From Lachnospiraceae bacterium (GTDB lineage: Bacteria > Bacillota > Clostridia > Lachnospirales > Lachnospiraceae): 64,000 nucleotides of DNA. The stretch's first letter is position 1. Each line of letters begins with the position of its first letter. The notes under the pieces were generated by a model, which saw nothing but the letters and a program-made list of their open reading frames with translations, had not been told where the DNA came from and searched no databases. The stretch is from assembly GCA_024403455.1 (NCBI GenBank), contig JAKSRR010000011.1:24489-88488 (forward strand). The letters run 5' to 3'. The position numbers and the translations under genes are program-made. Positions 1 through 64,000 of this stretch are shown here, piece by piece.

Positions 1-1230
1 ATAAACATACCACTTATCATAAATGTGCGGCACAATAATCCGCACATCTACACCACTTCGATCCGCCTGAATCAAGTTTTCTCTCATTCTTGAATCCAGC
101 ACCAGATACGGAGTTGTAATAAACACATAGTCTCTAGCTTTGTTCATCATACGAAGATAGGCTCCCTCAACGGGATTATCCTCATTGTGATGCGGTCCAC
201 CAGAGAATGGCTGCACAATTCCTTCCGCTTTTATTTCTGTAGTACAGTGAAAATCTTCTAACTTTTCGGTAGTTTTGTGACAAGAGGACCACATCGTAAT
301 AAACTGCGCCGTCAATGACTCTACCGCCATTCCTTCTAGCCTCACCATGCTATCCTTCCAGTGACCAAAACGCTTCTCTTTATTGATATATTCATCTGCT
401 AAATTAACGCCACCAATATATCCAACATTTCCGTCTACTACTGTAATTTTCCTATGGTCACGAAAGTTAAAGGAAAGTGAGGGGATTCGCTGATGAATCG
501 GCGCAAAGCAGCAAAGCTTAATTCCTTTTGCTCGCATCTCTTTACGCATTCCCGGAATATTCATAAAAAGACTTCCGAAGTCATCCACAATCATGCGGAC
601 ATCCACACCTGCAGCCGCCTTCTCCGTTAAGATAGATAAAATCTCACGCCACCATTTTCCATCAAGGACAATGAAATATTCTAAGAAAATAAATTTTTCA
701 GCGCTTCTAAGGTCCTCTAAAAATTTACCCTCTGCATCATCACCTACAGGGTAATAGTTCGCTTTTGTATTCTCATAAAGCGGGAATTCGTTGCTATACA
801 GGTATCTCGGGATTTGAACCTTATTCGGATGCTGCGATGCATAACGCTCAACATTTGGCGCAGAATCTCCCAGCTGCGATAGCATCTCCTTCTCTTCCCG
901 TCGCATACGCTTATTAAAAGAGGAGTTTTTACTCACATTTCCCCATATCATATAAAGCAGAAGTCCCGTAACCGGTACAAGAGCCATAATCAGAATCCAC
1001 TGTTTCTGGTTATACTCCTCATCTCCCACCATCGCAAAAACAAACACCAGACCAACCAATTCAAAAACCAGGTATATTTTGTCATGATATTCTTCCAGAA
1101 AATTAGCGGCCATCCACATAAATACAATCTGGACCGCCAACGCCAAAAGCACCGTTACCATACGAATAATTGCTAGGTATACGGTCTTAATTTTCTTATT
1201 CTTTTTGATTTGGTCTTCCGTTTTTGCCAT
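1..1230 (-). CDS. cls: Cardiolipin synthase (phospholipase D family), 3' end beyond the window
   Basis: Membrane enzyme that condenses two phosphatidylglycerols into cardiolipin and glycerol. I translated it from the reverse strand: it starts MAKTEDQ at 1230 and stays open to base 1 (410 codons), so the C-terminus is missing. Hydrophobic segments lie in roughly the first 110 residues, followed by the first HKD motif HRKITVVD at about residues 259-266. The second HKD motif expected in this family would lie past the window edge. The start is one base after the stop of the dehydrogenase gene, so the two are probably co-transcribed. The family is clear; the full-length state cannot be judged. Confidence 0.9.
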   Translation of the reverse strand, partial: MAKTEDQIKKNKKIKTVYLAIIRMVTVLLALAVQIVFMWMAANFLEEYHDKIYLVFELVGLVFVFAMVGDEEYNQKQWILIMALVPVTGLLLYMIWGNVSKNSSFNKRMRREEKEMLSQLGDSAPNVERYASQHPNKVQIPRYLYSNEFPLYENTKANYYPVGDDAEGKFLEDLRSAEKFIFLEYFIVLDGKWWREILSILTEKAAAGVDVRMIVDDFGSLFMNIPGMRKEMRAKGIKLCCFAPIHQRIPSLSFNFRDHRKITVVDGNVGYIGGVNLADEYINKEKRFGHWKDSMVRLEGMAVESLTAQFITMWSSCHKTTEKLEDFHCTTEIKAEGIVQPFSGGPHHNEDNPVEGAYLRMMNKARDYVFITTPYLVLDSRMRENLIQADRSGVDVRIIVPHIYDKWYVY

Positions 1231-1231
1231 A

Positions 1232-2188
1232 CTATATAATTCTGTTTCTCTTTTCCCCTCGAAGGAATGCCTGTATATTTTCCACAGTCTCTGTTACGAC
1301 TCTATTTCTCGCTTCCGTCGATGCCCATGCCATATGCGGCGTAATAATGAGTTTATCCTCATCCTTAATTTTTCCTAAAGGATTGTCCGGCGTAATGGGT
1401 TCACCTTCTAGTACATCCAATCCTGCGGCTGCAATCTCATCATTACATAATGCCTCATATAAAGCTGCATTATCCACCACAGGCCCTCTTGCCACGTTAA
1501 TGAGAATGGCTGTTTTTTTCATTTTTTTAAGTGCAGCCCCATCGATTAAATGCTTTGTTTTTTCTGTCAGCGGACAGTGCAGGGACAGAAAATCCGACTG
1601 TGCTAACAGTTCTTCAAAATCTACTTGATGGTATCCTTCTTCCAAGGATCGACCGCTCGCAGAATAACAGATTACTTTACATCCAAAACTTTCTGCTACT
1701 TTGGCAACGCCCTTTCCGATATTTCCCATACCAACAATGCCCCAAGTCTTTCCTTCTAGTTCTGTAAATGTCTTCTCAAAATAGGAAAAACCATTCAGGT
1801 TACCATAGGTACCATCCTTTACAAAACGATCATAAAAAGGCAAATGCTCTAGCAAATAAAAGGCTAGTGCAAAAGTGTGCTGCACAACAGCAGGGGTCGA
1901 ATAGCCTGCCACGTTACACACTGCAATTCCTTTGTCCTTACAGTATTCTAAATCAATGTTGTCATAGCCTGTTGCGAATTCACAAATCAGTTTTACATTC
2001 TCACAACCTGCCATGGTAGTTGCATTCAGTTTGCATTTATTGGCAATAACAATCTCCGCATCCCCAATATGGGCAGCTGCTTCTTCCGGTTTTGTATTGC
2101 CATACACTGTCACATCCCCAAAAACATCAATTGGTGTAACTGGCACATCTAGTCCTATAGTATTTCTTTCAAGAATCACTACTTTCAT
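1232..2188 (-). CDS. D-isomer-specific 2-hydroxyacid dehydrogenase (glycerate/hydroxypyruvate type)
   Basis: Cytosolic NAD(P)-dependent oxidoreductase of 318 residues, the usual length for the family. A Rossmann nucleotide motif GMGNIGKG is at about 153-160. The catalytic Arg is in NVARGP, the Glu in EGEP and the His in ITPHMAW near the C-terminus. Sequence style is closest to glycerate dehydrogenase/hydroxypyruvate reductase, but the substrate cannot be fixed from sequence. The start has a GAGA-type SD a few bases upstream. It lies between the AEC transporter and cls on the same strand, which may suggest transport of a small organic acid; that link is inference. Confidence 0.85.
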   Translation of the reverse strand: MKVVILERNTIGLDVPVTPIDVFGDVTVYGNTKPEEAAAHIGDAEIVIANKCKLNATTMAGCENVKLICEFATGYDNIDLEYCKDKGIAVCNVAGYSTPAVVQHTFALAFYLLEHLPFYDRFVKDGTYGNLNGFSYFEKTFTELEGKTWGIVGMGNIGKGVAKVAESFGCKVICYSASGRSLEEGYHQVDFEELLAQSDFLSLHCPLTEKTKHLIDGAALKKMKKTAILINVARGPVVDNAALYEALCNDEIAAAGLDVLEGEPITPDNPLGKIKDEDKLIITPHMAWASTEARNRVVTETVENIQAFLRGEKRNRII

Positions 2189-2279
2189 GACTTATCTCTC
2201 ACTAACATTTATATTTATAATTACAATCATGGCTTCATACTTACGCGCACTTAACGCATGCTTTCCTATCTAGCAGCAT

Positions 2280-3209
2280 CTATCCATACATAAGCAGCAC
2301 CATCACAGGCATCGTAAGAATACTTAGCATCGTTCCGAGGAGAACGGTGTTGGCTGCCTTTTTCTGTCCCTGCCCAATCAGCTCTGCATAATTTAATACC
2401 ATGCTGGCGACAGGCGCTGCTGTCAGAATAAAGACAGTCTTCCTAAAGTCCACCGATACCGGCAATAGTTTAAGGACAAAGAATGCTAATGTGGGCATGC
2501 ACAGCTGCTTAATAGCAATGGTAAAGTAAACCATTTTATCCGTAAAAAGGCTGGCAAATTTCATCGTGCCCAAGCGCATTCCCATAATAATCATACATAG
2601 TGGCGCAGACATCTTCCCTAACAGAGTTACCATCGTATCTAGCTGACTTGGCATCTTTACTCCGCTAATAAATAGTGGCAAAGCAACAACTAGCGATAGT
2701 GTGCTAGGATTTAGTAAAGCATTGCGAATCCGCATATAACTTTTATCATTGGAGATAATGTAAGAGGTTAAGGTCCACCCTATAAAATTCATCCCCAGAC
2801 AGTATATGGTAGAAAGTAGCACCGCCTCTGGATACTCCGGCATCACCACTTCTAATAACGGGACTGCCATAAATCCAGCATTTCCCATACCCGTCGCGAT
2901 ATTATAAATACGATAATTTATATCCTCTTTCTTTTTACGATATATAAAGCGAAATAGTAGCAAAAGTCCTGCCTGTATACACATAGAGAACACAAGCACA
3001 ATCACTGCATCCTTCACCAGCGCCACACTAAATTCCATATCTGTAATGGTATATATAGTGAGACAGGGCGCTGACACATACATCAACAGTTTAGCAAAGG
3101 CACCAATACCATCCTCTTTAATCAGCTTTGTTTTTAGCAACGCAAGACCTATGGATGCATAGCCAAGCATCATTGCTACGGCACCCAGGGTACTAAGAAA
3201 GCCATCCAT
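2280..3209 (-). CDS. AEC family transporter (auxin efflux carrier-like permease)
   Basis: Integral membrane protein of 309 residues with about ten hydrophobic helices in two halves around a polar centre, typical of AEC/BASS-like carriers such as malate or other organic-acid permeases. The asparagine-containing helix motif GMGNAGFMAVP is visible near residue 110. The start follows an AGAGGA SD about seven bases upstream. The gene follows the murG terminator and precedes the hydroxyacid dehydrogenase by about 90 bases on the same strand, so it probably opens a small operon. The substrate is unknown. Confidence 0.8.
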   Translation of the reverse strand: MDGFLSTLGAVAMMLGYASIGLALLKTKLIKEDGIGAFAKLLMYVSAPCLTIYTITDMEFSVALVKDAVIVLVFSMCIQAGLLLLFRFIYRKKKEDINYRIYNIATGMGNAGFMAVPLLEVVMPEYPEAVLLSTIYCLGMNFIGWTLTSYIISNDKSYMRIRNALLNPSTLSLVVALPLFISGVKMPSQLDTMVTLLGKMSAPLCMIIMGMRLGTMKFASLFTDKMVYFTIAIKQLCMPTLAFFVLKLLPVSVDFRKTVFILTAAPVASMVLNYAELIGQGQKKAANTVLLGTMLSILTMPVMVLLMYG

Positions 3210-3284
3210 GACATATCCTCTTTTTCAATTACATCAATATTATTTTACTCCAATTCTGCAAGAATCCAAAACTAGTACTCCTAG

Positions 3285-3316
3285 CAAAGAAAGACCCCGA
3301 CTTACTTGCCGGGGTT
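3285..3316 (-). terminator. Rho-independent terminator after murG
   Basis: On the minus strand ACCCCG pairs with CGGGGT around a 10-base loop and is followed by the T-rich run TCTTTCTTT. It lies about 20 bases past the murG stop and separates that operon from the AEC transporter. Confidence 0.7.
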
Positions 3317-3334
3317 ACTTCATTGTACTGATTT

Positions 3335-4411
3335 CTATTTTGTTTTCTCACGAACCGCATCTTCTATAAGACCAATCACTGCATCGATAGCACTTTTCTC
3401 CTGTGCTTTCCGCATGCTCTTCGTATAGGAATCGCGATTGAAGTACAGCTCATGAAGTTTATCCATGAGTGTACTGCTATCCATATCTTCCTCGTGTAGA
3501 ACCATAGAGAAATTCTGCGCCGCAAAGGAAGCAGCATTTAAAAGTTGGTCTCCTCTGGATACGGATGCCGGTAGCGGGACCAGAAGATTGGGAATGCATA
3601 ATGCCTTTAGTTCACAAATGGCGTTGGCACCAGCACGACTTAATACTACATCAGAAGCAGCAAATAAATCTTTCAACTCTGCCTTTACATATTCGAACTG
3701 TCTGTAGCCAGGCTTACCAATCAGGAGATTATCCATCTTCTCCTTGCCACAGATATGAATTACATTAAAATCTGCCAGTAACTGGGGAAGTGCTGCACGT
3801 ACTACTTCATTGATTGCACCAGCACCTTGGCTTCCTCCAATCACAAGTACCACTGGCTTATTATCTACAAAGTCACAAATCTTGCGGCCATTCTCGCGAT
3901 TCCCCTTTAGTAATTCTTCTCGAATCGGGGATCCCGTCAGGAAGCTCTTTCCCTCTGGAAGATACTTTGCCGTTTCTGGAAAGTTGTAGCAAATCTTATC
4001 TGCCACAGGAATACATAGTTTATTTGCCAGTCCCGGAGTTAAGTCAGACTCATGAATTACACAAGGGATTTTTAATTTATGCGCAGAGCGAACTACCGGC
4101 ACTGCCACATAACCACCCTTTGAGAATACCACGTCCGGCTGCAGGTTCTTCAAAATCTTTTTCGCCTCTGACAAACCTTTTAATACGCGAAATGGATCCG
4201 AAAGATTCTTCGGGTCTAAATATCGTCTGAACTTTCCTGTGGAAATCCCATAATAGGGAATCCCCATTTCAGACACCAGTTTTTTCTCTATTCCTTCATA
4301 GGAACCAATATAATGAACTTCATATCCAAGTTCTTTTAATTTGGGAAGCAGTGCCAAATTGGGAGTTACATGTCCCGCAGTACCACCACCTGTCAGCACA
4401 ATTTTTTTCAT
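3335..4411 (-). CDS. murG: UDP-GlcNAc:undecaprenyl-PP-MurNAc-pentapeptide GlcNAc transferase
   Basis: Last cytoplasmic step of lipid II synthesis: adds GlcNAc to lipid I at the inner face of the membrane. The N-terminal GGGTAGHV loop (about residues 8-15), the GGSQGA loop near 195 and an HESD motif near 120 are all MurG hallmarks, and the length (358 residues) is normal. An ATG two codons upstream (4417) is possible, but the GGA of the SD abuts that codon and is six bases from the ATG at 4411, so I take 4411. It is last in a run with rhomboid, flavodoxin-SCP2, HIT and TSCPD genes. Confidence 0.95.
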   Translation of the reverse strand: MKKIVLTGGGTAGHVTPNLALLPKLKELGYEVHYIGSYEGIEKKLVSEMGIPYYGISTGKFRRYLDPKNLSDPFRVLKGLSEAKKILKNLQPDVVFSKGGYVAVPVVRSAHKLKIPCVIHESDLTPGLANKLCIPVADKICYNFPETAKYLPEGKSFLTGSPIREELLKGNRENGRKICDFVDNKPVVLVIGGSQGAGAINEVVRAALPQLLADFNVIHICGKEKMDNLLIGKPGYRQFEYVKAELKDLFAASDVVLSRAGANAICELKALCIPNLLVPLPASVSRGDQLLNAASFAAQNFSMVLHEEDMDSSTLMDKLHELYFNRDSYTKSMRKAQEKSAIDAVIGLIEDAVREKTK

Positions 4412-4444
4412 GGTCATTCCTTCATAGAATTAATAATGTGTCTG

Positions 4445-4687
4445 TTAGGCCTCCATTGCCTGTAGAAGCGCCTTCGCTAGCTGGTCTGGGCAAGATGTTC
4501 CTCTGCCATTACAGTCAATACCCTGCATCCTTGCTACAGCATCTTCCACCTTCATACCCTGCACAAGTGCTGCAACACCTTTGGTATTACCATTGCAACC
4601 ACCAGTAAACTTCACGCTCTTTACGATGTCTCCATCTAGTTCAACATCAATTGCCTGACTACATACACCTCTTGGAATATATCTCAT
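4445..4687 (-). CDS. TSCPD domain protein (TIGR03905-like)
   Basis: Small protein of 80 residues carrying the signature TSCPDQLA near residue 64 and several cysteines (CSQ, GGCNGN, DCNG, SCPD) that could bind metal or a cofactor. The same domain occurs at the C-terminus of some ribonucleotide reductases; stand-alone forms are common in Clostridia and have no settled function. The start has an AAGGAGA SD about 11 bases upstream. It lies tightly between the HIT gene and murG. Confidence 0.85.
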   Translation of the reverse strand: MRYIPRGVCSQAIDVELDGDIVKSVKFTGGCNGNTKGVAALVQGMKVEDAVARMQGIDCNGRGTSCPDQLAKALLQAMEA

Positions 4688-4710
4688 AGTAATTTATTCT
4701 CCTTAATCAT

Positions 4711-5118
4711 TTACGCTTCGCAAACAGCTTTTCTAACACTTTCCATTTCCTCCGGTGTTGTCGTTCCGGGGTTCCAAAGAATATGCTGTCCATCTCCTTC
4801 ATATCTGGGAATCAGATGCAAATGAAAATGGGATACAGTCTGTCCTGCTGCCGCGCCATTGTTCTGTACCAAATTAAATCCGTCGGCATGCAAAGCTTCT
4901 TTCATTCGAGTCGCCATCTTCTTTGCAAGTGCCATAGCACCACAGGCTGTTTCTTCTGGTAATTCAAAAAGATCTGCCGCATGCGACTTTGGAAGAATTA
5001 ATGCATGACCTTTTGTTGCTGGACCCAAGTCTAAAATCACACGAAATTTTTCATCCTCATAAAGTGTGGTGGATGGAATCTCACCATTTGCTATCTTGCA
5101 AAAAATACAGTCACTCAT
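4711..5118 (-). CDS. HIT family nucleotide hydrolase/transferase
   Basis: 135-residue histidine-triad protein with the motif HFHLHLIP (His 97, 99 and 101) and the N-terminal C-x-x-C (Cys4, Cys7) found in zinc-binding HIT proteins of the HinT/Hit type. Family members hydrolyse phosphoramidates or dinucleoside polyphosphates such as adenosine phosphoramidate; the true substrate here is not known. An AGAGGA SD lies six to seven bases before the ATG. It is co-oriented and closely spaced with the TSCPD and flavodoxin genes. Confidence 0.9.
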   Translation of the reverse strand: MSDCIFCKIANGEIPSTTLYEDEKFRVILDLGPATKGHALILPKSHAADLFELPEETACGAMALAKKMATRMKEALHADGFNLVQNNGAAAGQTVSHFHLHLIPRYEGDGQHILWNPGTTTPEEMESVRKAVCEA

Positions 5119-5133
5119 ACTATATCCTCTCTT

Positions 5134-6138
5134 CTATTCATGATCTTCCATAAACGGAAATACAATGTCTAGCTGTCTTAATCTGCCGAAATCGCCTTTA
5201 TTCACAATCTTGCCTGCCATAAAGGATCCTTGGAAGGTAGCACGTCCTCCAATAATCTCATCTAGCACCTCTGCATCCATGGTCAGTACCACATCTGGAT
5301 TGTCTGCTTCGCCAACCCCAGTAATTAGGCTACTGTTATCAATCTGGATAAGCAGATTCTCTTTCCTTCCCTTCAGCACAAACTTATATTTGGTATGCAC
5401 CTCCGGCTTTGCTTTAAAATGTTTTTCAAAGGCCTCGGTATAAACTTCCAGTCCCAACTCCTTCTGTCCCTTTAACGCACTCATGAACTGACCGGTCAAT
5501 TCCTTCACATCCACCTTCTGCTGTTCCACAAACTTTTCGTTGGTAATAAGCTCCGTGTACTGTTCGGTCTCTTTCTGCGTCAGAATAGAGGGCTTTGTTT
5601 TATTAACCTTTTCATCGGTGTGTTTATTAGAAACAGGAAGTCCCTGTCGTCTCTGGGAAATGCAACGATACAAATCCTCCGCTGCCTTTTCAACATATTT
5701 TCCGTAAGTTTGATTCTTCTCTAAAAGACTGCTGTCTGGAAAATAACCGCAAATACCTTCTGCACTGCTACCACCTAAAGTTTCCCAGGCAATCTTTAAA
5801 TCTAGTAGTGCTTCTCGCTCTCCATAAGTTGTAGACATAACCACGGGAGCCATATATAACTGTTTCATTTTTTCCTTATCGCCGTAAAGCCAGCAGGCAT
5901 CTAGGAAACTCATAAGATACCCACCAATGCCATACCACTCTACAGTGGTAGCAAGGATAATGCCATCCGCATCCTTTAGGGTAGACGGAAGGGTTGTAAT
6001 ATTATTCTTGATATCAAATAGATCATAGCGAGTATGCTCTACCTGTAAATCATCCAAGACCATCTCCATTTTCTTTACAGCCAGCAAGGAGGGATCTCCA
6101 ATGATTCCTCTTCCGCCATAATAAATGTTGATTTTCAT
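5134..6138 (-). CDS. Flavodoxin/NADPH-dependent FMN reductase-like protein fused to an SCP2 sterol-carrier domain
   Basis: 334 residues with two parts. Residues about 1-165 resemble the flavodoxin-fold NAD(P)H:FMN reductases (TTVEWYGIGG and STTYGEREA are the flavin-loop equivalents). After a charged linker, residues about 210-330 match the SCP2 fold (LLIQIDN, NPDVVLTMD, the GGRATFQGSFMAGKI stretch), a hydrophobic ligand pocket. A redox step on a lipid-like or hydrophobic substrate is a plausible inference. The start overlaps the rhomboid stop by four bases (ATGA), so the two are translationally coupled. Confidence 0.75.
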   Translation of the reverse strand: MKINIYYGGRGIIGDPSLLAVKKMEMVLDDLQVEHTRYDLFDIKNNITTLPSTLKDADGIILATTVEWYGIGGYLMSFLDACWLYGDKEKMKQLYMAPVVMSTTYGEREALLDLKIAWETLGGSSAEGICGYFPDSSLLEKNQTYGKYVEKAAEDLYRCISQRRQGLPVSNKHTDEKVNKTKPSILTQKETEQYTELITNEKFVEQQKVDVKELTGQFMSALKGQKELGLEVYTEAFEKHFKAKPEVHTKYKFVLKGRKENLLIQIDNSSLITGVGEADNPDVVLTMDAEVLDEIIGGRATFQGSFMAGKIVNKGDFGRLRQLDIVFPFMEDHE

Positions 6139-7196
6139 CCCTGTTCCCCCTTCTCTGCAGTGGAAGTCTCCTTCTTATTAAACATCCATCCCACCAGTGC
6201 AAAAACAGCTGCTGCAAAGACACCACCTAGGAACCCTCCCAAATGTGCCATAAAATCTGTATTCGTGGACTCTGTTGTACTGAGCAACATACAAATCAGC
6301 GCCATACCAATCCGGAACCACAAATCCTTTCCAAACGTTCCACGGTTGGTCACCATATAGAAAAGAAGCATTCCAAAGATTCCGTAGATGGCTCCGGACG
6401 CTCCTAAGGTCATATATACATTCCCTGTCTTCACGGAATAAATCATGGAAAAGAGTCCACCGACTAGTCCCGAAACTACATAGCCGATACATAACCTCGC
6501 ATTCCCAAAAAACTGTCCCGCATAACCTCCTACCATAAACAAAACAAACATATTGTAGAAAATATGCAGAAAACTTCCATGCATAAACAGGTTTGTAATC
6601 AGTCTGTATACCTCACCCTTTACAAAAAGGCTCTCTGCATCCAACGCCATCATCTTCAGAGAAATGGCTCCCTGCATGGTCATCAGAAACATTACAATAT
6701 TAATTGCTGCAATCACCCATACAGGGATGCTGCGTTTCGGTCTTGGTGTCATAGCCGGCGGAAGTGCGCCCAAATGGATTCCTTTTTCTCCAATCCAATT
6801 TTCTAACGGTGCACGCAAGCCTTGAAAATCCTGCATATGATTCTCATAAAGATAGATTTTCTCATCTAATGAATCTAAATACCAGTAGTTAGCATTTTGC
6901 TGGCAAATAGCAAGACCTTTTTCATTACGTTCTGCAATGATTAATGATAAATTTCTAGGAATCTGCCTCGTAATCATCTGAACACGTTCCGTCATCCCAC
7001 GCACTACGCTATCAATATATGTCCCCTCGAGTTCTGGGTGGCCTACCATATCTACGACAGTCACCATATCAATCCCAAAATTCGTCTGGCGCAAAAAAAC
7101 AACGACATCACCATTGCCACTACGGGCAGTCAGGCGATATCCTTGCATCATTAAAAATGTATCTATAGAATTGTTCTGTGTATTTTGTGTATTCAT
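6135..7196 (-). CDS. Rhomboid family intramembrane serine protease
   Basis: 353-residue membrane protease. A soluble N-terminal region of about 150 residues precedes six or seven helices. The catalytic dyad is visible as Ser267 in GASGAIYG and His318 in MAHLGG, and the loop HGSFLHIFYNM matches the conserved HxxxxHxxxN of active rhomboids. It should cleave transmembrane segments of other membrane proteins; targets are unknown. An AAGG SD lies seven bases upstream. It opens the run that ends with murG. Confidence 0.92.
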   Translation of the reverse strand: MNTQNTQNNSIDTFLMMQGYRLTARSGNGDVVVFLRQTNFGIDMVTVVDMVGHPELEGTYIDSVVRGMTERVQMITRQIPRNLSLIIAERNEKGLAICQQNANYWYLDSLDEKIYLYENHMQDFQGLRAPLENWIGEKGIHLGALPPAMTPRPKRSIPVWVIAAINIVMFLMTMQGAISLKMMALDAESLFVKGEVYRLITNLFMHGSFLHIFYNMFVLFMVGGYAGQFFGNARLCIGYVVSGLVGGLFSMIYSVKTGNVYMTLGASGAIYGIFGMLLFYMVTNRGTFGKDLWFRIGMALICMLLSTTESTNTDFMAHLGGFLGGVFAAAVFALVGWMFNKKETSTAEKGEQG

Positions 7197-7218
7197 TACG
7201 CTACCTTATATTGTAACT

Positions 7219-8778
7219 TTATTCCGTTGTTTCGTCTATAACGGGGAAGGTTTCTTCCACCTGACCTTCTGGAATATTTTCACTATTTTCACCAGCCTCG
7301 CCACTTCCTTCTTCTGTCGTTTGTGGCTCCCAGTTAATACTCATCGTTGCTGGGTGACGATTATAATTATCACTATGTAAGCTCTCATCCATCCAGGCAA
7401 GACGCTTTTGCAAAAAAGTTGTGATTCCTTCCGGGTTCGTATCTAGTTCTACTCCATAGCAATGACTCTGGTATGTTCCAGATGCTGCTACCTGATTCAT
7501 ATGAACAAAGACACTTTCCTCTATAATTTTACTTAACGCATCCTTCTTTTCATCAAACCGGCACTTTACCTTCTCCATAAATGCGTCATTCTTCACCAAA
7601 TCATCTGGCCAGTGATGTTGACACATGGCATAGATAGCTTCTCCTGTGCACCAGCTTTGATACGTCGGTTCATCAAACTTAAAGTTACCAAAAGCATGAT
7701 CAAAGTCCCACACAGGCCCAATCATAAGCTTTCCTCCTGGTCGTTTATACAGGTAGGTACTGCGATTAAAAGAGGAGTCTGTATTAAAGGTCAGCTCCAT
7801 AACTATAAACCAGTCCACAAAACTATCCATATCAATATATGCTTCTATATTCTCCCCGCTGACAATGGCCGCATCCGTAAGACGCATATACTCTATCGCA
7901 GCATCAATTGCCTGCTGGTTCCCAGCTACCGGTTCCGGATAGGTAATAAAGGTACTGGGAAGATGGCCAACCTTGAAGTATTCCAAACCATATACGTGTT
8001 CATTGTAAAAGTCAAAACTGGTCTCCATCAGAAACGCAGTATCTTCCGGCTCTAGTACATATGCTTCACCCCGGCAGAGTTGTCCGTACGTTAGCATTCT
8101 GTTCTCATCGAACGGATACTCCTCTTCTATAGAAAAAAGTTCCACCTTATCTTCTGCTACTTCTACCTTTTCTGCAAGTTGATAAATGCCAATATATTTC
8201 CCATTAAGCACGACATCCACAGCATAGGTCTCTGCTGTAAAGGAAAGCGCATCCATTTCCCTAGCAATATCCGTAGCAACAGCATCTCTTACAATCGCAG
8301 GATCGCCATAATTAGAACGCAAAACCCATTTTCGGGAAGGCTTCATCCCCAGAAAAGATACTTTCTCATCAAATTTCAGCAAATAACTTTTTTGCGGATA
8401 GGTGGTCCAACTGGCATTCCCTCGTCCTCGGAAAGCGCAACTATAGACTGCCTGATTCCCTATCTGCAGACTTCCATCTACATAGTTTTTATTAGATGCA
8501 ATCGGGGCACCATTTTCTGTTGTTAAATATAACACTGGTAGCTGTGTCGGCGCAAAATATGCCGTGAGAAGTTCCGGCGTGGTTAATGTTCCCCCCTCTA
8601 CAGGCTCTTCCGTCAACGTATACTGTCTGGTAACTCTTGCTTCGGGCTCGACCTTCACCCCTTCGTCTTCCATGGCATCATCTGCTGCTGCAGAAATCAT
8701 AGCCTTTCCAAAAACAGTCACTATAAAAATGAAACAACCGGCCAACAGCGCTGCTAGCCGGAACTTTCCCTTTTGCAT
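7219..8778 (-). CDS. CotH family protein (secreted atypical kinase-like)
   Basis: 519 residues. CotH of Bacillus is an atypical protein kinase acting on spore coat proteins; related proteins occur in many non-coat settings. Seen here: an N-terminal hydrophobic signal/anchor (about residues 7-30), the RGRGNASW motif near 115-122 and the GPVWDFDHAFGN metal-site motif near 355-366. A GTG four codons upstream is possible, but an ATG at 8778 has a GGAG SD six bases before it and starts two bases after the previous stop. It is a paralogue of the CotH gene at 9733-11394 and shares a tight cluster with it. The C-terminal tail is acidic. Confidence 0.88.
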   Translation of the reverse strand: MQKGKFRLAALLAGCFIFIVTVFGKAMISAAADDAMEDEGVKVEPEARVTRQYTLTEEPVEGGTLTTPELLTAYFAPTQLPVLYLTTENGAPIASNKNYVDGSLQIGNQAVYSCAFRGRGNASWTTYPQKSYLLKFDEKVSFLGMKPSRKWVLRSNYGDPAIVRDAVATDIAREMDALSFTAETYAVDVVLNGKYIGIYQLAEKVEVAEDKVELFSIEEEYPFDENRMLTYGQLCRGEAYVLEPEDTAFLMETSFDFYNEHVYGLEYFKVGHLPSTFITYPEPVAGNQQAIDAAIEYMRLTDAAIVSGENIEAYIDMDSFVDWFIVMELTFNTDSSFNRSTYLYKRPGGKLMIGPVWDFDHAFGNFKFDEPTYQSWCTGEAIYAMCQHHWPDDLVKNDAFMEKVKCRFDEKKDALSKIIEESVFVHMNQVAASGTYQSHCYGVELDTNPEGITTFLQKRLAWMDESLHSDNYNRHPATMSINWEPQTTEEGSGEAGENSENIPEGQVEETFPVIDETTE

Positions 8779-8780
8779 TT

Positions 8781-9740
8781 CTATCTCCACACTTTAATAT
8801 CGTCCGTACCTTCCAAGTAACCGTCACAATTCACAATCTTATCGTAGCAACGGCAAATCACTTCCGAACCTTGTAATATAATGGCCTGCGGTACCTGCAA
8901 ACAATCATCCTCCGCAGTCACATACAGATAAGAGTCCAAAACCACTAGTGTTCCCTTGTTCTCATCTTCTTCATTCTTTACATGACAGCCATCCGTACCA
9001 GCATATAAGGTCACATTCGACTCCACCACGAGAATACTATCTGTTCCCTTTAGCGCATGTTCAGAAGCATCCACATCCAGCGTTACATGATAAATCTTTA
9101 AATCATCCTTGGTGGCAATACCGTGCTTGTAATTTCCTTTGATACGTAATGTCCCTGTACCATTTAGATATAAATCACAAGTCGCATAAATTGCAGCCTT
9201 CTCTTTATCGTCGGAATAAAACACATAGTCTGTCAGTGTATTTTCCGTCCCCGCTGGACAGGTAATGCTAATCTTCTTTGCCTCTTTTCCATAGATTACA
9301 GCACCATCTCCAGCTGTTAACTGTACATTATCTAAGACAAGCTGCACCTTGGCACCTTCCGCATCCACAACAATACGGGCATTATCACTTTCTCCCCGCA
9401 CTACGTAGCAGCCTTCCTGTCCGATGATAATTCTTCTTCCTTCGCAGATAGCCCCCTCTCCAGTAATCTCTACCTGATCACCATGAACCGAGATAATCGT
9501 GGCCGTTTCCTCATCATATTCCTCTAACTGCGCAAAACCAGAGAGTTTTACAACAAGATTTTCACTGACTGTCCACTCCCTGTCCTCCGGAACCACAATA
9601 CTCTTTTTCTCTTCTGTCACAACCACTGGCTCTTCATTCTCTGATACGCTAGGAATACTTTCTTCTGTCTTTTTTCCACACGCCGCTAGCAGAAGCACTG
9701 CCGCCATTGCCATAACTACTTTCGAAATATTTTTACTCAT
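8781..9740 (-). CDS. Lipoprotein with a Cthe_2159-like beta-helix (DUF4353) carbohydrate-binding domain
   Basis: 319 residues. The N-terminus has a lipobox (LLLAAC) after a hydrophobic signal, so it should be a lipoprotein on the outer face of the membrane. The rest is repetitive short beta strands (IYATCDLYLNGTGTLRIKG, KHGIATKDDLKIY, GTDSILVVESNVTLYA), the pattern of the Cthe_2159 polysaccharide-binding beta-helix family. A longer reading from 9779 would overlap the preceding CotH gene by 47 bases. I prefer the ATG at 9740, which has AGGAAG six bases upstream and sits just inside the stop of that gene. Confidence 0.8.
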   Translation of the reverse strand: MSKNISKVVMAMAAVLLLAACGKKTEESIPSVSENEEPVVVTEEKKSIVVPEDREWTVSENLVVKLSGFAQLEEYDEETATIISVHGDQVEITGEGAICEGRRIIIGQEGCYVVRGESDNARIVVDAEGAKVQLVLDNVQLTAGDGAVIYGKEAKKISITCPAGTENTLTDYVFYSDDKEKAAIYATCDLYLNGTGTLRIKGNYKHGIATKDDLKIYHVTLDVDASEHALKGTDSILVVESNVTLYAGTDGCHVKNEEDENKGTLVVLDSYLYVTAEDDCLQVPQAIILQGSEVICRCYDKIVNCDGYLEGTDDIKVWR

Positions 9741-11394
9741 CATATGCTTCCTCATCCATAATCTCCATTTCCTGTTCAAAAATGGGATTTACTATAATGG
9801 GGTCTTCCTCCAGCTGGTTTTCTCCCGCAGGGAGTGTTCCTCCATCATCAATGCGATTACCATTTTCGTCAATATGGTAAATCTGTCCATTTCCATCCTC
9901 ATCCCATTCGAATCCTATGGTATAAGGAATTCCATTTCGGTTAAAGTTCGCCATATAAATACTGCTATCTATCCAATTGTAACGTTTGGTAATGAATCGT
10001 TTAATGGTATCTGTACTATCCCAACCACCACGACCATACAGTGCTTGCTGATATGGTCTGGAAGCCATTAGCATCTGCCCCATTGCATCGGTTTCTTGCA
10101 TCATATGATCCAGAAAATCTCCCTGAATCTCATCCCATCTTGCCCGAACAGCCAGCATAAATTCATCGCAGGCAAGCAAATCTGTCATCCAATGATTCTG
10201 GTTCCCAATAAAACACGGTTCCCCCGTACACCAGGAGTTGTAGGTTGTATCTTCAAGCCCATAATTTCCATAGGCCATATCGAAGTCCCACACCGGTCCC
10301 AGCTTCACTTTTTCCCCTGGACGCTTATAGAAGAACGTACTCCTGCAGAAGGAGGAATCGGTATTATTCGTAATCTCCATAACAATAAACCAATCTACCC
10401 AGGAATCCAGATCAATATAATCTGTTATATTCTGCTTTCTAATAAAGGCCTGTTCCATGTCATTTAAGTATCTTTGAATGGCTTTCGCCTCCGGTGTATT
10501 TGCTGTTTCAAATACAGGGTACTGCAAGATGAGCGTGGTTGAATGTCGGGTAATAAACTGATCCTGGCCGTAGGTATGACTGTCAAACAAATCATATCCT
10601 GCCTCAAAAAAGAAAACGACATCCTCATCTGCAATTTCCCGTTCTTCTGCCATTTCTGCATTATTTAAATCACCATAACGGGTTGCCTTGGATGCATCAT
10701 AGGGATAGTACTCTTCTTTCGAAAATAAATCTACTTTCCCTCTGCCTTCGTCGATTTTCTCTGAAAGTACATATACCCCTTCATATTTTCCATCCACGAA
10801 AACATCCACCGGCATCTGCTGCATTCCATATTCCACGCCATTTAAGTAGAGCGCCATACGCTGTGCAATCGGATTGCGCATCAGTGAATAATCCATGAAA
10901 TTAGAAACTAACACCCACTTTCTTGCCTTTACAGCCCCCGGAAGTAGCGACTCTTTTTCATCCAGCTTAATCATATAGCTTCGTTGCGCAAATCGTGTCC
11001 AACTGGCATTTCCTCGTCCACGGAAAGAAGCGTCGTATTGTTTTCCATCATAAATCATATTGCCGGATACATATTCGTCTCTCGACTGAATGCCATATCC
11101 TGCATCTGTTGTGATATAGATTGTTGGGATGGTTGTATTCTCAAAGTTTGGTAAGTTGATTTCTGGTGCACTGACGGTTTCGGGCTTTACTTTTTCTTCT
11201 TCCGAAAGTGTGTACGTTACCTCGTTACGTGAAATTGATTCTTCTCCTTGCAGCTGCTGTGAATATGTTTCTTCGCCACTGCGAGGCATCTCTTCGGTTA
11301 TGCCCTCTGCCTCTCCACAGGCAGCCAAACAGAGCGTCATCACTAAAGTGCTTACCAGTATAGCTATTTTATTTTGAAAGAATTTCTTTTCCAT
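9733..11394 (-). CDS. CotH family lipoprotein (atypical kinase-like)
   Basis: 553 residues, second CotH paralogue. The signal ends in the lipobox LCLAAC, so it is predicted to be lipid-anchored outside the cell. RGRGNASW (about 108-115), RKWVLVSNF and GPVWDFDMAYGN mark the kinase-like core. Compared with the 7219-8778 paralogue it has a longer C-terminal tail. The stop overlaps the start of the beta-helix lipoprotein by eight bases, so translation is coupled. No good SD is visible before the ATG; it follows the 402-residue protein gene by 26 bases. Confidence 0.88.
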   Translation of the reverse strand: MEKKFFQNKIAILVSTLVMTLCLAACGEAEGITEEMPRSGEETYSQQLQGEESISRNEVTYTLSEEEKVKPETVSAPEINLPNFENTTIPTIYITTDAGYGIQSRDEYVSGNMIYDGKQYDASFRGRGNASWTRFAQRSYMIKLDEKESLLPGAVKARKWVLVSNFMDYSLMRNPIAQRMALYLNGVEYGMQQMPVDVFVDGKYEGVYVLSEKIDEGRGKVDLFSKEEYYPYDASKATRYGDLNNAEMAEEREIADEDVVFFFEAGYDLFDSHTYGQDQFITRHSTTLILQYPVFETANTPEAKAIQRYLNDMEQAFIRKQNITDYIDLDSWVDWFIVMEITNNTDSSFCRSTFFYKRPGEKVKLGPVWDFDMAYGNYGLEDTTYNSWCTGEPCFIGNQNHWMTDLLACDEFMLAVRARWDEIQGDFLDHMMQETDAMGQMLMASRPYQQALYGRGGWDSTDTIKRFITKRYNWIDSSIYMANFNRNGIPYTIGFEWDEDGNGQIYHIDENGNRIDDGGTLPAGENQLEEDPIIVNPIFEQEMEIMDEEAYDE

Positions 11395-11420
11395 AGGTAT
11401 TAATATCAGCTAGACAAAAA

Positions 11421-12629
11421 TTACTGCATATCCGCAATAACCCATCTATCCCCATCTTTTACAAGATAGTAAATCGTATCAATTGGATCTACCACCTGTT
11501 TTCCCCATACATTCATATGTTTTTGCATGGTCACATGGCAGACTACCAAATCATCGCTATACATAACATAGCCGTCCATCTGTTCATCGGTATAATGATT
11601 ATCTGTATGACTGGTAAAGTTACGACGTTCTTCACGTCTATACTGCTCCGCCAGCGTTAAGTACATAGAATCTGCTGGAAACATATACTGGATACAGAAT
11701 GTACTCTCTTCACAGCCCGGAAGATCTCCTGAAAAGAAATCTGCATAATCCTTCACCATTTTAAATACCATGGCTTGGAATTCTTCTGGTGCCTCACTCT
11801 CCTCATAACCAAGACGTGTTTCCACCACATAAGTTTCTCCAGCATTTTTACCATCCCAGCTGTACTTCTCATTTCCATTTTCATCTTCTATCACCAGTGA
11901 CTTCACCTGATAAATATCCGTGACTTCATAGGTCTCCAGAATGGGAAGATTTTCCACATAGGCGGCACAATAGGCAAGTTCCTCCACTGGAATAGATTCT
12001 ACCTTGTAGTCATCAGACACTGCCTTTCCGTTCAGATAGATCGCATATCCCTCCGGCACCGTCACGAGAACAGCTTCCTGTCCTTTTTCTTCCACCGGCG
12101 GATTAAAATCATCTACTGTGTAATGAGACATTTGAAATACATGCAATCTAGTAAACGAGTCTTCTGCTGTTAGGTATGCTTCCGTTACTTTTTCCCCGTC
12201 TGCGTAAATGTAATATTTTAATGTATTCGTTGTAAAATCTTCCGATTTAAATTTCGCAGTGAGCTCCTTTCCTTTCATTCTGGCATTGGCGTCTTCATAA
12301 ATCTGCGCGGCATCATCAAAGGGGCCTACGGCTAAGGTTGCTAATTCATCCTCCGAAAAACCATTTTGGGACAAGTCCTCTAAAACAGCCTGCAAATAAG
12401 TGTCTGGATGCAGTCTGTCATACTCTCTAATAACGCTGTGGGCATACAATAAGAAGATGCCTGCAGCCACAAGTAGCACAAAAAGAAAAATAAGATACGC
12501 GATGAGCGCCTTATGCGACTTCTTTGCGGGCTTTTCCTCTTTCTCCCTGGTGCCAGCATTTTCCTGATTCGATTGTTCCTCCTCCAGTTCTATGAACTCA
12601 AGAGAATCTGTACTGTCTGTTTTCATCAT
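11421..12629 (-). CDS. Membrane-anchored protein of unknown function
   Basis: 402 residues. I do not recognise the family. A charged cytoplasmic N-terminus (about 45 residues, rich in Glu and Lys) leads into one clear transmembrane helix (about 46-68), then a long acidic, soluble, presumably extracellular part with mixed alpha/beta character and no cysteine-rich or catalytic motif that I can name. The end, YLVKDGDRWVIADMQ, resembles the last strands of NTF2-like domains, but this is weak. It lies between the phosphodiester glycosidase and CotH genes with gaps of about 30 bases, so it is most likely part of the same exported system. Confidence 0.75.
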   Translation of the reverse strand: MMKTDSTDSLEFIELEEEQSNQENAGTREKEEKPAKKSHKALIAYLIFLFVLLVAAGIFLLYAHSVIREYDRLHPDTYLQAVLEDLSQNGFSEDELATLAVGPFDDAAQIYEDANARMKGKELTAKFKSEDFTTNTLKYYIYADGEKVTEAYLTAEDSFTRLHVFQMSHYTVDDFNPPVEEKGQEAVLVTVPEGYAIYLNGKAVSDDYKVESIPVEELAYCAAYVENLPILETYEVTDIYQVKSLVIEDENGNEKYSWDGKNAGETYVVETRLGYEESEAPEEFQAMVFKMVKDYADFFSGDLPGCEESTFCIQYMFPADSMYLTLAEQYRREERRNFTSHTDNHYTDEQMDGYVMYSDDLVVCHVTMQKHMNVWGKQVVDPIDTIYYLVKDGDRWVIADMQ

Positions 12630-12658
12630 CTTTTATTCTAGCGCCACAAACAACCTGT

Positions 12659-13768
12659 CTATGGTTCCACCACAAATGCAGTAGGTAAATATTTAGAATT
12701 TCCTGCGGAGGGAAGGAAGGTTGTGCAAATTTTATACTCCCCATCAAAGTACAGGGAAGAACTTCCGCCGCCATCCAAATTCGCTGCGTTGACTGCTCCA
12801 TAGGTTTGCATTACCCCAATCAAATCCTGGGCAGTTGCTCCTAAATGACCCGCACTTCCTCTTCCATCGGTTACTAGCAAAAGAACCGTTCCATCCGCAC
12901 ATTGTCCAATCGCTGTACGAGGATTAGCACCTACGCCCTTCCCCCCTAGATCTACAGCTTCACCATTAATGATGAGTTTTGTAAAATGATTATTATTGCC
13001 ATCACTAACATCTTTGAAGGTAACTGCATCTCTAATATGATTTTCCGCCACATAAGCAGCAAAAGCATCTGCGCCCATCCCTGTGAGTTCTTTAATCACA
13101 AGAACATTATCTTCATTAAATCCAATCATGACATCGCCATATCCAGGCGCGTTGAACTGTATTTCTCCATGGCTTACTACAACACCTAAAGGACGTCCTC
13201 CCCAGTTTGTACCATCCACCACAAATTCACCCGCATTGATTCCTGCAATAGAGCCGGTGTTATTTACAAACTGTTCAATCGTAATGCCATACTTATCTTT
13301 CTCTGCGGACGAGAATGGATAAATCGATGCAATCGAAACCTTGGAGGGATCTCTTACAACTAAAAGTGCAGCACCAAACGTATGCCCACTAATGGGCACG
13401 TAAATAATACCGTCACCATCCGGATCCTCTAGTGCATCTAACAACGAGACTTCCTCAGTTGTTTTATCGTCATCTGTCTCCACCGCACTTCCAATCTGAA
13501 TCATCGAAGTATCTACATCTTCTGCGACTTCTGCACTTCCTTCCGAAGTCGTATAAGCTAGTATTTCTTCCTCTGTCAAAACTAGGTTCACCACAAACTT
13601 AAGGGCTCCCGTTTCTAACATGGTTGGCACAAAAGTTCTGGTGGTTGCTGGTGCATCTCCTTTGCAGAGCATCACAAGAAGAAGGTAAACGGTCAGTACA
13701 AGAACCGCTACCAAGGTAAATATATATGCAAATACTCTTCCTACCACTTTAAATATTTTCTTCACCAT
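12659..13768 (-). CDS. Phosphodiester glycosidase (NAGPA) domain protein, membrane-anchored
   Basis: 369 residues. One N-terminal helix (about 12-33) anchors it. The C-terminal half carries the NAGPA/DUF2233 hallmarks NPRTAIGQ, TDGRG and NLDGGGSSSLY, seen in enzymes that remove GlcNAc from phosphodiesters. In bacteria such proteins are thought to act on cell-surface phosphoglycans; the substrate here is unknown. A TGGTATAAT extended -10 lies only nine bases upstream of the ATG and no SD is seen, so the transcript is probably (nearly) leaderless. It is the first gene of the CotH cluster. Confidence 0.85.
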   Translation of the reverse strand: MVKKIFKVVGRVFAYIFTLVAVLVLTVYLLLVMLCKGDAPATTRTFVPTMLETGALKFVVNLVLTEEEILAYTTSEGSAEVAEDVDTSMIQIGSAVETDDDKTTEEVSLLDALEDPDGDGIIYVPISGHTFGAALLVVRDPSKVSIASIYPFSSAEKDKYGITIEQFVNNTGSIAGINAGEFVVDGTNWGGRPLGVVVSHGEIQFNAPGYGDVMIGFNEDNVLVIKELTGMGADAFAAYVAENHIRDAVTFKDVSDGNNNHFTKLIINGEAVDLGGKGVGANPRTAIGQCADGTVLLLVTDGRGSAGHLGATAQDLIGVMQTYGAVNAANLDGGGSSSLYFDGEYKICTTFLPSAGNSKYLPTAFVVEP

Positions 13769-13777
13769 AACTTATGC

Positions 13778-13783
13778 ATTATA
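13778..13783 (-). promoter_or_regulatory. Extended -10 box of the CotH-cluster promoter
   Basis: TGGTATAAT on the minus strand with TATAAT at these positions. The expected start of transcription is three to five bases before the ATG of the phosphodiester glycosidase gene. A perfect DnaA box (TTATCCACA on the plus strand, 13799-13807) covers the -35 region. Confidence 0.55.
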
Positions 13784-13837
13784 CCACAATGCGTCCTATT
13801 ATCCACAAAACAGGATTTCCATCCTTCTCTACTATCC

Positions 13838-13866
13838 TTGCGAATTTTCTACGGGAATGGTAAAAT
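13838..13866 (+). promoter_or_regulatory. Promoter of the small membrane protein gene at 13898
   Basis: TTGCGA (13838-13843), a 17-base spacer and TAAAAT (13861-13866), about 30 bases before the ATG. Confidence 0.5.
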
Positions 13867-13897
13867 TTTGGTATATTTGTTTATGGAGGACTCTACC

Positions 13898-14371
13898 ATG
13901 CGTTGGTATTGGATTGTACTTATTGTAGTGGGCGCTATCGCCTTGATTCTTTTCATTCTATTCTTACTTGGTCGTAAACTGCAGTCAAAGCAGGCTGATC
14001 AGAAGAAAATGCTAGAAGCAAATAAACAGACTGTGTCCCTTTTGGTAATTGATAAAAAGCGCATGCGTTTAAAAGATGCGCAGATGCCGGCATCCATCAT
14101 GTCCCAGATGCCTAAGATTTCCCGGAACATCAAGATGCCTCTCGTGAAAGTAAAGATTGGTCCCCAGATTATGACCATGTTCTGTGATGAGAAAATCTTC
14201 GATTTAGTTCCCGTAAAGAAGGAAGTAAAGGCGGAAATCAGCGGTATGTACATGGTTGGTGTCAAAGGTGTGCATGGTACCGTCATTAAGAGAGATGAAA
14301 AGAAAAAGAGCAAATTCAAAAAGGCTCTTGAAAAAGCGCAGGAAAAAGCTGGCGCTAAAGCAATCAAATAA
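13898..14371 (+). CDS. Conserved small membrane protein, function unknown
   Basis: 157 residues with one N-terminal helix (about 4-25) and a basic cytoplasmic domain ending in a Lys-rich tail (KKKSKFKKALEKAQEK). I do not recognise a named family. The ATG at 13898 is chosen over an upstream one (13838) because GGAGG lies eight bases before it. A TTGCGA/TAAAAT promoter precedes it and a strong terminator follows it, so it is probably transcribed alone. The single anchor plus compact domain would fit a membrane-associated regulatory or assembly factor, but nothing in the sequence proves this. Confidence 0.75.
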   Translation: MRWYWIVLIVVGAIALILFILFLLGRKLQSKQADQKKMLEANKQTVSLLVIDKKRMRLKDAQMPASIMSQMPKISRNIKMPLVKVKIGPQIMTMFCDEKIFDLVPVKKEVKAEISGMYMVGVKGVHGTVIKRDEKKKSKFKKALEKAQEKAGAKAIK

Positions 14372-14379
14372 AAACATTA

Positions 14380-14407
14380 AAAGCTCCGTAGTCACGGAGC
14401 TTTTTTC
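14380..14407. terminator. Bidirectional terminator between the 13898 gene and the DUF1934 gene
   Basis: AAAGCTCCGT and ACGGAGCTTT form a ten-pair stem with a short loop, flanked by T-runs in both orientations. It overlaps the last bases of the convergent DUF1934 gene. Confidence 0.85.
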
Positions 14408-14834
14408 ATAAGCATTCAGCAGTTAACCTTAATTCATTTACAGATAGTGGCGTTCCACTAGTCGTTAAGGTGTAGGATGCCTGCACTTCCATATAGTTTT
14501 CTTTTGTTTCTATACCAAGCGCCTTCGTATCCACCTCCATGGGGAACTGCCCATATGGTGTTACGTAATAGGTATCAATACTTTGCCCAGCATGAAATGT
14601 CATCTTACTAGGGATTGGCCCATTCTTATGAAGACTCATTTCTGCTTCCGCTATCTTTAAGCGGCATCCCGTCTCATTCTTCCCCTCTGCATCCGTTTCC
14701 GTCCAAGTAAAATACTGTTTTCCATTTTTTTCATAAGCATCTGCTTCCACTGTCTGCTTGGTCTCCATGGGCTCATTCACGCCATCTGGATCCTTCTGCA
14801 AACCAATGATACTCAACTTTACTTTTCCCGTCAT
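14406..14834 (-). CDS. DUF1934 domain protein (YwiB-like)
   Basis: 142-residue cytoplasmic beta-barrel type protein of the DUF1934 family (lipocalin-like fold in Bacillus YwiB). Visible family features are the opening strand VKLSIIG, a central FTWTE strand and a YVTPYGQFPMEV stretch. Function is not established for the family. It lies about 65 bases downstream of ispE on the same strand and is probably co-transcribed with it. Confidence 0.8.
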   Translation of the reverse strand: MTGKVKLSIIGLQKDPDGVNEPMETKQTVEADAYEKNGKQYFTWTETDAEGKNETGCRLKIAEAEMSLHKNGPIPSKMTFHAGQSIDTYYVTPYGQFPMEVDTKALGIETKENYMEVQASYTLTTSGTPLSVNELRLTAECL

Positions 14835-14900
14835 TTTTTTCTGACCCTTCCATACTTTCTTCTATAACTTATCAAAGCCTTCTGATGGTAACTCCTGCGC

Positions 14901-15776
14901 CTAAAGAACGCTCTGATAAGCACCGGAGAACATCGCCGGATACTTTTCTTTCATTTCCTTTGCCGCCTGCGCAGCGCCTTCCAAGGTTTCAAATATACCA
15001 AAGACAGTGGGACCACTCCCACTCATAAGCGTGGCTACAGCGCCACACGCCTTAAGCTCCTGGCGAACTGCTACAATCTCTGGCTTCTCTTTCTCTGTTA
15101 CCTCTGCAAGCACATTTAACAGCAACCCATCCAGAGCCTTCTTATCACCATCCTGCAAGGCCCGCAGGATACCCTCTGTATCTGGGTGGGCATATTCCTT
15201 GCTATCTAACTGTTCAAAAACGTATTTAGTAGAAACCCCCTCTGGTGGTTTTACTATGCAATAGTACAAGGGACTCTGCAATGCAACTGGTGTCATTAGC
15301 TCGCCAATCCCCTCACAAAGCTGCGTGTGTCCTTTTATGCAGAAAGGAACATCTGCACCTAGTTTTGCTCCTATTTCACATAGACACGCTTCTGTAAGAC
15401 CTGCCCCGTATAGCTCATTGGTCAGAATCATAGCCATAGCGCCATCTGTACTTCCACCTGCCATACCAGCTTCCACAGGGATATTCTTCTCTATATGAAT
15501 CTGAATCCCGCCCTGCATGCCAGCAGCATCTAATACTGCTTTTGCACCTTTGTAAGCCAAATTTTTTTCATTTAATGGCACCGTCTCCACATTACTGGTG
15601 AGAACAATTCCATTCGGGATTTTCTCCACGGTCAGAACATCATACAAATCAATCTGCTGCATAATGCTTCGCAGTTCATGGTATCCATTCGGAAGTTTTC
15701 CCACCACATCCAGACCTAAGTTAATCTTCGCATATGCCTTACGACTTAATTTTACTGGGGAATCTTTTTGCATCAC
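14901..15776 (-). CDS. ispE: 4-diphosphocytidyl-2-C-methyl-D-erythritol kinase
   Basis: ATP-dependent kinase of the non-mevalonate isoprenoid pathway; phosphorylates CDP-methylerythritol. 291 residues, normal length. The GHMP signature PVEAGMAGGSTDGA is near 96-110, the N-terminal AKINLGLDV near 17 and the C-terminal SGSGPTVFG near 255. It implies the MEP pathway supplies undecaprenyl phosphate in this organism. The reading begins with two ATG codons, either of which could serve. Divergent from the plus-strand gene at 15877. Confidence 0.95.
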   Translation of the reverse strand: MMQKDSPVKLSRKAYAKINLGLDVVGKLPNGYHELRSIMQQIDLYDVLTVEKIPNGIVLTSNVETVPLNEKNLAYKGAKAVLDAAGMQGGIQIHIEKNIPVEAGMAGGSTDGAMAMILTNELYGAGLTEACLCEIGAKLGADVPFCIKGHTQLCEGIGELMTPVALQSPLYYCIVKPPEGVSTKYVFEQLDSKEYAHPDTEGILRALQDGDKKALDGLLLNVLAEVTEKEKPEIVAVRQELKACGAVATLMSGSGPTVFGIFETLEGAAQAAKEMKEKYPAMFSGAYQSVL

Positions 15777-15841
15777 GCAAATCCTTTCTTGATCAGTACT
15801 GTTCGTTAAAAACTTATAGGAATCATAAAATATGTCACCGC

Positions 15842-15870
15842 TTTACAAATCGAACGAATGTTCTTATAAT
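15842..15870 (+). promoter_or_regulatory. Near-consensus promoter giving a leaderless transcript
   Basis: TTTACA (15842-15847), a 17-base spacer and TATAAT (15865-15870). The ATG of the next gene begins at 15877, where transcription itself would be expected to start. Confidence 0.7.
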
Positions 15871-15876
15871 GGTGCT

Positions 15877-16158
15877 ATGGCAGCAAAAATTTCTTACACA
15901 ACTTATGATTATAAAGAGGTTACCTTGGTTCCTGTCATCGCTTCCTTTGATACCGCAGGACGCATCGTACCTTTATATGTCAGACTCTCCGGCGAAGTAT
16001 ATCGCGTGGATAGTTTTTTTGTAAATGAACGTTTTGAAAACATCAAAAGTTTTCGCTGCCAAATCCTTGTCCGCGACACCCTCAAACCCTTACAGCTTAC
16101 CTACTATAAAGAGGAAGATGTCTGGGGCATTGCTGCGAACAGCGCTTCTTTATTCTAA
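15877..16158 (+). CDS. Small conserved protein, probably translated from a leaderless mRNA
   Basis: 93 residues from the ATG at 15877 (MAAKISYTTYD). I do not recognise the family with confidence; it resembles small DUF6514-like clostridial proteins in length and in the pattern of beta strands (LVPVIASFD, VPLYVRLSGEVYRVD, FRCQILVRD, PLQLTYYKEEDVWGI). An upstream ATG at 15832 would lie before the promoter and is unlikely. No SD is present, and the -10 box ends only six bases before the ATG, which argues for leaderless translation. No signal peptide or membrane helix is seen. Confidence 0.6.
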   Translation: MAAKISYTTYDYKEVTLVPVIASFDTAGRIVPLYVRLSGEVYRVDSFFVNERFENIKSFRCQILVRDTLKPLQLTYYKEEDVWGIAANSASLF

Positions 16159-16226
16159 CATACTTTACTTCCTATTTTGTCTATCTCCCGCTTCTTTCGT
16201 TATCACTTATACCTGATACCCGCTCG

Positions 16227-16255
16227 TTGACATTCACTTGGTACCATGTGAAAAT
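16227..16255 (+). promoter_or_regulatory. GntR gene promoter with a palindromic operator filling the spacer
   Basis: A perfect TTGACA (-35, 16227-16232) is followed by a 20-base palindrome (16233-16252; arms TTCACTTGGT and ACCATGTGAA, nine of ten pairs) and a weak -10 (GAAAAT, 16250-16255). The core TGGTACCA fits the TGGT-n-ACCA style of operators bound by GntR/HutC regulators. A direct repeat of AAAATATACATA follows at 16251-16262 and 16275-16286. Autoregulation by the next gene is the likely meaning. Confidence 0.6.
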
Positions 16256-16346
16256 ATACATACTTTTTAATAGTAAAATATACATAATTCACGAAGGAAC
16301 ATTCTTTTTAATAACGACGGCTTACAGATACGATAACGAGGGAAAT

Positions 16347-17108
16347 ATGAGTACACATACCGGTTTAATTAACCCAAAACAGTTTGAGATTATTAACTAC
16401 ATCAAGGGATATATTAAGAAAAATAAACTGAATGAGGGCGATAAGCTTCCATCCGAGAATAAGCTAGCTGATCAATTTGAGGTCAATCGAAATGTCGTAC
16501 GCAGTGCGCTTTCTCACCTGTCCGCCCAAGGTCATATTTATTCAGAGAAAGGACGTGGTTTTTTCGTATCGGCAAAACCCAAGCCCATCTTATTTGACCA
16601 TGACAATGGTCTTGGTTTCTCAGAAGTTATGGGAACAGGAACTAGAAATTATCAGGTACAGCTAATTTCTAAATCTGTCATCTCTGCTGGACAGAGCCTT
16701 GGCAAAATGCTTAATATTCCGGCAGATGAAAAGGTGTATCTGCTAAAGATTCTTCGTCTGTTAGAGGGGGAACCTTTTGCTATCTGCCATTCCTATTTGC
16801 CCTCCTCTAGGCTGCCTGACTTCGATAAACACCTAGATAATTTCACTACAGTCAATCGTATCATTATGGAAGACTACGGATTTCCTCATCCTTACTGCGG
16901 CAACCTTTCTATCGAGTCCTGTATGCCTACTGCAGAGGATATCGATCTTTTGAAAATGCCGCTGCAAATGCCTATTTTAAAACAAAATGAGATTTTCTAT
17001 GTGGATCAGGATACCACCATCGAATACTTCTGTGTCAGAGCCCGGGGCGACCGTTTTAAATTCCGTATGAGCTTTACAGAAGATATGCAGGAAGCATTTG
17101 GTGATTAA
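16347..17108 (+). CDS. GntR family transcriptional regulator, HutC subfamily (UTRA domain)
   Basis: 253 residues. The N-terminal winged helix (about 10-75) has the GntR pattern LPSENKLADQFEVNRNVVRSAL followed by the wing GHIYSEKGRGFFV. Residues about 95-250 form the UTRA effector-binding domain, resembling PhnF-type regulators. The ATG at 16347 has GAGGG just upstream and gives the usual length; a longer frame from TTG 16227 begins inside the promoter and is rejected. No co-oriented target gene follows, so besides itself its targets are unknown; the effector cannot be told from sequence. Confidence 0.88.
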   Translation: MSTHTGLINPKQFEIINYIKGYIKKNKLNEGDKLPSENKLADQFEVNRNVVRSALSHLSAQGHIYSEKGRGFFVSAKPKPILFDHDNGLGFSEVMGTGTRNYQVQLISKSVISAGQSLGKMLNIPADEKVYLLKILRLLEGEPFAICHSYLPSSRLPDFDKHLDNFTTVNRIIMEDYGFPHPYCGNLSIESCMPTAEDIDLLKMPLQMPILKQNEIFYVDQDTTIEYFCVRARGDRFKFRMSFTEDMQEAFGD

Positions 17109-17116
17109 ATGAACTT

Positions 17117-18103
17117 TTAGATTTTACGAATCAGTTTCTCCAGAGCTTTTAGCGGAATATGTAAAAGAAGAGCTAAAAGAATGGTGATTACCACCGTTAA
17201 AAGCCCTTGCATCTCAGAGGAAAGCCTTATCTTCGTGGAACAAACATAAATGATTGCATTATGAAGTAAAAAGATTTCATAGGAAGCCTCACCTAATTTC
17301 ACTAGAGGTTTGTAGTCAATACGAACCTTCTGTAATAGGGTAATTACCCACCCACAGAAGAAAATGGCCGCTGCGTTTCTTAAAAGAATTAAATCTACAG
17401 CATTCTCCCATTTCAGGATAAAAAATCCTCCGATACATCCTGTCTCCACCAAAAGAAATATCACATTTTTTAGTATCCACTTTTCCTGCACCAGCCGAAC
17501 ACATTCCTGCTCCTTCTGGGCATAAAAAATGCCTAACACAAAACACAGGCTGCTTTCATACCAAGTCGCACCAATAGCATATTTTTTGTCTAAAATAAAC
17601 AGAACTACGATTGCGATAAGTGTAATCGCTGTCATCAAAATATTGGCTGTCTTCGTTTTAAAAAATCTGTAGCATAAATAAAACAGCACATAAAATACTG
17701 CGATTTCCTCTATAAACCAAATCAATGATTCAAAAAAGAATTTGGGCTGCAGGTGCGTAAGAACGTAGTTAACGGTTGCAATAGGAGAAACCATTGGAGT
17801 AATACAGACTTCTCCAAAGACATATAAAAGGTATGCCGGCGCCAAAAGTAGCAGCAGTCGCCTTAAAAGAAACCTCTTGAAATAGTTAGGATTGTTCTCT
17901 TTACTTTTAAAAAGTCCATAACCACTAAGGAAAAAAAACAGTCCTACAAACAGAACCCCTGCTTTTCTAAAAGGATACAAAAAAGGCAGGTTCCAAGCCA
18001 AACCTATGTGACCGAGCATAATCTCTACGGCCGACAATCCTTTCAGGGAACTTGCCATTTCTTTAGTTAATGTAAATTGTACTGAACTATTTTCTTTTGC
18101 CAA
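17117..18103 (-). CDS. Acyltransferase 3 family membrane protein (O-acetyltransferase-like)
   Basis: 328 residues, about ten hydrophobic helices. The N-terminal part shows the acyltransferase 3 pattern: LKGLSAVEIMLGH, with the conserved His in helix 1, and FFLSGYGLF. Family members O-acetylate surface glycans or other envelope polymers. The start is a TTG with AAGGA eight bases upstream; the first in-frame ATG is 15 codons later and would shorten the opening region. It follows the TPR gene of the Bat-like operon by about 30 bases and may be its last gene. Confidence 0.8.
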   Translation of the reverse strand: MAKENSSVQFTLTKEMASSLKGLSAVEIMLGHIGLAWNLPFLYPFRKAGVLFVGLFFFLSGYGLFKSKENNPNYFKRFLLRRLLLLLAPAYLLYVFGEVCITPMVSPIATVNYVLTHLQPKFFFESLIWFIEEIAVFYVLFYLCYRFFKTKTANILMTAITLIAIVVLFILDKKYAIGATWYESSLCFVLGIFYAQKEQECVRLVQEKWILKNVIFLLVETGCIGGFFILKWENAVDLILLRNAAAIFFCGWVITLLQKVRIDYKPLVKLGEASYEIFLLHNAIIYVCSTKIRLSSEMQGLLTVVITILLALLLHIPLKALEKLIRKI

Positions 18104-18136
18104 AATACTAGTCCTTCATGCACTACAAAGTGCTTC

Positions 18137-18835
18137 CTACCACGGATCGCCAAAGTAGCCATACCACTCTGAATTATCTTGACCTTCCTCATTCATACCT
18201 TCCTGGTATTCATCTCGAACTTCATCGGTCTGATTCATTAACTCATTTAAGGCGTCCAGGTTCTCGTTGCCGGTGCCGCCGTTATCTCCGCCGCCACCAC
18301 CATCATCGTTGTTATCATCGTTATTATCATCCGGACTGGAACTACTCTGAGAATCTAACAGTTTTTTAATTTCATCATACAATTTCTGCGCTTCTCTGTC
18401 ATGACCATCCCCTTCTTCCTTTGCACATTCCTGTGCGGCGAGGATGTCCAGACACTCCTCGCCTACCGTTACAATTTCCTCCCAGGCAGCCTGCGCTTCG
18501 TCTTCTTTCATACTTGCAAAAGACTCCATCTCTTTCACTTTTGTGGTATACATCTTCGCAAGTGCAAGGTTCACCCTTACATCGCACTCCTTTTTCTCTG
18601 GCATATGACAGTTTAATGCTTTCTCATAGCAGGAAATTGCACTGACATAGTCTTCCTTTTCATAAAAGGAGTTACCTTTGTTATAGTGGTAAATATATAT
18701 ATTCAGATAAATCATAATGGCAGCAAAAACAAGCGCTGCAAAAAGAGATCCAAAGATTAAAATCCTTGTAACTATTTTGCGAACCTTACGATTCTTTTCT
18801 AATTTTTCATTTTCCAGATTTAGTTCTTCGCTCAA
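18137..18835 (-). CDS. TPR-containing single-pass membrane protein (BatC/BatE-like position)
   Basis: 232 residues. A basic cytoplasmic N-terminus, one helix (about 25-48), then a TPR-like pair (NKGNSFYEKEDYVSAISCYEKAL) and a low-complexity acidic Asp/Asn/Gly region near 170-195. It occupies the place of the TPR proteins in Bat aerotolerance-type operons and presumably scaffolds the two VWA proteins. The tail ends in an aromatic WYGYFGDPW. Confidence 0.75.
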   Translation of the reverse strand: MSEELNLENEKLEKNRKVRKIVTRILIFGSLFAALVFAAIMIYLNIYIYHYNKGNSFYEKEDYVSAISCYEKALNCHMPEKKECDVRVNLALAKMYTTKVKEMESFASMKEDEAQAAWEEIVTVGEECLDILAAQECAKEEGDGHDREAQKLYDEIKKLLDSQSSSSPDDNNDDNNDDGGGGGDNGGTGNENLDALNELMNQTDEVRDEYQEGMNEEGQDNSEWYGYFGDPW

Positions 18836-18853
18836 AATTAAGTACTACGCTTT

Positions 18854-19825
18854 CTATTTCTTTTTAATGAACAATACACCTTCGGCAACAAACATTAGCA
18901 GTAACGGAATCGCAATGTAGAAGGAAATATCCGTGGCACCATCCAGAGCATTTACACTCAGCTCTGTAGCCGACGTTTCTGTCTTCATATACTCTAAATC
19001 TTTCAATATACTTTTTAATACTTTATCTACATCAGAGGAATTTGTCATGTGAATATAGGAAAGCTGCATCTCCTGTGCGGCCTTCATGAGACTCTCCTCA
19101 CCATATTTTGCAACACCGATTTCACCTTCAGTACTGAGCACTTCCGTAACATTACCCTCGTAATCGGTATAATGCATAATGCCGCCCTGCTCAGTACCAT
19201 ATCCAAGTACAGCGCCATCATCGATATACTTACTAAGTCCTGCATAGGATGCCGTGTGCTGGTCATTGGTTTCCTCACCATCAGAAATGAAGAAAACAAC
19301 CACTTTTCCTGGATCCCCTAAATCATCCATGGACCGCCTAGCAGACTGTAGCGTCGACTCCATTAATGATATAGGGCGACTCATCGTCGTTCCTGTTGCT
19401 GTCGGATTATATTTAGGACGCAGCTCCTCTATTGTGTCTAGCACATAATCACCATTACTGGTAAAAGGTGCACGAAGGTATGCCTGATTATCAAAAGAAA
19501 CAACGGCATAGGTTGCGCCTTCTAATTCCCTAACAATATGCTTGCAATCCTCCACAACAGCAGAGAAACGGGTTGCACCATCCTCTCCATCTTCTGCAAG
19601 CATGCTCAAGGTCGTGTCTACGACAAAAAGGACCTTTAAATTTACCTTTCCCTTCTTCTCTGTAACACCTTCTCCCGGAAGTAAGGGACGAAGTAAGAGG
19701 CATGCCAGTAGCAGCACCATAATAATCTGCCTAATATAAGGGAATATTCCTTTTCTTTTGAGAGCCAATAATCCAATACAAATGACTATAATGGCCCAAA
19801 TGGGTATTACCGGACTGATAATCAT
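18854..19825 (-). CDS. VWA domain membrane protein (BatB-like)
   Basis: 323 residues: two N-terminal helices, a von Willebrand A domain, and one C-terminal helix (FYIAIPLLLMFVAEGVLF). The MIDAS motif is D-T-T-L-S (near residue 70), matching the D-x-S/T-x-S metal site, with TGTTMSRP and FFISDGEET as the second and third MIDAS loops. It is likely a membrane-bound protein-interaction module working with the paralogue encoded just upstream. The gap to that gene is about 20 bases. Confidence 0.85.
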   Translation of the reverse strand: MIISPVIPIWAIIVICIGLLALKRKGIFPYIRQIIMVLLLACLLLRPLLPGEGVTEKKGKVNLKVLFVVDTTLSMLAEDGEDGATRFSAVVEDCKHIVRELEGATYAVVSFDNQAYLRAPFTSNGDYVLDTIEELRPKYNPTATGTTMSRPISLMESTLQSARRSMDDLGDPGKVVVFFISDGEETNDQHTASYAGLSKYIDDGAVLGYGTEQGGIMHYTDYEGNVTEVLSTEGEIGVAKYGEESLMKAAQEMQLSYIHMTNSSDVDKVLKSILKDLEYMKTETSATELSVNALDGATDISFYIAIPLLLMFVAEGVLFIKKK

Positions 19826-19846
19826 ACGCTTTTCCTAATAAAGAAA

Positions 19847-20941
19847 TTATTTCTTCATGAGTTTTACAGTAACAAAAAGGCCTAACATGGAAGCCATTAA
19901 GAACAAAATGGGCATCTCCTGGTGGGTCTGCTCCGTGGTATAGGTTTCCTTCTGCGCAGCATTTTTACTAAGTTTCTCAATATCCTTCACAATGGTCTTA
20001 AAAGAGTCAATCTCATTCTCCAAATAGTAGCTTCCACCGGTCAGTTCTACTGCCTGTTTCATCTCATTCATGCAGACATCAATCGGCCTAGAAAGATCAG
20101 ACTGTCTGGGAACATAGGTAGTACCGATACCGTATACCAAAATGTCCCTCTGTCTGCAGAGTTCAGCAGCTTCCATAATATCGAAATACTGCTCCCCATC
20201 CGTTTCATTGATATCATTGTCAGATGTATAAATAACTACGCGGGTACGCTCTTCCTCTCCCATTTTAGGGAAATGTAAAACGGTAGAAGCAAGACCATCT
20301 CCTGCAAAGGAGCTACCTCGCCAGTTAGTCTCCCCCGTACCTGTGTACAAATAATCAATCTTTTCTGCAATATCACTGCTATACTTATAGTGATAATAAT
20401 AATCATCCACTTTTCTGGAAGCATCCTGAATTTGATCCAGAATCTCTATTACGTAATTATAATCATCCGTCAGGGGACAGAATAGAACTGGCGTTGTGTT
20501 AAATACGATGATACCAAAGCGATCACCTTTTAGCTGCAGAACCATATCCTTCAGTTCTTCACACAAATTCTCGTTCACCTTACATACAGAAGTTGATACG
20601 TCCATACACAGAATAATATCTCTGGAATATCGCTGCACTTCTTTAACATCTTCCTTATAGGGTCTGGAGAAAATCAAGCCCATGGATAAGAAAGAAGTTG
20701 TCATGAACAGTACCAAAAATCCAGAAAGTACGCGGAACATCGCTTTCCTCTTCTTAAGGTAGCCTGTATCCTCTGCATAAGCCATGGCATAAATCTTCTC
20801 ACCTTTTTTGAACTTTCCGGACCTACGAATCACAAAAAAGAGAATAGCAAAAACCAATGCCAGCCCGGCACTAATATACAAGAACAATAAATTTTTATAT
20901 TTGATGCCACTATCTGCAGCAAAAATATTTACAAATTCCAT
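19847..20941 (-). CDS. VWA domain membrane protein (BatA-like)
   Basis: 364 residues, helices near residues 20-40 and 75-95, a VWA domain and a C-terminal helix. The MIDAS motif DVSTS is intact and VVIYTSDND carries the third loop. The start overlaps the end of the preceding gene (20929) by 13 bases, so translation is coupled. Part of the MoxR-DUF58-VWA operon. Confidence 0.85.
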   Translation of the reverse strand: MEFVNIFAADSGIKYKNLLFLYISAGLALVFAILFFVIRRSGKFKKGEKIYAMAYAEDTGYLKKRKAMFRVLSGFLVLFMTTSFLSMGLIFSRPYKEDVKEVQRYSRDIILCMDVSTSVCKVNENLCEELKDMVLQLKGDRFGIIVFNTTPVLFCPLTDDYNYVIEILDQIQDASRKVDDYYYHYKYSSDIAEKIDYLYTGTGETNWRGSSFAGDGLASTVLHFPKMGEEERTRVVIYTSDNDINETDGEQYFDIMEAAELCRQRDILVYGIGTTYVPRQSDLSRPIDVCMNEMKQAVELTGGSYYLENEIDSFKTIVKDIEKLSKNAAQKETYTTEQTHQEMPILFLMASMLGLFVTVKLMKK

Positions 20942-21417
20942 CCTCTAATAATCCACTTTGTCTTTTCAATTGCTGTAATCTCATCACCCTCTGAAATCTT
21001 AGCAAACTCTACCGCATAGAATTCTTCAATCAGGTTCGCCAGCACTGGCGCATTCATATTCTTAATCTCATTCAGTGTACAACGACTTACCTTCACTCCT
21101 GTAAAGTCACTGATGAATTCTCGAACATACTTACTCAGTGTATGGAAACACATACGATCTGAGATCCCGCCTGCCCGCACCTTCATATACAACCCATCAA
21201 TTAACATCAGATATTTGTTACGCAACATATTTTTCTCTGCGGGAGAAAGTGCTTTCCATGCCGCATCCGCATCTACAGGCTTCGGTTTTGGCATCAATTT
21301 GATGATCAAAAGGACAATACCATAGATTGCAAAAATAGCAGCCACAATAATCACAAATGTGAAAATCGGCTTGTTATTCAGTTGATAATTTTCCTGTAAG
21401 GATACACTAAATTCCAT
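20929..21417 (-). CDS. Small membrane protein of the MoxR/VWA operon (DUF4381-like position)
   Basis: 162 residues with one N-terminal helix (about 18-42) and a helical cytoplasmic domain. Related operons carry a DUF4381-like protein at this position between DUF58 and the VWA genes; the sequence similarity itself is too weak for me to assert membership. It could link the DUF58 protein to the VWA pair. Confidence 0.65.
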   Translation of the reverse strand: MEFSVSLQENYQLNNKPIFTFVIIVAAIFAIYGIVLLIIKLMPKPKPVDADAAWKALSPAEKNMLRNKYLMLIDGLYMKVRAGGISDRMCFHTLSKYVREFISDFTGVKVSRCTLNEIKNMNAPVLANLIEEFYAVEFAKISEGDEITAIEKTKWIIRGWNL

Positions 21418-21432
21418 CTTCTATACTTTCAT

Positions 21433-22317
21433 CTATCGTTTTTCAAACTTATGTCTTCCCAGTAGGGAGATTAATTCTTTTTCTACTTCTACGGCCTTGT
21501 CAAAATCTTCGTTTGCAATACTGTGACGTTTTAACTTCTCCTGCGCCTCTTGCTGCATTGCAAGCTTCTTTTCTTCAATAATCTTCTGCAGTTTTTTATC
21601 CTTCGAAAAGAAATCGTCTACATAGCGATCCTTTCCAAGGTCATAGATCTTGCCCGGTTCCAAATTCGCATCACTCATATATAAAGCAAGCACATCATGA
21701 CTGACCTTCAGTCTGCGAAGGTTCTGCTCAGTAATCCCATGAATTCCTTCTAAATCAGATACAATAAACACAATCATTTTACGATTATAATTCTTCAGAA
21801 CATATTCAATGGTTGCATTTAAATCGGAATGGTTCTCCATGGTAACAGCGCGATAATAATCTTCTAGCAGAATCTCGATATTACCTAGGCCAGTTTTAAA
21901 CGGATAATGTTTTAACTTCTCACCATCCATAAAGGTCGTTGCAATGTAGTCATCATTTCGATTCACAAACATTGCCAGCGTTCCTGCCGCCATAATAGCA
22001 AGCTCACGCTTTTCCTCATCCCCTTTGGTATTTCCTAGCATTCTCCGGTTCGTATCAAAAAGGAACATAATATTATGCTTCTTTTCAGCAACATACTGAC
22101 GAACCAGGACTTTTCCACTTCGAGAGGTAGCCTTCCAGTCAATATCCTTTACATCATCCCCAGCAACATATTCCCGCAGTTCATCAAAATTCATACTCTT
22201 CCCTTTAAAGACGGAAGCATAGGAACCATCGAGAACACAGCTTGTCTGTCTTCTCGTATGAATATTCTGCATGGACTTCATATTGCCCTGAATTTTGGTT
22301 ATAAACCGCATTTTCAT
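21433..22317 (-). CDS. DUF58 domain protein
   Basis: 294 residues. Family signature GKSMNFDELREYVAGDDVKDIDWKAT (shown by key residues FDELREY and D-D-x-x-x-I-D-W) near 38-62, followed by a degenerate VWA-like fold (MFLFDTNR, VFIVSDLEG). DUF58 proteins are regularly encoded next to MoxR ATPases, which are thought to act on them as chaperones. The ATG overlaps the moxR stop by four bases (ATGA). Confidence 0.88.
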   Translation of the reverse strand: MKMRFITKIQGNMKSMQNIHTRRQTSCVLDGSYASVFKGKSMNFDELREYVAGDDVKDIDWKATSRSGKVLVRQYVAEKKHNIMFLFDTNRRMLGNTKGDEEKRELAIMAAGTLAMFVNRNDDYIATTFMDGEKLKHYPFKTGLGNIEILLEDYYRAVTMENHSDLNATIEYVLKNYNRKMIVFIVSDLEGIHGITEQNLRRLKVSHDVLALYMSDANLEPGKIYDLGKDRYVDDFFSKDKKLQKIIEEKKLAMQQEAQEKLKRHSIANEDFDKAVEVEKELISLLGRHKFEKR

Positions 22318-23300
22318 GGTGTGGGAACTGCTCCTACTATTGCATCAACAATCTGCTCAACCTTAATACCATCTGCCATAGCTGCATAGTTAAGACCAAT
22401 ACGATGTCCCAAAACAGCATACTTTAGGTACTTTACATCATCCGGTGTAACATAACCACGACCGCTGATGACGGCAACTGCCTTGGTAGTTTCCATAAAA
22501 GTAATGGCTGCACGAGTACTTGCGCCCATACTAATGTACTGCGCTAGTTCAGGCCCAATATATCTCTCTGCATATCGAGTTGCCTGTACTAAGTCAACAA
22601 TGTACTGCTTTACCAGATTATCAATGTATACACGCTTACGAAGTTTCTGTAGTTCCATAATTTCTTCAATGGTAGCTACAGGTTCGGAGAAATCAAAAAT
22701 GCCACTTTCCACACGATTTAAAATCTCTGTCTCAGCATTTCTATCAGGATAGTTCAGGTTAACTTTCAACAGGAAACGATCTAACTGTGCTTCAGAAAGA
22801 ACATAGGTACCTTCCTGTTCTACCGGGTTCTGGGTCGCAATTACTACAAACACTTCCGGCATATCAATCTTCTTACCGCCAATAGTAATGGCATGTTCCT
22901 GCATGGCCTCCAGCATCGCACTCTGCGTCTTTGCACTGGAACGGTTAATTTCATCTAGGAGTAAAAAGTTAGCGTACACAGGGCCAATCTTTGTTTCAAA
23001 GATATTTTCCTTTGCATTGTAAATCTGTGTACCGATAATATCACTGGGAATAAGGTCCGGAGTACACTGTACACGAGAGAAGCTACCACCTACGGCCTCT
23101 GTCATAACTTTGGCTGCAGTTGTCTTCGCAAGACCCGGAACAGACTCCATAAGGATATGGCCATTGGCCATCATAGATATCAAAATAGCATTGCCAAGAA
23201 ATGGCTGTCCTACCATTTTGCTGTTATAGTAATTTAAAATTCTTTGTATCGTACCGCTTGCTTTTTGCAGTTCTTCATTTGTGATATTTGCCTGACTCAT
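22314..23300 (-). CDS. MoxR family AAA+ ATPase
   Basis: 328 residues. Walker A variant VPGLAKTT (about 54-61) and Walker B LLLDEIN (113-119), sensor region IATQNPVEQEGTY, as in MoxR proteins that act as chaperones for VWA-containing partners. GAGGAGGAG lies just before the ATG, and a TATAAT box is at 23341-23346. It is the first gene of the operon running to about 17.1 kb. A role in envelope stress is inferred from related operons only. Confidence 0.92.
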   Translation of the reverse strand: MSQANITNEELQKASGTIQRILNYYNSKMVGQPFLGNAILISMMANGHILMESVPGLAKTTAAKVMTEAVGGSFSRVQCTPDLIPSDIIGTQIYNAKENIFETKIGPVYANFLLLDEINRSSAKTQSAMLEAMQEHAITIGGKKIDMPEVFVVIATQNPVEQEGTYVLSEAQLDRFLLKVNLNYPDRNAETEILNRVESGIFDFSEPVATIEEIMELQKLRKRVYIDNLVKQYIVDLVQATRYAERYIGPELAQYISMGASTRAAITFMETTKAVAVISGRGYVTPDDVKYLKYAVLGHRIGLNYAAMADGIKVEQIVDAIVGAVPTP

Positions 23301-23340
23301 GTTCTCCTCCTCGCCCTTACAAATATTTGCACATCAAGCT

Positions 23341-23346
23341 AATTAT
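23341..23346 (-). promoter_or_regulatory. -10 box of the MoxR operon
   Basis: TATAAT on the minus strand about 40 bases before the moxR ATG; the -35 is weak. Confidence 0.45.
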
Positions 23347-23426
23347 AACATAGTTACGACTGCTATATGCACTCATGCACCTAGATTATGTAATTTTGTG
23401 CTATCTCTATGGATATACTGTGCATC

Positions 23427-23451
23427 AAAAAAGCGGCCATCCGGCCGCCAT
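23427..23451 (-). terminator. Terminator after murA
   Basis: GCGGCC-GGAT-GGCCGC stem followed by six T on the minus strand, four bases after the murA stop. The opposite strand also has a T-run, so it may work both ways. Confidence 0.88.
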
Positions 23452-23454
23452 TTT

Positions 23455-24750
23455 TTACTGTACTAATTTTAACCTAGCGCGTCTCAGTTCGTCTTCAGAA
23501 GCATATCTTTCAATATTGCCTCCCAGTGCACGAAGTTTACTGTCAAAATCTTCATAGCCTCGCTCGATATATTTAATATCGTCGATGGTACTCTCACCCT
23601 CCGCAGCTAACGCTGCAATTACTAGCGCTGCTCCCGCGCGAAGATCTGGTGCGGTGATATTTGCTCCAGTATATTTTTCTACACCTGTAATGATTGCCGT
23701 ATTACCTTCCACCTTCATGGAAGCTCCCATACTAATGAGTTCATCCACGTACTTGAAACGGTTGTCAAAAATACTTTCCGTAACAATACTGGTACCAGCA
23801 GCAATTCCTAATGCCACAGTCATCTGGGGCTGCATATCCGTCGGGAAACCAGGATAAGGCAATGTCTTAATCTGGGTATTGGTTAAAATACCGTTGCCCT
23901 GCACTCTTACAGAATCATCATATTCAATCACGCTACAGCCAATCTCTAACAGCTTTGCAGTGATACACTCCAAATGCTTTGGGATTACATTCTTTACAAG
24001 AACATCTCCCTTCGTTGCTGCTGCCGCAACCATGTAAGTACCTGCTTCAATCTGGTCGGGGATAATAGCATATTCTGTACCATGCAGTTTCTCCACACCC
24101 TTGATACGAATCACATCCGTACCGGCGCCCTTAATGTTTGCACCCATAGAGTTTAAGAAGTTCGCTAAATCAACGACATGCGGCTCTTTGGCAACGTTCT
24201 CAATGGTCGTCTTTCCCACAGCCATGGTTGCCGCCATCATAATATTGATGGTTGCACCTACAGAAACCTTATCCAAGAAAATATGCGTTCCGCGTAGTTC
24301 CGTTGCATCTGCAATGATGTTGCCATTCTTGATCTCTACTCTCGCACCGAGTGCACGAAAACCTTTGATGTGCTGGTCAATGGCTCTAACACCAATATTG
24401 CATCCACCTGGTAGCGGCACTTCAGCATGCTTATACTTACCAAGCAGTGCACCAATCATATAGTAAGAAGCACGGATTCGCTTCATATAATCACTGTCAA
24501 TAATACACTCCGTAATCTTTGACGAATCCATACGGACTGTATGACGACTAATCTTTTCAGTTTTTACACCGATGCTTTCCATAGCTTCCATGAGAACATT
24601 GGTGTCCCGTACATCCGGCACATTCTCAATCACTACGATATCATCTGTCATCACGCCGGCTGCTAAAATAGGAAGAGCTGCATTTTTCGCACCACCAATT
24701 TCAACTTCACCCATTAAGGGCTTGCCGCCTATGATTGCGTACTTTTCCAT
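23455..24750 (-). CDS. murA: UDP-N-acetylglucosamine 1-carboxyvinyltransferase
   Basis: First committed step of peptidoglycan synthesis: transfers enolpyruvate from PEP to UDP-GlcNAc. 431 residues. The catalytic Cys117 is present in PGGCNIGVR, so the enzyme is of the fosfomycin-sensitive (Cys) type as judged by that residue alone. The ATG at 24750 with GAGG about nine bases upstream gives the standard N-terminus MEKYAIIGGKPL; a TTG 24 codons upstream lies inside the promoter and is rejected. It follows ddl but has its own strong promoter. Confidence 0.95.
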   Translation of the reverse strand: MEKYAIIGGKPLMGEVEIGGAKNAALPILAAGVMTDDIVVIENVPDVRDTNVLMEAMESIGVKTEKISRHTVRMDSSKITECIIDSDYMKRIRASYYMIGALLGKYKHAEVPLPGGCNIGVRAIDQHIKGFRALGARVEIKNGNIIADATELRGTHIFLDKVSVGATINIMMAATMAVGKTTIENVAKEPHVVDLANFLNSMGANIKGAGTDVIRIKGVEKLHGTEYAIIPDQIEAGTYMVAAAATKGDVLVKNVIPKHLECITAKLLEIGCSVIEYDDSVRVQGNGILTNTQIKTLPYPGFPTDMQPQMTVALGIAAGTSIVTESIFDNRFKYVDELISMGASMKVEGNTAIITGVEKYTGANITAPDLRAGAALVIAALAAEGESTIDDIKYIERGYEDFDSKLRALGGNIERYASEDELRRARLKLVQ

Positions 24751-24824
24751 AAAGAATTCCTCTTGGTGTATGAATCCACCTTTGCAAATGGACTTCCAAT
24801 CCAATTTGCACACAATTCGCAAAC

Positions 24825-24853
24825 ATTATAGTATACCGGCCAACAAATGTCAA
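24825..24853 (-). promoter_or_regulatory. Consensus promoter of murA
   Basis: On the minus strand TTGACA (24848-24853), a 17-base spacer and TATAAT (24825-24830), a perfect sigma-A type promoter. A second TTGACA occurs about 15 bases further upstream. Confidence 0.85.
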
Positions 24854-24902
24854 AACAGATTATGTCAACCTCTTTGACTTTACCGGTCGATTTGCAGATA
24901 TT

Positions 24903-26093
24903 TTATACCTTACTTCCTTTGCTTCCCCCTAAGGTTGCTCCATTTAAAATATTGGAGTCAAAGGAAAATGTAATTCCTTCTTCCTCCCGCACACGTTTTA
25001 AAGAAAGCTGAATCATACGATCTAATAGCTGTGCATAAGGCACCCCAACAGGCTCCCACAGATAGAAGGAAAGGGATCCAGGAATCGTGTTAATCTCATT
25101 AAAATACAGATTGCCATTGTCTTCATCAATCATAAAGTCGATACGGGCAACACCGTGGCATCCCAGTTTCTTAAAGGACTTTACTGCCATCTGGCGAATC
25201 TCTTCTCGCTTTTCAGGCGTAATATTTGCAGGGATTTGTCTGGACACACCGGCCATCCCCTTGGAACCACCGGTCTTCTTGCCGCCACCATTACTCATAT
25301 ACTTATCTTCATAACTTAAGATATCCTTGGAATGGAAAGGTTCCTCACATTCGGAAGCAATCGCTTCATTTTCATCACCGAGCACAGCGCAGTTGATTTC
25401 ACGAAGATTCAAAATAGCATGCTCTACCAGAATCTTTCTAGAGTAAAGATAAGCATCATCAATGGCTTTTGCAAGTTCCTCCCGGTTCTTTGCAATACTG
25501 ATTCCTACCGAAGAGCCTAAATTGACAGGCTTAATAATCACCGGATAATCTACCTTGATTTCAATTTCAGAAATCATAGCATCCACATTGCCATAGTCTT
25601 CCATGGTATAAAGAAGGCAGGACAGAACCGGAATTTCATTATCTTTTAGAATTGCCTTCGTAATATACTTATCCATACCTACAGCAGATGCTGTAACATC
25701 ACATCCCACAAATGGGATACCAATCGTCTTTAAATATCCCTGCAGCGCACCATCCTCTACATTGGTTCCATGCACTACTGGAAATGCCACATCAATGGTA
25801 ATTTTCAGTTTCTTTCCAAAAGCCTTTGCTGGATAATTCACAAAGGATACCTCATCATCCTCATTCACTAAAATGACGCGGGTAGACTCCTTTAAAAGGG
25901 TCGGGATATCCTTATAAGATTCAATCTTTCCGATATTTTCTCCCACATACATTTCATTCTTCTTAGTAACATATACAGGCGTAACATCATACTTTTCCAA
26001 ATCCATACTCATATAAGCTTGGATTCCAGAAATAACAGAAACTTCATGTTCTACACTACGTCCACCAAACATTAATGCAACACGTGTTTTCAT
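24903..26093 (-). CDS. ddl: D-alanine--D-alanine ligase
   Basis: ATP-grasp ligase making the D-Ala-D-Ala dipeptide used by MurF. About 396 residues. FGGRSVEHEVSVISG at the N-terminus, KPVNLGSSVGIS (ATP-grasp) and INTIPGSLS at the C-terminus are diagnostic. The omega-loop after EDKYM is Gly/Lys rich, longer than in E. coli DdlB. A frame from TTG 26129 overlaps murF. The two adjacent ATGs at 26096 and 26093 follow GAGGAG; 26093 has the better spacing (six bases). Confidence 0.93.
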   Translation of the reverse strand: MKTRVALMFGGRSVEHEVSVISGIQAYMSMDLEKYDVTPVYVTKKNEMYVGENIGKIESYKDIPTLLKESTRVILVNEDDEVSFVNYPAKAFGKKLKITIDVAFPVVHGTNVEDGALQGYLKTIGIPFVGCDVTASAVGMDKYITKAILKDNEIPVLSCLLYTMEDYGNVDAMISEIEIKVDYPVIIKPVNLGSSVGISIAKNREELAKAIDDAYLYSRKILVEHAILNLREINCAVLGDENEAIASECEEPFHSKDILSYEDKYMSNGGGKKTGGSKGMAGVSRQIPANITPEKREEIRQMAVKSFKKLGCHGVARIDFMIDEDNGNLYFNEINTIPGSLSFYLWEPVGVPYAQLLDRMIQLSLKRVREEEGITFSFDSNILNGATLGGSKGSKV

Positions 26094-26119
26094 CATTTTC
26101 TCCTCACTGCCAAAGATTC

Positions 26120-27712
26120 TTAATAACAATCTGGCAAATCATTTTCTAACAAAATATATTTATGGCCAGCATCGGAAATGCTGTGTGCAAACTGCATAGC
26201 TTCTTCCAGTTTACGAAATGCTTGGCATTTTTCCTCTGCAAATCCACTGTCTAATGCTCCCTGCATAATGGGCTTTGTGCGATTTATACCAACCAATAAG
26301 ATGTAGTCACAGCAGGCTGCAGCATAGGTCCCAAACTTGTAATTATACTCTTCTTCCTGCTCGCCTAATTCCACCATTCCAGGAGTAATCAGAATCCGAA
26401 CGCCTTCAAATAACTTAAGGGTCTCCACCGCAGCCTTCGATCCCACAGGATTAGAATTAAATGCATCATCAATAATGGTCATATTGCCATGATCCTTCAG
26501 TTCCATACGATGCGGTACGGACTGGATACGGCGTACTGGCACCTTCAAATCCTTTAACGGAATCCCTAATGTATGCGCCACCGAAATTGCCCCTACGATA
26601 TTAATTACATTATGTCCGCCTATCAGTCTGGTTCGGAAAGATTCCTGCTGCCCATCAGGGGTTGTTACAGTAAATTCTGTTCCCAGACTGGATAAAGAAA
26701 TATCCGATGCTCTGTATCCCGCGCCTTCACTATCATTTCGATAGAAAATCGGCGCCTCATAATTCTTTGCCTTCTCTGTAATCCATTCATTGTCCCCATT
26801 GAGGAATAGTAAACCTCCCTTGGGTAAGGCGTCTGCCAGTTCAAACTTAGTGGCAGCCACATTCTCTATTCCGCCAAAAGTTTCCAAATGCTGCGGTCCC
26901 ACAGACGTAATGAGTCCATGATGCGGATGTACAATATCGGTGATTTCCTTAATATCCCCCACATGTCGTGCACCCATTTCACAAACAAATATCTCATGGG
27001 TTGGTTTTAATGATCCTCGAATCGTTTTTACAACACCCATGGGGGTATTATAACTTTCCGGTGTAACTAAGGTACGGAATCTTTCCTTCAGCAAAGTTTC
27101 CAAATAGAATTTCACACTGGTTTTCCCATAACTTCCAGTAATTCCAATAATCTGCAGATCCTTATTCTGCTTGAGGATTCGCTTTGCGTCATTAATATAA
27201 TGATTGTTCACTCCCTTTTCAATCGGCTTATTTACCACATTGGCAAATAACGTCCACAGGGGCGCCATAACAAATAAAATCAACACGCCTCCCACAAGGA
27301 AGCGAAGCCCCATACCTGTTAATTTCCATCCTAAAATATAAAGTCCCGCTAACAGAAGAACGGCTAAGAATAATGCTGTTACCACCAATCTTCTAACTCG
27401 CATGGTAAACACCAATTTCTTCTTGGTGTTCGCTATTCGAAGATACCCAAAGTACTTCACGCAAATCCAAAGGTATAGCGTTAATACAATAAAGCACGGC
27501 AAATTCATAAAAAGAATGGTGCACAGCAAAATCGGAACAGACACATAAAGAAGTGCCTGTTTTCCAGGATGTTCCGATAACCAGTTCATCTGCTCATCAT
27601 TCTTATAACCATGAAGCTGCAGCATATGCAGATTATAACGAAGTACCAAAAGATAGGTAAGAATCGCTAATCCTGCTGATAAAATTTCAAAAACAATGGT
27701 TGCTACTTTCAT
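26120..27712 (-). CDS. murF: Membrane-anchored MurF-like ligase (D-Ala-D-Ala adding enzyme)
   Basis: 530 residues, longer than usual (about 450). Residues about 1-150 are four or five hydrophobic helices; the Mur ligase core begins near 170 with the P-loop GSYGKTS at about 193-199, then CEMGARHVGDI, a central domain and DDAFNSNP typical of MurF. The normal N-terminal UDP-substrate domain is not visible and the membrane segment stands in its place. Position next to ddl, whose product MurF uses, supports the role. The stop is about 25 bases before the ddl start. Confidence 0.85.
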   Translation of the reverse strand: MKVATIVFEILSAGLAILTYLLVLRYNLHMLQLHGYKNDEQMNWLSEHPGKQALLYVSVPILLCTILFMNLPCFIVLTLYLWICVKYFGYLRIANTKKKLVFTMRVRRLVVTALFLAVLLLAGLYILGWKLTGMGLRFLVGGVLILFVMAPLWTLFANVVNKPIEKGVNNHYINDAKRILKQNKDLQIIGITGSYGKTSVKFYLETLLKERFRTLVTPESYNTPMGVVKTIRGSLKPTHEIFVCEMGARHVGDIKEITDIVHPHHGLITSVGPQHLETFGGIENVAATKFELADALPKGGLLFLNGDNEWITEKAKNYEAPIFYRNDSEGAGYRASDISLSSLGTEFTVTTPDGQQESFRTRLIGGHNVINIVGAISVAHTLGIPLKDLKVPVRRIQSVPHRMELKDHGNMTIIDDAFNSNPVGSKAAVETLKLFEGVRILITPGMVELGEQEEEYNYKFGTYAAACCDYILLVGINRTKPIMQGALDSGFAEEKCQAFRKLEEAMQFAHSISDAGHKYILLENDLPDCY

Positions 27713-27717
27713 ACATT

Positions 27718-28488
27718 CTAAATCTCAAAATACGCTCTTAAGATATTCTGGAAAATCTGCGGTTTCTCTAAGAAGCAGTAATGTCCCGTTCCTTCCACTA
27801 CTGCAAGTCCTGCAGACGGCATTTTACTTTCCATCAGTTGCGCATCAGAAAGAGGTGTTGCTGTATCCTTGTCTCCCCAAATCAAAAGTACATCTTTTGT
27901 TACCTTCGGGAATAGTGCAGTGAGATCCTCATTCACAGCCTTGACCAGACATCCTTTCATAATAGGACTGGCATTGCGATAGTCAGCTGATCCCTGCCGG
28001 CTCTTCCAATCTGCTATAAGTTCTGGGCAAATCTTTTGGGCAATCCTAGTTCCTGCTAACTTTTTATAGAACTTATATCTAGCCTGCTTTATGCGTTTCC
28101 ACAACGTCTTCTTTGGCATGACACCAGCACTATCCACCAGCACAATACGAGAAATTTCTACTTCCTCCTGTCCTCTGGCAGCCAGTTTGATAATCATTCT
28201 GCCACCATAGGAGTGGCCCAAAAGAATCACCTTATGAACGCCAAGTTCTTTCAAAAAATGCAGCAGAAAATCCACGTAGTCATCCACACTCCAGGCGCTC
28301 TTTGGTTCGTCGCTCTCACCAAAGCCGGGGAGGTCAAACAAAAGCACTCTGTATTTTGCCGCTAGCACCTTTGCAATCGAATCATAGACAGGAATGGAGG
28401 TTCCCCATCCTTCTAGGATTACTACTGTTTCCTCGCCTTCACCACGAAACTCATAATTTATTTTTAATCCATCTACTGTAATTTCCAC
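27718..28488 (-). CDS. Alpha/beta hydrolase
   Basis: 256 residues from a GTG start at 28488, chosen because AAGGAA lies just before it and because the longer frame to 28674 would overlap the M23 peptidase gene by 176 bases. Catalytic triad: Ser in GHSYGG, Asp in IWGDKD and His in GTGHYCF. The oxyanion region is EGWGTS. Substrate unknown; it sits five bases before murF and is likely co-transcribed with it, so an envelope-linked ester is possible (inference). Confidence 0.85.
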   Translation of the reverse strand: MEITVDGLKINYEFRGEGEETVVILEGWGTSIPVYDSIAKVLAAKYRVLLFDLPGFGESDEPKSAWSVDDYVDFLLHFLKELGVHKVILLGHSYGGRMIIKLAARGQEEVEISRIVLVDSAGVMPKKTLWKRIKQARYKFYKKLAGTRIAQKICPELIADWKSRQGSADYRNASPIMKGCLVKAVNEDLTALFPKVTKDVLLIWGDKDTATPLSDAQLMESKMPSAGLAVVEGTGHYCFLEKPQIFQNILRAYFEI

Positions 28489-28498
28489 GTTTCTTTCC

Positions 28499-30088
28499 TT
28501 ACAGATAATCAAACGGATTGACCTGATTACCGCCAACAAGAATCTCAAAGTGTAGGTGAGGTCCTGTGGAGTTACCACTATTACCACTACCTGCAATGGT
28601 CTGTCCCTGGGATACTGCCTGTCCAACAGATACATAAATACGGCTAAGATGCGCATATCTGGTCTGCTTACCATCGGGATGCTTAATCACAATACAGTAA
28701 CCATATCCACCTGACCATCCTGCCTGGGTTACCGTACCACCGCAGGATGCCATAATGGGTGTTCCCATAGGACATGCCCAGTCAATACCTTTATGGTAAG
28801 AGGAACCTATGCCACCTGGTGACCTACGATATCCAAAGTAAGAGGAAATACGTCCACCGGCCAGCGGTTTTACATAGGTCGGAGGAACAATGGTTCCTAC
28901 CTCCACTTTTTTCGCAACACCTTCTGCCAGGACTTCCTCATAAAGAATATCTTCCGAAATCTGCGCATCATTTTCATAAGTAACTAACGCAACCGCATCT
29001 CTGAAACCAGAAGAAGGCTGTCTGAGTGTCTTACGATCACTCGTATACCAGCTGTCATTATATACGTACTCAATAGGAAGATCGTAGGCTTCTTTTCTAC
29101 GCACTTCTTCCAATCTGTACACACCCAAAATCGGAACAGGGATGGTAACTAGTAACTCCTGTCCCACGCTGATTTCTGTTTTTTCGCTAACCAGCGCATC
29201 GTTCATCGCAATCAGCTGCGGCAAAGGAAGACCCAAGTCCACAGAAATGTCAGAAAGCGTATCCCCGCGTTTTACGGTATAAATCTGCTTCGTATCCTGT
29301 ACATCAAACAGATACTCCTTTGCCTTCTGCACATCCATAATATACTCTTCCGGCACATATCCCTCACTCATCTGTACGGCATCCGCAAACTGCATATCAA
29401 TAATGCCATACTCATACTGCGCGTAGGGATCACTACTCACGCTTTCTGCCGTAAGATCATCCACCGTAAGAACATCCATTGCCCCTGCATTTAGCCTGAG
29501 AGTATCCTCGTCCTCACCTGTAGGAAGATCTGCTGTTTTTACAATACGAGGCGTTAACGCACTAAACTCCGTACTGGTATCTACCAGAACCGATAATTCG
29601 AACATATCCTTTTTATCATATTCTGCTAGTCCTGTTGCCAGCACGCTCATGGCATCCTGCGCAGACGCTACATATACCGCGTCATCACCAACCTTAATCA
29701 TGCACCCTTTTACCGGAGCCTCTGTAGCACTAGGTTCTAAGTAGGATTTCAAGGTGGCAACAAGCACCTCTTCCTTTACAAATGGTGCATGGTCCTCTTC
29801 GCAAGCCTCAAAAGTAAACTCCGGAAAATCCGTATAAATAATGCCATCTTTTTCTTTGGCAATACTGTTCTTTGCCGCAGCATAAGCTTCGTAAAAATCA
29901 TCCTTTTCCCGCACTACACCAAAAAACTGGTCTCCTAAGGAAACCCTATAATGCACCTGCAGTTCCTTCTCCTCATCAGCCCTTCTCTGGGGTAAAAAGA
30001 GAACATAAAGAAATGCGCTAAGGCTTAGCACAATAAGAAATACGTTGGTACGTACTAGATGATATTTTGATCGTCTTCTTCGATTCAT
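28499..30088 (-). CDS. LysM and M23 domain peptidoglycan endopeptidase, membrane-anchored
   Basis: 529 residues: a basic N-terminus and one helix (about 14-30), a long extracellular region, a LysM domain (YTVKRGDTLSDI, about 268-312), a G5-like beta region, and a C-terminal M23 metallopeptidase with zinc ligands in YHKGIDWACP and HLHFE. It should bind peptidoglycan and cut cross-link peptides, in growth or as a partner for regulated hydrolysis. The metal motif is complete, so it is predicted to be active. It opens the operon with the hydrolase and murF. Confidence 0.92.
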   Translation of the reverse strand: MNRRRRSKYHLVRTNVFLIVLSLSAFLYVLFLPQRRADEEKELQVHYRVSLGDQFFGVVREKDDFYEAYAAAKNSIAKEKDGIIYTDFPEFTFEACEEDHAPFVKEEVLVATLKSYLEPSATEAPVKGCMIKVGDDAVYVASAQDAMSVLATGLAEYDKKDMFELSVLVDTSTEFSALTPRIVKTADLPTGEDEDTLRLNAGAMDVLTVDDLTAESVSSDPYAQYEYGIIDMQFADAVQMSEGYVPEEYIMDVQKAKEYLFDVQDTKQIYTVKRGDTLSDISVDLGLPLPQLIAMNDALVSEKTEISVGQELLVTIPVPILGVYRLEEVRRKEAYDLPIEYVYNDSWYTSDRKTLRQPSSGFRDAVALVTYENDAQISEDILYEEVLAEGVAKKVEVGTIVPPTYVKPLAGGRISSYFGYRRSPGGIGSSYHKGIDWACPMGTPIMASCGGTVTQAGWSGGYGYCIVIKHPDGKQTRYAHLSRIYVSVGQAVSQGQTIAGSGNSGNSTGPHLHFEILVGGNQVNPFDYL

Positions 30089-30094
30089 AAATAC

Positions 30095-30127
30095 ATAAAA
30101 AGAGGCGATAGGACCCCTGCCGCCTCC
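30095..30127 (-). terminator. Terminator after the flavin reductase gene
   Basis: GAGGCG pairs with CGCCTC around a loop and TTTTT follows on the minus strand, six bases or so past the stop at 30133. Confidence 0.7.
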
Positions 30128-30132
30128 TTGCC

Positions 30133-30696
30133 TTACTTTTTCTTTACGGAATAACCAAACTTACCTAGATTTTCACCCAAGCTATAATACTCACCATGAG
30201 AATATGCCACAGGCTTTGCATCTGCAAAATGGAACTTACCGGTTTCATCCATATATTTATCATCCACAGTAACTGCCACTACCTCTGCAATGAACATATC
30301 ATGGGATCCTAGTTCCAAAACCTGTTTTACTTTACACTCAATCGATACTGGGCTTTCTGCCACGGAAGGAGCTGCCACCTTTTCGCTGGCCAGCTTTGTA
30401 AGTTTCATATCTGCCCACTTATCGGTATCCCTACCGCTTTTTACACCACAGTAATCTACTGCCTCTACCAAATCTTTTCCCACTAGATTTACTACAAACT
30501 CACCTGTCTTTGTAATCATAGCATGGGAGAATCTTTCTTTTCGCACGGAAATAGAAAGCATTGCTGGATCAGAGCAAATCGTACCTGCCCAAGCTACGGT
30601 AAATACATTGTCTTTCCCTTCTCCATCACTGCAGCTGATTAATACCGCTGGAACTGGATAAAGCATATTTCCAGGTTTAAAGTTTGTTCTTGCCAT
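30133..30696 (-). CDS. Flavin reductase family protein (FMN-binding split barrel)
   Basis: 187 residues. The family features are the PVPAVLISCSD opening strand, the WAGTICSDPAMLSISVRKERFSH core (key residues SDPAMLSISVR), and EFVVNL. These proteins bind FMN and reduce flavin or act as small flavoproteins; some clostridial members substitute for ferric reductases. No partner oxygenase is nearby. It is flanked on both sides by transcription end or start signals and looks monocistronic. Confidence 0.88.
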   Translation of the reverse strand: MARTNFKPGNMLYPVPAVLISCSDGEGKDNVFTVAWAGTICSDPAMLSISVRKERFSHAMITKTGEFVVNLVGKDLVEAVDYCGVKSGRDTDKWADMKLTKLASEKVAAPSVAESPVSIECKVKQVLELGSHDMFIAEVVAVTVDDKYMDETGKFHFADAKPVAYSHGEYYSLGENLGKFGYSVKKK

Positions 30697-30766
30697 AAAT
30701 ACTTCCCTTTACGAATGTTTCTCTACTACCATATACTGCGTGCTAAAAACTGCTACCGCAGCATTC

Positions 30767-32005
30767 CTATATAATCCCCAAAATCTGGAGAATCTGAATC
30801 GCCACGCCCGACAGAGACATGATGGTTGCGATGATTGCCCATACCTTTGCGCCGGTAGCTTTTGCACCTGCACGCTTAATCTGCATTTCTATACCATCAA
30901 ACTGCTTTTCACCATTCTCATTAATGACTGCCTGCACATTGCGATATACTTTTACGCTTTCCTTGTGCATAAAGTCTTCTGCATCCTTAAAGCGTGCTTC
31001 CAGCATCTTCTGCTGTGCTTCCTCACGTTCTCTTGCAGCCGCTTCCTTCTGCTGCTCTTTTGCAGCCTCATCCTTAGAATTCATCTGGGCATTAATGCGC
31101 TGGATAAACTCAACGATTTCTCTGTTGTCTTGCTTTAATCCATAAATTGCCGCATCAAAGCTGGACTGCAGACTGTTTCTAGTTTCTTCATTAGAATTTT
31201 TAAGATTCGCAATGCCAATCTTAATCTCATTACTGGTGGCAGAAAGGCTTTCTACAGAAGAACGTGTAGCACTTCCAGAATCCTTTAATTCTGCCATAGC
31301 AGCTTTCATCTCTGCTGACTCTGTAATCGTAGAAGGCTGGGCTTCTACCTTGGCAGCTGCACTTCTAGCCTGCGCTTCCAACATCTGCTGCACCGTAAAC
31401 TGCAGCGCATTTGTATTTTCCAACAGCTGAGTCATAGAATTCTGCAGCTGATCATTCATCATCTGAGAGGAATTCTTATCCGTCTCTAAATCGTTACGCA
31501 CCGCATTCGTGGTCTGGTTCATCTCATCTAGTGCAGCCTGCAGTGCACTGATAGCTGCCTTTACTTCTTCTGTCCCAGCCTTCATCTGTGCATTATCTGC
31601 TTCTAAGGCTGCTACGGAATTCTTAACATCTTCGTTGCCTGCCTGCAGTGCTGCGACAGAATACTTCACTTCATCAGAGGATCTCTGTACTGCCTCTGCA
31701 TAACTCTGTACTTCACTGACAACACTAGCCATCTCTTCCGAGATAACAGAAGGAGATACCTCACCGGTACCTGCAACAAGCTGTAAATTTCTCACTTTAT
31801 CAATGCCTTCATCCACCAGAGAGTACATCTTCTCTGTTAACTCTGCATTCTTATAATTTAACTTACGCATCTCCTGCAGGGTTGCCTCGTATGCCTCCAC
31901 CTGATTTTCCAACATAGAAAGCTGCTGAGCTTCTGCTTCTCCATTCGCGCGAATCATCTCGGTTGCACTATATTTTTCTGAGTACTGATCCATGAAGCTG
32001 TCCAT
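30767..32005 (-). CDS. Long coiled-coil protein with C-terminal membrane tail
   Basis: 412 residues, function unknown. Nearly the whole length is predicted coiled coil with short repeats (VKYSVAALQAGNEDVKNSVAALEADNAQMK gives SVAALxAxN twice). The C-terminus has one hydrophobic helix (about 385-410), so it is a tail-anchored protein. The layout resembles membrane-attached scaffold proteins or methyl-accepting-like coiled coils without a sensor. The ATG at 32005 has AGGAGG eight bases upstream; a TTG six codons earlier overlaps the SD. Its own promoter is visible. Confidence 0.75.
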   Translation of the reverse strand: MDSFMDQYSEKYSATEMIRANGEAEAQQLSMLENQVEAYEATLQEMRKLNYKNAELTEKMYSLVDEGIDKVRNLQLVAGTGEVSPSVISEEMASVVSEVQSYAEAVQRSSDEVKYSVAALQAGNEDVKNSVAALEADNAQMKAGTEEVKAAISALQAALDEMNQTTNAVRNDLETDKNSSQMMNDQLQNSMTQLLENTNALQFTVQQMLEAQARSAAAKVEAQPSTITESAEMKAAMAELKDSGSATRSSVESLSATSNEIKIGIANLKNSNEETRNSLQSSFDAAIYGLKQDNREIVEFIQRINAQMNSKDEAAKEQQKEAAAREREEAQQKMLEARFKDAEDFMHKESVKVYRNVQAVINENGEKQFDGIEMQIKRAGAKATGAKVWAIIATIMSLSGVAIQILQILGII

Positions 32006-32065
32006 ACTATTTTCCTCCTGCAAGTAGGTTTCGTCTCATTCTGCGCAAAGCGCCACAGATACTAT

Positions 32066-32094
32066 ATTTTACCATTTTTGCCCCTATTTAACAA
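32066..32094 (-). promoter_or_regulatory. Promoter of the coiled-coil protein gene
   Basis: TTGTTA (32089-32094), 17-base spacer and TAAAAT (32066-32071) on the minus strand. Confidence 0.55.
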
Positions 32095-32296
32095 ACACTT
32101 AGCCCTCTGCAAGGTCTTCTTTAGGCTCGGGTGACCATTTTGAACTTTTGTGCATTTTATCCAAATATTTCAGCAGTGCGAAATACTTTTTATTCATTTT
32201 TAACATTCTCTTCTGTGCATATTCATATTTCGTTCATAATTGTTCCGTATAATCTTTATTAACAACAGATAAGAGCAAAAAACATTTTTCATAATC

Positions 32297-32326
32297 GCCC
32301 GGTGGTCACGAAAGTGGTTACCGGGC
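32297..32326. other. Perfect hairpin with a GAAA tetraloop
   Basis: GCCCGGT pairs with ACCGGGC; three wobble or mismatch positions follow, then CAC-GAAA-GTG on the plus strand. No T-run follows on either strand, so it is not a classic terminator. A TATAAT box occurs on the plus strand about 50 bases upstream. It may be part of a small RNA. Confidence 0.35.
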
Positions 32327-32362
32327 CCTCCTCATTTCTAGGGCGTTCCCTTGCTTTATCAA

Positions 32363-32402
32363 AAAAGGATGAACCTTCTTTGTATTTCTCAAAGATTCAT
32401 CC
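32363..32402 (-). terminator. Terminator after the ABC transporter gene
   Basis: GGATGAA...CTTTG pairs with CAAAG...TTCATCC and is followed by TTTTTT on the minus strand. It ends the dapF-to-ABC operon. Confidence 0.85.
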
Positions 32403-32412
32403 TCTGCTATTT

Positions 32413-34170
32413 CTATTTTTCCTTGACCAGTTTTCCATCCTGTACCCGATACACTTCGTCACACTTTTCAATGGTTTGCAGACGATGTGCGATAATGATT
32501 AACGTCTTCTGACCATGTAGCCTGTTGATAGACTCCATGATGGCAGCTTCCGTATCACCATCTAATGCGCTGGTGGCCTCATCTAAAATCAACACCTCCG
32601 GATTCTCGTACAGTGCTCTGGCGATACCAATTCTCTGTCGCTGTCCACCAGAAATACGAATACCTCTCTCACCAATGCCGGTTTCCATTCCTTCTGGCAA
32701 AGACTTAATAAATTCATCTAGCTGCGCTTCCTTCGCGACTTCCCAAACCCGTGCATCATCAATTTCCTCTTCGGGAATACCAAATGCAATATTCTTACGA
32801 ATCGTATCATCAATCATGAAAATGGTCTGAGGAATGTAACCTACATTCTTTAACCACTTACGATAGTTTTCCTCCGATAATACGTCTGCGCCATCTGCGC
32901 GGATACTTCCCTCTTGAATCTGCAATAGTCCCAACAGTACATCCACAATGGTTGACTTTCCGGCACCACTACTACCCACAATACCCACGCTGCTGCCCAC
33001 TGAAATCGTAAGATCTGCCTTGTTAAAAATCTTGCGGTCCGTATTCGGATACTGATAGGTAATCCCATCTAATTGAATCTTTTCTTTTACAGGCAGTTTT
33101 TCCTTCGCAGGCTGTAAATCTGTAATCTCTGTTTTCTCACCACTGATTTCCTCCTGCAGGTTATCGGATACGCCCATAAAAAACGGTTCGTAATATGCGA
33201 TACTGTTAATCTGATTGTTGATTCGATTTGCGCAGGGCATCAAACGCATTACTGCTACACCAAAGGCTGCAACAATTGCCATCATTCCTTCTGTTTCCGC
33301 GCCCGTCAGCATCAGAATCAGCAGATAGATAATCATGCCGGCAATACATACAGTCTCAATCAGCAGTCTAGGAACGCTGTTAAAAAGCGTATATTTCTGC
33401 ACCGCATTCACATAACCCTTACCACACTTAATATATTCATCCACAAAGTAGGTTTCCCGGCCTGCTGTTTTCACTTCCTTAATTCCCGTAACCGTCTGGC
33501 TAATCCACTTAAAGAGGCCGCTATAATAATCCTGATTATCCTTCCCCGCTTTATACATAATGGGTTTTAGTATTTTCTTGATCACAAACAGCGTTACCAC
33601 TAGGAGAGCTGAAATCATCAGCGTCATCTTCGGATCCGCAATAAGTAGTACAGTTACCAAACAAATAAAAACAATGACCTCCGACACAATCGTAAGAAGC
33701 GACAAAATTAACGCATACATATTGTTTACATCCGAAGTAATGTTTCGCTGAATCACAGCCGTATCCGCGTTCAGATAGAATTCGTAGTTCTTGCGAAGAT
33801 AATTCTTCATCATGCGCTCACTGGTACGGAACTGATTGGTATATACAAACTTATATAAAATCTTCTGTTGAAAAAACAAAAATAAATTTTTAAGAACAAA
33901 GGCTGCCACCATAGAAAGCATGATAAGAATGGTAAAACTTCTATGAGACTGCATGCCTAAAAACTGATAGAGGCCCGACAGAAATGTGTTGTTATCGATG
34001 GCATTCGGATCCATCACCAGGCTCACAATGGGAATCACAATAGAAATACTTGCGGTTTCTAAGACTGCCCCAATAAGCATCAGAAAAACCAATACTCCCA
34101 TAAACATTTTCTGTTTTTTATCTAGCAGCAAATTCAGCTTCTTTAAAATCTTAATCATTGATTGCTCCAT
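32413..34170 (-). CDS. ABC transporter, fused permease-ATPase (lipid/oligosaccharide exporter type)
   Basis: 585 residues: an N-terminal six-helix domain (about 1-310) and a C-terminal ATPase with Walker A GSSGAGKST, signature ISGGQRQR, Walker B VLILDEATSALD and switch IAHRL. One half-transporter, so it should work as a homodimer. Sequence style is like PglK/MsbA flippases of lipid-linked sugars, which fits its place right after two glycosyltransferase genes. Substrate not provable from sequence. Confidence 0.88.
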   Translation of the reverse strand: MEQSMIKILKKLNLLLDKKQKMFMGVLVFLMLIGAVLETASISIVIPIVSLVMDPNAIDNNTFLSGLYQFLGMQSHRSFTILIMLSMVAAFVLKNLFLFFQQKILYKFVYTNQFRTSERMMKNYLRKNYEFYLNADTAVIQRNITSDVNNMYALILSLLTIVSEVIVFICLVTVLLIADPKMTLMISALLVVTLFVIKKILKPIMYKAGKDNQDYYSGLFKWISQTVTGIKEVKTAGRETYFVDEYIKCGKGYVNAVQKYTLFNSVPRLLIETVCIAGMIIYLLILMLTGAETEGMMAIVAAFGVAVMRLMPCANRINNQINSIAYYEPFFMGVSDNLQEEISGEKTEITDLQPAKEKLPVKEKIQLDGITYQYPNTDRKIFNKADLTISVGSSVGIVGSSGAGKSTIVDVLLGLLQIQEGSIRADGADVLSEENYRKWLKNVGYIPQTIFMIDDTIRKNIAFGIPEEEIDDARVWEVAKEAQLDEFIKSLPEGMETGIGERGIRISGGQRQRIGIARALYENPEVLILDEATSALDGDTEAAIMESINRLHGQKTLIIIAHRLQTIEKCDEVYRVQDGKLVKEK

Positions 34171-34210
34171 AGGATACGTGTACGATTACGTTTTCTCTCA
34201 CGAACACTAA

Positions 34211-35305
34211 CTAAATCCGTTCATTATAGTTGTGAATCATGGGATCCTCATACTGATCCATAAACTCTCCACCCAGCCGTATTTTTTCTTCCGCATAGGT
34301 AATGGCCGATAACTCCGTAAATACAGACACCACTTTTGTACAATGAATGCCTTCAACGAAGCTTAGCAGTCCCATTGGTACCTTTGCATCAAATTGCGGA
34401 AGATTCGGATAGTTCGCCTTATAATCAAGTACATCTCGGGGATGGGGCTTAATAAATACAATGGCGTCACTACCATCCTTTGCTTTACCATAGGTTGCCA
34501 AAAGATCATCCATGATTCGTTTTCTGGTTTCTAAATCACAAAGTGGATCTGAAAGAATCAGTACGCTTTCCCGACCTGCCTTCATAAGCCCTATGGATGT
34601 CTCAATTTCTTCTTTATTTGCCACGAAGGCACGTAGCAAAAGATCCTTGTCCTCTGGCGTCAGCCGTTCATAAAGCGGCGCCCTGGGAACTTCCACATAT
34701 TTTTCGAAGTCGTATTTTATCACGCTTCGATTATTTACTTCCATATCGATGCAGTACTTACTGTGGCCATTCTCCATGAAAATCAAGTTTTTTCTGGCGA
34801 ACTTTTCTTTTAATTCAAAATGACCAATATTTCCTACTCTAGCGCTATCTAAGGTTTTTAGGCAGTCCAGTCCATCCTCCATCGCATGGTAATAGATGTG
34901 ATTCATATTCAGATAAATGCCAATGGGATCTGAATCACAGAAGACGTAGATATTCTCATACTCCCGAAAGTCCACTGGCACATAGGGTGCCTGCAACTTC
35001 GCAAACTTCCGCACAAATCGTATGCGGTAGAACATATTGATTACAATATTTCCACGATTCTTTTTGTATTTATCTAACGCAGGAAAAAAGGTCTCCCTTT
35101 TTTCATCAAACCAAAGAACGTCTTCAAAGTAACCAGTCTTTTCTATTTGCTCCTTTAGTGCGCCAAAATCATTGGACATCTTGCTCAGAACCAGCGTTGC
35201 CTTCCCCTGCTCCTCAACCGGCAGAGATAGTTCCTTTAAAAACGTCACAAGCACATGATAAAACGTATGGCATACATATATTCTTTTCTTTGTTTTTTCC
35301 ACCAT
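34211..35305 (-). CDS. Sialyltransferase-like glycosyltransferase (GT52/polysialyltransferase fold)
   Basis: 364 residues. Two motifs that define the bacterial sialyltransferase folds are visible: the D/E-D/E-G motif as EDG (143-145, HAMEDGLDCL) and the HP motif (KPHPRD, 287-291), with a Ser/Thr site SVFTELSA near 327. This supports a GT-B fold glycosyltransferase using a nucleotide-activated donor; CMP-sialic acid is not proven, as no sialic acid synthesis genes are seen here. It lies between the GT2 and ABC genes with small gaps. Confidence 0.65.
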   Translation of the reverse strand: MVEKTKKRIYVCHTFYHVLVTFLKELSLPVEEQGKATLVLSKMSNDFGALKEQIEKTGYFEDVLWFDEKRETFFPALDKYKKNRGNIVINMFYRIRFVRKFAKLQAPYVPVDFREYENIYVFCDSDPIGIYLNMNHIYYHAMEDGLDCLKTLDSARVGNIGHFELKEKFARKNLIFMENGHSKYCIDMEVNNRSVIKYDFEKYVEVPRAPLYERLTPEDKDLLLRAFVANKEEIETSIGLMKAGRESVLILSDPLCDLETRKRIMDDLLATYGKAKDGSDAIVFIKPHPRDVLDYKANYPNLPQFDAKVPMGLLSFVEGIHCTKVVSVFTELSAITYAEEKIRLGGEFMDQYEDPMIHNYNERI

Positions 35306-35306
35306 A

Positions 35307-36302
35307 CTACTGTTTGATTCCTCGTAATTTCATAGAAAATTTGTGCAGACGGCGTACCATCTTGCAGGGATACTTGGACAACATCCATAAATTCTTTCTT
35401 TGTCTATCCGTAAAGAAGGGATTGGTCCGAATGGCACCACGCATATCCTTCACCCGCTTCTTTTCCTGCTGGTATAATGCATTATCTCTCGTCATATTGC
35501 AAATAGGAATGTGGAGCAGAAAATTCAAGGTTTGGGTCAGTACAAACTTCTCTCCCTCTAGCTGATATTCAGGATACTGTTCCTTCACCATACGTAGGAC
35601 AGTCTCTGCATTTTCCATCATATTCTCATAAAGCTTCTGATTATAATTTCCCCTGGTATTACTTCCCTTTCGCAGGAAAATCGTATAGCCTGTTTTTTCC
35701 ACACGCAAAATTCCCAGAAGGTCAGGAATCATCTGCAAAAGCAGTTCAAAATCTTCATTGAGACGATGCTCCGTAAAACGGTATTTTTTCATGAAATCCG
35801 CGCGAAACAGTTTGGTACAAAAAGAACTGTCTCCTACATGCAAAATCAGTTCCCTGAAGTACTCTCTGGTTTGCAGAAGAAAAGTTTCTCCACTGTCTTT
35901 ATAAGGGCCGTTGGCTAAACTTCCATCTTCCCAGATTTCCTCAGACATCATCTGGCTAACAGGAATCTGCGGATAATTTTGCAGTGCTAGGTATAGTGTC
36001 TCATACATATCAGGGGCAATATAATCATCTGCATCCACAAAACCAATGTATGCCCCACTAGCTTCTTCAATGCCCCTATTCCGAGCACTGGAAGATCCAC
36101 CATTTTCCTTGTGAATCACCCGAATTCTAGCATCCGCGCTTGCATAACGATCACAGATTTCCCCACTTCCATCAGTGGCTCCATCGTCCACCAAAAGAAC
36201 TTCCAAATCCTGGTAGGTTTGGTGCAGAATGGAATCAACACATTTTTCCAAATATGGTTTTACATTATAAACCGGTACAACAACACTGATTAATTCAGAC
36301 AT
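35307..36302 (-). CDS. Family 2 glycosyltransferase
   Basis: 331 residues. GT-A fold: VVVPVYNVKPYLEKCVDSI, LLVDDGATDGS and the DXD-type metal motif VDADD. It probably adds a sugar to a lipid carrier on the cytoplasmic face. The ATG at 36302 overlaps the murE stop by eight bases with GGGAAAG just before it; an earlier ATG at 36323 is less likely. The next gene starts one base after its stop region. Confidence 0.9.
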   Translation of the reverse strand: MSELISVVVPVYNVKPYLEKCVDSILHQTYQDLEVLLVDDGATDGSGEICDRYASADARIRVIHKENGGSSSARNRGIEEASGAYIGFVDADDYIAPDMYETLYLALQNYPQIPVSQMMSEEIWEDGSLANGPYKDSGETFLLQTREYFRELILHVGDSSFCTKLFRADFMKKYRFTEHRLNEDFELLLQMIPDLLGILRVEKTGYTIFLRKGSNTRGNYNQKLYENMMENAETVLRMVKEQYPEYQLEGEKFVLTQTLNFLLHIPICNMTRDNALYQQEKKRVKDMRGAIRTNPFFTDRQRKNLWMLSKYPCKMVRRLHKFSMKLRGIKQ

Positions 36303-37764
36303 GACTTTCCCGCAGTGGCGCATACTTCTTTATCACTTCTTCTTCCGAGAAATGATACTTTACACCTTTTATTTCTTGATATTCTTCGTGCCCTTTTCCA
36401 AGAAGGGCTACAATATCTCCTGGCTGACTAATCTCAATCAGATGCTTAATCGCTTCTTCTCTGTCAATGATGGTCTCATATTTTCCTTGATGTACATTAA
36501 TTCCTTCAATGATATCCTGGTTAATATGTTCCACTTCCTCATCTCTGGGGTTATCCATGGTAAGCACAATTAAATCTGCATACTTTGCAGCCACTCGCCC
36601 CATATCCACACGGCGCATACGATCGCGGTTCCCACCACCGCCAAAAAGGCAGATTAGTCGCTTTGGTTTATACTCCTGCAATGTGGTCAGTAAGCTTTCT
36701 GTACTTAACTCATTGTGTGCGTAGTCTATAATAAAGGTTGCAAAATGTGCTGTCTCCTTCATTACCTGGGTGCGTCCCTTCACAAAGGTCCTAGCAAGCC
36801 CACTAATAATTGCTGACTCAGGAATCCCCGCTTCCTTTGCAAAAGCAATGGCAGACAAAGCATTTGCTACATTATAAATTCCAGGCATAGATAATCTGGC
36901 TGTAAAGTCAGCTTTTCCTGCTACTGTAAATTCCACACCTAACATTCCATCTGTCCAGGTATTTTGCATGGAAGAAGCGTAATAATCCGCTTCCTTTTTG
37001 CAGGACACCGTCACCACATTCTTGACCGCCCCAGCAGCCTCTGCTACCAACGCATCATCCCCATTGATAATGGTCATCTTACTGTTCTTAAAAATCTCTT
37101 TCTTGCAGCCAAAATACTCTGCAAAATCAGCATGTTCTCCTGCCCCGATATGATCGTGAGAAATATTCAGAAAAAGACCATAATCAAATGTAATTCCATA
37201 CACACGGTCTAATTTAAATGCCTGGGAAGACACTTCCATAACCACATAACTGCAACCAGCCTCCACCATCTGGGCAAATAACCTGTGGAGTTCATGAGAC
37301 TCTGGTGTGGTATTCTTAGTAGGAAGTTTCTCGCTTCCCACATAAGCGCCTAAAGTACCAATCATACCAACTTTATGTCCGGCATCTTCAAGCATTGCCT
37401 TCATCATGTGTGTGGTCGTTGTTTTTCCCTTGGTTCCCGTAAGACCCACAACGGTTAGCTTTTCTGCAGGATTGCCAAAGAAATTGGCTGACATCACTGC
37501 CATGGCCTTGCGCGTATCCGGCACCTGTATAATCGCCGCATCCTTTTCCGCCTCTGGTAAATCTTCTACCAAAATTGCAGCTGCACCTGCTTCTATAGCA
37601 CCATCCAAATAAACGTGACCATCTACTTTAAAACCTTTGATGCAAACAAAAAGGCATCCCTTACTGACTTTCCGGGAATCATATACTATCTCGGTAATTT
37701 CTGTATCTTCACTGCCATTTAGGTGCAGCACTTCCACACCACGCATTAGCTCCTTAAGTTTCAT
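36295..37764 (-). CDS. murE: UDP-MurNAc-L-Ala-D-Glu--meso-diaminopimelate ligase
   Basis: 489 residues. P-loop GTKGKTTT and the DNPR motif (DNPRDE, Asp404-Arg407) that reads meso-DAP as the third amino acid. Adjacent dapF makes meso-DAP, which agrees. The start overlaps dapF by 11 bases, with GGAG about ten bases upstream, so the pair is translationally coupled. A longer start at 37800 would lie deep in dapF. Confidence 0.95.
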   Translation of the reverse strand: MKLKELMRGVEVLHLNGSEDTEITEIVYDSRKVSKGCLFVCIKGFKVDGHVYLDGAIEAGAAAILVEDLPEAEKDAAIIQVPDTRKAMAVMSANFFGNPAEKLTVVGLTGTKGKTTTTHMMKAMLEDAGHKVGMIGTLGAYVGSEKLPTKNTTPESHELHRLFAQMVEAGCSYVVMEVSSQAFKLDRVYGITFDYGLFLNISHDHIGAGEHADFAEYFGCKKEIFKNSKMTIINGDDALVAEAAGAVKNVVTVSCKKEADYYASSMQNTWTDGMLGVEFTVAGKADFTARLSMPGIYNVANALSAIAFAKEAGIPESAIISGLARTFVKGRTQVMKETAHFATFIIDYAHNELSTESLLTTLQEYKPKRLICLFGGGGNRDRMRRVDMGRVAAKYADLIVLTMDNPRDEEVEHINQDIIEGINVHQGKYETIIDREEAIKHLIEISQPGDIVALLGKGHEEYQEIKGVKYHFSEEEVIKKYAPLRESHV

Positions 37765-38602
37765 AACGGAATACTCCTTCACAAACGATTTTACTTTCAC
37801 CGGTCATAATCATCTCGTCCTGCTCGTTCCAAAAGGCATGCAAGGTGCCACCCGGCTGTTTTACATCCACTTCTCTTCCGCATTTTCCCAAAAGATTAAA
37901 ATACACTAGGGAAGTACAGCAACCTGTACCGCAACCGATGGTTTCTCCTGTACCTCGCTCCCACTCTCTGATTTCAATATGACTTTCATCCTTCACACGG
38001 CCAAAAGTAACGTTGGTTTTCGCAGGAAACAATGCGTGGCATTCTAACAAAGGTCCATACTTTTCAATATCTAGTCCTTCCAAGTCTTCACACTCAATGA
38101 GCGTGTGTGGATTTCCCCAGGACAGTGACGATGCAAAGAATGTTCTATCACCTGCGGTGATTTCCTGATGCATAAAGGTCTCCTTGTCTGTTTTTACAGG
38201 AACCTCTTTTGCCAGCAGACGCGGCTTACCAATGTTTGCTGTGAGGCTTTCAATCTGGTCACCCTTTTTATTGAGGGTAACTGTCTGTAAACCGCCATAA
38301 GTTTCTACGGTAATGACATCCTTCTTCACAATCCCATAGGTATACGCATAATTCGCTGTACCCCGAAGCGCATTACCGCACATTTCTGCCTCCGTACCAT
38401 CTGGATTAAATATCCGCATACGAACATCACAACTCTCGGAAGGGCAAACCAAAACCATGCCATCCGATCCGATTCCAAAATACCTGTTGGACATCTGTCT
38501 GGATAATTCTCCCGGATTTTCAATCTGCTCCTTAAAGGCATTTACAAAAATATATGCATTGCCATAGGCCTGAATTTTAGTAAATGGAACATTCGTTGTC
38601 AT
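37754..38602 (-). CDS. dapF: Diaminopimelate epimerase
   Basis: 282 residues; converts LL-DAP to meso-DAP for lysine and peptidoglycan. Both catalytic cysteines are present: Cys75 in EMCGNALRG and Cys224 in IGCGTGCC. It opens the dapF-murE-GT2-GT-ABC run. Confidence 0.95.
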   Translation of the reverse strand: MTTNVPFTKIQAYGNAYIFVNAFKEQIENPGELSRQMSNRYFGIGSDGMVLVCPSESCDVRMRIFNPDGTEAEMCGNALRGTANYAYTYGIVKKDVITVETYGGLQTVTLNKKGDQIESLTANIGKPRLLAKEVPVKTDKETFMHQEITAGDRTFFASSLSWGNPHTLIECEDLEGLDIEKYGPLLECHALFPAKTNVTFGRVKDESHIEIREWERGTGETIGCGTGCCTSLVYFNLLGKCGREVDVKQPGGTLHAFWNEQDEMIMTGESKIVCEGVFRYET

Positions 38603-38630
38603 AGGGACTCCTTCTTCTCAAAAATGAAAG

Positions 38631-38665
38631 AAATCGCAGGCGATGACATCATACACCTGCGATTT
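38631..38665 (-). terminator. Hairpin after the trans-sulfuration gene, probable terminator
   Basis: AAATCGCAGG and CCTGCGATTT form a ten-pair stem; only a moderate T-rich stretch (CTTTCATTTTT) follows on the minus strand. Confidence 0.55.
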
Positions 38666-38678
38666 ACTACATAAATTC

Positions 38679-39857
38679 TTATGCTAAAGCCTGGTCAAGG
38701 TCATTAATAATATCTTCTACATTCTCGATACCAATGGAAATACGAACAAAACGATCATTAATTCCCAGTTTCTCTCGCACATCCGGTGGTGTTGACTCAT
38801 GGGTCTGGGTGAGCGGATAAGTAACTAAGGTCTCCGTTCCTCCAAGGCTCTCTGCAAACAATATCATCTGCACTGTTGTGAGCAATTTTTCTACTGCTTC
38901 GTGAGACTCCAGTTCAAAGGAAATCATACCGCTAAAGCCTGTGGTCTGCTTCTTGGTAATGGCATAATTCATATGATCCTCAAAGCCTGCATAGTACACT
39001 TTCTTCACCTTCGGATGATTTCGAAGCCAGTGCGCTACCTTATAAGAATTCTCATTATGTCTTTCCATACGAAGAGCCAGGGTCTTCAAACCACGAAGAA
39101 TCAACCAGCTGTCCATAGGCGCAAGGCCTGCACCGCGACTCTTTAACTGCATCTCAAAATGCGGTACCAATTCCTCACTCTTCACTACCACAATACCCGC
39201 AATAACGTCATTGTGACCACACAGATACTTTGTTCCGCTATGTACTACAATATCTGCCCCCAAATCCAGCGGTTTCTGGAAATAAGGTGTTAAAAAGGTG
39301 TTATCCACCACAAAGGTGGCACCATGGTCATGAGCAAGCTTTGCAATAGCCTCAATATCGGCCACCTTCATCATAGGATTGGTTGGCGTCTCCACAAAGA
39401 TCATCTTTGTGTTTTCTTTGATAGCTGCCTCCACGTCTCTAATATCAGACATATCGATATACTCAAAAGTAATATCAAGCTGTGAGAAAATATCATTGGC
39501 AATACGGAAAGTTCCACCGTAAATATCATCCGTCAGCAGAACGTGGCTTCCCTTGGGGAGCATACCAAACACTGCCATATTGGCTGCCTGTCCGGAAGAG
39601 AATGCAAAACCATTCGCTCCATTTTCCAAAATAGCCATGGTGCGTTCTAGTTCCTGACGGGTTGGATTCTGCAATCTAGAGTAATAATATCCTGTCGCCG
39701 TACTAAAGTCTTTATGTGCAAATGTAGCCGTCTGGAAAATCGGAAAACTAACTGCACCGGTGATAGGTTCATAGCCTAAAGCACCATGCACACACTTAGA
39801 ATCAAAGTGCAGATTCTCCTTACGATCAAAGTTGTCATACATACATTCATTGAGCAT
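38679..39857 (-). CDS. Trans-sulfuration PLP enzyme (cystathionine gamma-synthase/beta-lyase type)
   Basis: 392 residues, fold type I PLP enzyme. The Schiff-base Lys lies in SGTKYLCGH near 210, with the family stretches GYYYSRLQNPTR, FSSGQAANMAVF and VVDNTFLTP. It acts on O-acyl-homoserine/cysteine or cystathionine in methionine and cysteine metabolism; MetB, MetC, MGL and related enzymes cannot be separated here. SD AGGAG is seven bases before the ATG. The leader is only about 65 bases, too short for a SAM riboswitch or T-box. Confidence 0.88.
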   Translation of the reverse strand: MLNECMYDNFDRKENLHFDSKCVHGALGYEPITGAVSFPIFQTATFAHKDFSTATGYYYSRLQNPTRQELERTMAILENGANGFAFSSGQAANMAVFGMLPKGSHVLLTDDIYGGTFRIANDIFSQLDITFEYIDMSDIRDVEAAIKENTKMIFVETPTNPMMKVADIEAIAKLAHDHGATFVVDNTFLTPYFQKPLDLGADIVVHSGTKYLCGHNDVIAGIVVVKSEELVPHFEMQLKSRGAGLAPMDSWLILRGLKTLALRMERHNENSYKVAHWLRNHPKVKKVYYAGFEDHMNYAITKKQTTGFSGMISFELESHEAVEKLLTTVQMILFAESLGGTETLVTYPLTQTHESTPPDVREKLGINDRFVRISIGIENVEDIINDLDQALA

Positions 39858-39927
39858 TTCCTGTCTCCTTTCTCCTGCATTTTGCAGGATGGGACGATAC
39901 CGTTTTCGGTTGACATAATTTGTATAA

Positions 39928-39957
39928 ATTATAGCATTGATTCCACTATTTTTTCAA
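39928..39957 (-). promoter_or_regulatory. Promoter of the trans-sulfuration gene
   Basis: TTGAAA (39952-39957), an 18-base spacer and TATAAT (39928-39933) on the minus strand. Confidence 0.65.
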
Positions 39958-39980
39958 GAAAGAAGCACTTTAATCCAAGC

Positions 39981-40009
39981 AAAAAACGCCCACCATTCGG
40001 CAGGCGTTC
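39981..40009 (-). terminator. Terminator after the GGDEF-EAL gene
   Basis: AACGCC pairs with GGCGTT, with an inner GCC/GG stem, and TTTTTT follows on the minus strand. Confidence 0.85.
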
Positions 40010-40028
40010 CTCATCTCATCTTTTGTCC

Positions 40029-43000
40029 TTAATCCAGCAACCTATATGCTTTTTCTCTGCCAGAGTTTGCATATACATTTTCATCCTCTGCACCCAGTAG
40101 CATTCGCTCTGCTGCATGGAGTCTCATCTCCACAAGGCTCTCATAAGCATGTACTTTGGCGGACCTAGTTAATGTTCCCAAGCCGCAAACATTATTACCC
40201 TCTAAGAGAATCTCAATACCGGTATGTTTCAAATCCACAAGCACATCGCCAGAGGCTGCACCCATACCAATAACCGACTGTCCATTTCCGCCAATATCCA
40301 CATGCGCATTCTCTACTTTTATAGTACCCTTTGCATCTCCAGCAGCACCTAGCACCACCACCTCATTACCTGCAATATGGGCCTTAAACTCAGTACCACT
40401 AATAGCAACATTAACATTTCCTCGCAGGCATCCTACGACACTACCCTCACGCACACGGCACTCGGCGGAAATGTCCATGCTATCCAGCGCAATCTCTAAA
40501 GGTCCCTCGAAAGTACCAATACCTACTCCACTTTCCGCAGCTACATTAACATCCAGTTTACCGCTAGTTGCCTGAATACTGCTTCTTTCTCCATATCCAC
40601 CGCCAACAGCACAGCAACGATTACCATCCACCGAAACTTCCACAAGTCCAGAATGTGCAAACTGAATCTTACCAAAGGGAAGTCCGGGCTCATTTCCTAT
40701 GCCATAGCAATCGTGCCCCTTAGCAGCAATACGAAGAGAACCATTTCCTTTAATCTCCAACTCACTGCTTTCAGGTACGCGAATACCGCCACCATCAAAA
40801 CTATTATTACCTTCTATTACCAGCGTTAGTTTAACCCGTTCTCCCAAATCCAAACAGGGCAGTTTATAAGCATCCTTCAATTCCACTTCACTAAGCACCA
40901 GGCGAAGCTCACTATCATCCTTGATACGAATCGACATATCTGCTGTATACCCGGCATTTCCCACAATCTTTGCATAGCCACTGCCTAGCACAATTCCCGT
41001 GTACATTTCCATAGCCAGCTTCATAAGTGGAAGTTCCGTGTTCTTCTGTGCAACAAATACTTTTCGTTCTGACTGCTCATGTCTTTGCAGGCAAATCTTT
41101 ATAATTTCATCACGAATCTCACTTGGAATTTCTTCCATGAAATCGCTCTGGGGGCGAGCAAGATAAAATCCCTGCAGTAAATCTACGCCAATATAGATAA
41201 CACTGCGCAGTTCTTTCTCATTCTCCACGCCTTCCGCCAAAACCTTAATACCATTTGCATGCGCATAATTTACAACACTGTTCACAAAGTGCTGCTTTCG
41301 CGAGTCGCTCTCTATTCCATGAATGAGGAATCTATCAATCTTCACAATCTGTGGCATATATTTCAGCAGCGATGTAGTATTGGAATATCCACTACCGTAG
41401 TCATCAATCGCTAGCTGGAAGCCTGTTGACTCGCTACGGTTCTGCAAGCTATCAATGGCGCCCTCATCCAGTTCGCTCTGTTCGGTAATTTCTACTACAG
41501 TACGCTTTAGGATTTCGCCATAACGCTTGCGCAGGAACTCAAAATCCGAATCATCCATCAGCTGTCCCGGAATACTGTTTATAAAAATATTTCGTTCTCC
41601 CAGGTGCGCCTTATTTTGAGATGCAATCTCTAAAATATTATTAAAGGAAAGTTTTTCGATCTCATAAAGCAGCTTATTTTTCATAGCATACTGTAAGATG
41701 CTTTCTGGTCCAATGCTGGAATCATCCTGACAGCGCATCAGTCCTTCATAGCCGATAATTTCCCCTCCATCCGCTGTTACAATCGGCTGGAACACATAGG
41801 AAAGCGCATTATTATTAATGGTTTCAACAACTTTTCTCTCATCCTCCGCATTGTAGGAGAAAGTTTTCGTTTCTGATACCATACCTTCCTGACGCCTGCG
41901 ATTATTTTTATCGATACGCTTCGTATAGAACGCCTCTTCCACCGCTGTATTGACGTCTGTCCAGTTTTTCATACCCACAACATAGATGGAATGATTTAAC
42001 TGCAGTGTGTATTCCTTCTCACCGAGGGCATTAAACAGTTTTTCCTTTTCCTGAATGCGTTCTATAAATGCTTCTGTATATGGATCATCCTTCCCCTTAA
42101 TCGTTAATGCGATGATAAATTCATCCGTACCGATATGTCCAATAAACTCGCCTTTCTCCAGGCAGTCATCTAGCATCTTTGCAACCTTTCGAATCAGCTC
42201 GTCGCCTTCTTTGTGACCGTAAACATCATTTACATGCCCCAGTCTGTCAATATCCACACAAACAAGCGCAGTATCCTGTCCTGCTGCTAGAACATGTTTC
42301 TTCTGAATTTCCAGTTCATCCAAAAAGCCGCGAAGATTAAAGAGTCCCGTCATCTGGTCCCAGATATCCTCGCTCTTTGCCTTACGCTTCTGCTCATACA
42401 TCAGCATATCTGCCTTATCGCAGACCTCCGCAAAAGACTCCTCTGGATTATGATGCATAATGCCGCAGGAAATACTATAATCCTTCTCAGAAAGAGCCTC
42501 ATTAATCTGTTTTAACATATCTTCTAGCTTTTCACGGGTGTTATTTTTTGAAAGGATGACAAATTCATCTCCACCAAAACGATACATCCGGCAGCCAGCT
42601 AATAAATTACTCTTTGCTGTATTCACAACCTCACAGATGGCTCTATCACCTTCCATGTGACCATACTTGTCGTTAATTAGTTTGAAATTATCGATATCAA
42701 TGAATACCAAGTCATAGTCATCTTTTTCCAGATCTGCTGCATGTAAATCCAGATTGTGACGGTTTAACAGTTTGGTTAAAGCATCAACCCTATAAGTTTC
42801 CCCTTTCTGGAAGAGATAATATAAGGTAATCTCAATAGCAACAGCAGAATCCAGCAGATAGTTGTTCTTTCCCAAACTTTCTAGAACAATCGCAATCACG
42901 GACGAAACAAGGATATAGCCAATCATGACCATGCTTTTTTGTTCTTTATTCTTTCGTTCCAATAGTGAGAATACAAGAAGTAGCAACAGATAGGTACCAC

Positions 43001-43433
43001 TTAATACAAAAGAATAGAGACCTAACCTTGTATTGTAATGCAACATGGCACCATCTTCATGCCGGTAAGCAAATAATAAACAGAACCGAATACTTAACCC
43101 AGCCAGAACAGCATTAATGAAAATCGGAATGAGCAGAATGCGCTTTGTCAGCCTTCTGGTACCAAGAAGTGCAACACACATAATAATCCACAAAACCACA
43201 GGTCGTAATGATGCCCGAAGAGCACACATGTGCAGGGCCAGCATTTCATTTTGCACTTCCTCGGCAAAAGTCTTTAATGTATCACCAAGTTCCAATAGTC
43301 CAACCAATAGAAAACACCATCGGAATAGTGTTCTTGCCTTTTTGTCGTATGCCCTGTCAAAGCTTACATAACAGCACATAAATGCGCAAAGGGATACTAT
43401 AAATACATTAAATTGCAATAAACCTGAGACCAT
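40029..43433 (-). CDS. Tandem GGDEF-EAL membrane protein with C-terminal beta-repeat domain
   Basis: 1134 residues. An N-terminal block of about seven helices (1-220) anchors it. First GGDEF domain has an intact GGDEF motif (287-291, diguanylate cyclase possible); the second has GTDEF (435-439) and is probably inactive. The EAL domain reads EGLMR (563-567), fitting ExLxR, with DDYGSGYS near 677 and EGVEN, so phosphodiesterase activity is plausible. After about residue 840 come about 290 residues of short Gly-rich beta repeats (LEIKGNGSLRIAA, VVGCLRGNVNVAI). The ATG at 43433 follows GGTGGG; a TTG at 43475 has no SD. Confidence 0.88.
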   Translation of the reverse strand: MVSGLLQFNVFIVSLCAFMCCYVSFDRAYDKKARTLFRWCFLLVGLLELGDTLKTFAEEVQNEMLALHMCALRASLRPVVLWIIMCVALLGTRRLTKRILLIPIFINAVLAGLSIRFCLLFAYRHEDGAMLHYNTRLGLYSFVLSGTYLLLLLVFSLLERKNKEQKSMVMIGYILVSSVIAIVLESLGKNNYLLDSAVAIEITLYYLFQKGETYRVDALTKLLNRHNLDLHAADLEKDDYDLVFIDIDNFKLINDKYGHMEGDRAICEVVNTAKSNLLAGCRMYRFGGDEFVILSKNNTREKLEDMLKQINEALSEKDYSISCGIMHHNPEESFAEVCDKADMLMYEQKRKAKSEDIWDQMTGLFNLRGFLDELEIQKKHVLAAGQDTALVCVDIDRLGHVNDVYGHKEGDELIRKVAKMLDDCLEKGEFIGHIGTDEFIIALTIKGKDDPYTEAFIERIQEKEKLFNALGEKEYTLQLNHSIYVVGMKNWTDVNTAVEEAFYTKRIDKNNRRRQEGMVSETKTFSYNAEDERKVVETINNNALSYVFQPIVTADGGEIIGYEGLMRCQDDSSIGPESILQYAMKNKLLYEIEKLSFNNILEIASQNKAHLGERNIFINSIPGQLMDDSDFEFLRKRYGEILKRTVVEITEQSELDEGAIDSLQNRSESTGFQLAIDDYGSGYSNTTSLLKYMPQIVKIDRFLIHGIESDSRKQHFVNSVVNYAHANGIKVLAEGVENEKELRSVIYIGVDLLQGFYLARPQSDFMEEIPSEIRDEIIKICLQRHEQSERKVFVAQKNTELPLMKLAMEMYTGIVLGSGYAKIVGNAGYTADMSIRIKDDSELRLVLSEVELKDAYKLPCLDLGERVKLTLVIEGNNSFDGGGIRVPESSELEIKGNGSLRIAAKGHDCYGIGNEPGLPFGKIQFAHSGLVEVSVDGNRCCAVGGGYGERSSIQATSGKLDVNVAAESGVGIGTFEGPLEIALDSMDISAECRVREGSVVGCLRGNVNVAISGTEFKAHIAGNEVVVLGAAGDAKGTIKVENAHVDIGGNGQSVIGMGAASGDVLVDLKHTGIEILLEGNNVCGLGTLTRSAKVHAYESLVEMRLHAAERMLLGAEDENVYANSGREKAYRLLD

Positions 43434-43484
43434 AAAACCATTCCCACCCAAATAGATTATTACCTTAGAAAACAAATATAAGAT

Positions 43485-43503
43485 AAGGTTACCATGTAAC
43501 CTT
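43485..43503. repeat. Perfect inverted repeat upstream of the GGDEF-EAL gene
   Basis: AAGGTTAC-CAT-GTAACCTT. It could be an operator or a leader hairpin. It lies immediately beside the 36-bp tandem array. Confidence 0.6.
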
Positions 43504-43510
43504 GTTCGTT

Positions 43511-43654
43511 ATGATATACTCGCAAACGCTTCGCTTGTTATTCATTATGATATACTCGCAAACGCTTCGCTTGTTGCTCATTATGATATATTCGCAAACG
43601 CTTCGCTTGTTGCTCGTTATAATATACTCACAACCGCTTCGCTTGTTGTTCGTT
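43511..43654. repeat. 36-bp tandem repeat, four copies
   Basis: Units start at 43511, 43547, 43583 and 43619; a fifth partial unit starts at 43655 and turns into a palindrome. Core: ATGATATACTCGCAAACGCT then TCGCTTGTT. Copies one and two are identical over 29 bases; copy four has several changes. On the minus strand all copies stay in one frame, giving a 12-residue repeat (NKRSVCEYIIMS), but there is no SD. Each unit carries TGATATACT, an extended -10 on the plus strand. Confidence 0.85.
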
Positions 43655-43683
43655 ATGATAAAGTCACAATGTGACTTTATCAT
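43655..43683. repeat. 29-base perfect palindrome at the start of the predicted mRNA
   Basis: ATGATAAAGTCACA and TGTGACTTTATCAT, with a single A between. A TGGTATAAT extended -10 lies immediately upstream on the minus strand, so the palindrome covers the transcription start (operator) or forms a 5' hairpin. Confidence 0.7.
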
Positions 43684-43685
43684 AC

Positions 43686-43691
43686 ATTATA
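43686..43691 (-). promoter_or_regulatory. Extended -10 of the GGDEF-EAL gene
   Basis: TGGTATAAT on the minus strand next to the palindrome; the -35 would fall within the glgD terminator and is weak. It predicts a leader of about 245 bases. Confidence 0.5.
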
Positions 43692-43693
43692 CC

Positions 43694-43725
43694 AAAAAAC
43701 CTCCCGCTTGACGCAGGAGGTTTTG
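43694..43725 (-). terminator. Terminator after glgD
   Basis: AACCTCCTGC pairs with GCGGGAGGTT (one G-T) and TTTT follows on the minus strand. Confidence 0.85.
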
Positions 43726-43751
43726 CCCCAATACTTTATTATTCCTTCTCT

Positions 43752-44876
43752 TTAAATGACATATCTTTCATTCTTTTCTACGACTACCTTAATACCGTCT
43801 TCTCCCTTATATACAGAGCCGGCTCGAATGGTATCGCGACTTTCTACGATACAGTTTTCAATCACTGAGTTATCTCCAATGTATACATCATTTAAGATGA
43901 TGGAGTTCTTAATTACACAGTTATTTCCAACAAATACCTTCTTAAAGATGATGGAGTTCTCCACGGTACCATTGATGATGGAGCCAGAAGAAACAAGGCT
44001 GTTCTTTACTTGGCCACCAACATTGTACTTTGCAGGAGGAAGATCATCAATCTTGGAGTAGATATCAGGATACTGGCGGAAGAAGAAATTTCTAATCTCC
44101 GGCTTTAAGAAATCCATGTTGCAGTCATAATAATCCTGCAGTGTGGAAATATTCTTCCAGTACTCTTCCATACGATATGCATAGATTCTCTTCATATCTT
44201 TGTAGCGAATCAGAATATCGTTAACGAAATCGTAGCGATTCTCTTCTGCTGCCTTCTCAATCATCTCAATCAGCTGGCGACGACGAACTACATAGATACC
44301 ACAGGATACCAAGTGAGAAATAGCCTTGATGGGCTTTTCCTGGAACTCTGTAATTCTTCCATCATCATCGGTCTTTACGCAGCCAAATCTTTCAACATTT
44401 TCAGAATCATCAAAGGCTTTGCATACAACCGTAATATCTGCCTTCTTCTCGATGTGATACTCCAGAACCTTGTTATAGTCCATCTTGTATACACAGTCAC
44501 CAGAAGCGATGATTACGTATGGCTCATGGCTATCTTTCAGCCACTCTAAGTTCTGGGCAATGGAGTCTGCCGTACCACGATACCAGTCGCTGTTTTCCGC
44601 GGTTCTGGTAGGCGTGAATACGAAGAGACCACCCTGCTTACGGCCAAAATCCCACCACTTGCTGGAGCTTAAATGTTCATTTAAACTTCTTGCATTATCC
44701 TGGGTTAACACGGCAACCTTCTGGATGTGGGAGTTTGTCATATTGGAAAGTGCGAAGTCAATACTTCTGTAACTGCCGGCAATGGGCATTGCTGCAATAG
44801 CTCTCTTCTGCGCAAGTTCGCCCATCTTGCTATGCTTTACGCCGCCTCCGGCTAAAATAATACCTAATGCTCTCAT
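43752..44876 (-). CDS. glgD: Glucose-1-phosphate adenylyltransferase subunit GlgD
   Basis: 374 residues. Partner of GlgC in the Firmicute ADP-glucose pyrophosphorylase; GlgD is usually regulatory or enhances activity. N-terminal nucleotidyltransferase domain (LGIILAGGG) followed by a left-handed beta-helix of hexapeptides ([20 protein letters not shown]; key pattern). The usual catalytic loop GxxGxR is degenerate (VKHSKMG), as expected for GlgD. The start overlaps glgC by four bases. Confidence 0.92.
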
Positions 44877-46147
44877 GCTTTTGCGCCCTCCTTAATCAGA
44901 GATTTGCCGCTAGCCAGGCTCTTGTCCGGATAATCGGATGCATCTGTCTCGCCAAAGATAACTGCATTCTTTCCGATGGTGACACCTTCCGGAACGGTGG
45001 TGTGCTCACCGATACATACCAGACCATGGTTATAGATACCAGGATCTGTTTCATTCTCTACTTCTTCACCGATGCCGGTCTTAATACCATCTGCAAGAAC
45101 TGTATTTTCTGCAATGATGGTCTTATTGATTTCGCAGTTCTTACCAATCACAGTATCATTCATAATAATGGAATCTCTAATGACTGTACCTGCACCGATT
45201 TCAACATTGCATCCGATGATGGAGTTATACACTTCACCATAAACCTGCGCGCCTTCTGCGATGAGGGATCTTTCTACCTTAGAATCTGCAGAAATGTACT
45301 GGGGTGCAATAGCATCAGACTTGGTATAAATCTTCCAATACTCTTCATAAAGGTTGAACTCAGGAACAATATCAATCAGCTCCATATTTGCTTCCCAGTA
45401 AGAATGTAAGGTTCCTACATCCTTCCAGTAGCCATTGAACTCATAAGCATAGATAGGTGCATTCTTCTCATGAATGTAAGGAATGACATGCTTACCAAAG
45501 TCAAGGTTAGGCTGATCCTTCTTTGCGAGAAGTGCTTCCTTTAAGGTCTTCCAGTTGAAGATATAGATACCCATGGAAGCTAAGTTGCTTCTAGGATTTG
45601 CAGGCTTCTCTTCGAAATCTACAACTCTTCTATTCTCATCGGTAATGAGGATACCAAAACGCTTTGCTTCTTCCATAGGAACAGGCATAACGGCCAAAGT
45701 AGCCTCTGCACCATTCTGCTTGTGGAAGTCTAACATCACTTCATAATCCATCTTATAAATATGGTCACCAGAAAGGATGAGCACATACTCAGGATTAAAG
45801 CTCTCCATGTAATCAATATTCTGATAAATCGCATTTGCTGTACCGGTGTACCACTCGGAATTGCTCATCTTCTCATAGGGAGAAAGTACAGACACACCAC
45901 CTACATTACGATCCAAGTCCCAGGGAATACCAATGCCGATATGGCTGTTTAATCGAAGGGGCTGATACTGGGTCAAAACACCAACGGTGTCAATCCCAGA
46001 GTCAATACAGTTGCTTAAGGGGAAGTCGATAATTCGATACTTACCAGCAAAAGAAACTGCAGGCTTTGCTACTTTTCTGGTAAGAACACCCAGACGGGAG
46101 CCCTGACCACCAGCAAGCAGCATGGCAATCATCTCTTTCTTAATCAT
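44873..46147 (-). CDS. glgC: Glucose-1-phosphate adenylyltransferase, catalytic subunit
   Basis: 424 residues; makes ADP-glucose for glycogen. [12 protein letters not shown] carries the catalytic Arg loop; [10 protein letters not shown] and FEEKP are sugar-phosphate site motifs; the C-terminus is a hexapeptide beta-helix. AGAGGTGAT SD lies a few bases before the ATG. With glgD it forms a two-gene operon, so glycogen storage is likely. Confidence 0.95.
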
Positions 46148-46504
46148 GTAATCACCTCTGATTTCGTAAATTTAACCCCGCAATCCATCAAAATTCTTTG
46201 CATTATGCGAATTGCACTCAATTTCAAAAAATTATACCACAACTTTTGGTTAAAGTGAACATATTTTATGAGTTTTTCTATTTTTTTGCAAAATTTTCAT
46301 GTGTGTTTTGCATAAAATTTACATAATTACTTTTCGCTTTTTTGTTACAGATTACTTTGAGCATCAAAATACTTATAGAACATTTGAACAAATACCAAGA
46401 TTTGGTTGCTTTTTTACATTTGGAATACTATTATTAAATATGAAGAAGTGGGTTTTATGTAAACCTACGCAATTACGGATTTTTTTGCATACAGAGGCAT
46501 CTTT
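46148..46504. other. Divergent intergenic region between glgC and murC
   Basis: About 360 AT-rich bases. It holds the glgC promoter and a possible murC promoter (TTGCTT 46406-46411, 17-base spacer, TATTAT 46429-46434). Nothing else stands out; a short plus-strand frame at 46299-46508 lacks coding features. Confidence 0.45.
46231..46259 (-). promoter_or_regulatory. Promoter of glgCD
   Basis: TTCACT (46254-46259), a 17-base spacer and extended TGGTATAAT (-10 at 46231-46236) on the minus strand. The leader is about 80 bases. Confidence 0.65.
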
Positions 46505-47881
46505 ATGAAACTAGATTTTGCAAAACCTATTCACGTTCATTTTATTGGCATTGGCGGTATCAGTATGAGCGGCCTTGCAGAAATTTTATTATCCCGAGGC
46601 TTTACCGTCTCCGGTTCCGATATGAAGGCATCCCCGCTGACAGAGCATTTAGCTGCCCTGGGTGCCACGATTATGATTGGTCAGCGTGCTTCCAATATTA
46701 CCGACGATATTGATTTGGTGGTTTATACCGCTGCCATTTCGAAAGACAATATGGAATTTGAGGAAGTTGTTGTCAGAAAGATTCCTATGATGACCAGAGC
46801 CGAGCTCTTAGGACAGCTCATGACCAATTATGAGACTCCCATCTGTGTCAGCGGAACTCATGGCAAGACCACGACTACTTCCATGATTTCCGAGATTCTT
46901 ATGGCGGCTGATGCTGATCCAACCCTTTCCATCGGCGGTATTTTAAAGAGTGTTGGCGGCAATCTTCGTATCGGTTCCTCCGGAACCTTTGTGACTGAGG
47001 CCTGCGAATATACAAACAGCTATCATTCCTTTTTCCCGAAAATTTCTCTCATTTTAAATATAGAAGAAGACCACATGGACTTCTTTAAGGATTTGGCAGA
47101 CATTCGCAATTCTTTCCACACCTTTGCAAAACTCCTGCCTTCCGATGGCACCCTGATTATTAACCATGCCATCGAAAACCTTTCTGAAATTACTGGAGAT
47201 TTATCTTCTGCCGTCATTACCTTTGGTAACGATGCTGCAGCAGACTATCACCCCGAAGATATTACTTTTGACGAAATGGGCAGAGGTACCTTCACCTTAG
47301 TTCGTTTAGGAAAAGCTCCTATCAATGTTAAACTCTCCGTCATTGGCATGCACAATGTATTAAATGCCTGCGCAGCCTTTGCATTAGCAGATTTACTAAA
47401 CATCCCCGAAGGGAAAACCCTGCAGGGTCTGGCTAATTTTACTGGTACAGAGAGACGATTTGAAAAGAAGGGAACCATCGGTGGCGTGCATATCTATGAT
47501 GACTACGCCCACCATCCCACGGAAATTGCTGCAACTCTTTCGGCCGCTTCCAAAATCGAGAAGAAGCGCTTAATTGTTGCATTCCAGCCCCATACCTACA
47601 CAAGAACAAAAGCATTTTTGGATGACTTTGCGAAGGCTCTTTCCGCCGCCGACATGGTCATTTTAGCTGATATTTATGCTGCCCGTGAGAAAAATACGAT
47701 TGGTATCTCCTCTAGGGATCTTCTAAAAAAATTGGAAGAATTGGGCACAGAGGCTTATTATTTCCCTACTTTTGATGAAATTGAGGCATTTATTTTAGAA
47801 AACTGTTCCACAGGCGATATGTTGATAACTATGGGAGCCGGAGATATCGTAAACGTGGGCGAAAATCTGCTAGGCCTGTAA
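46505..47881 (+). CDS. murC: UDP-N-acetylmuramate--L-alanine ligase
   Basis: 458 residues. FIGIGGISMSGLAEIL for the N-terminal substrate domain, the P-loop GTHGKTTT, EACEY and the DDYAHHPTE loop are all MurC hallmarks. AGAGG lies seven bases before the ATG. It stands alone on the plus strand, apart from the other mur genes of the window. Confidence 0.96.
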   Translation: MKLDFAKPIHVHFIGIGGISMSGLAEILLSRGFTVSGSDMKASPLTEHLAALGATIMIGQRASNITDDIDLVVYTAAISKDNMEFEEVVVRKIPMMTRAELLGQLMTNYETPICVSGTHGKTTTTSMISEILMAADADPTLSIGGILKSVGGNLRIGSSGTFVTEACEYTNSYHSFFPKISLILNIEEDHMDFFKDLADIRNSFHTFAKLLPSDGTLIINHAIENLSEITGDLSSAVITFGNDAAADYHPEDITFDEMGRGTFTLVRLGKAPINVKLSVIGMHNVLNACAAFALADLLNIPEGKTLQGLANFTGTERRFEKKGTIGGVHIYDDYAHHPTEIAATLSAASKIEKKRLIVAFQPHTYTRTKAFLDDFAKALSAADMVILADIYAAREKNTIGISSRDLLKKLEELGTEAYYFPTFDEIEAFILENCSTGDMLITMGAGDIVNVGENLLGL

Positions 47882-48241
47882 AATATCATTTGTTATCCAC
47901 ATTATCCACAATCTTTTTCGGATTTTTATCCCCAAATGACTGTGGATATTTTAGTTAACATAATCACAAACAGGGATTCCCGAAAAAGCCCTTTTCTATC
48001 ATAAATTTGTATTTTGTGGTTGCATTATGTCCATGTTCTTCCACACTTTCCACAATATCCACAAAAGTCTGCAAAGCCTTTATTTATAAGGGTTTGCGAG
48101 ATTTTTCTCCTTGCATTTTCTCCCTTCTTTTTGCTATAATTCACCATACGCGGCAAAGATGTTTCGACGGATACATTTTCCGCGATTATGAGGATGCAAA
48201 CAATCTTTCTTAAGTCGTTTTGCGAGGTGTGAGGCGTAGCA
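47882..48241 (+). promoter_or_regulatory. DnaA-box cluster upstream of dnaD-dnaI
   Basis: Two perfect DnaA boxes (TTATCCACA) lie directly end to end at 47893-47901 and 47902-47910. Close variants follow: TTATCCCCA (47926-47934), TGTGGATAT (47941-47949, reverse) and ATATCCACA (48055-48063), with CTTTCCACA at 48046-48054. This density in about 170 bases is unlikely by chance. No dnaA or dnaN is nearby, so regulation or titration is more likely than the replication origin. Confidence 0.7.
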
Positions 48242-49375
48242 ATGATTCCCTTAAAGTTAACTCCCGCCAGTGGCTCGGGTGTTACAATTTTATGCAATGA
48301 TTTCATTGACATCTATATGAAGGATGCCAACGAAGCCGAGATGAAGGTTTATCTTTATCTCCTGCGCATGGTTTCTTCCCATTTGCCAACAGACATTGCC
48401 GAAATTGCAGAACATTTTAATCATACCGAAAAGGAAGTCATTCGCAGCCTGAAGTTCTGGGAGCAGAAATCTCTTCTTGCTCTTTCCTATGATGAACGAA
48501 ATCAAATCAGTGGTGTTACCTTCCTAACACCTGGCGCCAAGGACGTTATGCTGGAATCTCCTGCTACTTTGCAGGCTAACGATGCACCTGTTCCGACAGT
48601 GTCTGCTGACACCCTTATGGCAAGTACATCAGAGACTATGGCTATTCCTACCATTCGTGAAGGAGCAGGTAAAATGGTTTCCATGTCCATGGATTATGAA
48701 GCAGAAAAGAACAAATACACCGCCAGCGACCTAGTAAAGCTTTGCGAGGATTCGAATGTACGTATGCTTCGCGTGATTGCAGAACAGTACTTTGGGCGTC
48801 CGCTTAGCAATGCTGAGCTCCGTAGTCTTCTCTTTATTTATGACCGTTTGGACTTTTCCGTCGATTTAGCAGATTACCTGCTGCAATACTGTATCGAAAA
48901 GGGCCAGAAGGATATGCTATACATCGAACAGGTTGCTATCACTTGGTTCGAAAAAGGTATTACTACCGAAAAACAGGCAAAGACAACCCTTTCTTCCTTC
49001 GACCGCAACGAATCCACGATTCTTTCCTACTTCGGAAAGACCGGCAAAGCAGCACCCAAGGAATTAGAGTTTATCAGACGCTGGACACAGCACTATGGCT
49101 TCTCCCTTTCCATCATTGAGGAAGCTTGCGGCAGAGCAGTCCTTGCCACCGATAACAATCGTTTTGCCTATGCTGACGCTATTTTAAGCAGTTGGCACAA
49201 ACAGGGTGTACAGACAAAAGCTGATATTGCCAAGGCCGATAAAGCTTACGAGGAAGCAAAATCCGCTCGCAAGAATATCGCACCGCAATCTGCAAAAAAA
49301 GACAGTACCTTCTGTACGAAGGATGAAACATACAGTTACGATTTATCTGCACTAGAAAGGGTACTTACCCAATAA
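48242..49375 (+). CDS. DnaD domain primosome protein
   Basis: 377 residues. A winged-helix N-terminal part (about 20-85: EMKVYLYLLRM, IAEIAEHFNHTEKEVIRSLKFWEQ) and a DnaD/DnaB_2 C-terminal domain (about 200-330, two helical repeats), as in DnaD/DnaB of Firmicutes that load the replicative helicase. GTGAGG lies seven bases before the ATG. It sits two bases upstream of the dnaI-like loader gene, the classic pairing. Confidence 0.88.
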   Translation: MIPLKLTPASGSGVTILCNDFIDIYMKDANEAEMKVYLYLLRMVSSHLPTDIAEIAEHFNHTEKEVIRSLKFWEQKSLLALSYDERNQISGVTFLTPGAKDVMLESPATLQANDAPVPTVSADTLMASTSETMAIPTIREGAGKMVSMSMDYEAEKNKYTASDLVKLCEDSNVRMLRVIAEQYFGRPLSNAELRSLLFIYDRLDFSVDLADYLLQYCIEKGQKDMLYIEQVAITWFEKGITTEKQAKTTLSSFDRNESTILSYFGKTGKAAPKELEFIRRWTQHYGFSLSIIEEACGRAVLATDNNRFAYADAILSSWHKQGVQTKADIAKADKAYEEAKSARKNIAPQSAKKDSTFCTKDETYSYDLSALERVLTQ

Positions 49376-49377
49376 AC

Positions 49378-50376
49378 ATGGCACTTACCGCACTAGAATA
49401 TGGTAAAATCGAGCGAATCTATGATGAGAAGCGTCTCCAAGAAGAGGCGCTTTTATTCGTGCGTAAAAAAGAGGTGGAAGAGAAGGTTCCTGGCTATAAG
49501 GATTTAGAATCAGAAAGTATTTCCCTTGCTATGGAAAAGGCGAGAATGCTGATTGGGCACTCTTTGGATGAAGCCGAAACTGCCGCGCAGATTAAATCTC
49601 TGCAGCAGAAACTCTTCGATCTCCAGCTAGCAAAGAAAAACCTCCTGAAAGAGGCTGGTTATGCTAGAGACTACTTAGAGCCCCACTATGAATGTCCTGT
49701 TTGTCGGGATACCGGTTTTGTAGAGGGTGAGAAATGCACCTGTTTCAAAAAGTTAGAAGTTTCCTTCTTATACGAAATGTCCCATCTCAAGGATTTTCTA
49801 GAGGCAAACAACTTTAACAATATGACCGATGACTACTTTATGGATGAGAAGTCCATGGAAGATTTCCATAAAGCGCTGTCCACTGCTAGACGATTCATCG
49901 AAGATTTTGACAAAGGTGGACAGAATCTTTTCTTCTACGGCAGTGTCGGCACAGGAAAAAGTTTTCTTTCCGGTTGCATTGCGAAAGAACTTTTAGACAG
50001 AGAAGTCCCTGTCGTATACTTTAGCGCCGTGCAGTTGTTTCAGATTCTGAGTACCTATCACTTTGATTCTAATAAACAACCATTTTACATGTTTACGGAT
50101 ACCCTATATAATTCCCCCCTGCTCATTATCGATGACTTAGGTTGTGAATACCTGAATGATTTTGTAAGAAGCAATTTATTCCAAATCATTAATGAGCGTA
50201 TTTTACGGAAAAAATCCACTATTATTTCCACCAATAAATCCTTGGAAGAAATCCGGGAACACTATTCCGACCGCGTACTCTCACGCATTACCGGCTGCTA
50301 TGATCTGCTTCATTTGACAGGCACCGATCTTCGTCAGCAAATTGCCATCGAGAGAAAGCTGGGAACCCGGTCATAA
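49378..50376 (+). CDS. DnaI/DnaC-like helicase loader ATPase
   Basis: 332 residues. An N-terminal helical region, a zinc-binding CPVCRDTG...CTC cluster (about 104-120), and an AAA+ domain with Walker A GSVGTGKS and Walker B LLIIDDLG, followed by sensor 1 STNKS. Loads the replicative helicase together with the DnaD-type protein. No SD of its own; it starts two bases after the dnaD stop and is probably coupled. Confidence 0.9.
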   Translation: MALTALEYGKIERIYDEKRLQEEALLFVRKKEVEEKVPGYKDLESESISLAMEKARMLIGHSLDEAETAAQIKSLQQKLFDLQLAKKNLLKEAGYARDYLEPHYECPVCRDTGFVEGEKCTCFKKLEVSFLYEMSHLKDFLEANNFNNMTDDYFMDEKSMEDFHKALSTARRFIEDFDKGGQNLFFYGSVGTGKSFLSGCIAKELLDREVPVVYFSAVQLFQILSTYHFDSNKQPFYMFTDTLYNSPLLIIDDLGCEYLNDFVRSNLFQIINERILRKKSTIISTNKSLEEIREHYSDRVLSRITGCYDLLHLTGTDLRQQIAIERKLGTRS

Positions 50377-50507
50377 CGCTCCAACTTGGGGAAAGAGGGG
50401 CAATAGCTTCGTACCAACTGTGTAAATCGTTGTTTTGCACCATTTTTAATGGTTTATCCATAGATTTTTGGACAGAATTTGACTAAACATGTTCCACCTT
50501 TTGGGGC

Positions 50508-50513
50508 TATAAT
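50508..50513 (+). promoter_or_regulatory. -10 box of prs
   Basis: TATAAT about 65 bases before the prs ATG; a TTGACT lies upstream but with too long a spacer (23), so the -35 is uncertain. Confidence 0.45.
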
Positions 50514-50578
50514 ATTAGTTGAATTTTCAATCCCCAGATTTTTTAAAAATTTATCTATTGAAAGAGAGGATTTGTAAC

Positions 50579-51766
50579 ATGGCTGCACAATCTGAAGTTT
50601 CCCGTAATCTGGACACCATCCCCGTTGGAAGACTTGGCATCATTCCCTTAGAAGGATGCAAGCATCTTGGCGAAAAGGTTAACCAGTACTTAGTTGACTG
50701 GCGTAACAACAGAAATGGTGAACATGTAAACACTTTAGATTTTTCTGGTTACAAGCGTGATAACTATATTGTAGAAGCAAAGGTTCCCCGCTTCGGTTCC
50801 GGTGAAGCAAAGGGTGCCATCAAAGAATCTGTTCGTGGTGATGACCTGTACCTTCTTGTAGATGTATGCAACTACAGCCTTACCTACAAGCTTTGCGGCA
50901 ACATCAATCACATGTCTCCCGATGATCATTATCAGGATTTAAAGCGTATCATCGCTGCTGCAGGTGGTAAGGCAAGAAGAATTACCGTCATCATGCCCTT
51001 CTTATATGAAAGCCGCCAGCACAAGCGTTCCGCACGTGAGTCTTTAGACTGTGCTCTGGCACTCGAAGAGTTGGTAAACATGGGTGTAGATAATATCATC
51101 ACCTTTGATGCGCACGATCCTCGCGTACAGAATGCAATTCCTTTAAATGGTTTTGAAACCGTTCAGCCTACTTACCAGTTCATCAAGGGACTCTTAAGAA
51201 ATGTTAAAGATCTCCAGATTGATGCAGATCATATGATGTGTATCTCTCCCGACGAAGGCGGTATGGGAAGAGCCATCTACATGGCAAACGTTCTTGGCTT
51301 AGATATGGGTATGTTCTACAAGAGACGTGACTATACCAAGATTGTTGATGGACGCAACCCCATCGTTGCACATGAATTCTTGGGTACCGATGTAGAAGGC
51401 AAAGATATGATCATCATCGATGATATGATTTCCTCCGGTGAATCCGTATTGGAAGTTGCTGCCGAGCTTAAGAAGAGAAAAGCAAACCGTATCTTCGTAT
51501 GCGCTACCTTCGGCCTCTTCACCAATGGTTTCGAGAAATTTGATAAGGCAGCAGAGGAAGGTATCATCACCAAGATTCTTACCACTAACTCCATTTATCA
51601 GCCTGACGAACTGTTGAAGCGTGATTGGTACATCAGTTGCGACTTAAGCAAGTACATCGCTTACCTTATTGATACCTTAAATCACGATACTTCCATCAGC
51701 GATCTTTTAGATCCTAATGAGAGAATCCAGGCACTGGTAGCAAAATATAAGAATGGTGAAATTTAA
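50579..51766 (+). CDS. prs: Ribose-phosphate pyrophosphokinase, long form
   Basis: 395 residues, about 80 longer than classical Prs, a form seen in clostridial relatives. The PRPP-binding loop is IIIDDMISSGES, and the flexible loop region FLYESRQHKR plus FDAHDPR match Prs. The ATG at 50579 follows AGAGGA by eight bases; the frame upstream to 50519 is non-coding. It is separate from the second Prs in the NAD operon and is likely the housekeeping copy. Confidence 0.92.
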   Translation: MAAQSEVSRNLDTIPVGRLGIIPLEGCKHLGEKVNQYLVDWRNNRNGEHVNTLDFSGYKRDNYIVEAKVPRFGSGEAKGAIKESVRGDDLYLLVDVCNYSLTYKLCGNINHMSPDDHYQDLKRIIAAAGGKARRITVIMPFLYESRQHKRSARESLDCALALEELVNMGVDNIITFDAHDPRVQNAIPLNGFETVQPTYQFIKGLLRNVKDLQIDADHMMCISPDEGGMGRAIYMANVLGLDMGMFYKRRDYTKIVDGRNPIVAHEFLGTDVEGKDMIIIDDMISSGESVLEVAAELKKRKANRIFVCATFGLFTNGFEKFDKAAEEGIITKILTTNSIYQPDELLKRDWYISCDLSKYIAYLIDTLNHDTSISDLLDPNERIQALVAKYKNGEI

Positions 51767-51807
51767 TATATTTCATTTCTGACTCGTTGTAGGCCAAAAT
51801 GTAATTA

Positions 51808-51857
51808 CCCCTTGCAGAAACTTCTACAGAAGTAAACTGCAAGGGGATTAATTTTTT
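51808..51857 (+). terminator. Terminator after prs
   Basis: CCCCTTGCAG pairs with CTGCAAGGGG (ten pairs), with an inner ACTTCT/AGAAGT stem, and TTTTTT follows. Confidence 0.9.
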
Positions 51858-51877
51858 CTAAATATAATGAATTTTAT

Positions 51878-52645
51878 TTAGGAAAAAATATCATTCATGT
51901 CGATGGATAAATCCTCGTAAATTCCCACAGGGACTGTATCTGTGAAACTATAGATTTTCATGATGAATTCCTCATCTATATCCAAATGGGAATAAACATA
52001 CACCTTCTGACTTTTTTCATCAATAATCCAGTACTCCCGCACACCGGCGTTCTTATATTTGGATAGTTTTAGCACAAAATCTCTGCTTCTCGTACTTTTG
52101 GAAGTAACTTCCAAAACAAAGTCTGGGGCACCATAAATACACTTGTCTTTGATTTTCTCCGGATCACACACAATGACCAGATCCGGCTCTATCATAGTTT
52201 TATCATCCTGATCTAGCTGCACATCTACCGGAGATATGATTGCCCTACAAGGCCCCTTGTTGGCTTTTATATAGGATGCAATCTCAACGAACATATTCCC
52301 TATTACATTCTGGTGCCATATGGACGGCGCACTCATATCAAAAATGTATCCATCAATCAACTCTGCTCTGGTATCCGTCGGCAAGGCATAGTAGTCATCT
52401 AAAGTTTTCGAAAACCGTTTTAAATCGATAGCACCGTAATCCATGCTTCCCGCTTCATCCTTCATAAAGTTAAAGAGCGCTTCTTCTATCGCAATGATTT
52501 TCGCATAATTGGGGGACTTTGTTACGCCTCCCAAAATCTTAATGACCGTACCATAGGGAACCCCTGACAAATCTGCAATCTGTGCATTCGTCAATTTATG
52601 CTTTTCTTTTAAAGATTTGATATTCTTGATTCTCTCTTCTATCAT
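51878..52645 (-). CDS. HTH domain fused to a Uma2 (DUF820) nuclease-like domain
   Basis: 255 residues. The first 60 residues form a helix-turn-helix (LTNAQIADLSGVPYGTVIKIL). Residues about 85-250 are a Uma2/DUF820 PD-(D/E)XK-like domain, with the acidic residues in EPDLVIV and LEVTSKSTRSRD. Uma2 proteins are abundant in cyanobacteria and their role is unclear; they may be nuclease relatives. The fused DNA-binding head suggests action on DNA. No toxin or antitoxin partner is seen nearby. Confidence 0.8.
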   Translation of the reverse strand: MIEERIKNIKSLKEKHKLTNAQIADLSGVPYGTVIKILGGVTKSPNYAKIIAIEEALFNFMKDEAGSMDYGAIDLKRFSKTLDDYYALPTDTRAELIDGYIFDMSAPSIWHQNVIGNMFVEIASYIKANKGPCRAIISPVDVQLDQDDKTMIEPDLVIVCDPEKIKDKCIYGAPDFVLEVTSKSTRSRDFVLKLSKYKNAGVREYWIIDEKSQKVYVYSHLDIDEEFIMKIYSFTDTVPVGIYEDLSIDMNDIFS

Positions 52646-52773
52646 AATATTCCCTCCTTAATCATTTCCGTTGCTAACAATTTATTTGGTTAATTTATTT
52701 TACCACTTTATCCATAAACGGCAAATGTATCACTTGAGAAATTTCCTTCAATTACGCAAAGTACTTAAGCACC

Positions 52774-52804
52774 ATAAAAAAAGACATGACCCGCGCCATG
52801 TCTT
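52774..52804 (-). terminator. Terminator after nrtR
   Basis: AAGACATG pairs with CATGTCTT and seven T follow on the minus strand; it closes the NAD operon. Confidence 0.85.
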
Positions 52805-52868
52805 CTTCAGTATCTTCATTGTTCGGACAAAATCCTCTCGCCACACGTTTTTTATTGTGGTTTGCGCG

Positions 52869-53762
52869 TCACGATTCTCCTTCCATAATCTTTTCCAGAT
52901 TCCGCTCGAAGAGTTTCGCCGGACGGAAGCCTTCTCCTTCTATGAGAATATCCGTTTCCTGCACATACTCCATAATCTTTCTGCGGAAGTTTGGCCCAAT
53001 CAGTTCTTTATGTAATAGGCATTCATAAACGCTCTGGGCTCTTAAAATGGTAAAGCGTTCCGGCAATAAATCAAACAGAAGGGTAACGTCTTTTTTCGCT
53101 TTCTGCCGAAGTTTTAGGATGGTTTCTAATAGAATCTTCCCATGATCAAAGGCAAGACCATCTGCCATTTCGATGGTGTGCTCCAATAATGCATGACAGC
53201 CGCGGAAGGTTTTTCGTTCCGCAATTTCCGCCTGCAACGTAACATCATCGCTGTAGAGTTTCAATAGGTAACGGGTGAATACCTCTTCCGGTTGCGACTG
53301 CTTTTCTATCTCCTCCACATCCACTGAAAACCATCTCGCTTCCCAGGCATCGCTACCAGCATGCAGCCTATACTCTTCACCATTGATTAACGCCATAAAT
53401 GTGGAGGAAATAATCCAACCCCTGGGATCTCTCCCCTTCTCTCCATACACATCTACCGCTTCTAAAAACGCATCTGCTACACCCGTTTCCTCTAACAGCT
53501 CTCGTCTGGCAGTATCGTAAACACTCTCTCCCGGAACGCAGAAACCACCCGGAAGAGCCCACCATTCTTTATAAGGATAACTCTTTCTCTTTACCAGCAG
53601 AACTTTCAGTGCCTGGGGCGAAACATTACGAATGGAAAGCCTCTCCCCCGCGGACATGACAGAAAATACTGCCATGTCCACAGCAAGAGAAGGTCTCTCA
53701 AAATCCGCAATATTATACGTACTTAAATATGCTTTTTCTTCTTTTGTAACCTTGTAAGACAT
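52869..53762 (-). CDS. nrtR: NrtR-like Nudix domain transcriptional regulator of NAD metabolism
   Basis: 297 residues. An N-terminal Nudix domain with a complete Nudix box (Gly73, Glu79, REL-LEETG 87-94) and a C-terminal winged-helix domain (about 205-290). This architecture is that of NrtR, which represses NAD genes and releases DNA on binding ADP-ribose-like ligands. In many NrtR proteins the box is degenerate; here it is intact, so hydrolysis cannot be excluded. It is the last gene of the NAD salvage operon, starting about 65 bases after nadE. Confidence 0.85.
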   Translation of the reverse strand: MSYKVTKEEKAYLSTYNIADFERPSLAVDMAVFSVMSAGERLSIRNVSPQALKVLLVKRKSYPYKEWWALPGGFCVPGESVYDTARRELLEETGVADAFLEAVDVYGEKGRDPRGWIISSTFMALINGEEYRLHAGSDAWEARWFSVDVEEIEKQSQPEEVFTRYLLKLYSDDVTLQAEIAERKTFRGCHALLEHTIEMADGLAFDHGKILLETILKLRQKAKKDVTLLFDLLPERFTILRAQSVYECLLHKELIGPNFRRKIMEYVQETDILIEGEGFRPAKLFERNLEKIMEGES

Positions 53763-53827
53763 ACACTTTCATCCTTTGATGTTAAGTTCAAACGGTAGAT
53801 ACACAAGATTTCGACCCTATTATTATC

Positions 53828-54574
53828 CTATAGTTCAAAGCAGGGCATGAGCTGTAACTTAAACAAATTCTTAGTGTGCATTTTATCAATTTTTTCCTTT
53901 ACCACAGGATCCTCACAGACACCGGTACGAATGTACTTGTCCAGTGCTGCATAGGTAAAGCCAAGATTATCTTCATCCGTCTTTCCGCAAAGACCATCCG
54001 AAGGAACCTTATCTACTAAAACTTCCGGAAGTCCTAAGAGTCTACCAATTGCCTTCACCTCTGTTACCGTAATCTTTGCTAAGGGGCTAAAGTCCCCTGC
54101 AGCATCACCATATCTAGTAGAATATCCTACCCAGTCTTCGGAGAGATTACAGGTATTGGCCACACGTCCATTCACACTCTGCGAAATAGCATAAAGGGTA
54201 GACATACGGATTCTTGGAGGAAGATTCACCCGGGTCTGGTTCGAAATCTCCAACTTCCCCTGGAACTGATTTAAAACGCCTTCCACCGCATCTTTAATAT
54301 TAATCTCATAGGATTTAATTCCAAGATGACTCACAAGCAGCCTTGCCATATCAATATCCTGCTGCTCACCATTGGGCATAAGTACACCAATGACTCTGTC
54401 TTTTCCAAGTGCCTCTACCAGAAGCGCTGCCACAATACTAGAATCTTTACCGCCAGAGATGCCAAGTACCGCGTTGCATCCGGGGCCATTCTGTTCAAAG
54501 AATTCCTGAATCCATTTTACGACTCTGTCTTTTACATTTTGCACGTCAAAACCCTGCATGTCAAATTCAGCCAT
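53828..54574 (-). CDS. nadE: Ammonia-dependent NAD synthetase
   Basis: 248 residues: a single synthetase domain with the PP-loop SGGKDSS near 33-39; the N-terminal glutaminase domain of long NadE proteins is absent. Amidates nicotinate adenine dinucleotide to NAD. The ATG at 54574 has GGAGG about ten bases upstream and follows the nadV stop by one base; a longer frame would overlap nadV. Confidence 0.93.
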   Translation of the reverse strand: MAEFDMQGFDVQNVKDRVVKWIQEFFEQNGPGCNAVLGISGGKDSSIVAALLVEALGKDRVIGVLMPNGEQQDIDMARLLVSHLGIKSYEINIKDAVEGVLNQFQGKLEISNQTRVNLPPRIRMSTLYAISQSVNGRVANTCNLSEDWVGYSTRYGDAAGDFSPLAKITVTEVKAIGRLLGLPEVLVDKVPSDGLCGKTDEDNLGFTYAALDKYIRTGVCEDPVVKEKIDKMHTKNLFKLQLMPCFEL

Positions 54575-54575
54575 C

Positions 54576-56039
54576 TTATGTTTCCTCCATTCTCTTTCTA
54601 ATATCTGCAAACGTATCCTCTTTCACAAGCTTTCCGTCCATATAAACCGTCTTCAGCAGCGTATCCTCCTCCGGTACCACATCCATAAACTGGTCCTGGC
54701 ATTTTAAAATACCATCTTCCTGATATACTCTGCAGCAGCCCTTGTGAGACTTCTTTAGTTTATTGGTATCGGTCTTAGGATCCTTGTAAATAAACAGTTT
54801 TTTCCCGTCAATAATACCGTAGGTCGCTTTCATTGCAATTCCAAAGGTATCGCGGGTCTGCACCACCATTTTCTCCCCTTCGAAAGTTGCCGTAAAACAG
54901 AAGGCGCCAACACCAAAGACGATACAGTTTGCTGCAAATCCAAGTTTTTCCAGCTGTTCCCAAATGGTATTAATTTTCCACAGAGTACAACCATCTCCAT
55001 AAATAATGCCAATGTGCGGATCTAACACTTTATATCCTTTGCTGTTGATGGTTCCGCCAAAGGTATCCCAAAGTTTCTGCACGGTAGTTACAGAAATATC
55101 TACGATATCACCAGAATCCGGACGAACAAGCATCTTTCCATTGTGCTGCATAATCTCCTTACGACAAGCAGGCAAAATGTTATCAATCATATTCCAATAA
55201 TCATAGGTGTCACTTACCATGGAAAAGCTTGTATTAGGATAAAGCTCTGTTAGCATACGCTTCACAAAGGTAATCTCATCGCCGTCCATAGCATAGTTTG
55301 CACCCATGACAGAGTGTTCTGTGGATACCGCTCCAATACCAATCTTTTGATTGCTGACATCGGCACCATACATGGCATCAATGTAGGCAAGGGCCGGAAT
55401 AGTGGATGTCTTATCAAAGGATAAGAGCCATGCAGCAGAGGTTCTAACAGAGTCCTCTAAACAGGACATACCTCTCATCCCAAAATCGGAGCAGGCCATG
55501 GATGCCTTTCCATCCTCTACCGTCTTGTCATACCAGTAGTTGGCGCAATTTCTATACATCTTACCAACCGTAGCATGTGCACAGGGACGCCACAGCTCCG
55601 CCTGCAAAATACATTCTACCCACTGCACTAACCACGCAAACTCTGGTTTTGTGTTGGTCAGTTCAATGCAAGGAACACCCATATTGACATTTGTGCCTTC
55701 TGGAAGAGCCCTGATTTGTAAAGGCAGATAGCCAAGATCATATAATTTTTCTACCTTGTCTTTATCATAATTTCCGTCACCTAACTGCACATTCATATAC
55801 TTTGTATAGATTGCCAAAAGTTCCTCTTTAGAGATGCTAAAGAAATTCTTATCAAAATAATCTATAAGATATTCTTTAATAAAAGCCTGCAGGCCAAAAA
55901 ACACCATCGTATCCTGCTTTTCAAACATGGACTTTCTGGGAACCCAATAGGAAACCAATTTGGTTAATCCCTTAGGATACATTCTGTCATGAGTCTGCTT
56001 ATAGGTATCAGAAAGTAATAATGCCATTGTATTAATCAT
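54576..56039 (-). CDS. nadV: Nicotinamide phosphoribosyltransferase
   Basis: 487 residues from MINTMALLLSDTYKQTH. Converts nicotinamide and PRPP to NMN. Characteristic stretches include DFGMRGM, HSVMGAN and RPDSGD. The ATG at 56039 is preceded by AAGGTG; a TTG 11 codons upstream is possible but less likely. Its PRPP donor would come from the adjacent Prs gene. Confidence 0.93.
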   Translation of the reverse strand: MINTMALLLSDTYKQTHDRMYPKGLTKLVSYWVPRKSMFEKQDTMVFFGLQAFIKEYLIDYFDKNFFSISKEELLAIYTKYMNVQLGDGNYDKDKVEKLYDLGYLPLQIRALPEGTNVNMGVPCIELTNTKPEFAWLVQWVECILQAELWRPCAHATVGKMYRNCANYWYDKTVEDGKASMACSDFGMRGMSCLEDSVRTSAAWLLSFDKTSTIPALAYIDAMYGADVSNQKIGIGAVSTEHSVMGANYAMDGDEITFVKRMLTELYPNTSFSMVSDTYDYWNMIDNILPACRKEIMQHNGKMLVRPDSGDIVDISVTTVQKLWDTFGGTINSKGYKVLDPHIGIIYGDGCTLWKINTIWEQLEKLGFAANCIVFGVGAFCFTATFEGEKMVVQTRDTFGIAMKATYGIIDGKKLFIYKDPKTDTNKLKKSHKGCCRVYQEDGILKCQDQFMDVVPEEDTLLKTVYMDGKLVKEDTFADIRKRMEET

Positions 56040-56081
56040 AATAAACACCTTGCCTTTCCTGTGATCTGCCAAACGTCTTCT

Positions 56082-56900
56082 CTATACTGGAATAACTTCG
56101 ATGTAGGGTGACTGTCCCCTAAAAATACTGCCTGTAGTATAAAGTTTCTGCACGGTACCATCCTTCAGTGATTTTAGTAAGGTTCCCTTTTCCTCATCTA
56201 ATACACTCATTTCCGCATGGCTGCAGTATGCGTAAACTTCCTTTGCACCAAGCTTTTTTAGCTCCACTGCACCATAATGCATGGTGCCACCATAGGCCAC
56301 AATATCATCAATCATTAGTACGGTCTTGCCGTTTAAATCCAGTCCACATTTTTCCACGGTAAGTCCCAGAATCTTTCCTGTGTCCCAGTCCCTATGCTTG
56401 CTGCCATAGCAACTTCTTCTTTCTGGAAACATCTCGGTATATTTCTTATAAGCACCAGCATCCGGGAAGTAAAGCACCACTTCTTCTCCCGCCTTTTTCT
56501 CAATTTCCTCCATAATGCCGCAAATGATTTTCTTAAGATCAACCGCACTGCAGCGATCAAGTAATGCGGGAGTAACATTACTGTGAGGATCCAAAATCTT
56601 CACCTTGTCAAAGGCAAGCCAGTTGATGGTTTCTGCAAAATATTTCAAGGTAAATACTTCATCTGCATTGTGGGTACGATCCATACGGGCATTGGGCACA
56701 TAATATAACCACAGCGTTAATTTCCCCTGATTCTTATTCCTAAAATGCTTCGTAATATAGATAAGAGAAGCCAGCTCCGCATCATTTTCATAGAGCCATT
56801 TGATATCACTGTCCCCTGCACCCTCCACATCCAAATGGATTCTCTGGGTTCCGTCTGGATACTGCTCTATTAAAACCTTTTGGTCATTGAATAAAATCAT
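56082..56900 (-). CDS. Ribose-phosphate pyrophosphokinase-like protein of the NAD operon
   Basis: 272 residues, shorter than classical Prs (about 315). The PRPP loop reads MIDDIVAYGGT, and KILDPHSNVTP matches the Prs DxHxxx region. Such short Prs paralogues next to nadV are thought to feed PRPP to NadV. About 57 bases downstream of the nicotinamidase gene; SD AGGTGG is six bases before the ATG. Confidence 0.85.
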   Translation of the reverse strand: MILFNDQKVLIEQYPDGTQRIHLDVEGAGDSDIKWLYENDAELASLIYITKHFRNKNQGKLTLWLYYVPNARMDRTHNADEVFTLKYFAETINWLAFDKVKILDPHSNVTPALLDRCSAVDLKKIICGIMEEIEKKAGEEVVLYFPDAGAYKKYTEMFPERRSCYGSKHRDWDTGKILGLTVEKCGLDLNGKTVLMIDDIVAYGGTMHYGAVELKKLGAKEVYAYCSHAEMSVLDEEKGTLLKSLKDGTVQKLYTTGSIFRGQSPYIEVIPV

Positions 56901-56957
56901 GACACCACCTGTTCCTTTCTAGGCGCCCTAGCCAACATAAATACGTTTTGCTTCTTA

Positions 56958-57470
56958 CTAAGCTTCGTTGGTAACCTGAATCTGACACATCTTCATGGTT
57001 GCTAATGCAGCCTGGTGAGTTTCTACAGTTACGCCTGCACAGCAGGATGCATCTACAGTAATATCAATATCCGGATACATTGCACGAATGATGAGGGCAT
57101 TGGAAATGACACATATATCGGTACACAGTCCAATCATTTCAACCTCTTCGAAATCGTATTCCTTCCATCCAAGATAACCAAAAGTAGGTTTATTAAGAAC
57201 GATATCTTTCTCTGGATCAACAGTAAGATTGCGATCAACCTTCCATCCATCGCTGCCTTCGATGCAGTGCTCTACTGGAAGATGTTTTCCTTCATAGGTC
57301 TCCATATAATTTACAGGATGGGTATCTCTAGTAAAGATAATCTGTTTCCCCTGGGCTCTTGCATCTTCGATCTTCTTCTGTACCTTAGATACAATCGCCT
57401 GTGCCTCTTTGGTTCCTAAAGAGCCATTCACAAAATCCTTTTGCATATCTACTACGATTAAAGCTTTCAT
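56958..57470 (-). CDS. Nicotinamidase-like cysteine hydrolase (isochorismatase fold)
   Basis: 170 residues. The catalytic triad is Asp8 (VVDMQ), Lys94 (LNKPTF) and Cys120 (CTDIC); metal ligands are Asp49 and His51 (RDTHP) and probably His68. Together with the HCIEGSDGW stretch this fits nicotinamidase (PncA) more than generic isochorismatase. Nicotinic acid would then need PncB, not encoded here. First gene of the NAD operon, behind a palindrome-controlled promoter and structured leader. Confidence 0.85.
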   Translation of the reverse strand: MKALIVVDMQKDFVNGSLGTKEAQAIVSKVQKKIEDARAQGKQIIFTRDTHPVNYMETYEGKHLPVEHCIEGSDGWKVDRNLTVDPEKDIVLNKPTFGYLGWKEYDFEEVEMIGLCTDICVISNALIIRAMYPDIDITVDASCCAGVTVETHQAALATMKMCQIQVTNEA

Positions 57471-57474
57471 GTCA

Positions 57475-57570
57475 ATCCTCCTTTGATTTTCGGAGAAAAT
57501 CCGAACCCCTCACGGTGAGGGTAATTTACCCGCTACACGGCTAAATCGGATTTATCCTCCTTTGATTTTC
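57475..57570 (-). ncRNA. Structured leader of the NAD operon (candidate regulatory RNA)
   Basis: A 17-base block containing the SD (GAAAATCAAAGGAGGAT on the minus strand) occurs twice, at 57475-57491 and 57554-57570. Between them lie several pairings: P1 (57497-57504 with 57546-57553, eight pairs), P2 (57519-57531) and P3 (57507-57521), plus a hairpin 57485-57501 next to the true SD. P2 and P3 share bases, and the SD-side hairpin shares bases with P1, so alternatives exclude each other. No start codon follows the first SD copy in a useful frame. Confidence 0.5.
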
Positions 57571-57593
57571 TGGTTCTTTTCTTTTATGGTTTC

Positions 57594-57622
57594 ATCTTAA
57601 TATCATTGTGATATTATGTCAA
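57594..57622 (-). promoter_or_regulatory. NAD operon promoter with NrtR-type palindromic operator
   Basis: TTGACA (-35, 57617-57622), a 17-base spacer and TAAGAT (-10, 57594-57599). The spacer is almost entirely the perfect palindrome TAATATCA-n3-TGATATTA (57598-57616). A repressor bound there would block polymerase; NrtR, encoded in the same operon, is the obvious candidate. Confidence 0.75.
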
Positions 57623-57661
57623 GATATTTTTTGTAAATACTTCTGAAATTCAAAAATCTAC

Positions 57662-57702
57662 AAAAAAAATCCCACAAGGATATTGAAACCTCATGGGATT
57701 CT
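57662..57702 (-). terminator. Terminator after the Rpn-like remnant
   Basis: AATCCCA pairs with TGGGATT and eight T follow on the minus strand, about 40 bases before the NAD operon -35. Confidence 0.75.
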
Positions 57703-57796
57703 TGTAACACATTTTTAGACACTATGCTTTTAAGAATGATATTTCTTTGATGTTGTCATTCTAACATACTAATATGCCTATCAGAGCCGCTCTTAG

Positions 57797-58159
57797 TTAC
57801 TTTATTAATTTCTTAAATTCTTCTTCTGACAGCCCAAGTCTCTTGGCAGCACTTTCGATTGTGATGTCACCGTCGTGAACCTGTTCAATAAGAAGTTCTG
57901 TTCGACCAGCAATAAGGCCCTGCTCAATTCCTCGCTCTATACCCTCGGCCACGCCACGATCATGAGCATCTTCCGTTATTGCCTTTTCATATTCTTCTTC
58001 GTCAAATTCTGTCCATGACATAGCTGCTACCTCCCATCTATACTGTATAAGAACTTCCTTTAGAATGCCATTTTCAATGCATTCATCCATTGCTTTAAGT
58101 ATAGCATTTTCAGGGGTGTTGTTACATCTATATTTCCTTACTGTGTCAATGAATTTCAT
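57797..58159 (-). pseudogene. C-terminal remnant of an Rpn-like/PD-(D/E)XK transposase-type protein
   Basis: 120 residues that look like only the tail of the Rpn-type proteins: YRCNNTPENAILKAMDECIENGILKE followed by an acidic helical region with repeated Gly-Ile/Glu (GVAEGIERGIEQG) and a C-terminal LGLSEEEFKKLI. The catalytic N-terminal nuclease domain (usually about 200 residues) is missing. It starts six bases after the broken dinD-like gene, with no SD, suggesting a deletion fused the two. Confidence 0.65.
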
Positions 58160-58164
58160 TGCCC

Positions 58165-58545
58165 TTAAAGAAACATTCCTAGTTTTCTTGTCTGTACAGC
58201 AAAATAGCTCTGCTCAAATGCGATCTCCTCTTTTCTTGAATCACCATTCTGAGCAATGAGATAGTATGCATATCTAGTAAGCATTACATCCTCTTTTTCT
58301 CGCATAGCTCCACTACCTATTTTGACCATTTTGCCGACGTTGGCAAAATGGTCAAAAATATTCGCCTCAGCATTTACACAAGATTCCTTTGCTCTTTCTA
58401 TGGTTTCCTTAAATCGTCTCCACGTTGTATATCCTAGACATTCCATCAATTCCCTGGCATACCAAAATTCAACGCTACCATCTTCAGTTGTATGCATAAT
58501 ATCGTCAAAGTTCTTTTTCATCACCATAATAGTTTTTTTATCCAT
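58165..58545 (-). pseudogene. Truncated DinD-like protein (DNA-damage-inducible D family)
   Basis: 126 residues matching the N-terminal part of DinD/BRO-like proteins: FWYARELMECLGYTTWRRF and YAYYLIAQNGDSRKEEIAFEQSYFAVQTRK. Full DinD is about 270-280 residues; here the frame ends just after QTRK with LGMFL. The SD AAAGGAG and start are intact, so a short protein may still be made. Confidence 0.7.
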
Positions 58546-58783
58546 TTTTAATGCTCCTTTATCAAATTACAAATCTAATACACTACTTTTTTTCCAAAAA
58601 GGGGTTTGTTTTCGTGCTATGCATAAATTCTCCTTACATATTCAGTTAGTTAATACGCTACAATTTTCGTTTGGGAATTCTACAAACATCTGACATGGCA
58701 AAGAATTGCCGAAATTGTCAGAAATAAAAATCATTCAAAAAAAGTTTATCACAGTTTTCATTAATAGCAAATAACCTACGGCT

Positions 58784-58814
58784 CTATAAAAAGAGACAGG
58801 CGAACCTGTCTCTT
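58784..58814 (-). terminator. Terminator downstream of the 58911 gene
   Basis: AAGAGACAGG-n4-CCTGTCTCTT, ten pairs, followed by a T-rich run (TTTTATAG) on the minus strand. Confidence 0.75.
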
Positions 58815-58868
58815 GAATGACTAAATTATATAGTTGATGCCTGATATATTGTATTTATCACGAATCAG

Positions 58869-58901
58869 AGGGACACTCCTCTACCCATTTGGACCGTCCC
58901 T
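58869..58901. repeat. REP-like palindromic element
   Basis: AGGGAC and GTCCCT bracket about 21 bases, with an AGGGACGGTCC start on the minus strand. Elements of the form GGGACGGT...GTCCC are common as dispersed palindromes in Clostridia. Only one copy was seen in the window. Confidence 0.35.
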
Positions 58902-58910
58902 AGTTGCTAA

Positions 58911-59858
58911 TTATTCATACACTCCTGGTTCAACATCCAACGCCATATACCATATATCATCTATTTTAACCGCATAATATACACCTTGTATATATTGTCC
59001 CTCAGCGCCAATGTTATATATGATGCGTCTAACATCGCTTACATCAAGATTATAATCTAACTTATATTGATTAGCTACTTTATATCGCTCATCTTGAGTT
59101 GCGTCTTCCATTAAGGCTATATTGACATCCCATGTGACGCCAAACTCTTTACTTGCCTGTGTATACATCTCATCATATGTTAATTCTATACCTTCAAAAA
59201 CATCACTATGGTATACTGATTTATGTACACAATTTTTGGCAGTTTTATCGGTATAATTATTCCACAATTCTATAAATGCTTCTGCAACTCCAACAGGTGA
59301 TTTGTCTTTTTCCGTTTTTAATGACAATCCTCGGGAATCCATATACCATCCGTTTTTAATTTTGTATGCATAAAACATATCAACGTAATCACACTTTTCA
59401 ACATATCCAAATTCCTCATATTCAACAGTAATATGATATTGAATACTTGCTCTAGCTTGAATATCAACATCAAATTCTATTTCATAGGAATATCCTCCTA
59501 CGTCATATTTCCTTGCATCTTCAATCTTAACATCCGCGATTTCAATTGTAACCTGTTTGTCAGAAACAAAGTCATTATATTTAGTAAATTCTTCTTCGAA
59601 ATTTACTTTTAGCAAGTCTTTCCCTTCAACATCTACATAATCTGGATAATAGAAATCCAGCATAGCATCTGCATCTTGCGCTAAGTACGTGTCCAAATAA
59701 TCTTTAGCAAGTATGTTTGCATCCAAATACTTAGGCTTAGCTTTTTTATTTAGTAAAAGAACTGTACATATGACACCCACAATTATTAATACAACAATTA
59801 AAACTATAATAATTATCTTCTTGTTACTCTTCTTAACATTTCCATTTGCATAATACAC
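58911..59858 (-). CDS. Single-pass membrane protein with extracellular domain, function unknown
   Basis: 315 residues from a GTG start at 59858 with AAGGAGG eight bases upstream. A basic segment (KKSNKK) and one helix (about 16-38) are followed by an extracellular acidic region with two NTF2-like parts (about 45-160 and 190-310: LAKDYLDTYLAQDADAMLDFYY; GVAEAFIELWNN). The family is not recognised. An ATG in another frame next to the SD (59863) gives a broken reading. It is preceded by the double-hairpin element shared with the 61887-63737 gene. Confidence 0.75.
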   Translation of the reverse strand: MYYANGNVKKSNKKIIIIVLIVVLIIVGVICTVLLLNKKAKPKYLDANILAKDYLDTYLAQDADAMLDFYYPDYVDVEGKDLLKVNFEEEFTKYNDFVSDKQVTIEIADVKIEDARKYDVGGYSYEIEFDVDIQARASIQYHITVEYEEFGYVEKCDYVDMFYAYKIKNGWYMDSRGLSLKTEKDKSPVGVAEAFIELWNNYTDKTAKNCVHKSVYHSDVFEGIELTYDEMYTQASKEFGVTWDVNIALMEDATQDERYKVANQYKLDYNLDVSDVRRIIYNIGAEGQYIQGVYYAVKIDDIWYMALDVEPGVYE

Positions 59859-59892
59859 GCCATTTACCTCCTTGTTTATAGCCAAAATAATA

Positions 59893-59948
59893 AGGTTTAT
59901 AGGCACCGTCAAGGTGGCTATAAACCTTGATATGTGTAGTATATCAAG
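59893..59948 (-). repeat. Double-hairpin element, copy 1
   Basis: Hairpin B pairs AGGTTTATAG (59893-59902) with CTATAAACCT (59918-59927), with an inner CACC/GGTG stem. Hairpin A pairs CTTGATAT (59926-59933) with ATATCAAG (59941-59948). The second copy at 63860-63915 has changed bases on both sides of the B stem that preserve pairing. An extended -10 (TGATATACT) lies within hairpin A on the minus strand. It lies directly before the gene at 58911-59858. Confidence 0.7.
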
Positions 59949-59981
59949 CGTTTCAAGGATTTAATATCAATTTTTATCAAA

Positions 59982-60010
59982 GAAAAAAGGAGCCCCTTTT
60001 TGAGGCTCCT
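59982..60010 (-). terminator. Terminator after the DUF5722 gene
   Basis: AGGAGCC pairs with GGCTCCT and TTTTTTC follows on the minus strand. Confidence 0.85.
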
Positions 60011-60046
60011 ATGCACTGATTTTATATTTCTTCCTACAATTTCACT

Positions 60047-61648
60047 TTATTCTCTAATCACTTCCGTCCAGTCAGTGATACCAATATACTCTTTCGCCCA
60101 CTCCATGTACCCCTCTTCCTTCTCTGTTCCAAGGGCTGCCCAGGCATCCTCTGCTTTGCCAATGAATATAGGATCCACTCCATAACCCGGAAGGTTACAA
60201 TAGATGAGTTCATGCACGTAGGGATTCATTTGATAGGATGCCCATAGAGCGCATAAGGCTGCTGCCTGCACATCACCACCCTGCTCATTGGAAAGCCCCA
60301 TTTCACCAATGATGAAGTATCTTGGCTCACCATCAGGATTTAGGTACTCATCCGTAGTTAAGTAATCCGTGATGACGGACATATTCTGGAAGGAAACCAT
60401 GGCATTACTGTCCACCTGCGCCTTACAATATCCACCACTCTCGCATCCTGACATATCCCAGAATTTACTGTAGGTTAATGGAACAATGTAGGGATGCAAT
60501 GCGACCGCCCAGTCCACATTTCCTTCCGCCTTCATCTGCGTATTAAATAAGTCACAGAAATCTGTTTCATCCATGTACCGATAATATTCTCCATGTCCCA
60601 CCGGACGTTTGCGGTTCCAATCCTGACCAATAGAGAAGTATACTTTAGCTTCTGCATTCTGGGACTTGATGGCATTATAGCAGACCCGAAATGCCTGGGT
60701 ATAATGTCTCACATAGGTAGGCCAGTCAGTAATCGATTCATAATTCCATATTCGTTCATTCACCTCATTTCCAATGATGAATGTCTGTCCACCTGCTGCC
60801 GCAATAGCACTACAATCCTTCGCTAATGCCTCCACCCCCTCTGGCGTATCTGCATTAAGCATATACATATAATGTTCCATAGGATGGAAATCCTCATCTC
60901 TGGCGGCGGGATGTACCGTGGGATTATTCTCATCTAAGGATGCCAATAAACAGATGACAGGAAGGTAAGCCCCCTGGTCCTGACCAGAACCATCTAAATA
61001 TAAATTGTGCATGCATAAGCTCTGCAGACCCTTTTCGATGGGTTCATAAGGACGGGTGTGCTGCGCCAATACTTCTGGATTAATGATGTATTTCGCATCT
61101 GTAACCTGCACAAGCTCTCCCTTTTGCATGACACAGATGCAAAATTTTTCATATAAATGGGTATCCTTTGTTTCAAACCCCAATGGAAACTGAAACCTTT
61201 GTTTCTTTATTAATTCCTCTTCTCCAATTGGACTCATCTCCTTCGTCACAACATACTCATAAGGAGCGAGTGCATAAAGATAGGCAATACCATCATCACT
61301 TTCTGGCAGTTCATCAAAAGTCACTTTATACACGGCTTCATCTCCACGAAGCGCATAAGCTATAGCCTCTGTAACATCTTGATATTTTTCTTCGATTTCA
61401 TTGTTGACTCGTTCTGTGTTTGACATTATCTCCTCTGCTACACTCTCGCAGTATACTGAGGATCCATACGTTATGATTTCTTTGATAGCATCTGTTTTCA
61501 TACTCTGGTACAGCTGAGTATACAATGATTTCCCTGATGCATTTTCTCCAGCATCTCTTTTTATGCATAAAAACATCCCTGCCATAACAGCAAGGATGAT
61601 ACTTACACTAATAAGACGTTTTAAAATGATAAAACCCGAATGTTTCAT
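60047..61648 (-). CDS. DUF5722 family glycoside hydrolase-like protein, exported
   Basis: 533 residues: a signal/anchor helix (about 8-28), then a TIM-barrel region. Candidate acid/base and nucleophile glutamates are in FIIGNEVNE (GNE motif) and FIIGEMGLS, the placement seen in GH-A clan enzymes. DUF5722 proteins are uncharacterised; action on a polysaccharide outside the cell is inferred. No clear SD precedes the ATG; an extended -10 (TGTATAAT) is at 61684-61689. Confidence 0.78.
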   Translation of the reverse strand: MKHSGFIILKRLISVSIILAVMAGMFLCIKRDAGENASGKSLYTQLYQSMKTDAIKEIITYGSSVYCESVAEEIMSNTERVNNEIEEKYQDVTEAIAYALRGDEAVYKVTFDELPESDDGIAYLYALAPYEYVVTKEMSPIGEEELIKKQRFQFPLGFETKDTHLYEKFCICVMQKGELVQVTDAKYIINPEVLAQHTRPYEPIEKGLQSLCMHNLYLDGSGQDQGAYLPVICLLASLDENNPTVHPAARDEDFHPMEHYMYMLNADTPEGVEALAKDCSAIAAAGGQTFIIGNEVNERIWNYESITDWPTYVRHYTQAFRVCYNAIKSQNAEAKVYFSIGQDWNRKRPVGHGEYYRYMDETDFCDLFNTQMKAEGNVDWAVALHPYIVPLTYSKFWDMSGCESGGYCKAQVDSNAMVSFQNMSVITDYLTTDEYLNPDGEPRYFIIGEMGLSNEQGGDVQAAALCALWASYQMNPYVHELIYCNLPGYGVDPIFIGKAEDAWAALGTEKEEGYMEWAKEYIGITDWTEVIRE

Positions 61649-61886
61649 AAAGGATACCGTTTAATCATTTACACAGCAATTTGATTATACAGCATTTTCA
61701 TGAAGAGAAGTAGAGATGCAAACAGACGGACTGCATTCACCATGAAATCATTTGATTACGTCCGTTTCTGCACTTTAATCAGAATTAAAATAGAGTTGTG
61801 TCAACCTATAATGACGAAATTCTAAAAGAATTCTTTGAGATCTGTGCCTAATAATACGTACCATTTGAACGTTTTCTAACAATTGT

Positions 61887-63737
61887 CTATTGTATTTTAA
61901 TAATAACTCTCTCTGCACTCTCACCTAATGGATTATATTCAAGCTCAATGGAATTTGCATCCTTCGGAATGACATACAGTGCACCTAAAATTGCAGAGCG
62001 TCCTGGATCAATATTTGCATTATAATCTTCGTTTCCTCCCGAAAGCAGTTCCGCAGAATATATAATATCATCAATATAACAGCTATAATCTCCAACGCTT
62101 ACGTAATTTGACTCGTTTGACTCGTTAGTAACCTTTATTTTCAAGTATATAGCCTTTTCATTATCTCCCACAGTGGTCCAATACTCATTATACCCTGTAT
62201 AATCTAAATTCACCTCTGTAACCATACCTGTAATAGTCTTATTTCCAAATTCATCCCCTATTCCAATTGTTTTTATATTATCCATGGCAGAGTTTTTTAT
62301 ATAAATTGATTCATCCTCCGCTATCAACACATTTTCAGCCGTTTCTTCATCCTGAATAATTATTATTTGTCTGTCGGCTCGCTCACCAAGAGGATCATAT
62401 TCCAATTCTATACTCTTGGTTTCCATTGGTACAATATATACCGCACCTAAAATTGCTCCGCGACCAGCCTCAATGTACGCATTATAATTGTCATCACTAC
62501 TCCAAAAATCCGCATCCATACTAATATTATCAGCATAGCAATTAAAATCACCAACACTTACATAATTAGAATTGTCAGATATATTAATCATTTTTATTCT
62601 AACCAAAACAGCTTTATATCCTTCATCAACCGTAGTTAACATGTCGTTATAATCTTTATAATCAAGGTCTACATATATTACTTTTCCAACGATTGTGTGA
62701 TTACCAAATTCCTCGCCAATATGTACAGTGCTATTTTTAGTTTCATACGAGTTTGTTTCCAACGATGCCCAATCAACATCCGGAACTTCATTTATATAAT
62801 CCTCGATATCAGAATTTGCTTCCGTTGAATTATTACCAATAATATCGTCTACCGCTTTTTGTACATTTTTTTGAACGTGCCCCATCTCTATGCCAAAATA
62901 TACACAAAGCACTATTCCAAGCACAATTCCTACATAGGATCCCAAATGTCGTTTTGTCTTATCCTTCATTGAAAGATCTACGCATCCCAACACAATACTA
63001 GCCACACCAACTATTGGATATAGTATTAATGGTGATGGCAAAATGAATGTTATCCCGGCTAACAAACATGATATTAAACTTAAAATAGAATCCTTCTTCT
63101 TCCACGTAGTTTTTGTTTCTACTCCCTGCCCACCTGCATTATTTGCCGCAAAGCTTATACTGCTATTCGGTATTATTCCATTGTCTACAGTGGACTGCAC
63201 ATTAGCATTCCCTATCATACTTTCATTATTATAAGGCCACAAAGTTTGATTATTCTCTCCATATGGTGCATTTCCCATAATACAGGAATTAGTCGCTCCA
63301 TTCGCAACTTGATTCATTCCATAATTTGTACCATTCTGTTGGTTGTAATAACAAAAGGAATTGCTTGCTATTCTATTGTTGTTTACACTTCCTCCATTCT
63401 GATCATTAAATTTATTATATGCAATATTGGAAATGCTATTAGAACTTCCATTTTGACCAAATGTGTTTTGATACATGGGTTGTGGTTGTTGATTTATGCC
63501 TTGCATGTTATATGTTTGATACGGCATTCCTAATAATGGATTCTGTGCATTCGCTTGAGTCAAAAAAGGATTCTGCATGTTCGTCTGTGCTATAAAAGGA
63601 TTCTGATTCTGAGCCATAGGATTTTGTGAAATAGGTTGAGATAAATTTTGATTCTGACCTTGCGGTAAAGACTCATATATTGAATTGGTTGTATCGTTAC
63701 TGGATAAAATATTACCATTATCTAATGTTGGTTCCAT
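61887..63737 (-). CDS. Low-complexity membrane protein with duplicated DUF4352-like domains
   Basis: 616 residues. Residues 1-200 are a disordered Asn/Gln-rich tract (NPFIAQTNMQNPFL, repeated NPF/NPL), then two to three helices (about 215-285), then two copies of an immunoglobulin-like DUF4352-type domain (about 325-460 and 480-616). The copies match closely, for example SNYVSVGDFNCYAD against SNYVSVGDYSCYID and AILGAVYIVP against AILGALYVIP. The start has AGGAGGTG ten bases upstream. Function unknown; an envelope sensor or adhesin-like role is possible. Confidence 0.78.
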   Translation of the reverse strand: MEPTLDNGNILSSNDTTNSIYESLPQGQNQNLSQPISQNPMAQNQNPFIAQTNMQNPFLTQANAQNPLLGMPYQTYNMQGINQQPQPMYQNTFGQNGSSNSISNIAYNKFNDQNGGSVNNNRIASNSFCYYNQQNGTNYGMNQVANGATNSCIMGNAPYGENNQTLWPYNNESMIGNANVQSTVDNGIIPNSSISFAANNAGGQGVETKTTWKKKDSILSLISCLLAGITFILPSPLILYPIVGVASIVLGCVDLSMKDKTKRHLGSYVGIVLGIVLCVYFGIEMGHVQKNVQKAVDDIIGNNSTEANSDIEDYINEVPDVDWASLETNSYETKNSTVHIGEEFGNHTIVGKVIYVDLDYKDYNDMLTTVDEGYKAVLVRIKMINISDNSNYVSVGDFNCYADNISMDADFWSSDDNYNAYIEAGRGAILGAVYIVPMETKSIELEYDPLGERADRQIIIIQDEETAENVLIAEDESIYIKNSAMDNIKTIGIGDEFGNKTITGMVTEVNLDYTGYNEYWTTVGDNEKAIYLKIKVTNESNESNYVSVGDYSCYIDDIIYSAELLSGGNEDYNANIDPGRSAILGALYVIPKDANSIELEYNPLGESAERVIIKIQ

Positions 63738-63859
63738 ATTTTATTTACACCTCCTAAGTTGATATTTATTAAAGGTAGAATTATCTCTTTCGTATTTGAC
63801 ATCGCCATATCTCTGCTATCGACTTTGTCTCTTCTTTCATTTATTAACAAAAGCAAAAG

Positions 63860-63915
63860 AGGTATAGAGGCACCGTCAAGGTGGCTCTATACCTTGATAT
63901 ATGTAGTATATCAAG
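63860..63915 (-). repeat. Double-hairpin element, copy 2
   Basis: Hairpin B pairs AGGTATAGAG (63860-63869) with CTCTATACCT (63885-63894) around the same inner CACC/GGTG stem as copy 1. Hairpin A pairs CTTGATAT (63893-63900) with ATATCAAG (63908-63915). Lies about 120 bases before the start of the 61887-63737 gene. Confidence 0.7.
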
Positions 63916-63950
63916 CGCCTCAGCTGTACTTTGACTTTTTCTTCTGCATA

Positions 63951-64000
63951 AAAACCTGCTAAGAAAAATCAAGTACTAAATTGATTTTCTTGCAGGTTTT
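63951..64000 (-). terminator. Long hairpin at the window edge, probable terminator of the next gene
   Basis: AAAACCTGC...AAGAAAAATCAA pairs with TTGATTTTCTT-GCAGGTTTT with one bulge. TTTTT follows on the minus strand. It would end a gene outside the window. Confidence 0.65.

Follow-up and report, generated by a model that had tools for sequence, protein, structure and literature searches.

A covarying double-hairpin element with a promoter-like arm upstream of bacterial and phage genes

The window, a 64,000-nucleotide stretch of a Lachnospiraceae contig (JAKSRR010000011.1, positions 24,489 to 88,488), carries two copies of a double-hairpin element exactly where a first-pass annotation had placed them, at 59893-59948 and 63860-63915. 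The element was read on the minus strand because the genes behind both copies lie on that strand. The features of the locus are as follows.

58911..59858, minus strand: gene behind copy 1; begins with GTG after GGAGG and encodes 315 aa, with a membrane segment at the N-terminus
59893..59948, minus strand: copy 1, hairpins A and B; model R2 match 59894-59947, 44.3 bits
59893..59927, minus strand: hairpin B of copy 1; loop TTGAC 59912-59908
59927..59948, minus strand: hairpin A of copy 1; TG 59946-59945, TATACT 59943-59938, predicted start A 59931
59983..60010, minus strand: intrinsic terminator of the upstream gene, -15.7 kcal/mol; its T-run begins 40 nt upstream of hairpin A of copy 1
61887..63737, minus strand: gene behind copy 2, for a 616-aa membrane protein with a DUF4352 match
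63860..63915, minus strand: copy 2, hairpins A and B; model R2 match 63861-63914, 43.4 bits
63860..63894, minus strand: hairpin B of copy 2; loop TTGAC 63879-63875
63894..63915, minus strand: hairpin A of copy 2; TATACT 63910-63905, predicted start A 63898
63950..64000, minus strand: upstream of copy 2, probably a terminator as read from the sequence: a long inverted repeat that has a T-run in the sense direction; also the contig end

As had been proposed, both copies stand 5' of membrane-protein genes, each product having a hydrophobic membrane segment. The 315-aa protein had no Pfam match, and its gene was found in none of the 34 other genomes of the genus that were searched. The 16-base core shared by the copies occurs exactly twice in the window. 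In 100 shuffles of the window, with up to three mismatches allowed, the mean number of core matches was 0.28 and two matches were reached in 4, so the core alone is weak evidence. In the outer stem of hairpin B, two positions were changed on both sides (T-A to A-T and T-A to G-C) with all ten pairs kept, which bears out the proposed covariation. Within B, four extra pairs, CACC/GGTG, enclose the TTGAC loop, a correction to the original description. Folds of 71 nt around the two copies gave z-scores of -4.52 and -6.08 in the gene sense and of -5.42 and -6.33 on the opposite strand. The extended -10 sequence TGATATACT was indeed found in the left arm of hairpin A, in the gene sense.

A family with free arms and fixed loops

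In all, 97 distinct copies were recovered from the fetched loci, 81 of them non-redundant, and the reversed-sequence control returned 0 matches. The first-pass annotation had named a lack of further copies, unconserved pairing and random placement as outcomes that would speak against the element; what was found was a sizeable family with conserved pairing and nonrandom placement. The window's own genome held ten model matches, one with a degenerate hairpin B. In the many-genome searches, where stricter filters make the counts lower bounds, the element occurred in at least 9 of 397 genomes of the family, 7 of 391 of the class and 6 of 35 of the genus. Of the 32 virus records with matches, 29 held a single one.

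The family form spans about 53 bases, in which two adjoining hairpins have nearly free arms and fixed loops. Hairpin A has the arm N-TG-N-TA-NN-C and the triloop TAC, present in all 81 non-redundant copies, although the detector itself demanded TAC-like triplets. The sample is also biased toward TGATATACTAC because the first search patterns fixed parts of A. The loop of hairpin B reads TTGACA in 65 of the 81. Over the 97 copies, the distance between the two loops was 25 in 66, 26 in 25, 24 in 5 and 27 in 1. This spacing is fixed although uninterrupted B stems range from 0 to 16 pairs; B stems of 9 bp leave a longer free 5' end, and it is the loop rather than the base of the stem that holds its distance.

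From one set of 38 loci, L071, L073, L087 and L095 were dropped for lack of a hairpin B, and L062 and L064 because the record end truncated them. Dorea loci L063, L069, L090 and L092, which lie before hpf and have a weak B, were kept separate, as were Streptococcus loci L064, L077, L083, L091 and L096, in which TTGAC falls in the stem. In another search set, six of eight loci were chance matches.

The view that the element belongs to no named family was upheld: Rfam gave 0 matches in the window at the gathering score, and the sub-threshold matches looked chance-like. In 16 further loci there were 2 Rfam matches, both elsewhere in L053 and none over the element. A search of phage and plasmid records for close relatives yielded one record (L422), without a model match, and a literature search found nothing naming the element.

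Covariation extends to the whole family, the arms varying while remaining paired. In the 56 gap-free copies, 89.0% of cells were paired as opposed to 54.1% after shuffling, and the covariation score was 0.778 as opposed to 0.150 ± 0.012 in shuffles, none of 500 reaching the observed value. Most copies within one genome differ in stem sequence, and orthologous copies (L074/L093 and L059/L079) keep their position while showing compensatory changes. Hairpin A had been suggested to be an ordinary operator. This reading is unsupported because the arms of A differ among copies of one genome while staying complementary (L075, L127, L134, L136).

Hairpin A and its genomic setting

Hairpin A satisfies the sigma-A extended -10 pattern TG-N-TANNNT, with T-7 belonging to the triloop. 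Conservation of this motif is family-wide: among the 81 copies, TG was present in 72, TA at -12/-11 in 81 and TA at the predicted -1/+1 in 80, and among all 97, TATACT was present in 50, TATCCT in 13 and TG in 85. A covarying inverted repeat with a three-base loop occupies the predicted start site. We infer that A is a palindrome enclosing an extended -10 promoter, with the start in its right arm and B at about +5 to +38; the earlier placement of B at the 5' end of the mRNA would hold if the start is in A. Behind B come an A-rich stretch and then a ribosome site.

A sense terminator lay 18-63 nt upstream of A in 16 of 47 non-phage copies and at 16 of 405 control sites, which were random positions, not matched intergenic ones. 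In the host copies with a terminator just upstream, no other promoter was visible by eye. Consequently, the left arm of A would not be transcribed in many host copies, and for these copies the suggestion that both hairpins form one RNA switch is not favored. Three phage loci (L186, L188 and L219) speak against A as the promoter: each has TTGACA-16-TATAAT at 28-30 nt upstream of A, from which A and B would both be transcribed, and TG is missing in two of the three. The TTGACA of B was also considered as a -35 for a downstream promoter. Among single copies, a -10-like site at spacer 17 occurred in 1 of 75, and the idea was rejected for them. Such a role appears to fit in tandem copies only: in six of these, 17 bp (in one case 18) separate the TTGACA/TTGACG loop of unit one from the -10 of the unit that follows.

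Copies were consistently oriented toward a gene. Forty-one of the 47 non-phage copies had a downstream gene, and 28 of these genes encode exported or membrane proteins. The first-pass description of two unrelated envelope genes was right about the membrane genes but too narrow for the family, since phage copies precede early regulator genes. Twenty-three of the 34 virus copies lay behind a small same-strand ORF, cro-like where scanned, that ended 30-61 nt before the B loop. A palindrome ended 0-8 nt before A in 28 of the 34, as opposed to 71 of 680 control windows, and in 18 of the 21 phages that could be tested its half-sites recurred 180-450 bp upstream, as opposed to 144 of 420 swapped pairs. 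The putative repressor-type operator of the phages is this separate palindrome just upstream of A. It looks as if the module sits behind a cro-like gene in temperate phages and, in gut bacteria, ahead of lipoprotein genes and other genes whose products are exported.

Pairing in DNA or RNA

Mismatch types differed between B and terminator-like hairpins. Within the inner nine pairs of B in the 81 copies there were 17 A.C or C.A, 7 C.C, 2 G.U and 0 G.G mismatches; 299 terminator-like hairpins from the same loci had 81, 14, 99 and 19, respectively (Fisher P = 1.8e-4 and 0.009, with few mismatches and shared ancestry ignored). For A the mismatch bias is unusable, since parts of this hairpin are fixed by the search patterns and by promoter constraint. 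The template strand folded better in 76 of 81 copies by DNA energies and in 72 of 81 by RNA energies, to which the constant loops contribute. Given that the left arm of A appears untranscribed and that B accepts A.C and C.C mismatches yet almost no G.U, we favor pairing in DNA, probably that of the template strand. Equal counts would be expected of an RNA helix in which G.U was avoided on other grounds.

We lean, tentatively, toward a structured promoter-start module, about 53 bp long, whose hairpin A, and probably hairpin B as well, pairs in DNA. Hairpin A would be a palindrome that holds an extended -10 promoter of the sigma-A type, TGNTANNCT, in most cases lacking a -35. With the start in its right arm (T-1 A+1), the mRNA would open with ANCAN and B and continue through the A-rich stretch and the ribosome site into the gene. 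The promoter would be repressor controlled behind the cro-like gene of phages and would serve lipoprotein and other exported-protein genes in hosts. The template strand could fold at the start region, for instance through negative supercoiling, and this folding may gate or shape initiation and so expression; the loops TAC and TTGACA, kept a constant distance apart, would be the points of contact. A bolder claim, which we consider unlikely, is that two template-strand DNA hairpins with fixed loops gate a promoter used by the cellular RNA polymerase, initiation at phage and exported-protein genes sensing topology or single-strandedness and not only protein.

The main rival is a put- or nut-like nascent RNA, in which A and B together, or B alone, would bind the polymerase that transcribed them and make it pause or terminate less in accessory operons and in the early operons of phages; we consider it unlikely. 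Two adjoining hairpins of about 55 nt near phage early promoters have the right form, and the position of the 23 virus copies behind a small ORF is presumably that of lambda nutR. The three copies behind a strong promoter are placed as putL is. The position behind the ORF is also that of HK022 putR, and putL contains a -10-like sequence (PMC9378689). An antitermination signature was sought at intrinsic terminators and not found: these were not enriched downstream (8 of 47 non-phage and 2 of 34 virus copies as opposed to 37 of 405 random positions), and the 3 kb behind virus copies held 20 sense as opposed to 65 antisense terminators, with none in 18 of the 34. The apparently untranscribed left arm in many host copies and the near absence of G.U in B also stand against this RNA.

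Alternatively, B might be a 5' mRNA hairpin that stabilizes the transcript or is bound by a protein through its TTGACA loop, A being merely a palindromic promoter. A hairpin beginning near +5 before an A-rich stretch and a ribosome site, with free stem sequence and a fixed loop, is what this reading expects; it leaves the covariation of A unexplained, and G.U depletion and the constancy of the loop rather than the stem base, with 9-bp stems lengthening the free 5' end, make it quite improbable. Mismatch types and fold energies favor the antisense strand and hence an antisense RNA bearing both hairpins as the selected molecule, but no conserved antisense promoter was seen by eye in the 16-200 nt between B and the gene, and we regard this as very unlikely. 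A REP- or MITE-like repeat landing near genes would suit the patchy distribution, the tandem copies and the restriction of the copy 1 gene among genus genomes, and is more improbable still given the differing stems within genomes, the orthologous copies that stay in place with compensatory changes, the steady orientation and the single match in most positive virus records.

Several further candidates were rejected. A terminator or attenuator lacks a conserved T-run behind the hairpin, many copies continuing A-rich. The complementarity between loop B and the 5' end that a pseudoknot would need is lost in L049 and L050 (by eye), and a helix of the 5' end with the stretch behind B is too weak (longest run, 3.49 as opposed to 3.34 permuted; P = 0.026). 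TACTACG, a rolling-circle nick motif, was set aside, its G being variable.

If the structured promoter-start module is real, a compact cis module is common to Firmicutes of the gut and their phages, and what it conserves where transcription begins is structure rather than sequence. Such a defined, easily mutated system would serve to study how initiation is controlled by the structure of DNA or of nascent RNA at that site. The module would also mark where phages that depart from the lambda model place their early control sites, and allow annotation of early operons and accessory surface genes where experimental data are sparse.

Comparison with known systems

HK022-type put RNAs suppress termination through contact with the beta' zinc-binding domain. 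Like the element, putL and putR comprise two neighboring stem-loops near phage early promoters, and putL, like hairpin A, contains a -10-like sequence; putR lies about 270 nt after the PR start (PMC9378689). HK022 put measures about 70 nt as opposed to 53 and is a transcribed RNA, whereas A seems to be itself the promoter. Unlike put, the element has free arms, is followed by few sense terminators and also occurs before host genes.

Intrinsic terminators and attenuators share with the element a stable leader hairpin of free stem sequence, but the element has no conserved T-run behind B, a fixed TTGACA loop and depleted G.U. Tn916 canT and pLS20 conAn likewise affect transcription in cis and belong to mobile elements of Gram-positive bacteria (PMC11658703, PMC8955417). 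However, canT is a 452-nt region and conAn requires a protein, and the available portions of these sources describe no comparable double hairpin.

The early promoters of coliphage N4 resemble the element in having a start-site inverted repeat with conserved and variable stem bases. In N4, the template-strand hairpin is the active form, driven by supercoiling, and the variable stem bases are free provided that the hairpin forms (PMC4496689). There, a virion polymerase uses a hairpin centered at -11, whereas the element places a sigma-A extended -10 within its hairpin, adds a second hairpin and is present in bacterial genomes. Its -10 motif suggests that it is used by the cell's own polymerase rather than by a virion RNA polymerase.

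The element and its relatives

The first-pass annotation described two double-hairpin copies in the window, and both were confirmed, each on the minus strand and pointing at the gene behind it. The following features lie in this region.

59893..59948 (-): copy 1, preceding the gene of a 315-aa protein
63860..63915 (-): copy 2, preceding the gene of a 616-aa DUF4352 membrane protein
63950-64000: contig end, lying within a long inverted repeat; copy 2 is about 40 nt downstream of it
53828-57470 (-): genes for NAD synthase and for nicotinamide phosphoribosyltransferase-like, phosphoribosyltransferase-domain and isochorismatase-domain proteins (Pfam), likely an NAD salvage operon

An Rfam search of the window returned zero matches. 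Queried with copy 1, blastn picked up additional copies in the window's own genome, and the genus's 34 other genomes gave nothing beyond weak matches.

The pattern of hairpin A matched in 3 of 299 family genomes, and a scan of genome contigs gave 38 loci, some of which were set apart, including Dorea L063, L069, L090 and L092 and Streptococcus L064, L077, L083, L091 and L096. A covariance model was built from 32 copies, and the set grew further through whole-genome searches and six viral-contig scans. A two-hairpin detector, applied to 396 loci (2.74 Mb), found 97 distinct copies, as opposed to 0 in the reversed sequences of the same loci. Clustering reduced these to 81 copies, 34 from IMG/VR viral loci and 47 from genome loci; the latter, termed non-phage, take in prophage-type places.

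Hairpin A consists of the left arm N-TG-N-TA-NN-C, a TAC triloop and a complementary right arm, and hairpin B follows directly. Among the 81 copies, TA is invariant, the C before the loop is found in 79 and TG in 72, while the variable positions of A covary, the outermost pair showing all four Watson-Crick types. The loop of B reads TTGACA in 65 copies, TTTACA or TTTACAA in 8, five-base TTGAC in 5 and otherwise in 3. At least one mismatch occurs among the eight loop-adjacent pairs of B in 24 of the 81, and the two loops are 25 or 26 apart in 91 of the 97 copies. In a gap-free alignment of 56 copies, the covariation score was 0.778 versus 0.150 +/- 0.012 in shuffles, and paired cells fell from 89.0% to 26-39% once the partner was slid by 1-3 columns, although the detector demands pairing and the structure of its set is partly selected. 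The first 32 copies, found by the A pattern and a TTGAC loop alone, are therefore the fairer test for B; they scored 0.702 versus 0.156 +/- 0.018.

Within the family, 9 of 397 genomes carried the element, as did 7 of 391 in the class and 6 of 35 in the genus, with multiple copies in some (ten each in genomes G000 and G342, seven in G335). Thirty-two of 33 tested virus records had a match, all 32 (L312 included) having been picked owing to a match in an earlier search; the sole record without one was L422. Twenty-nine of the 32 carried a single match. This is a real cis element, covarying and widely scattered, and none of the families described in the searched libraries corresponds to it.

Two set-apart groups resemble it. 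In Dorea and relatives (L063, L069, L090, L092), four genomes have the A pattern at the same spot before an hpf-like (ribosome hibernation factor-like) gene, accompanied by a B that is weak and imperfect. Streptococcus (L064, L077, L083, L091, L096, L151-L153) has a different though related-looking repeat, laid out as TTGATATACTACGTATATCAA, a hairpin with constant stem AAGGTTTGAC and varying loop, and ATAACTAACAGTC; several of these genomes gave two model matches.

Placement before host and phage genes

A gene starts behind B in 41 of the 47 non-phage copies. Twenty-eight of these genes were classed as exported or membrane proteins (lipobox in 10, N-terminal signal or membrane segment in 16, other membrane segment in 2) by a crude hydropathy rule, which 88 of 230 ORFs of 100 aa or longer in these loci pass. 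The remaining 13 include several phage-type regulators, judged by eye (L080, L129, L134, L135, L162, L168). Copies with TTTACA loops are similarly placed before two lipoprotein genes in another family of the class. The window's genome has ten matches: five precede lipoprotein genes, called by eye (contigs C4, with two, C17, C33 and C3:21842), three precede membrane-protein genes (the two in the window and one for a zinc-ribbon protein), another stands before a 59-residue zinc-ribbon ORF, and the last, degenerate, has no gene nearby.

In the IMG/VR loci, the downstream protein was classed as cytosolic in 32 of 34. In 23 of them, the B loop comes 30-61 nt after the end of a short ORF (47-77 aa) on the same strand; all five of these ORFs that were scanned matched regulator families, one of them below the Pfam cut-off. 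By eye, many of these loci have a divergent repressor-like gene upstream. In L422 (Dulem virus 35), a gene encoding DUF4352, which the protein behind copy 2 also has, adjoins the phage's repressor gene, suggesting that genes of this kind may stem from phage cargo. L053, a phage contig with two copies, also has Rfam matches to FuFi-1 and DUF3800-VII at 3662-3829 (-) and 812-892 (+), neither overlapping the element.

Promoter-like features and the probable folding strand

That part of the element is a promoter is well supported by sequence features. The left arm of A agrees with an extended -10, in most copies with no -35 in front of it: at spacers of 16-18, at least five of the six TTGACA bases occur in just one non-tandem copy (L040) and in six tandem copies. 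The latter (L081, L127, L128, L129, L212, L261) are exact tandems of a 53-55 bp unit, in which the first unit's B loop supplies a -35 at 17 bp (18 in L128); their junction forms a consensus promoter in which TTGACA (TTGACG in one) precedes the second -10 by 17-18 bp. Sense terminators start 18-63 nt upstream of A in 16 of the 47 non-phage copies, within 45 nt in 14 of these.

A repressor site beside A is expected if A is a promoter. A palindrome stops 0-8 nt short of A in 28 of the 34 virus copies, and its half-site is repeated 180-450 bp upstream in 18 of 21 testable copies versus 144 of 420 swapped pairs. Among the non-phage copies, 12 of 47 have a palindrome beside A, versus 107 of 940 in the control.

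Transcription would start in the right arm of A, which would leave the left arm outside that transcript. Mismatches in B were A.C, C.A and C.C rather than G.U by 24 to 2, as opposed to 95 to 99 across a comparison set of 299 terminator-like hairpins from the same loci. Read on the opposite strand, the template of the gene behind, they are G.T and G.G, mismatches that both DNA and RNA accommodate better. The opposite strand gave the better fold in 76 of 81 copies with DNA parameters and 72 of 81 with RNA parameters, the constant loops contributing; window copies 1 and 2 folded well on both strands. With related copies counted as independent and numbers small, these comparisons point to the template strand, in DNA, as the molecule that folds, and our best bet for the role of the hairpins is a DNA-structured promoter.

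Comparison with known systems

The closest rival is a put-like role, in which the hairpins would act in the nascent RNA. In three phages (L186, L188, L219), TTGACA-16-TATAAT lies 28-30 nt upstream of A. Phage transcripts from a repressor-controlled early promoter probably cross A and B, making an RNA role possible there, and the phage position agrees with that of HK022 putR and putL (PMC9378689); sense terminators behind the element, however, are not enriched. Other Gram-positive control elements, canT and conAn, differ in form from the double hairpin (PMC11658703, PMC8955417). For a DNA-structured promoter, the N4 promoters provide a precedent: there, a functional template-strand hairpin lies at the start site, its stem bases partly conserved and partly free (PMC4496689).
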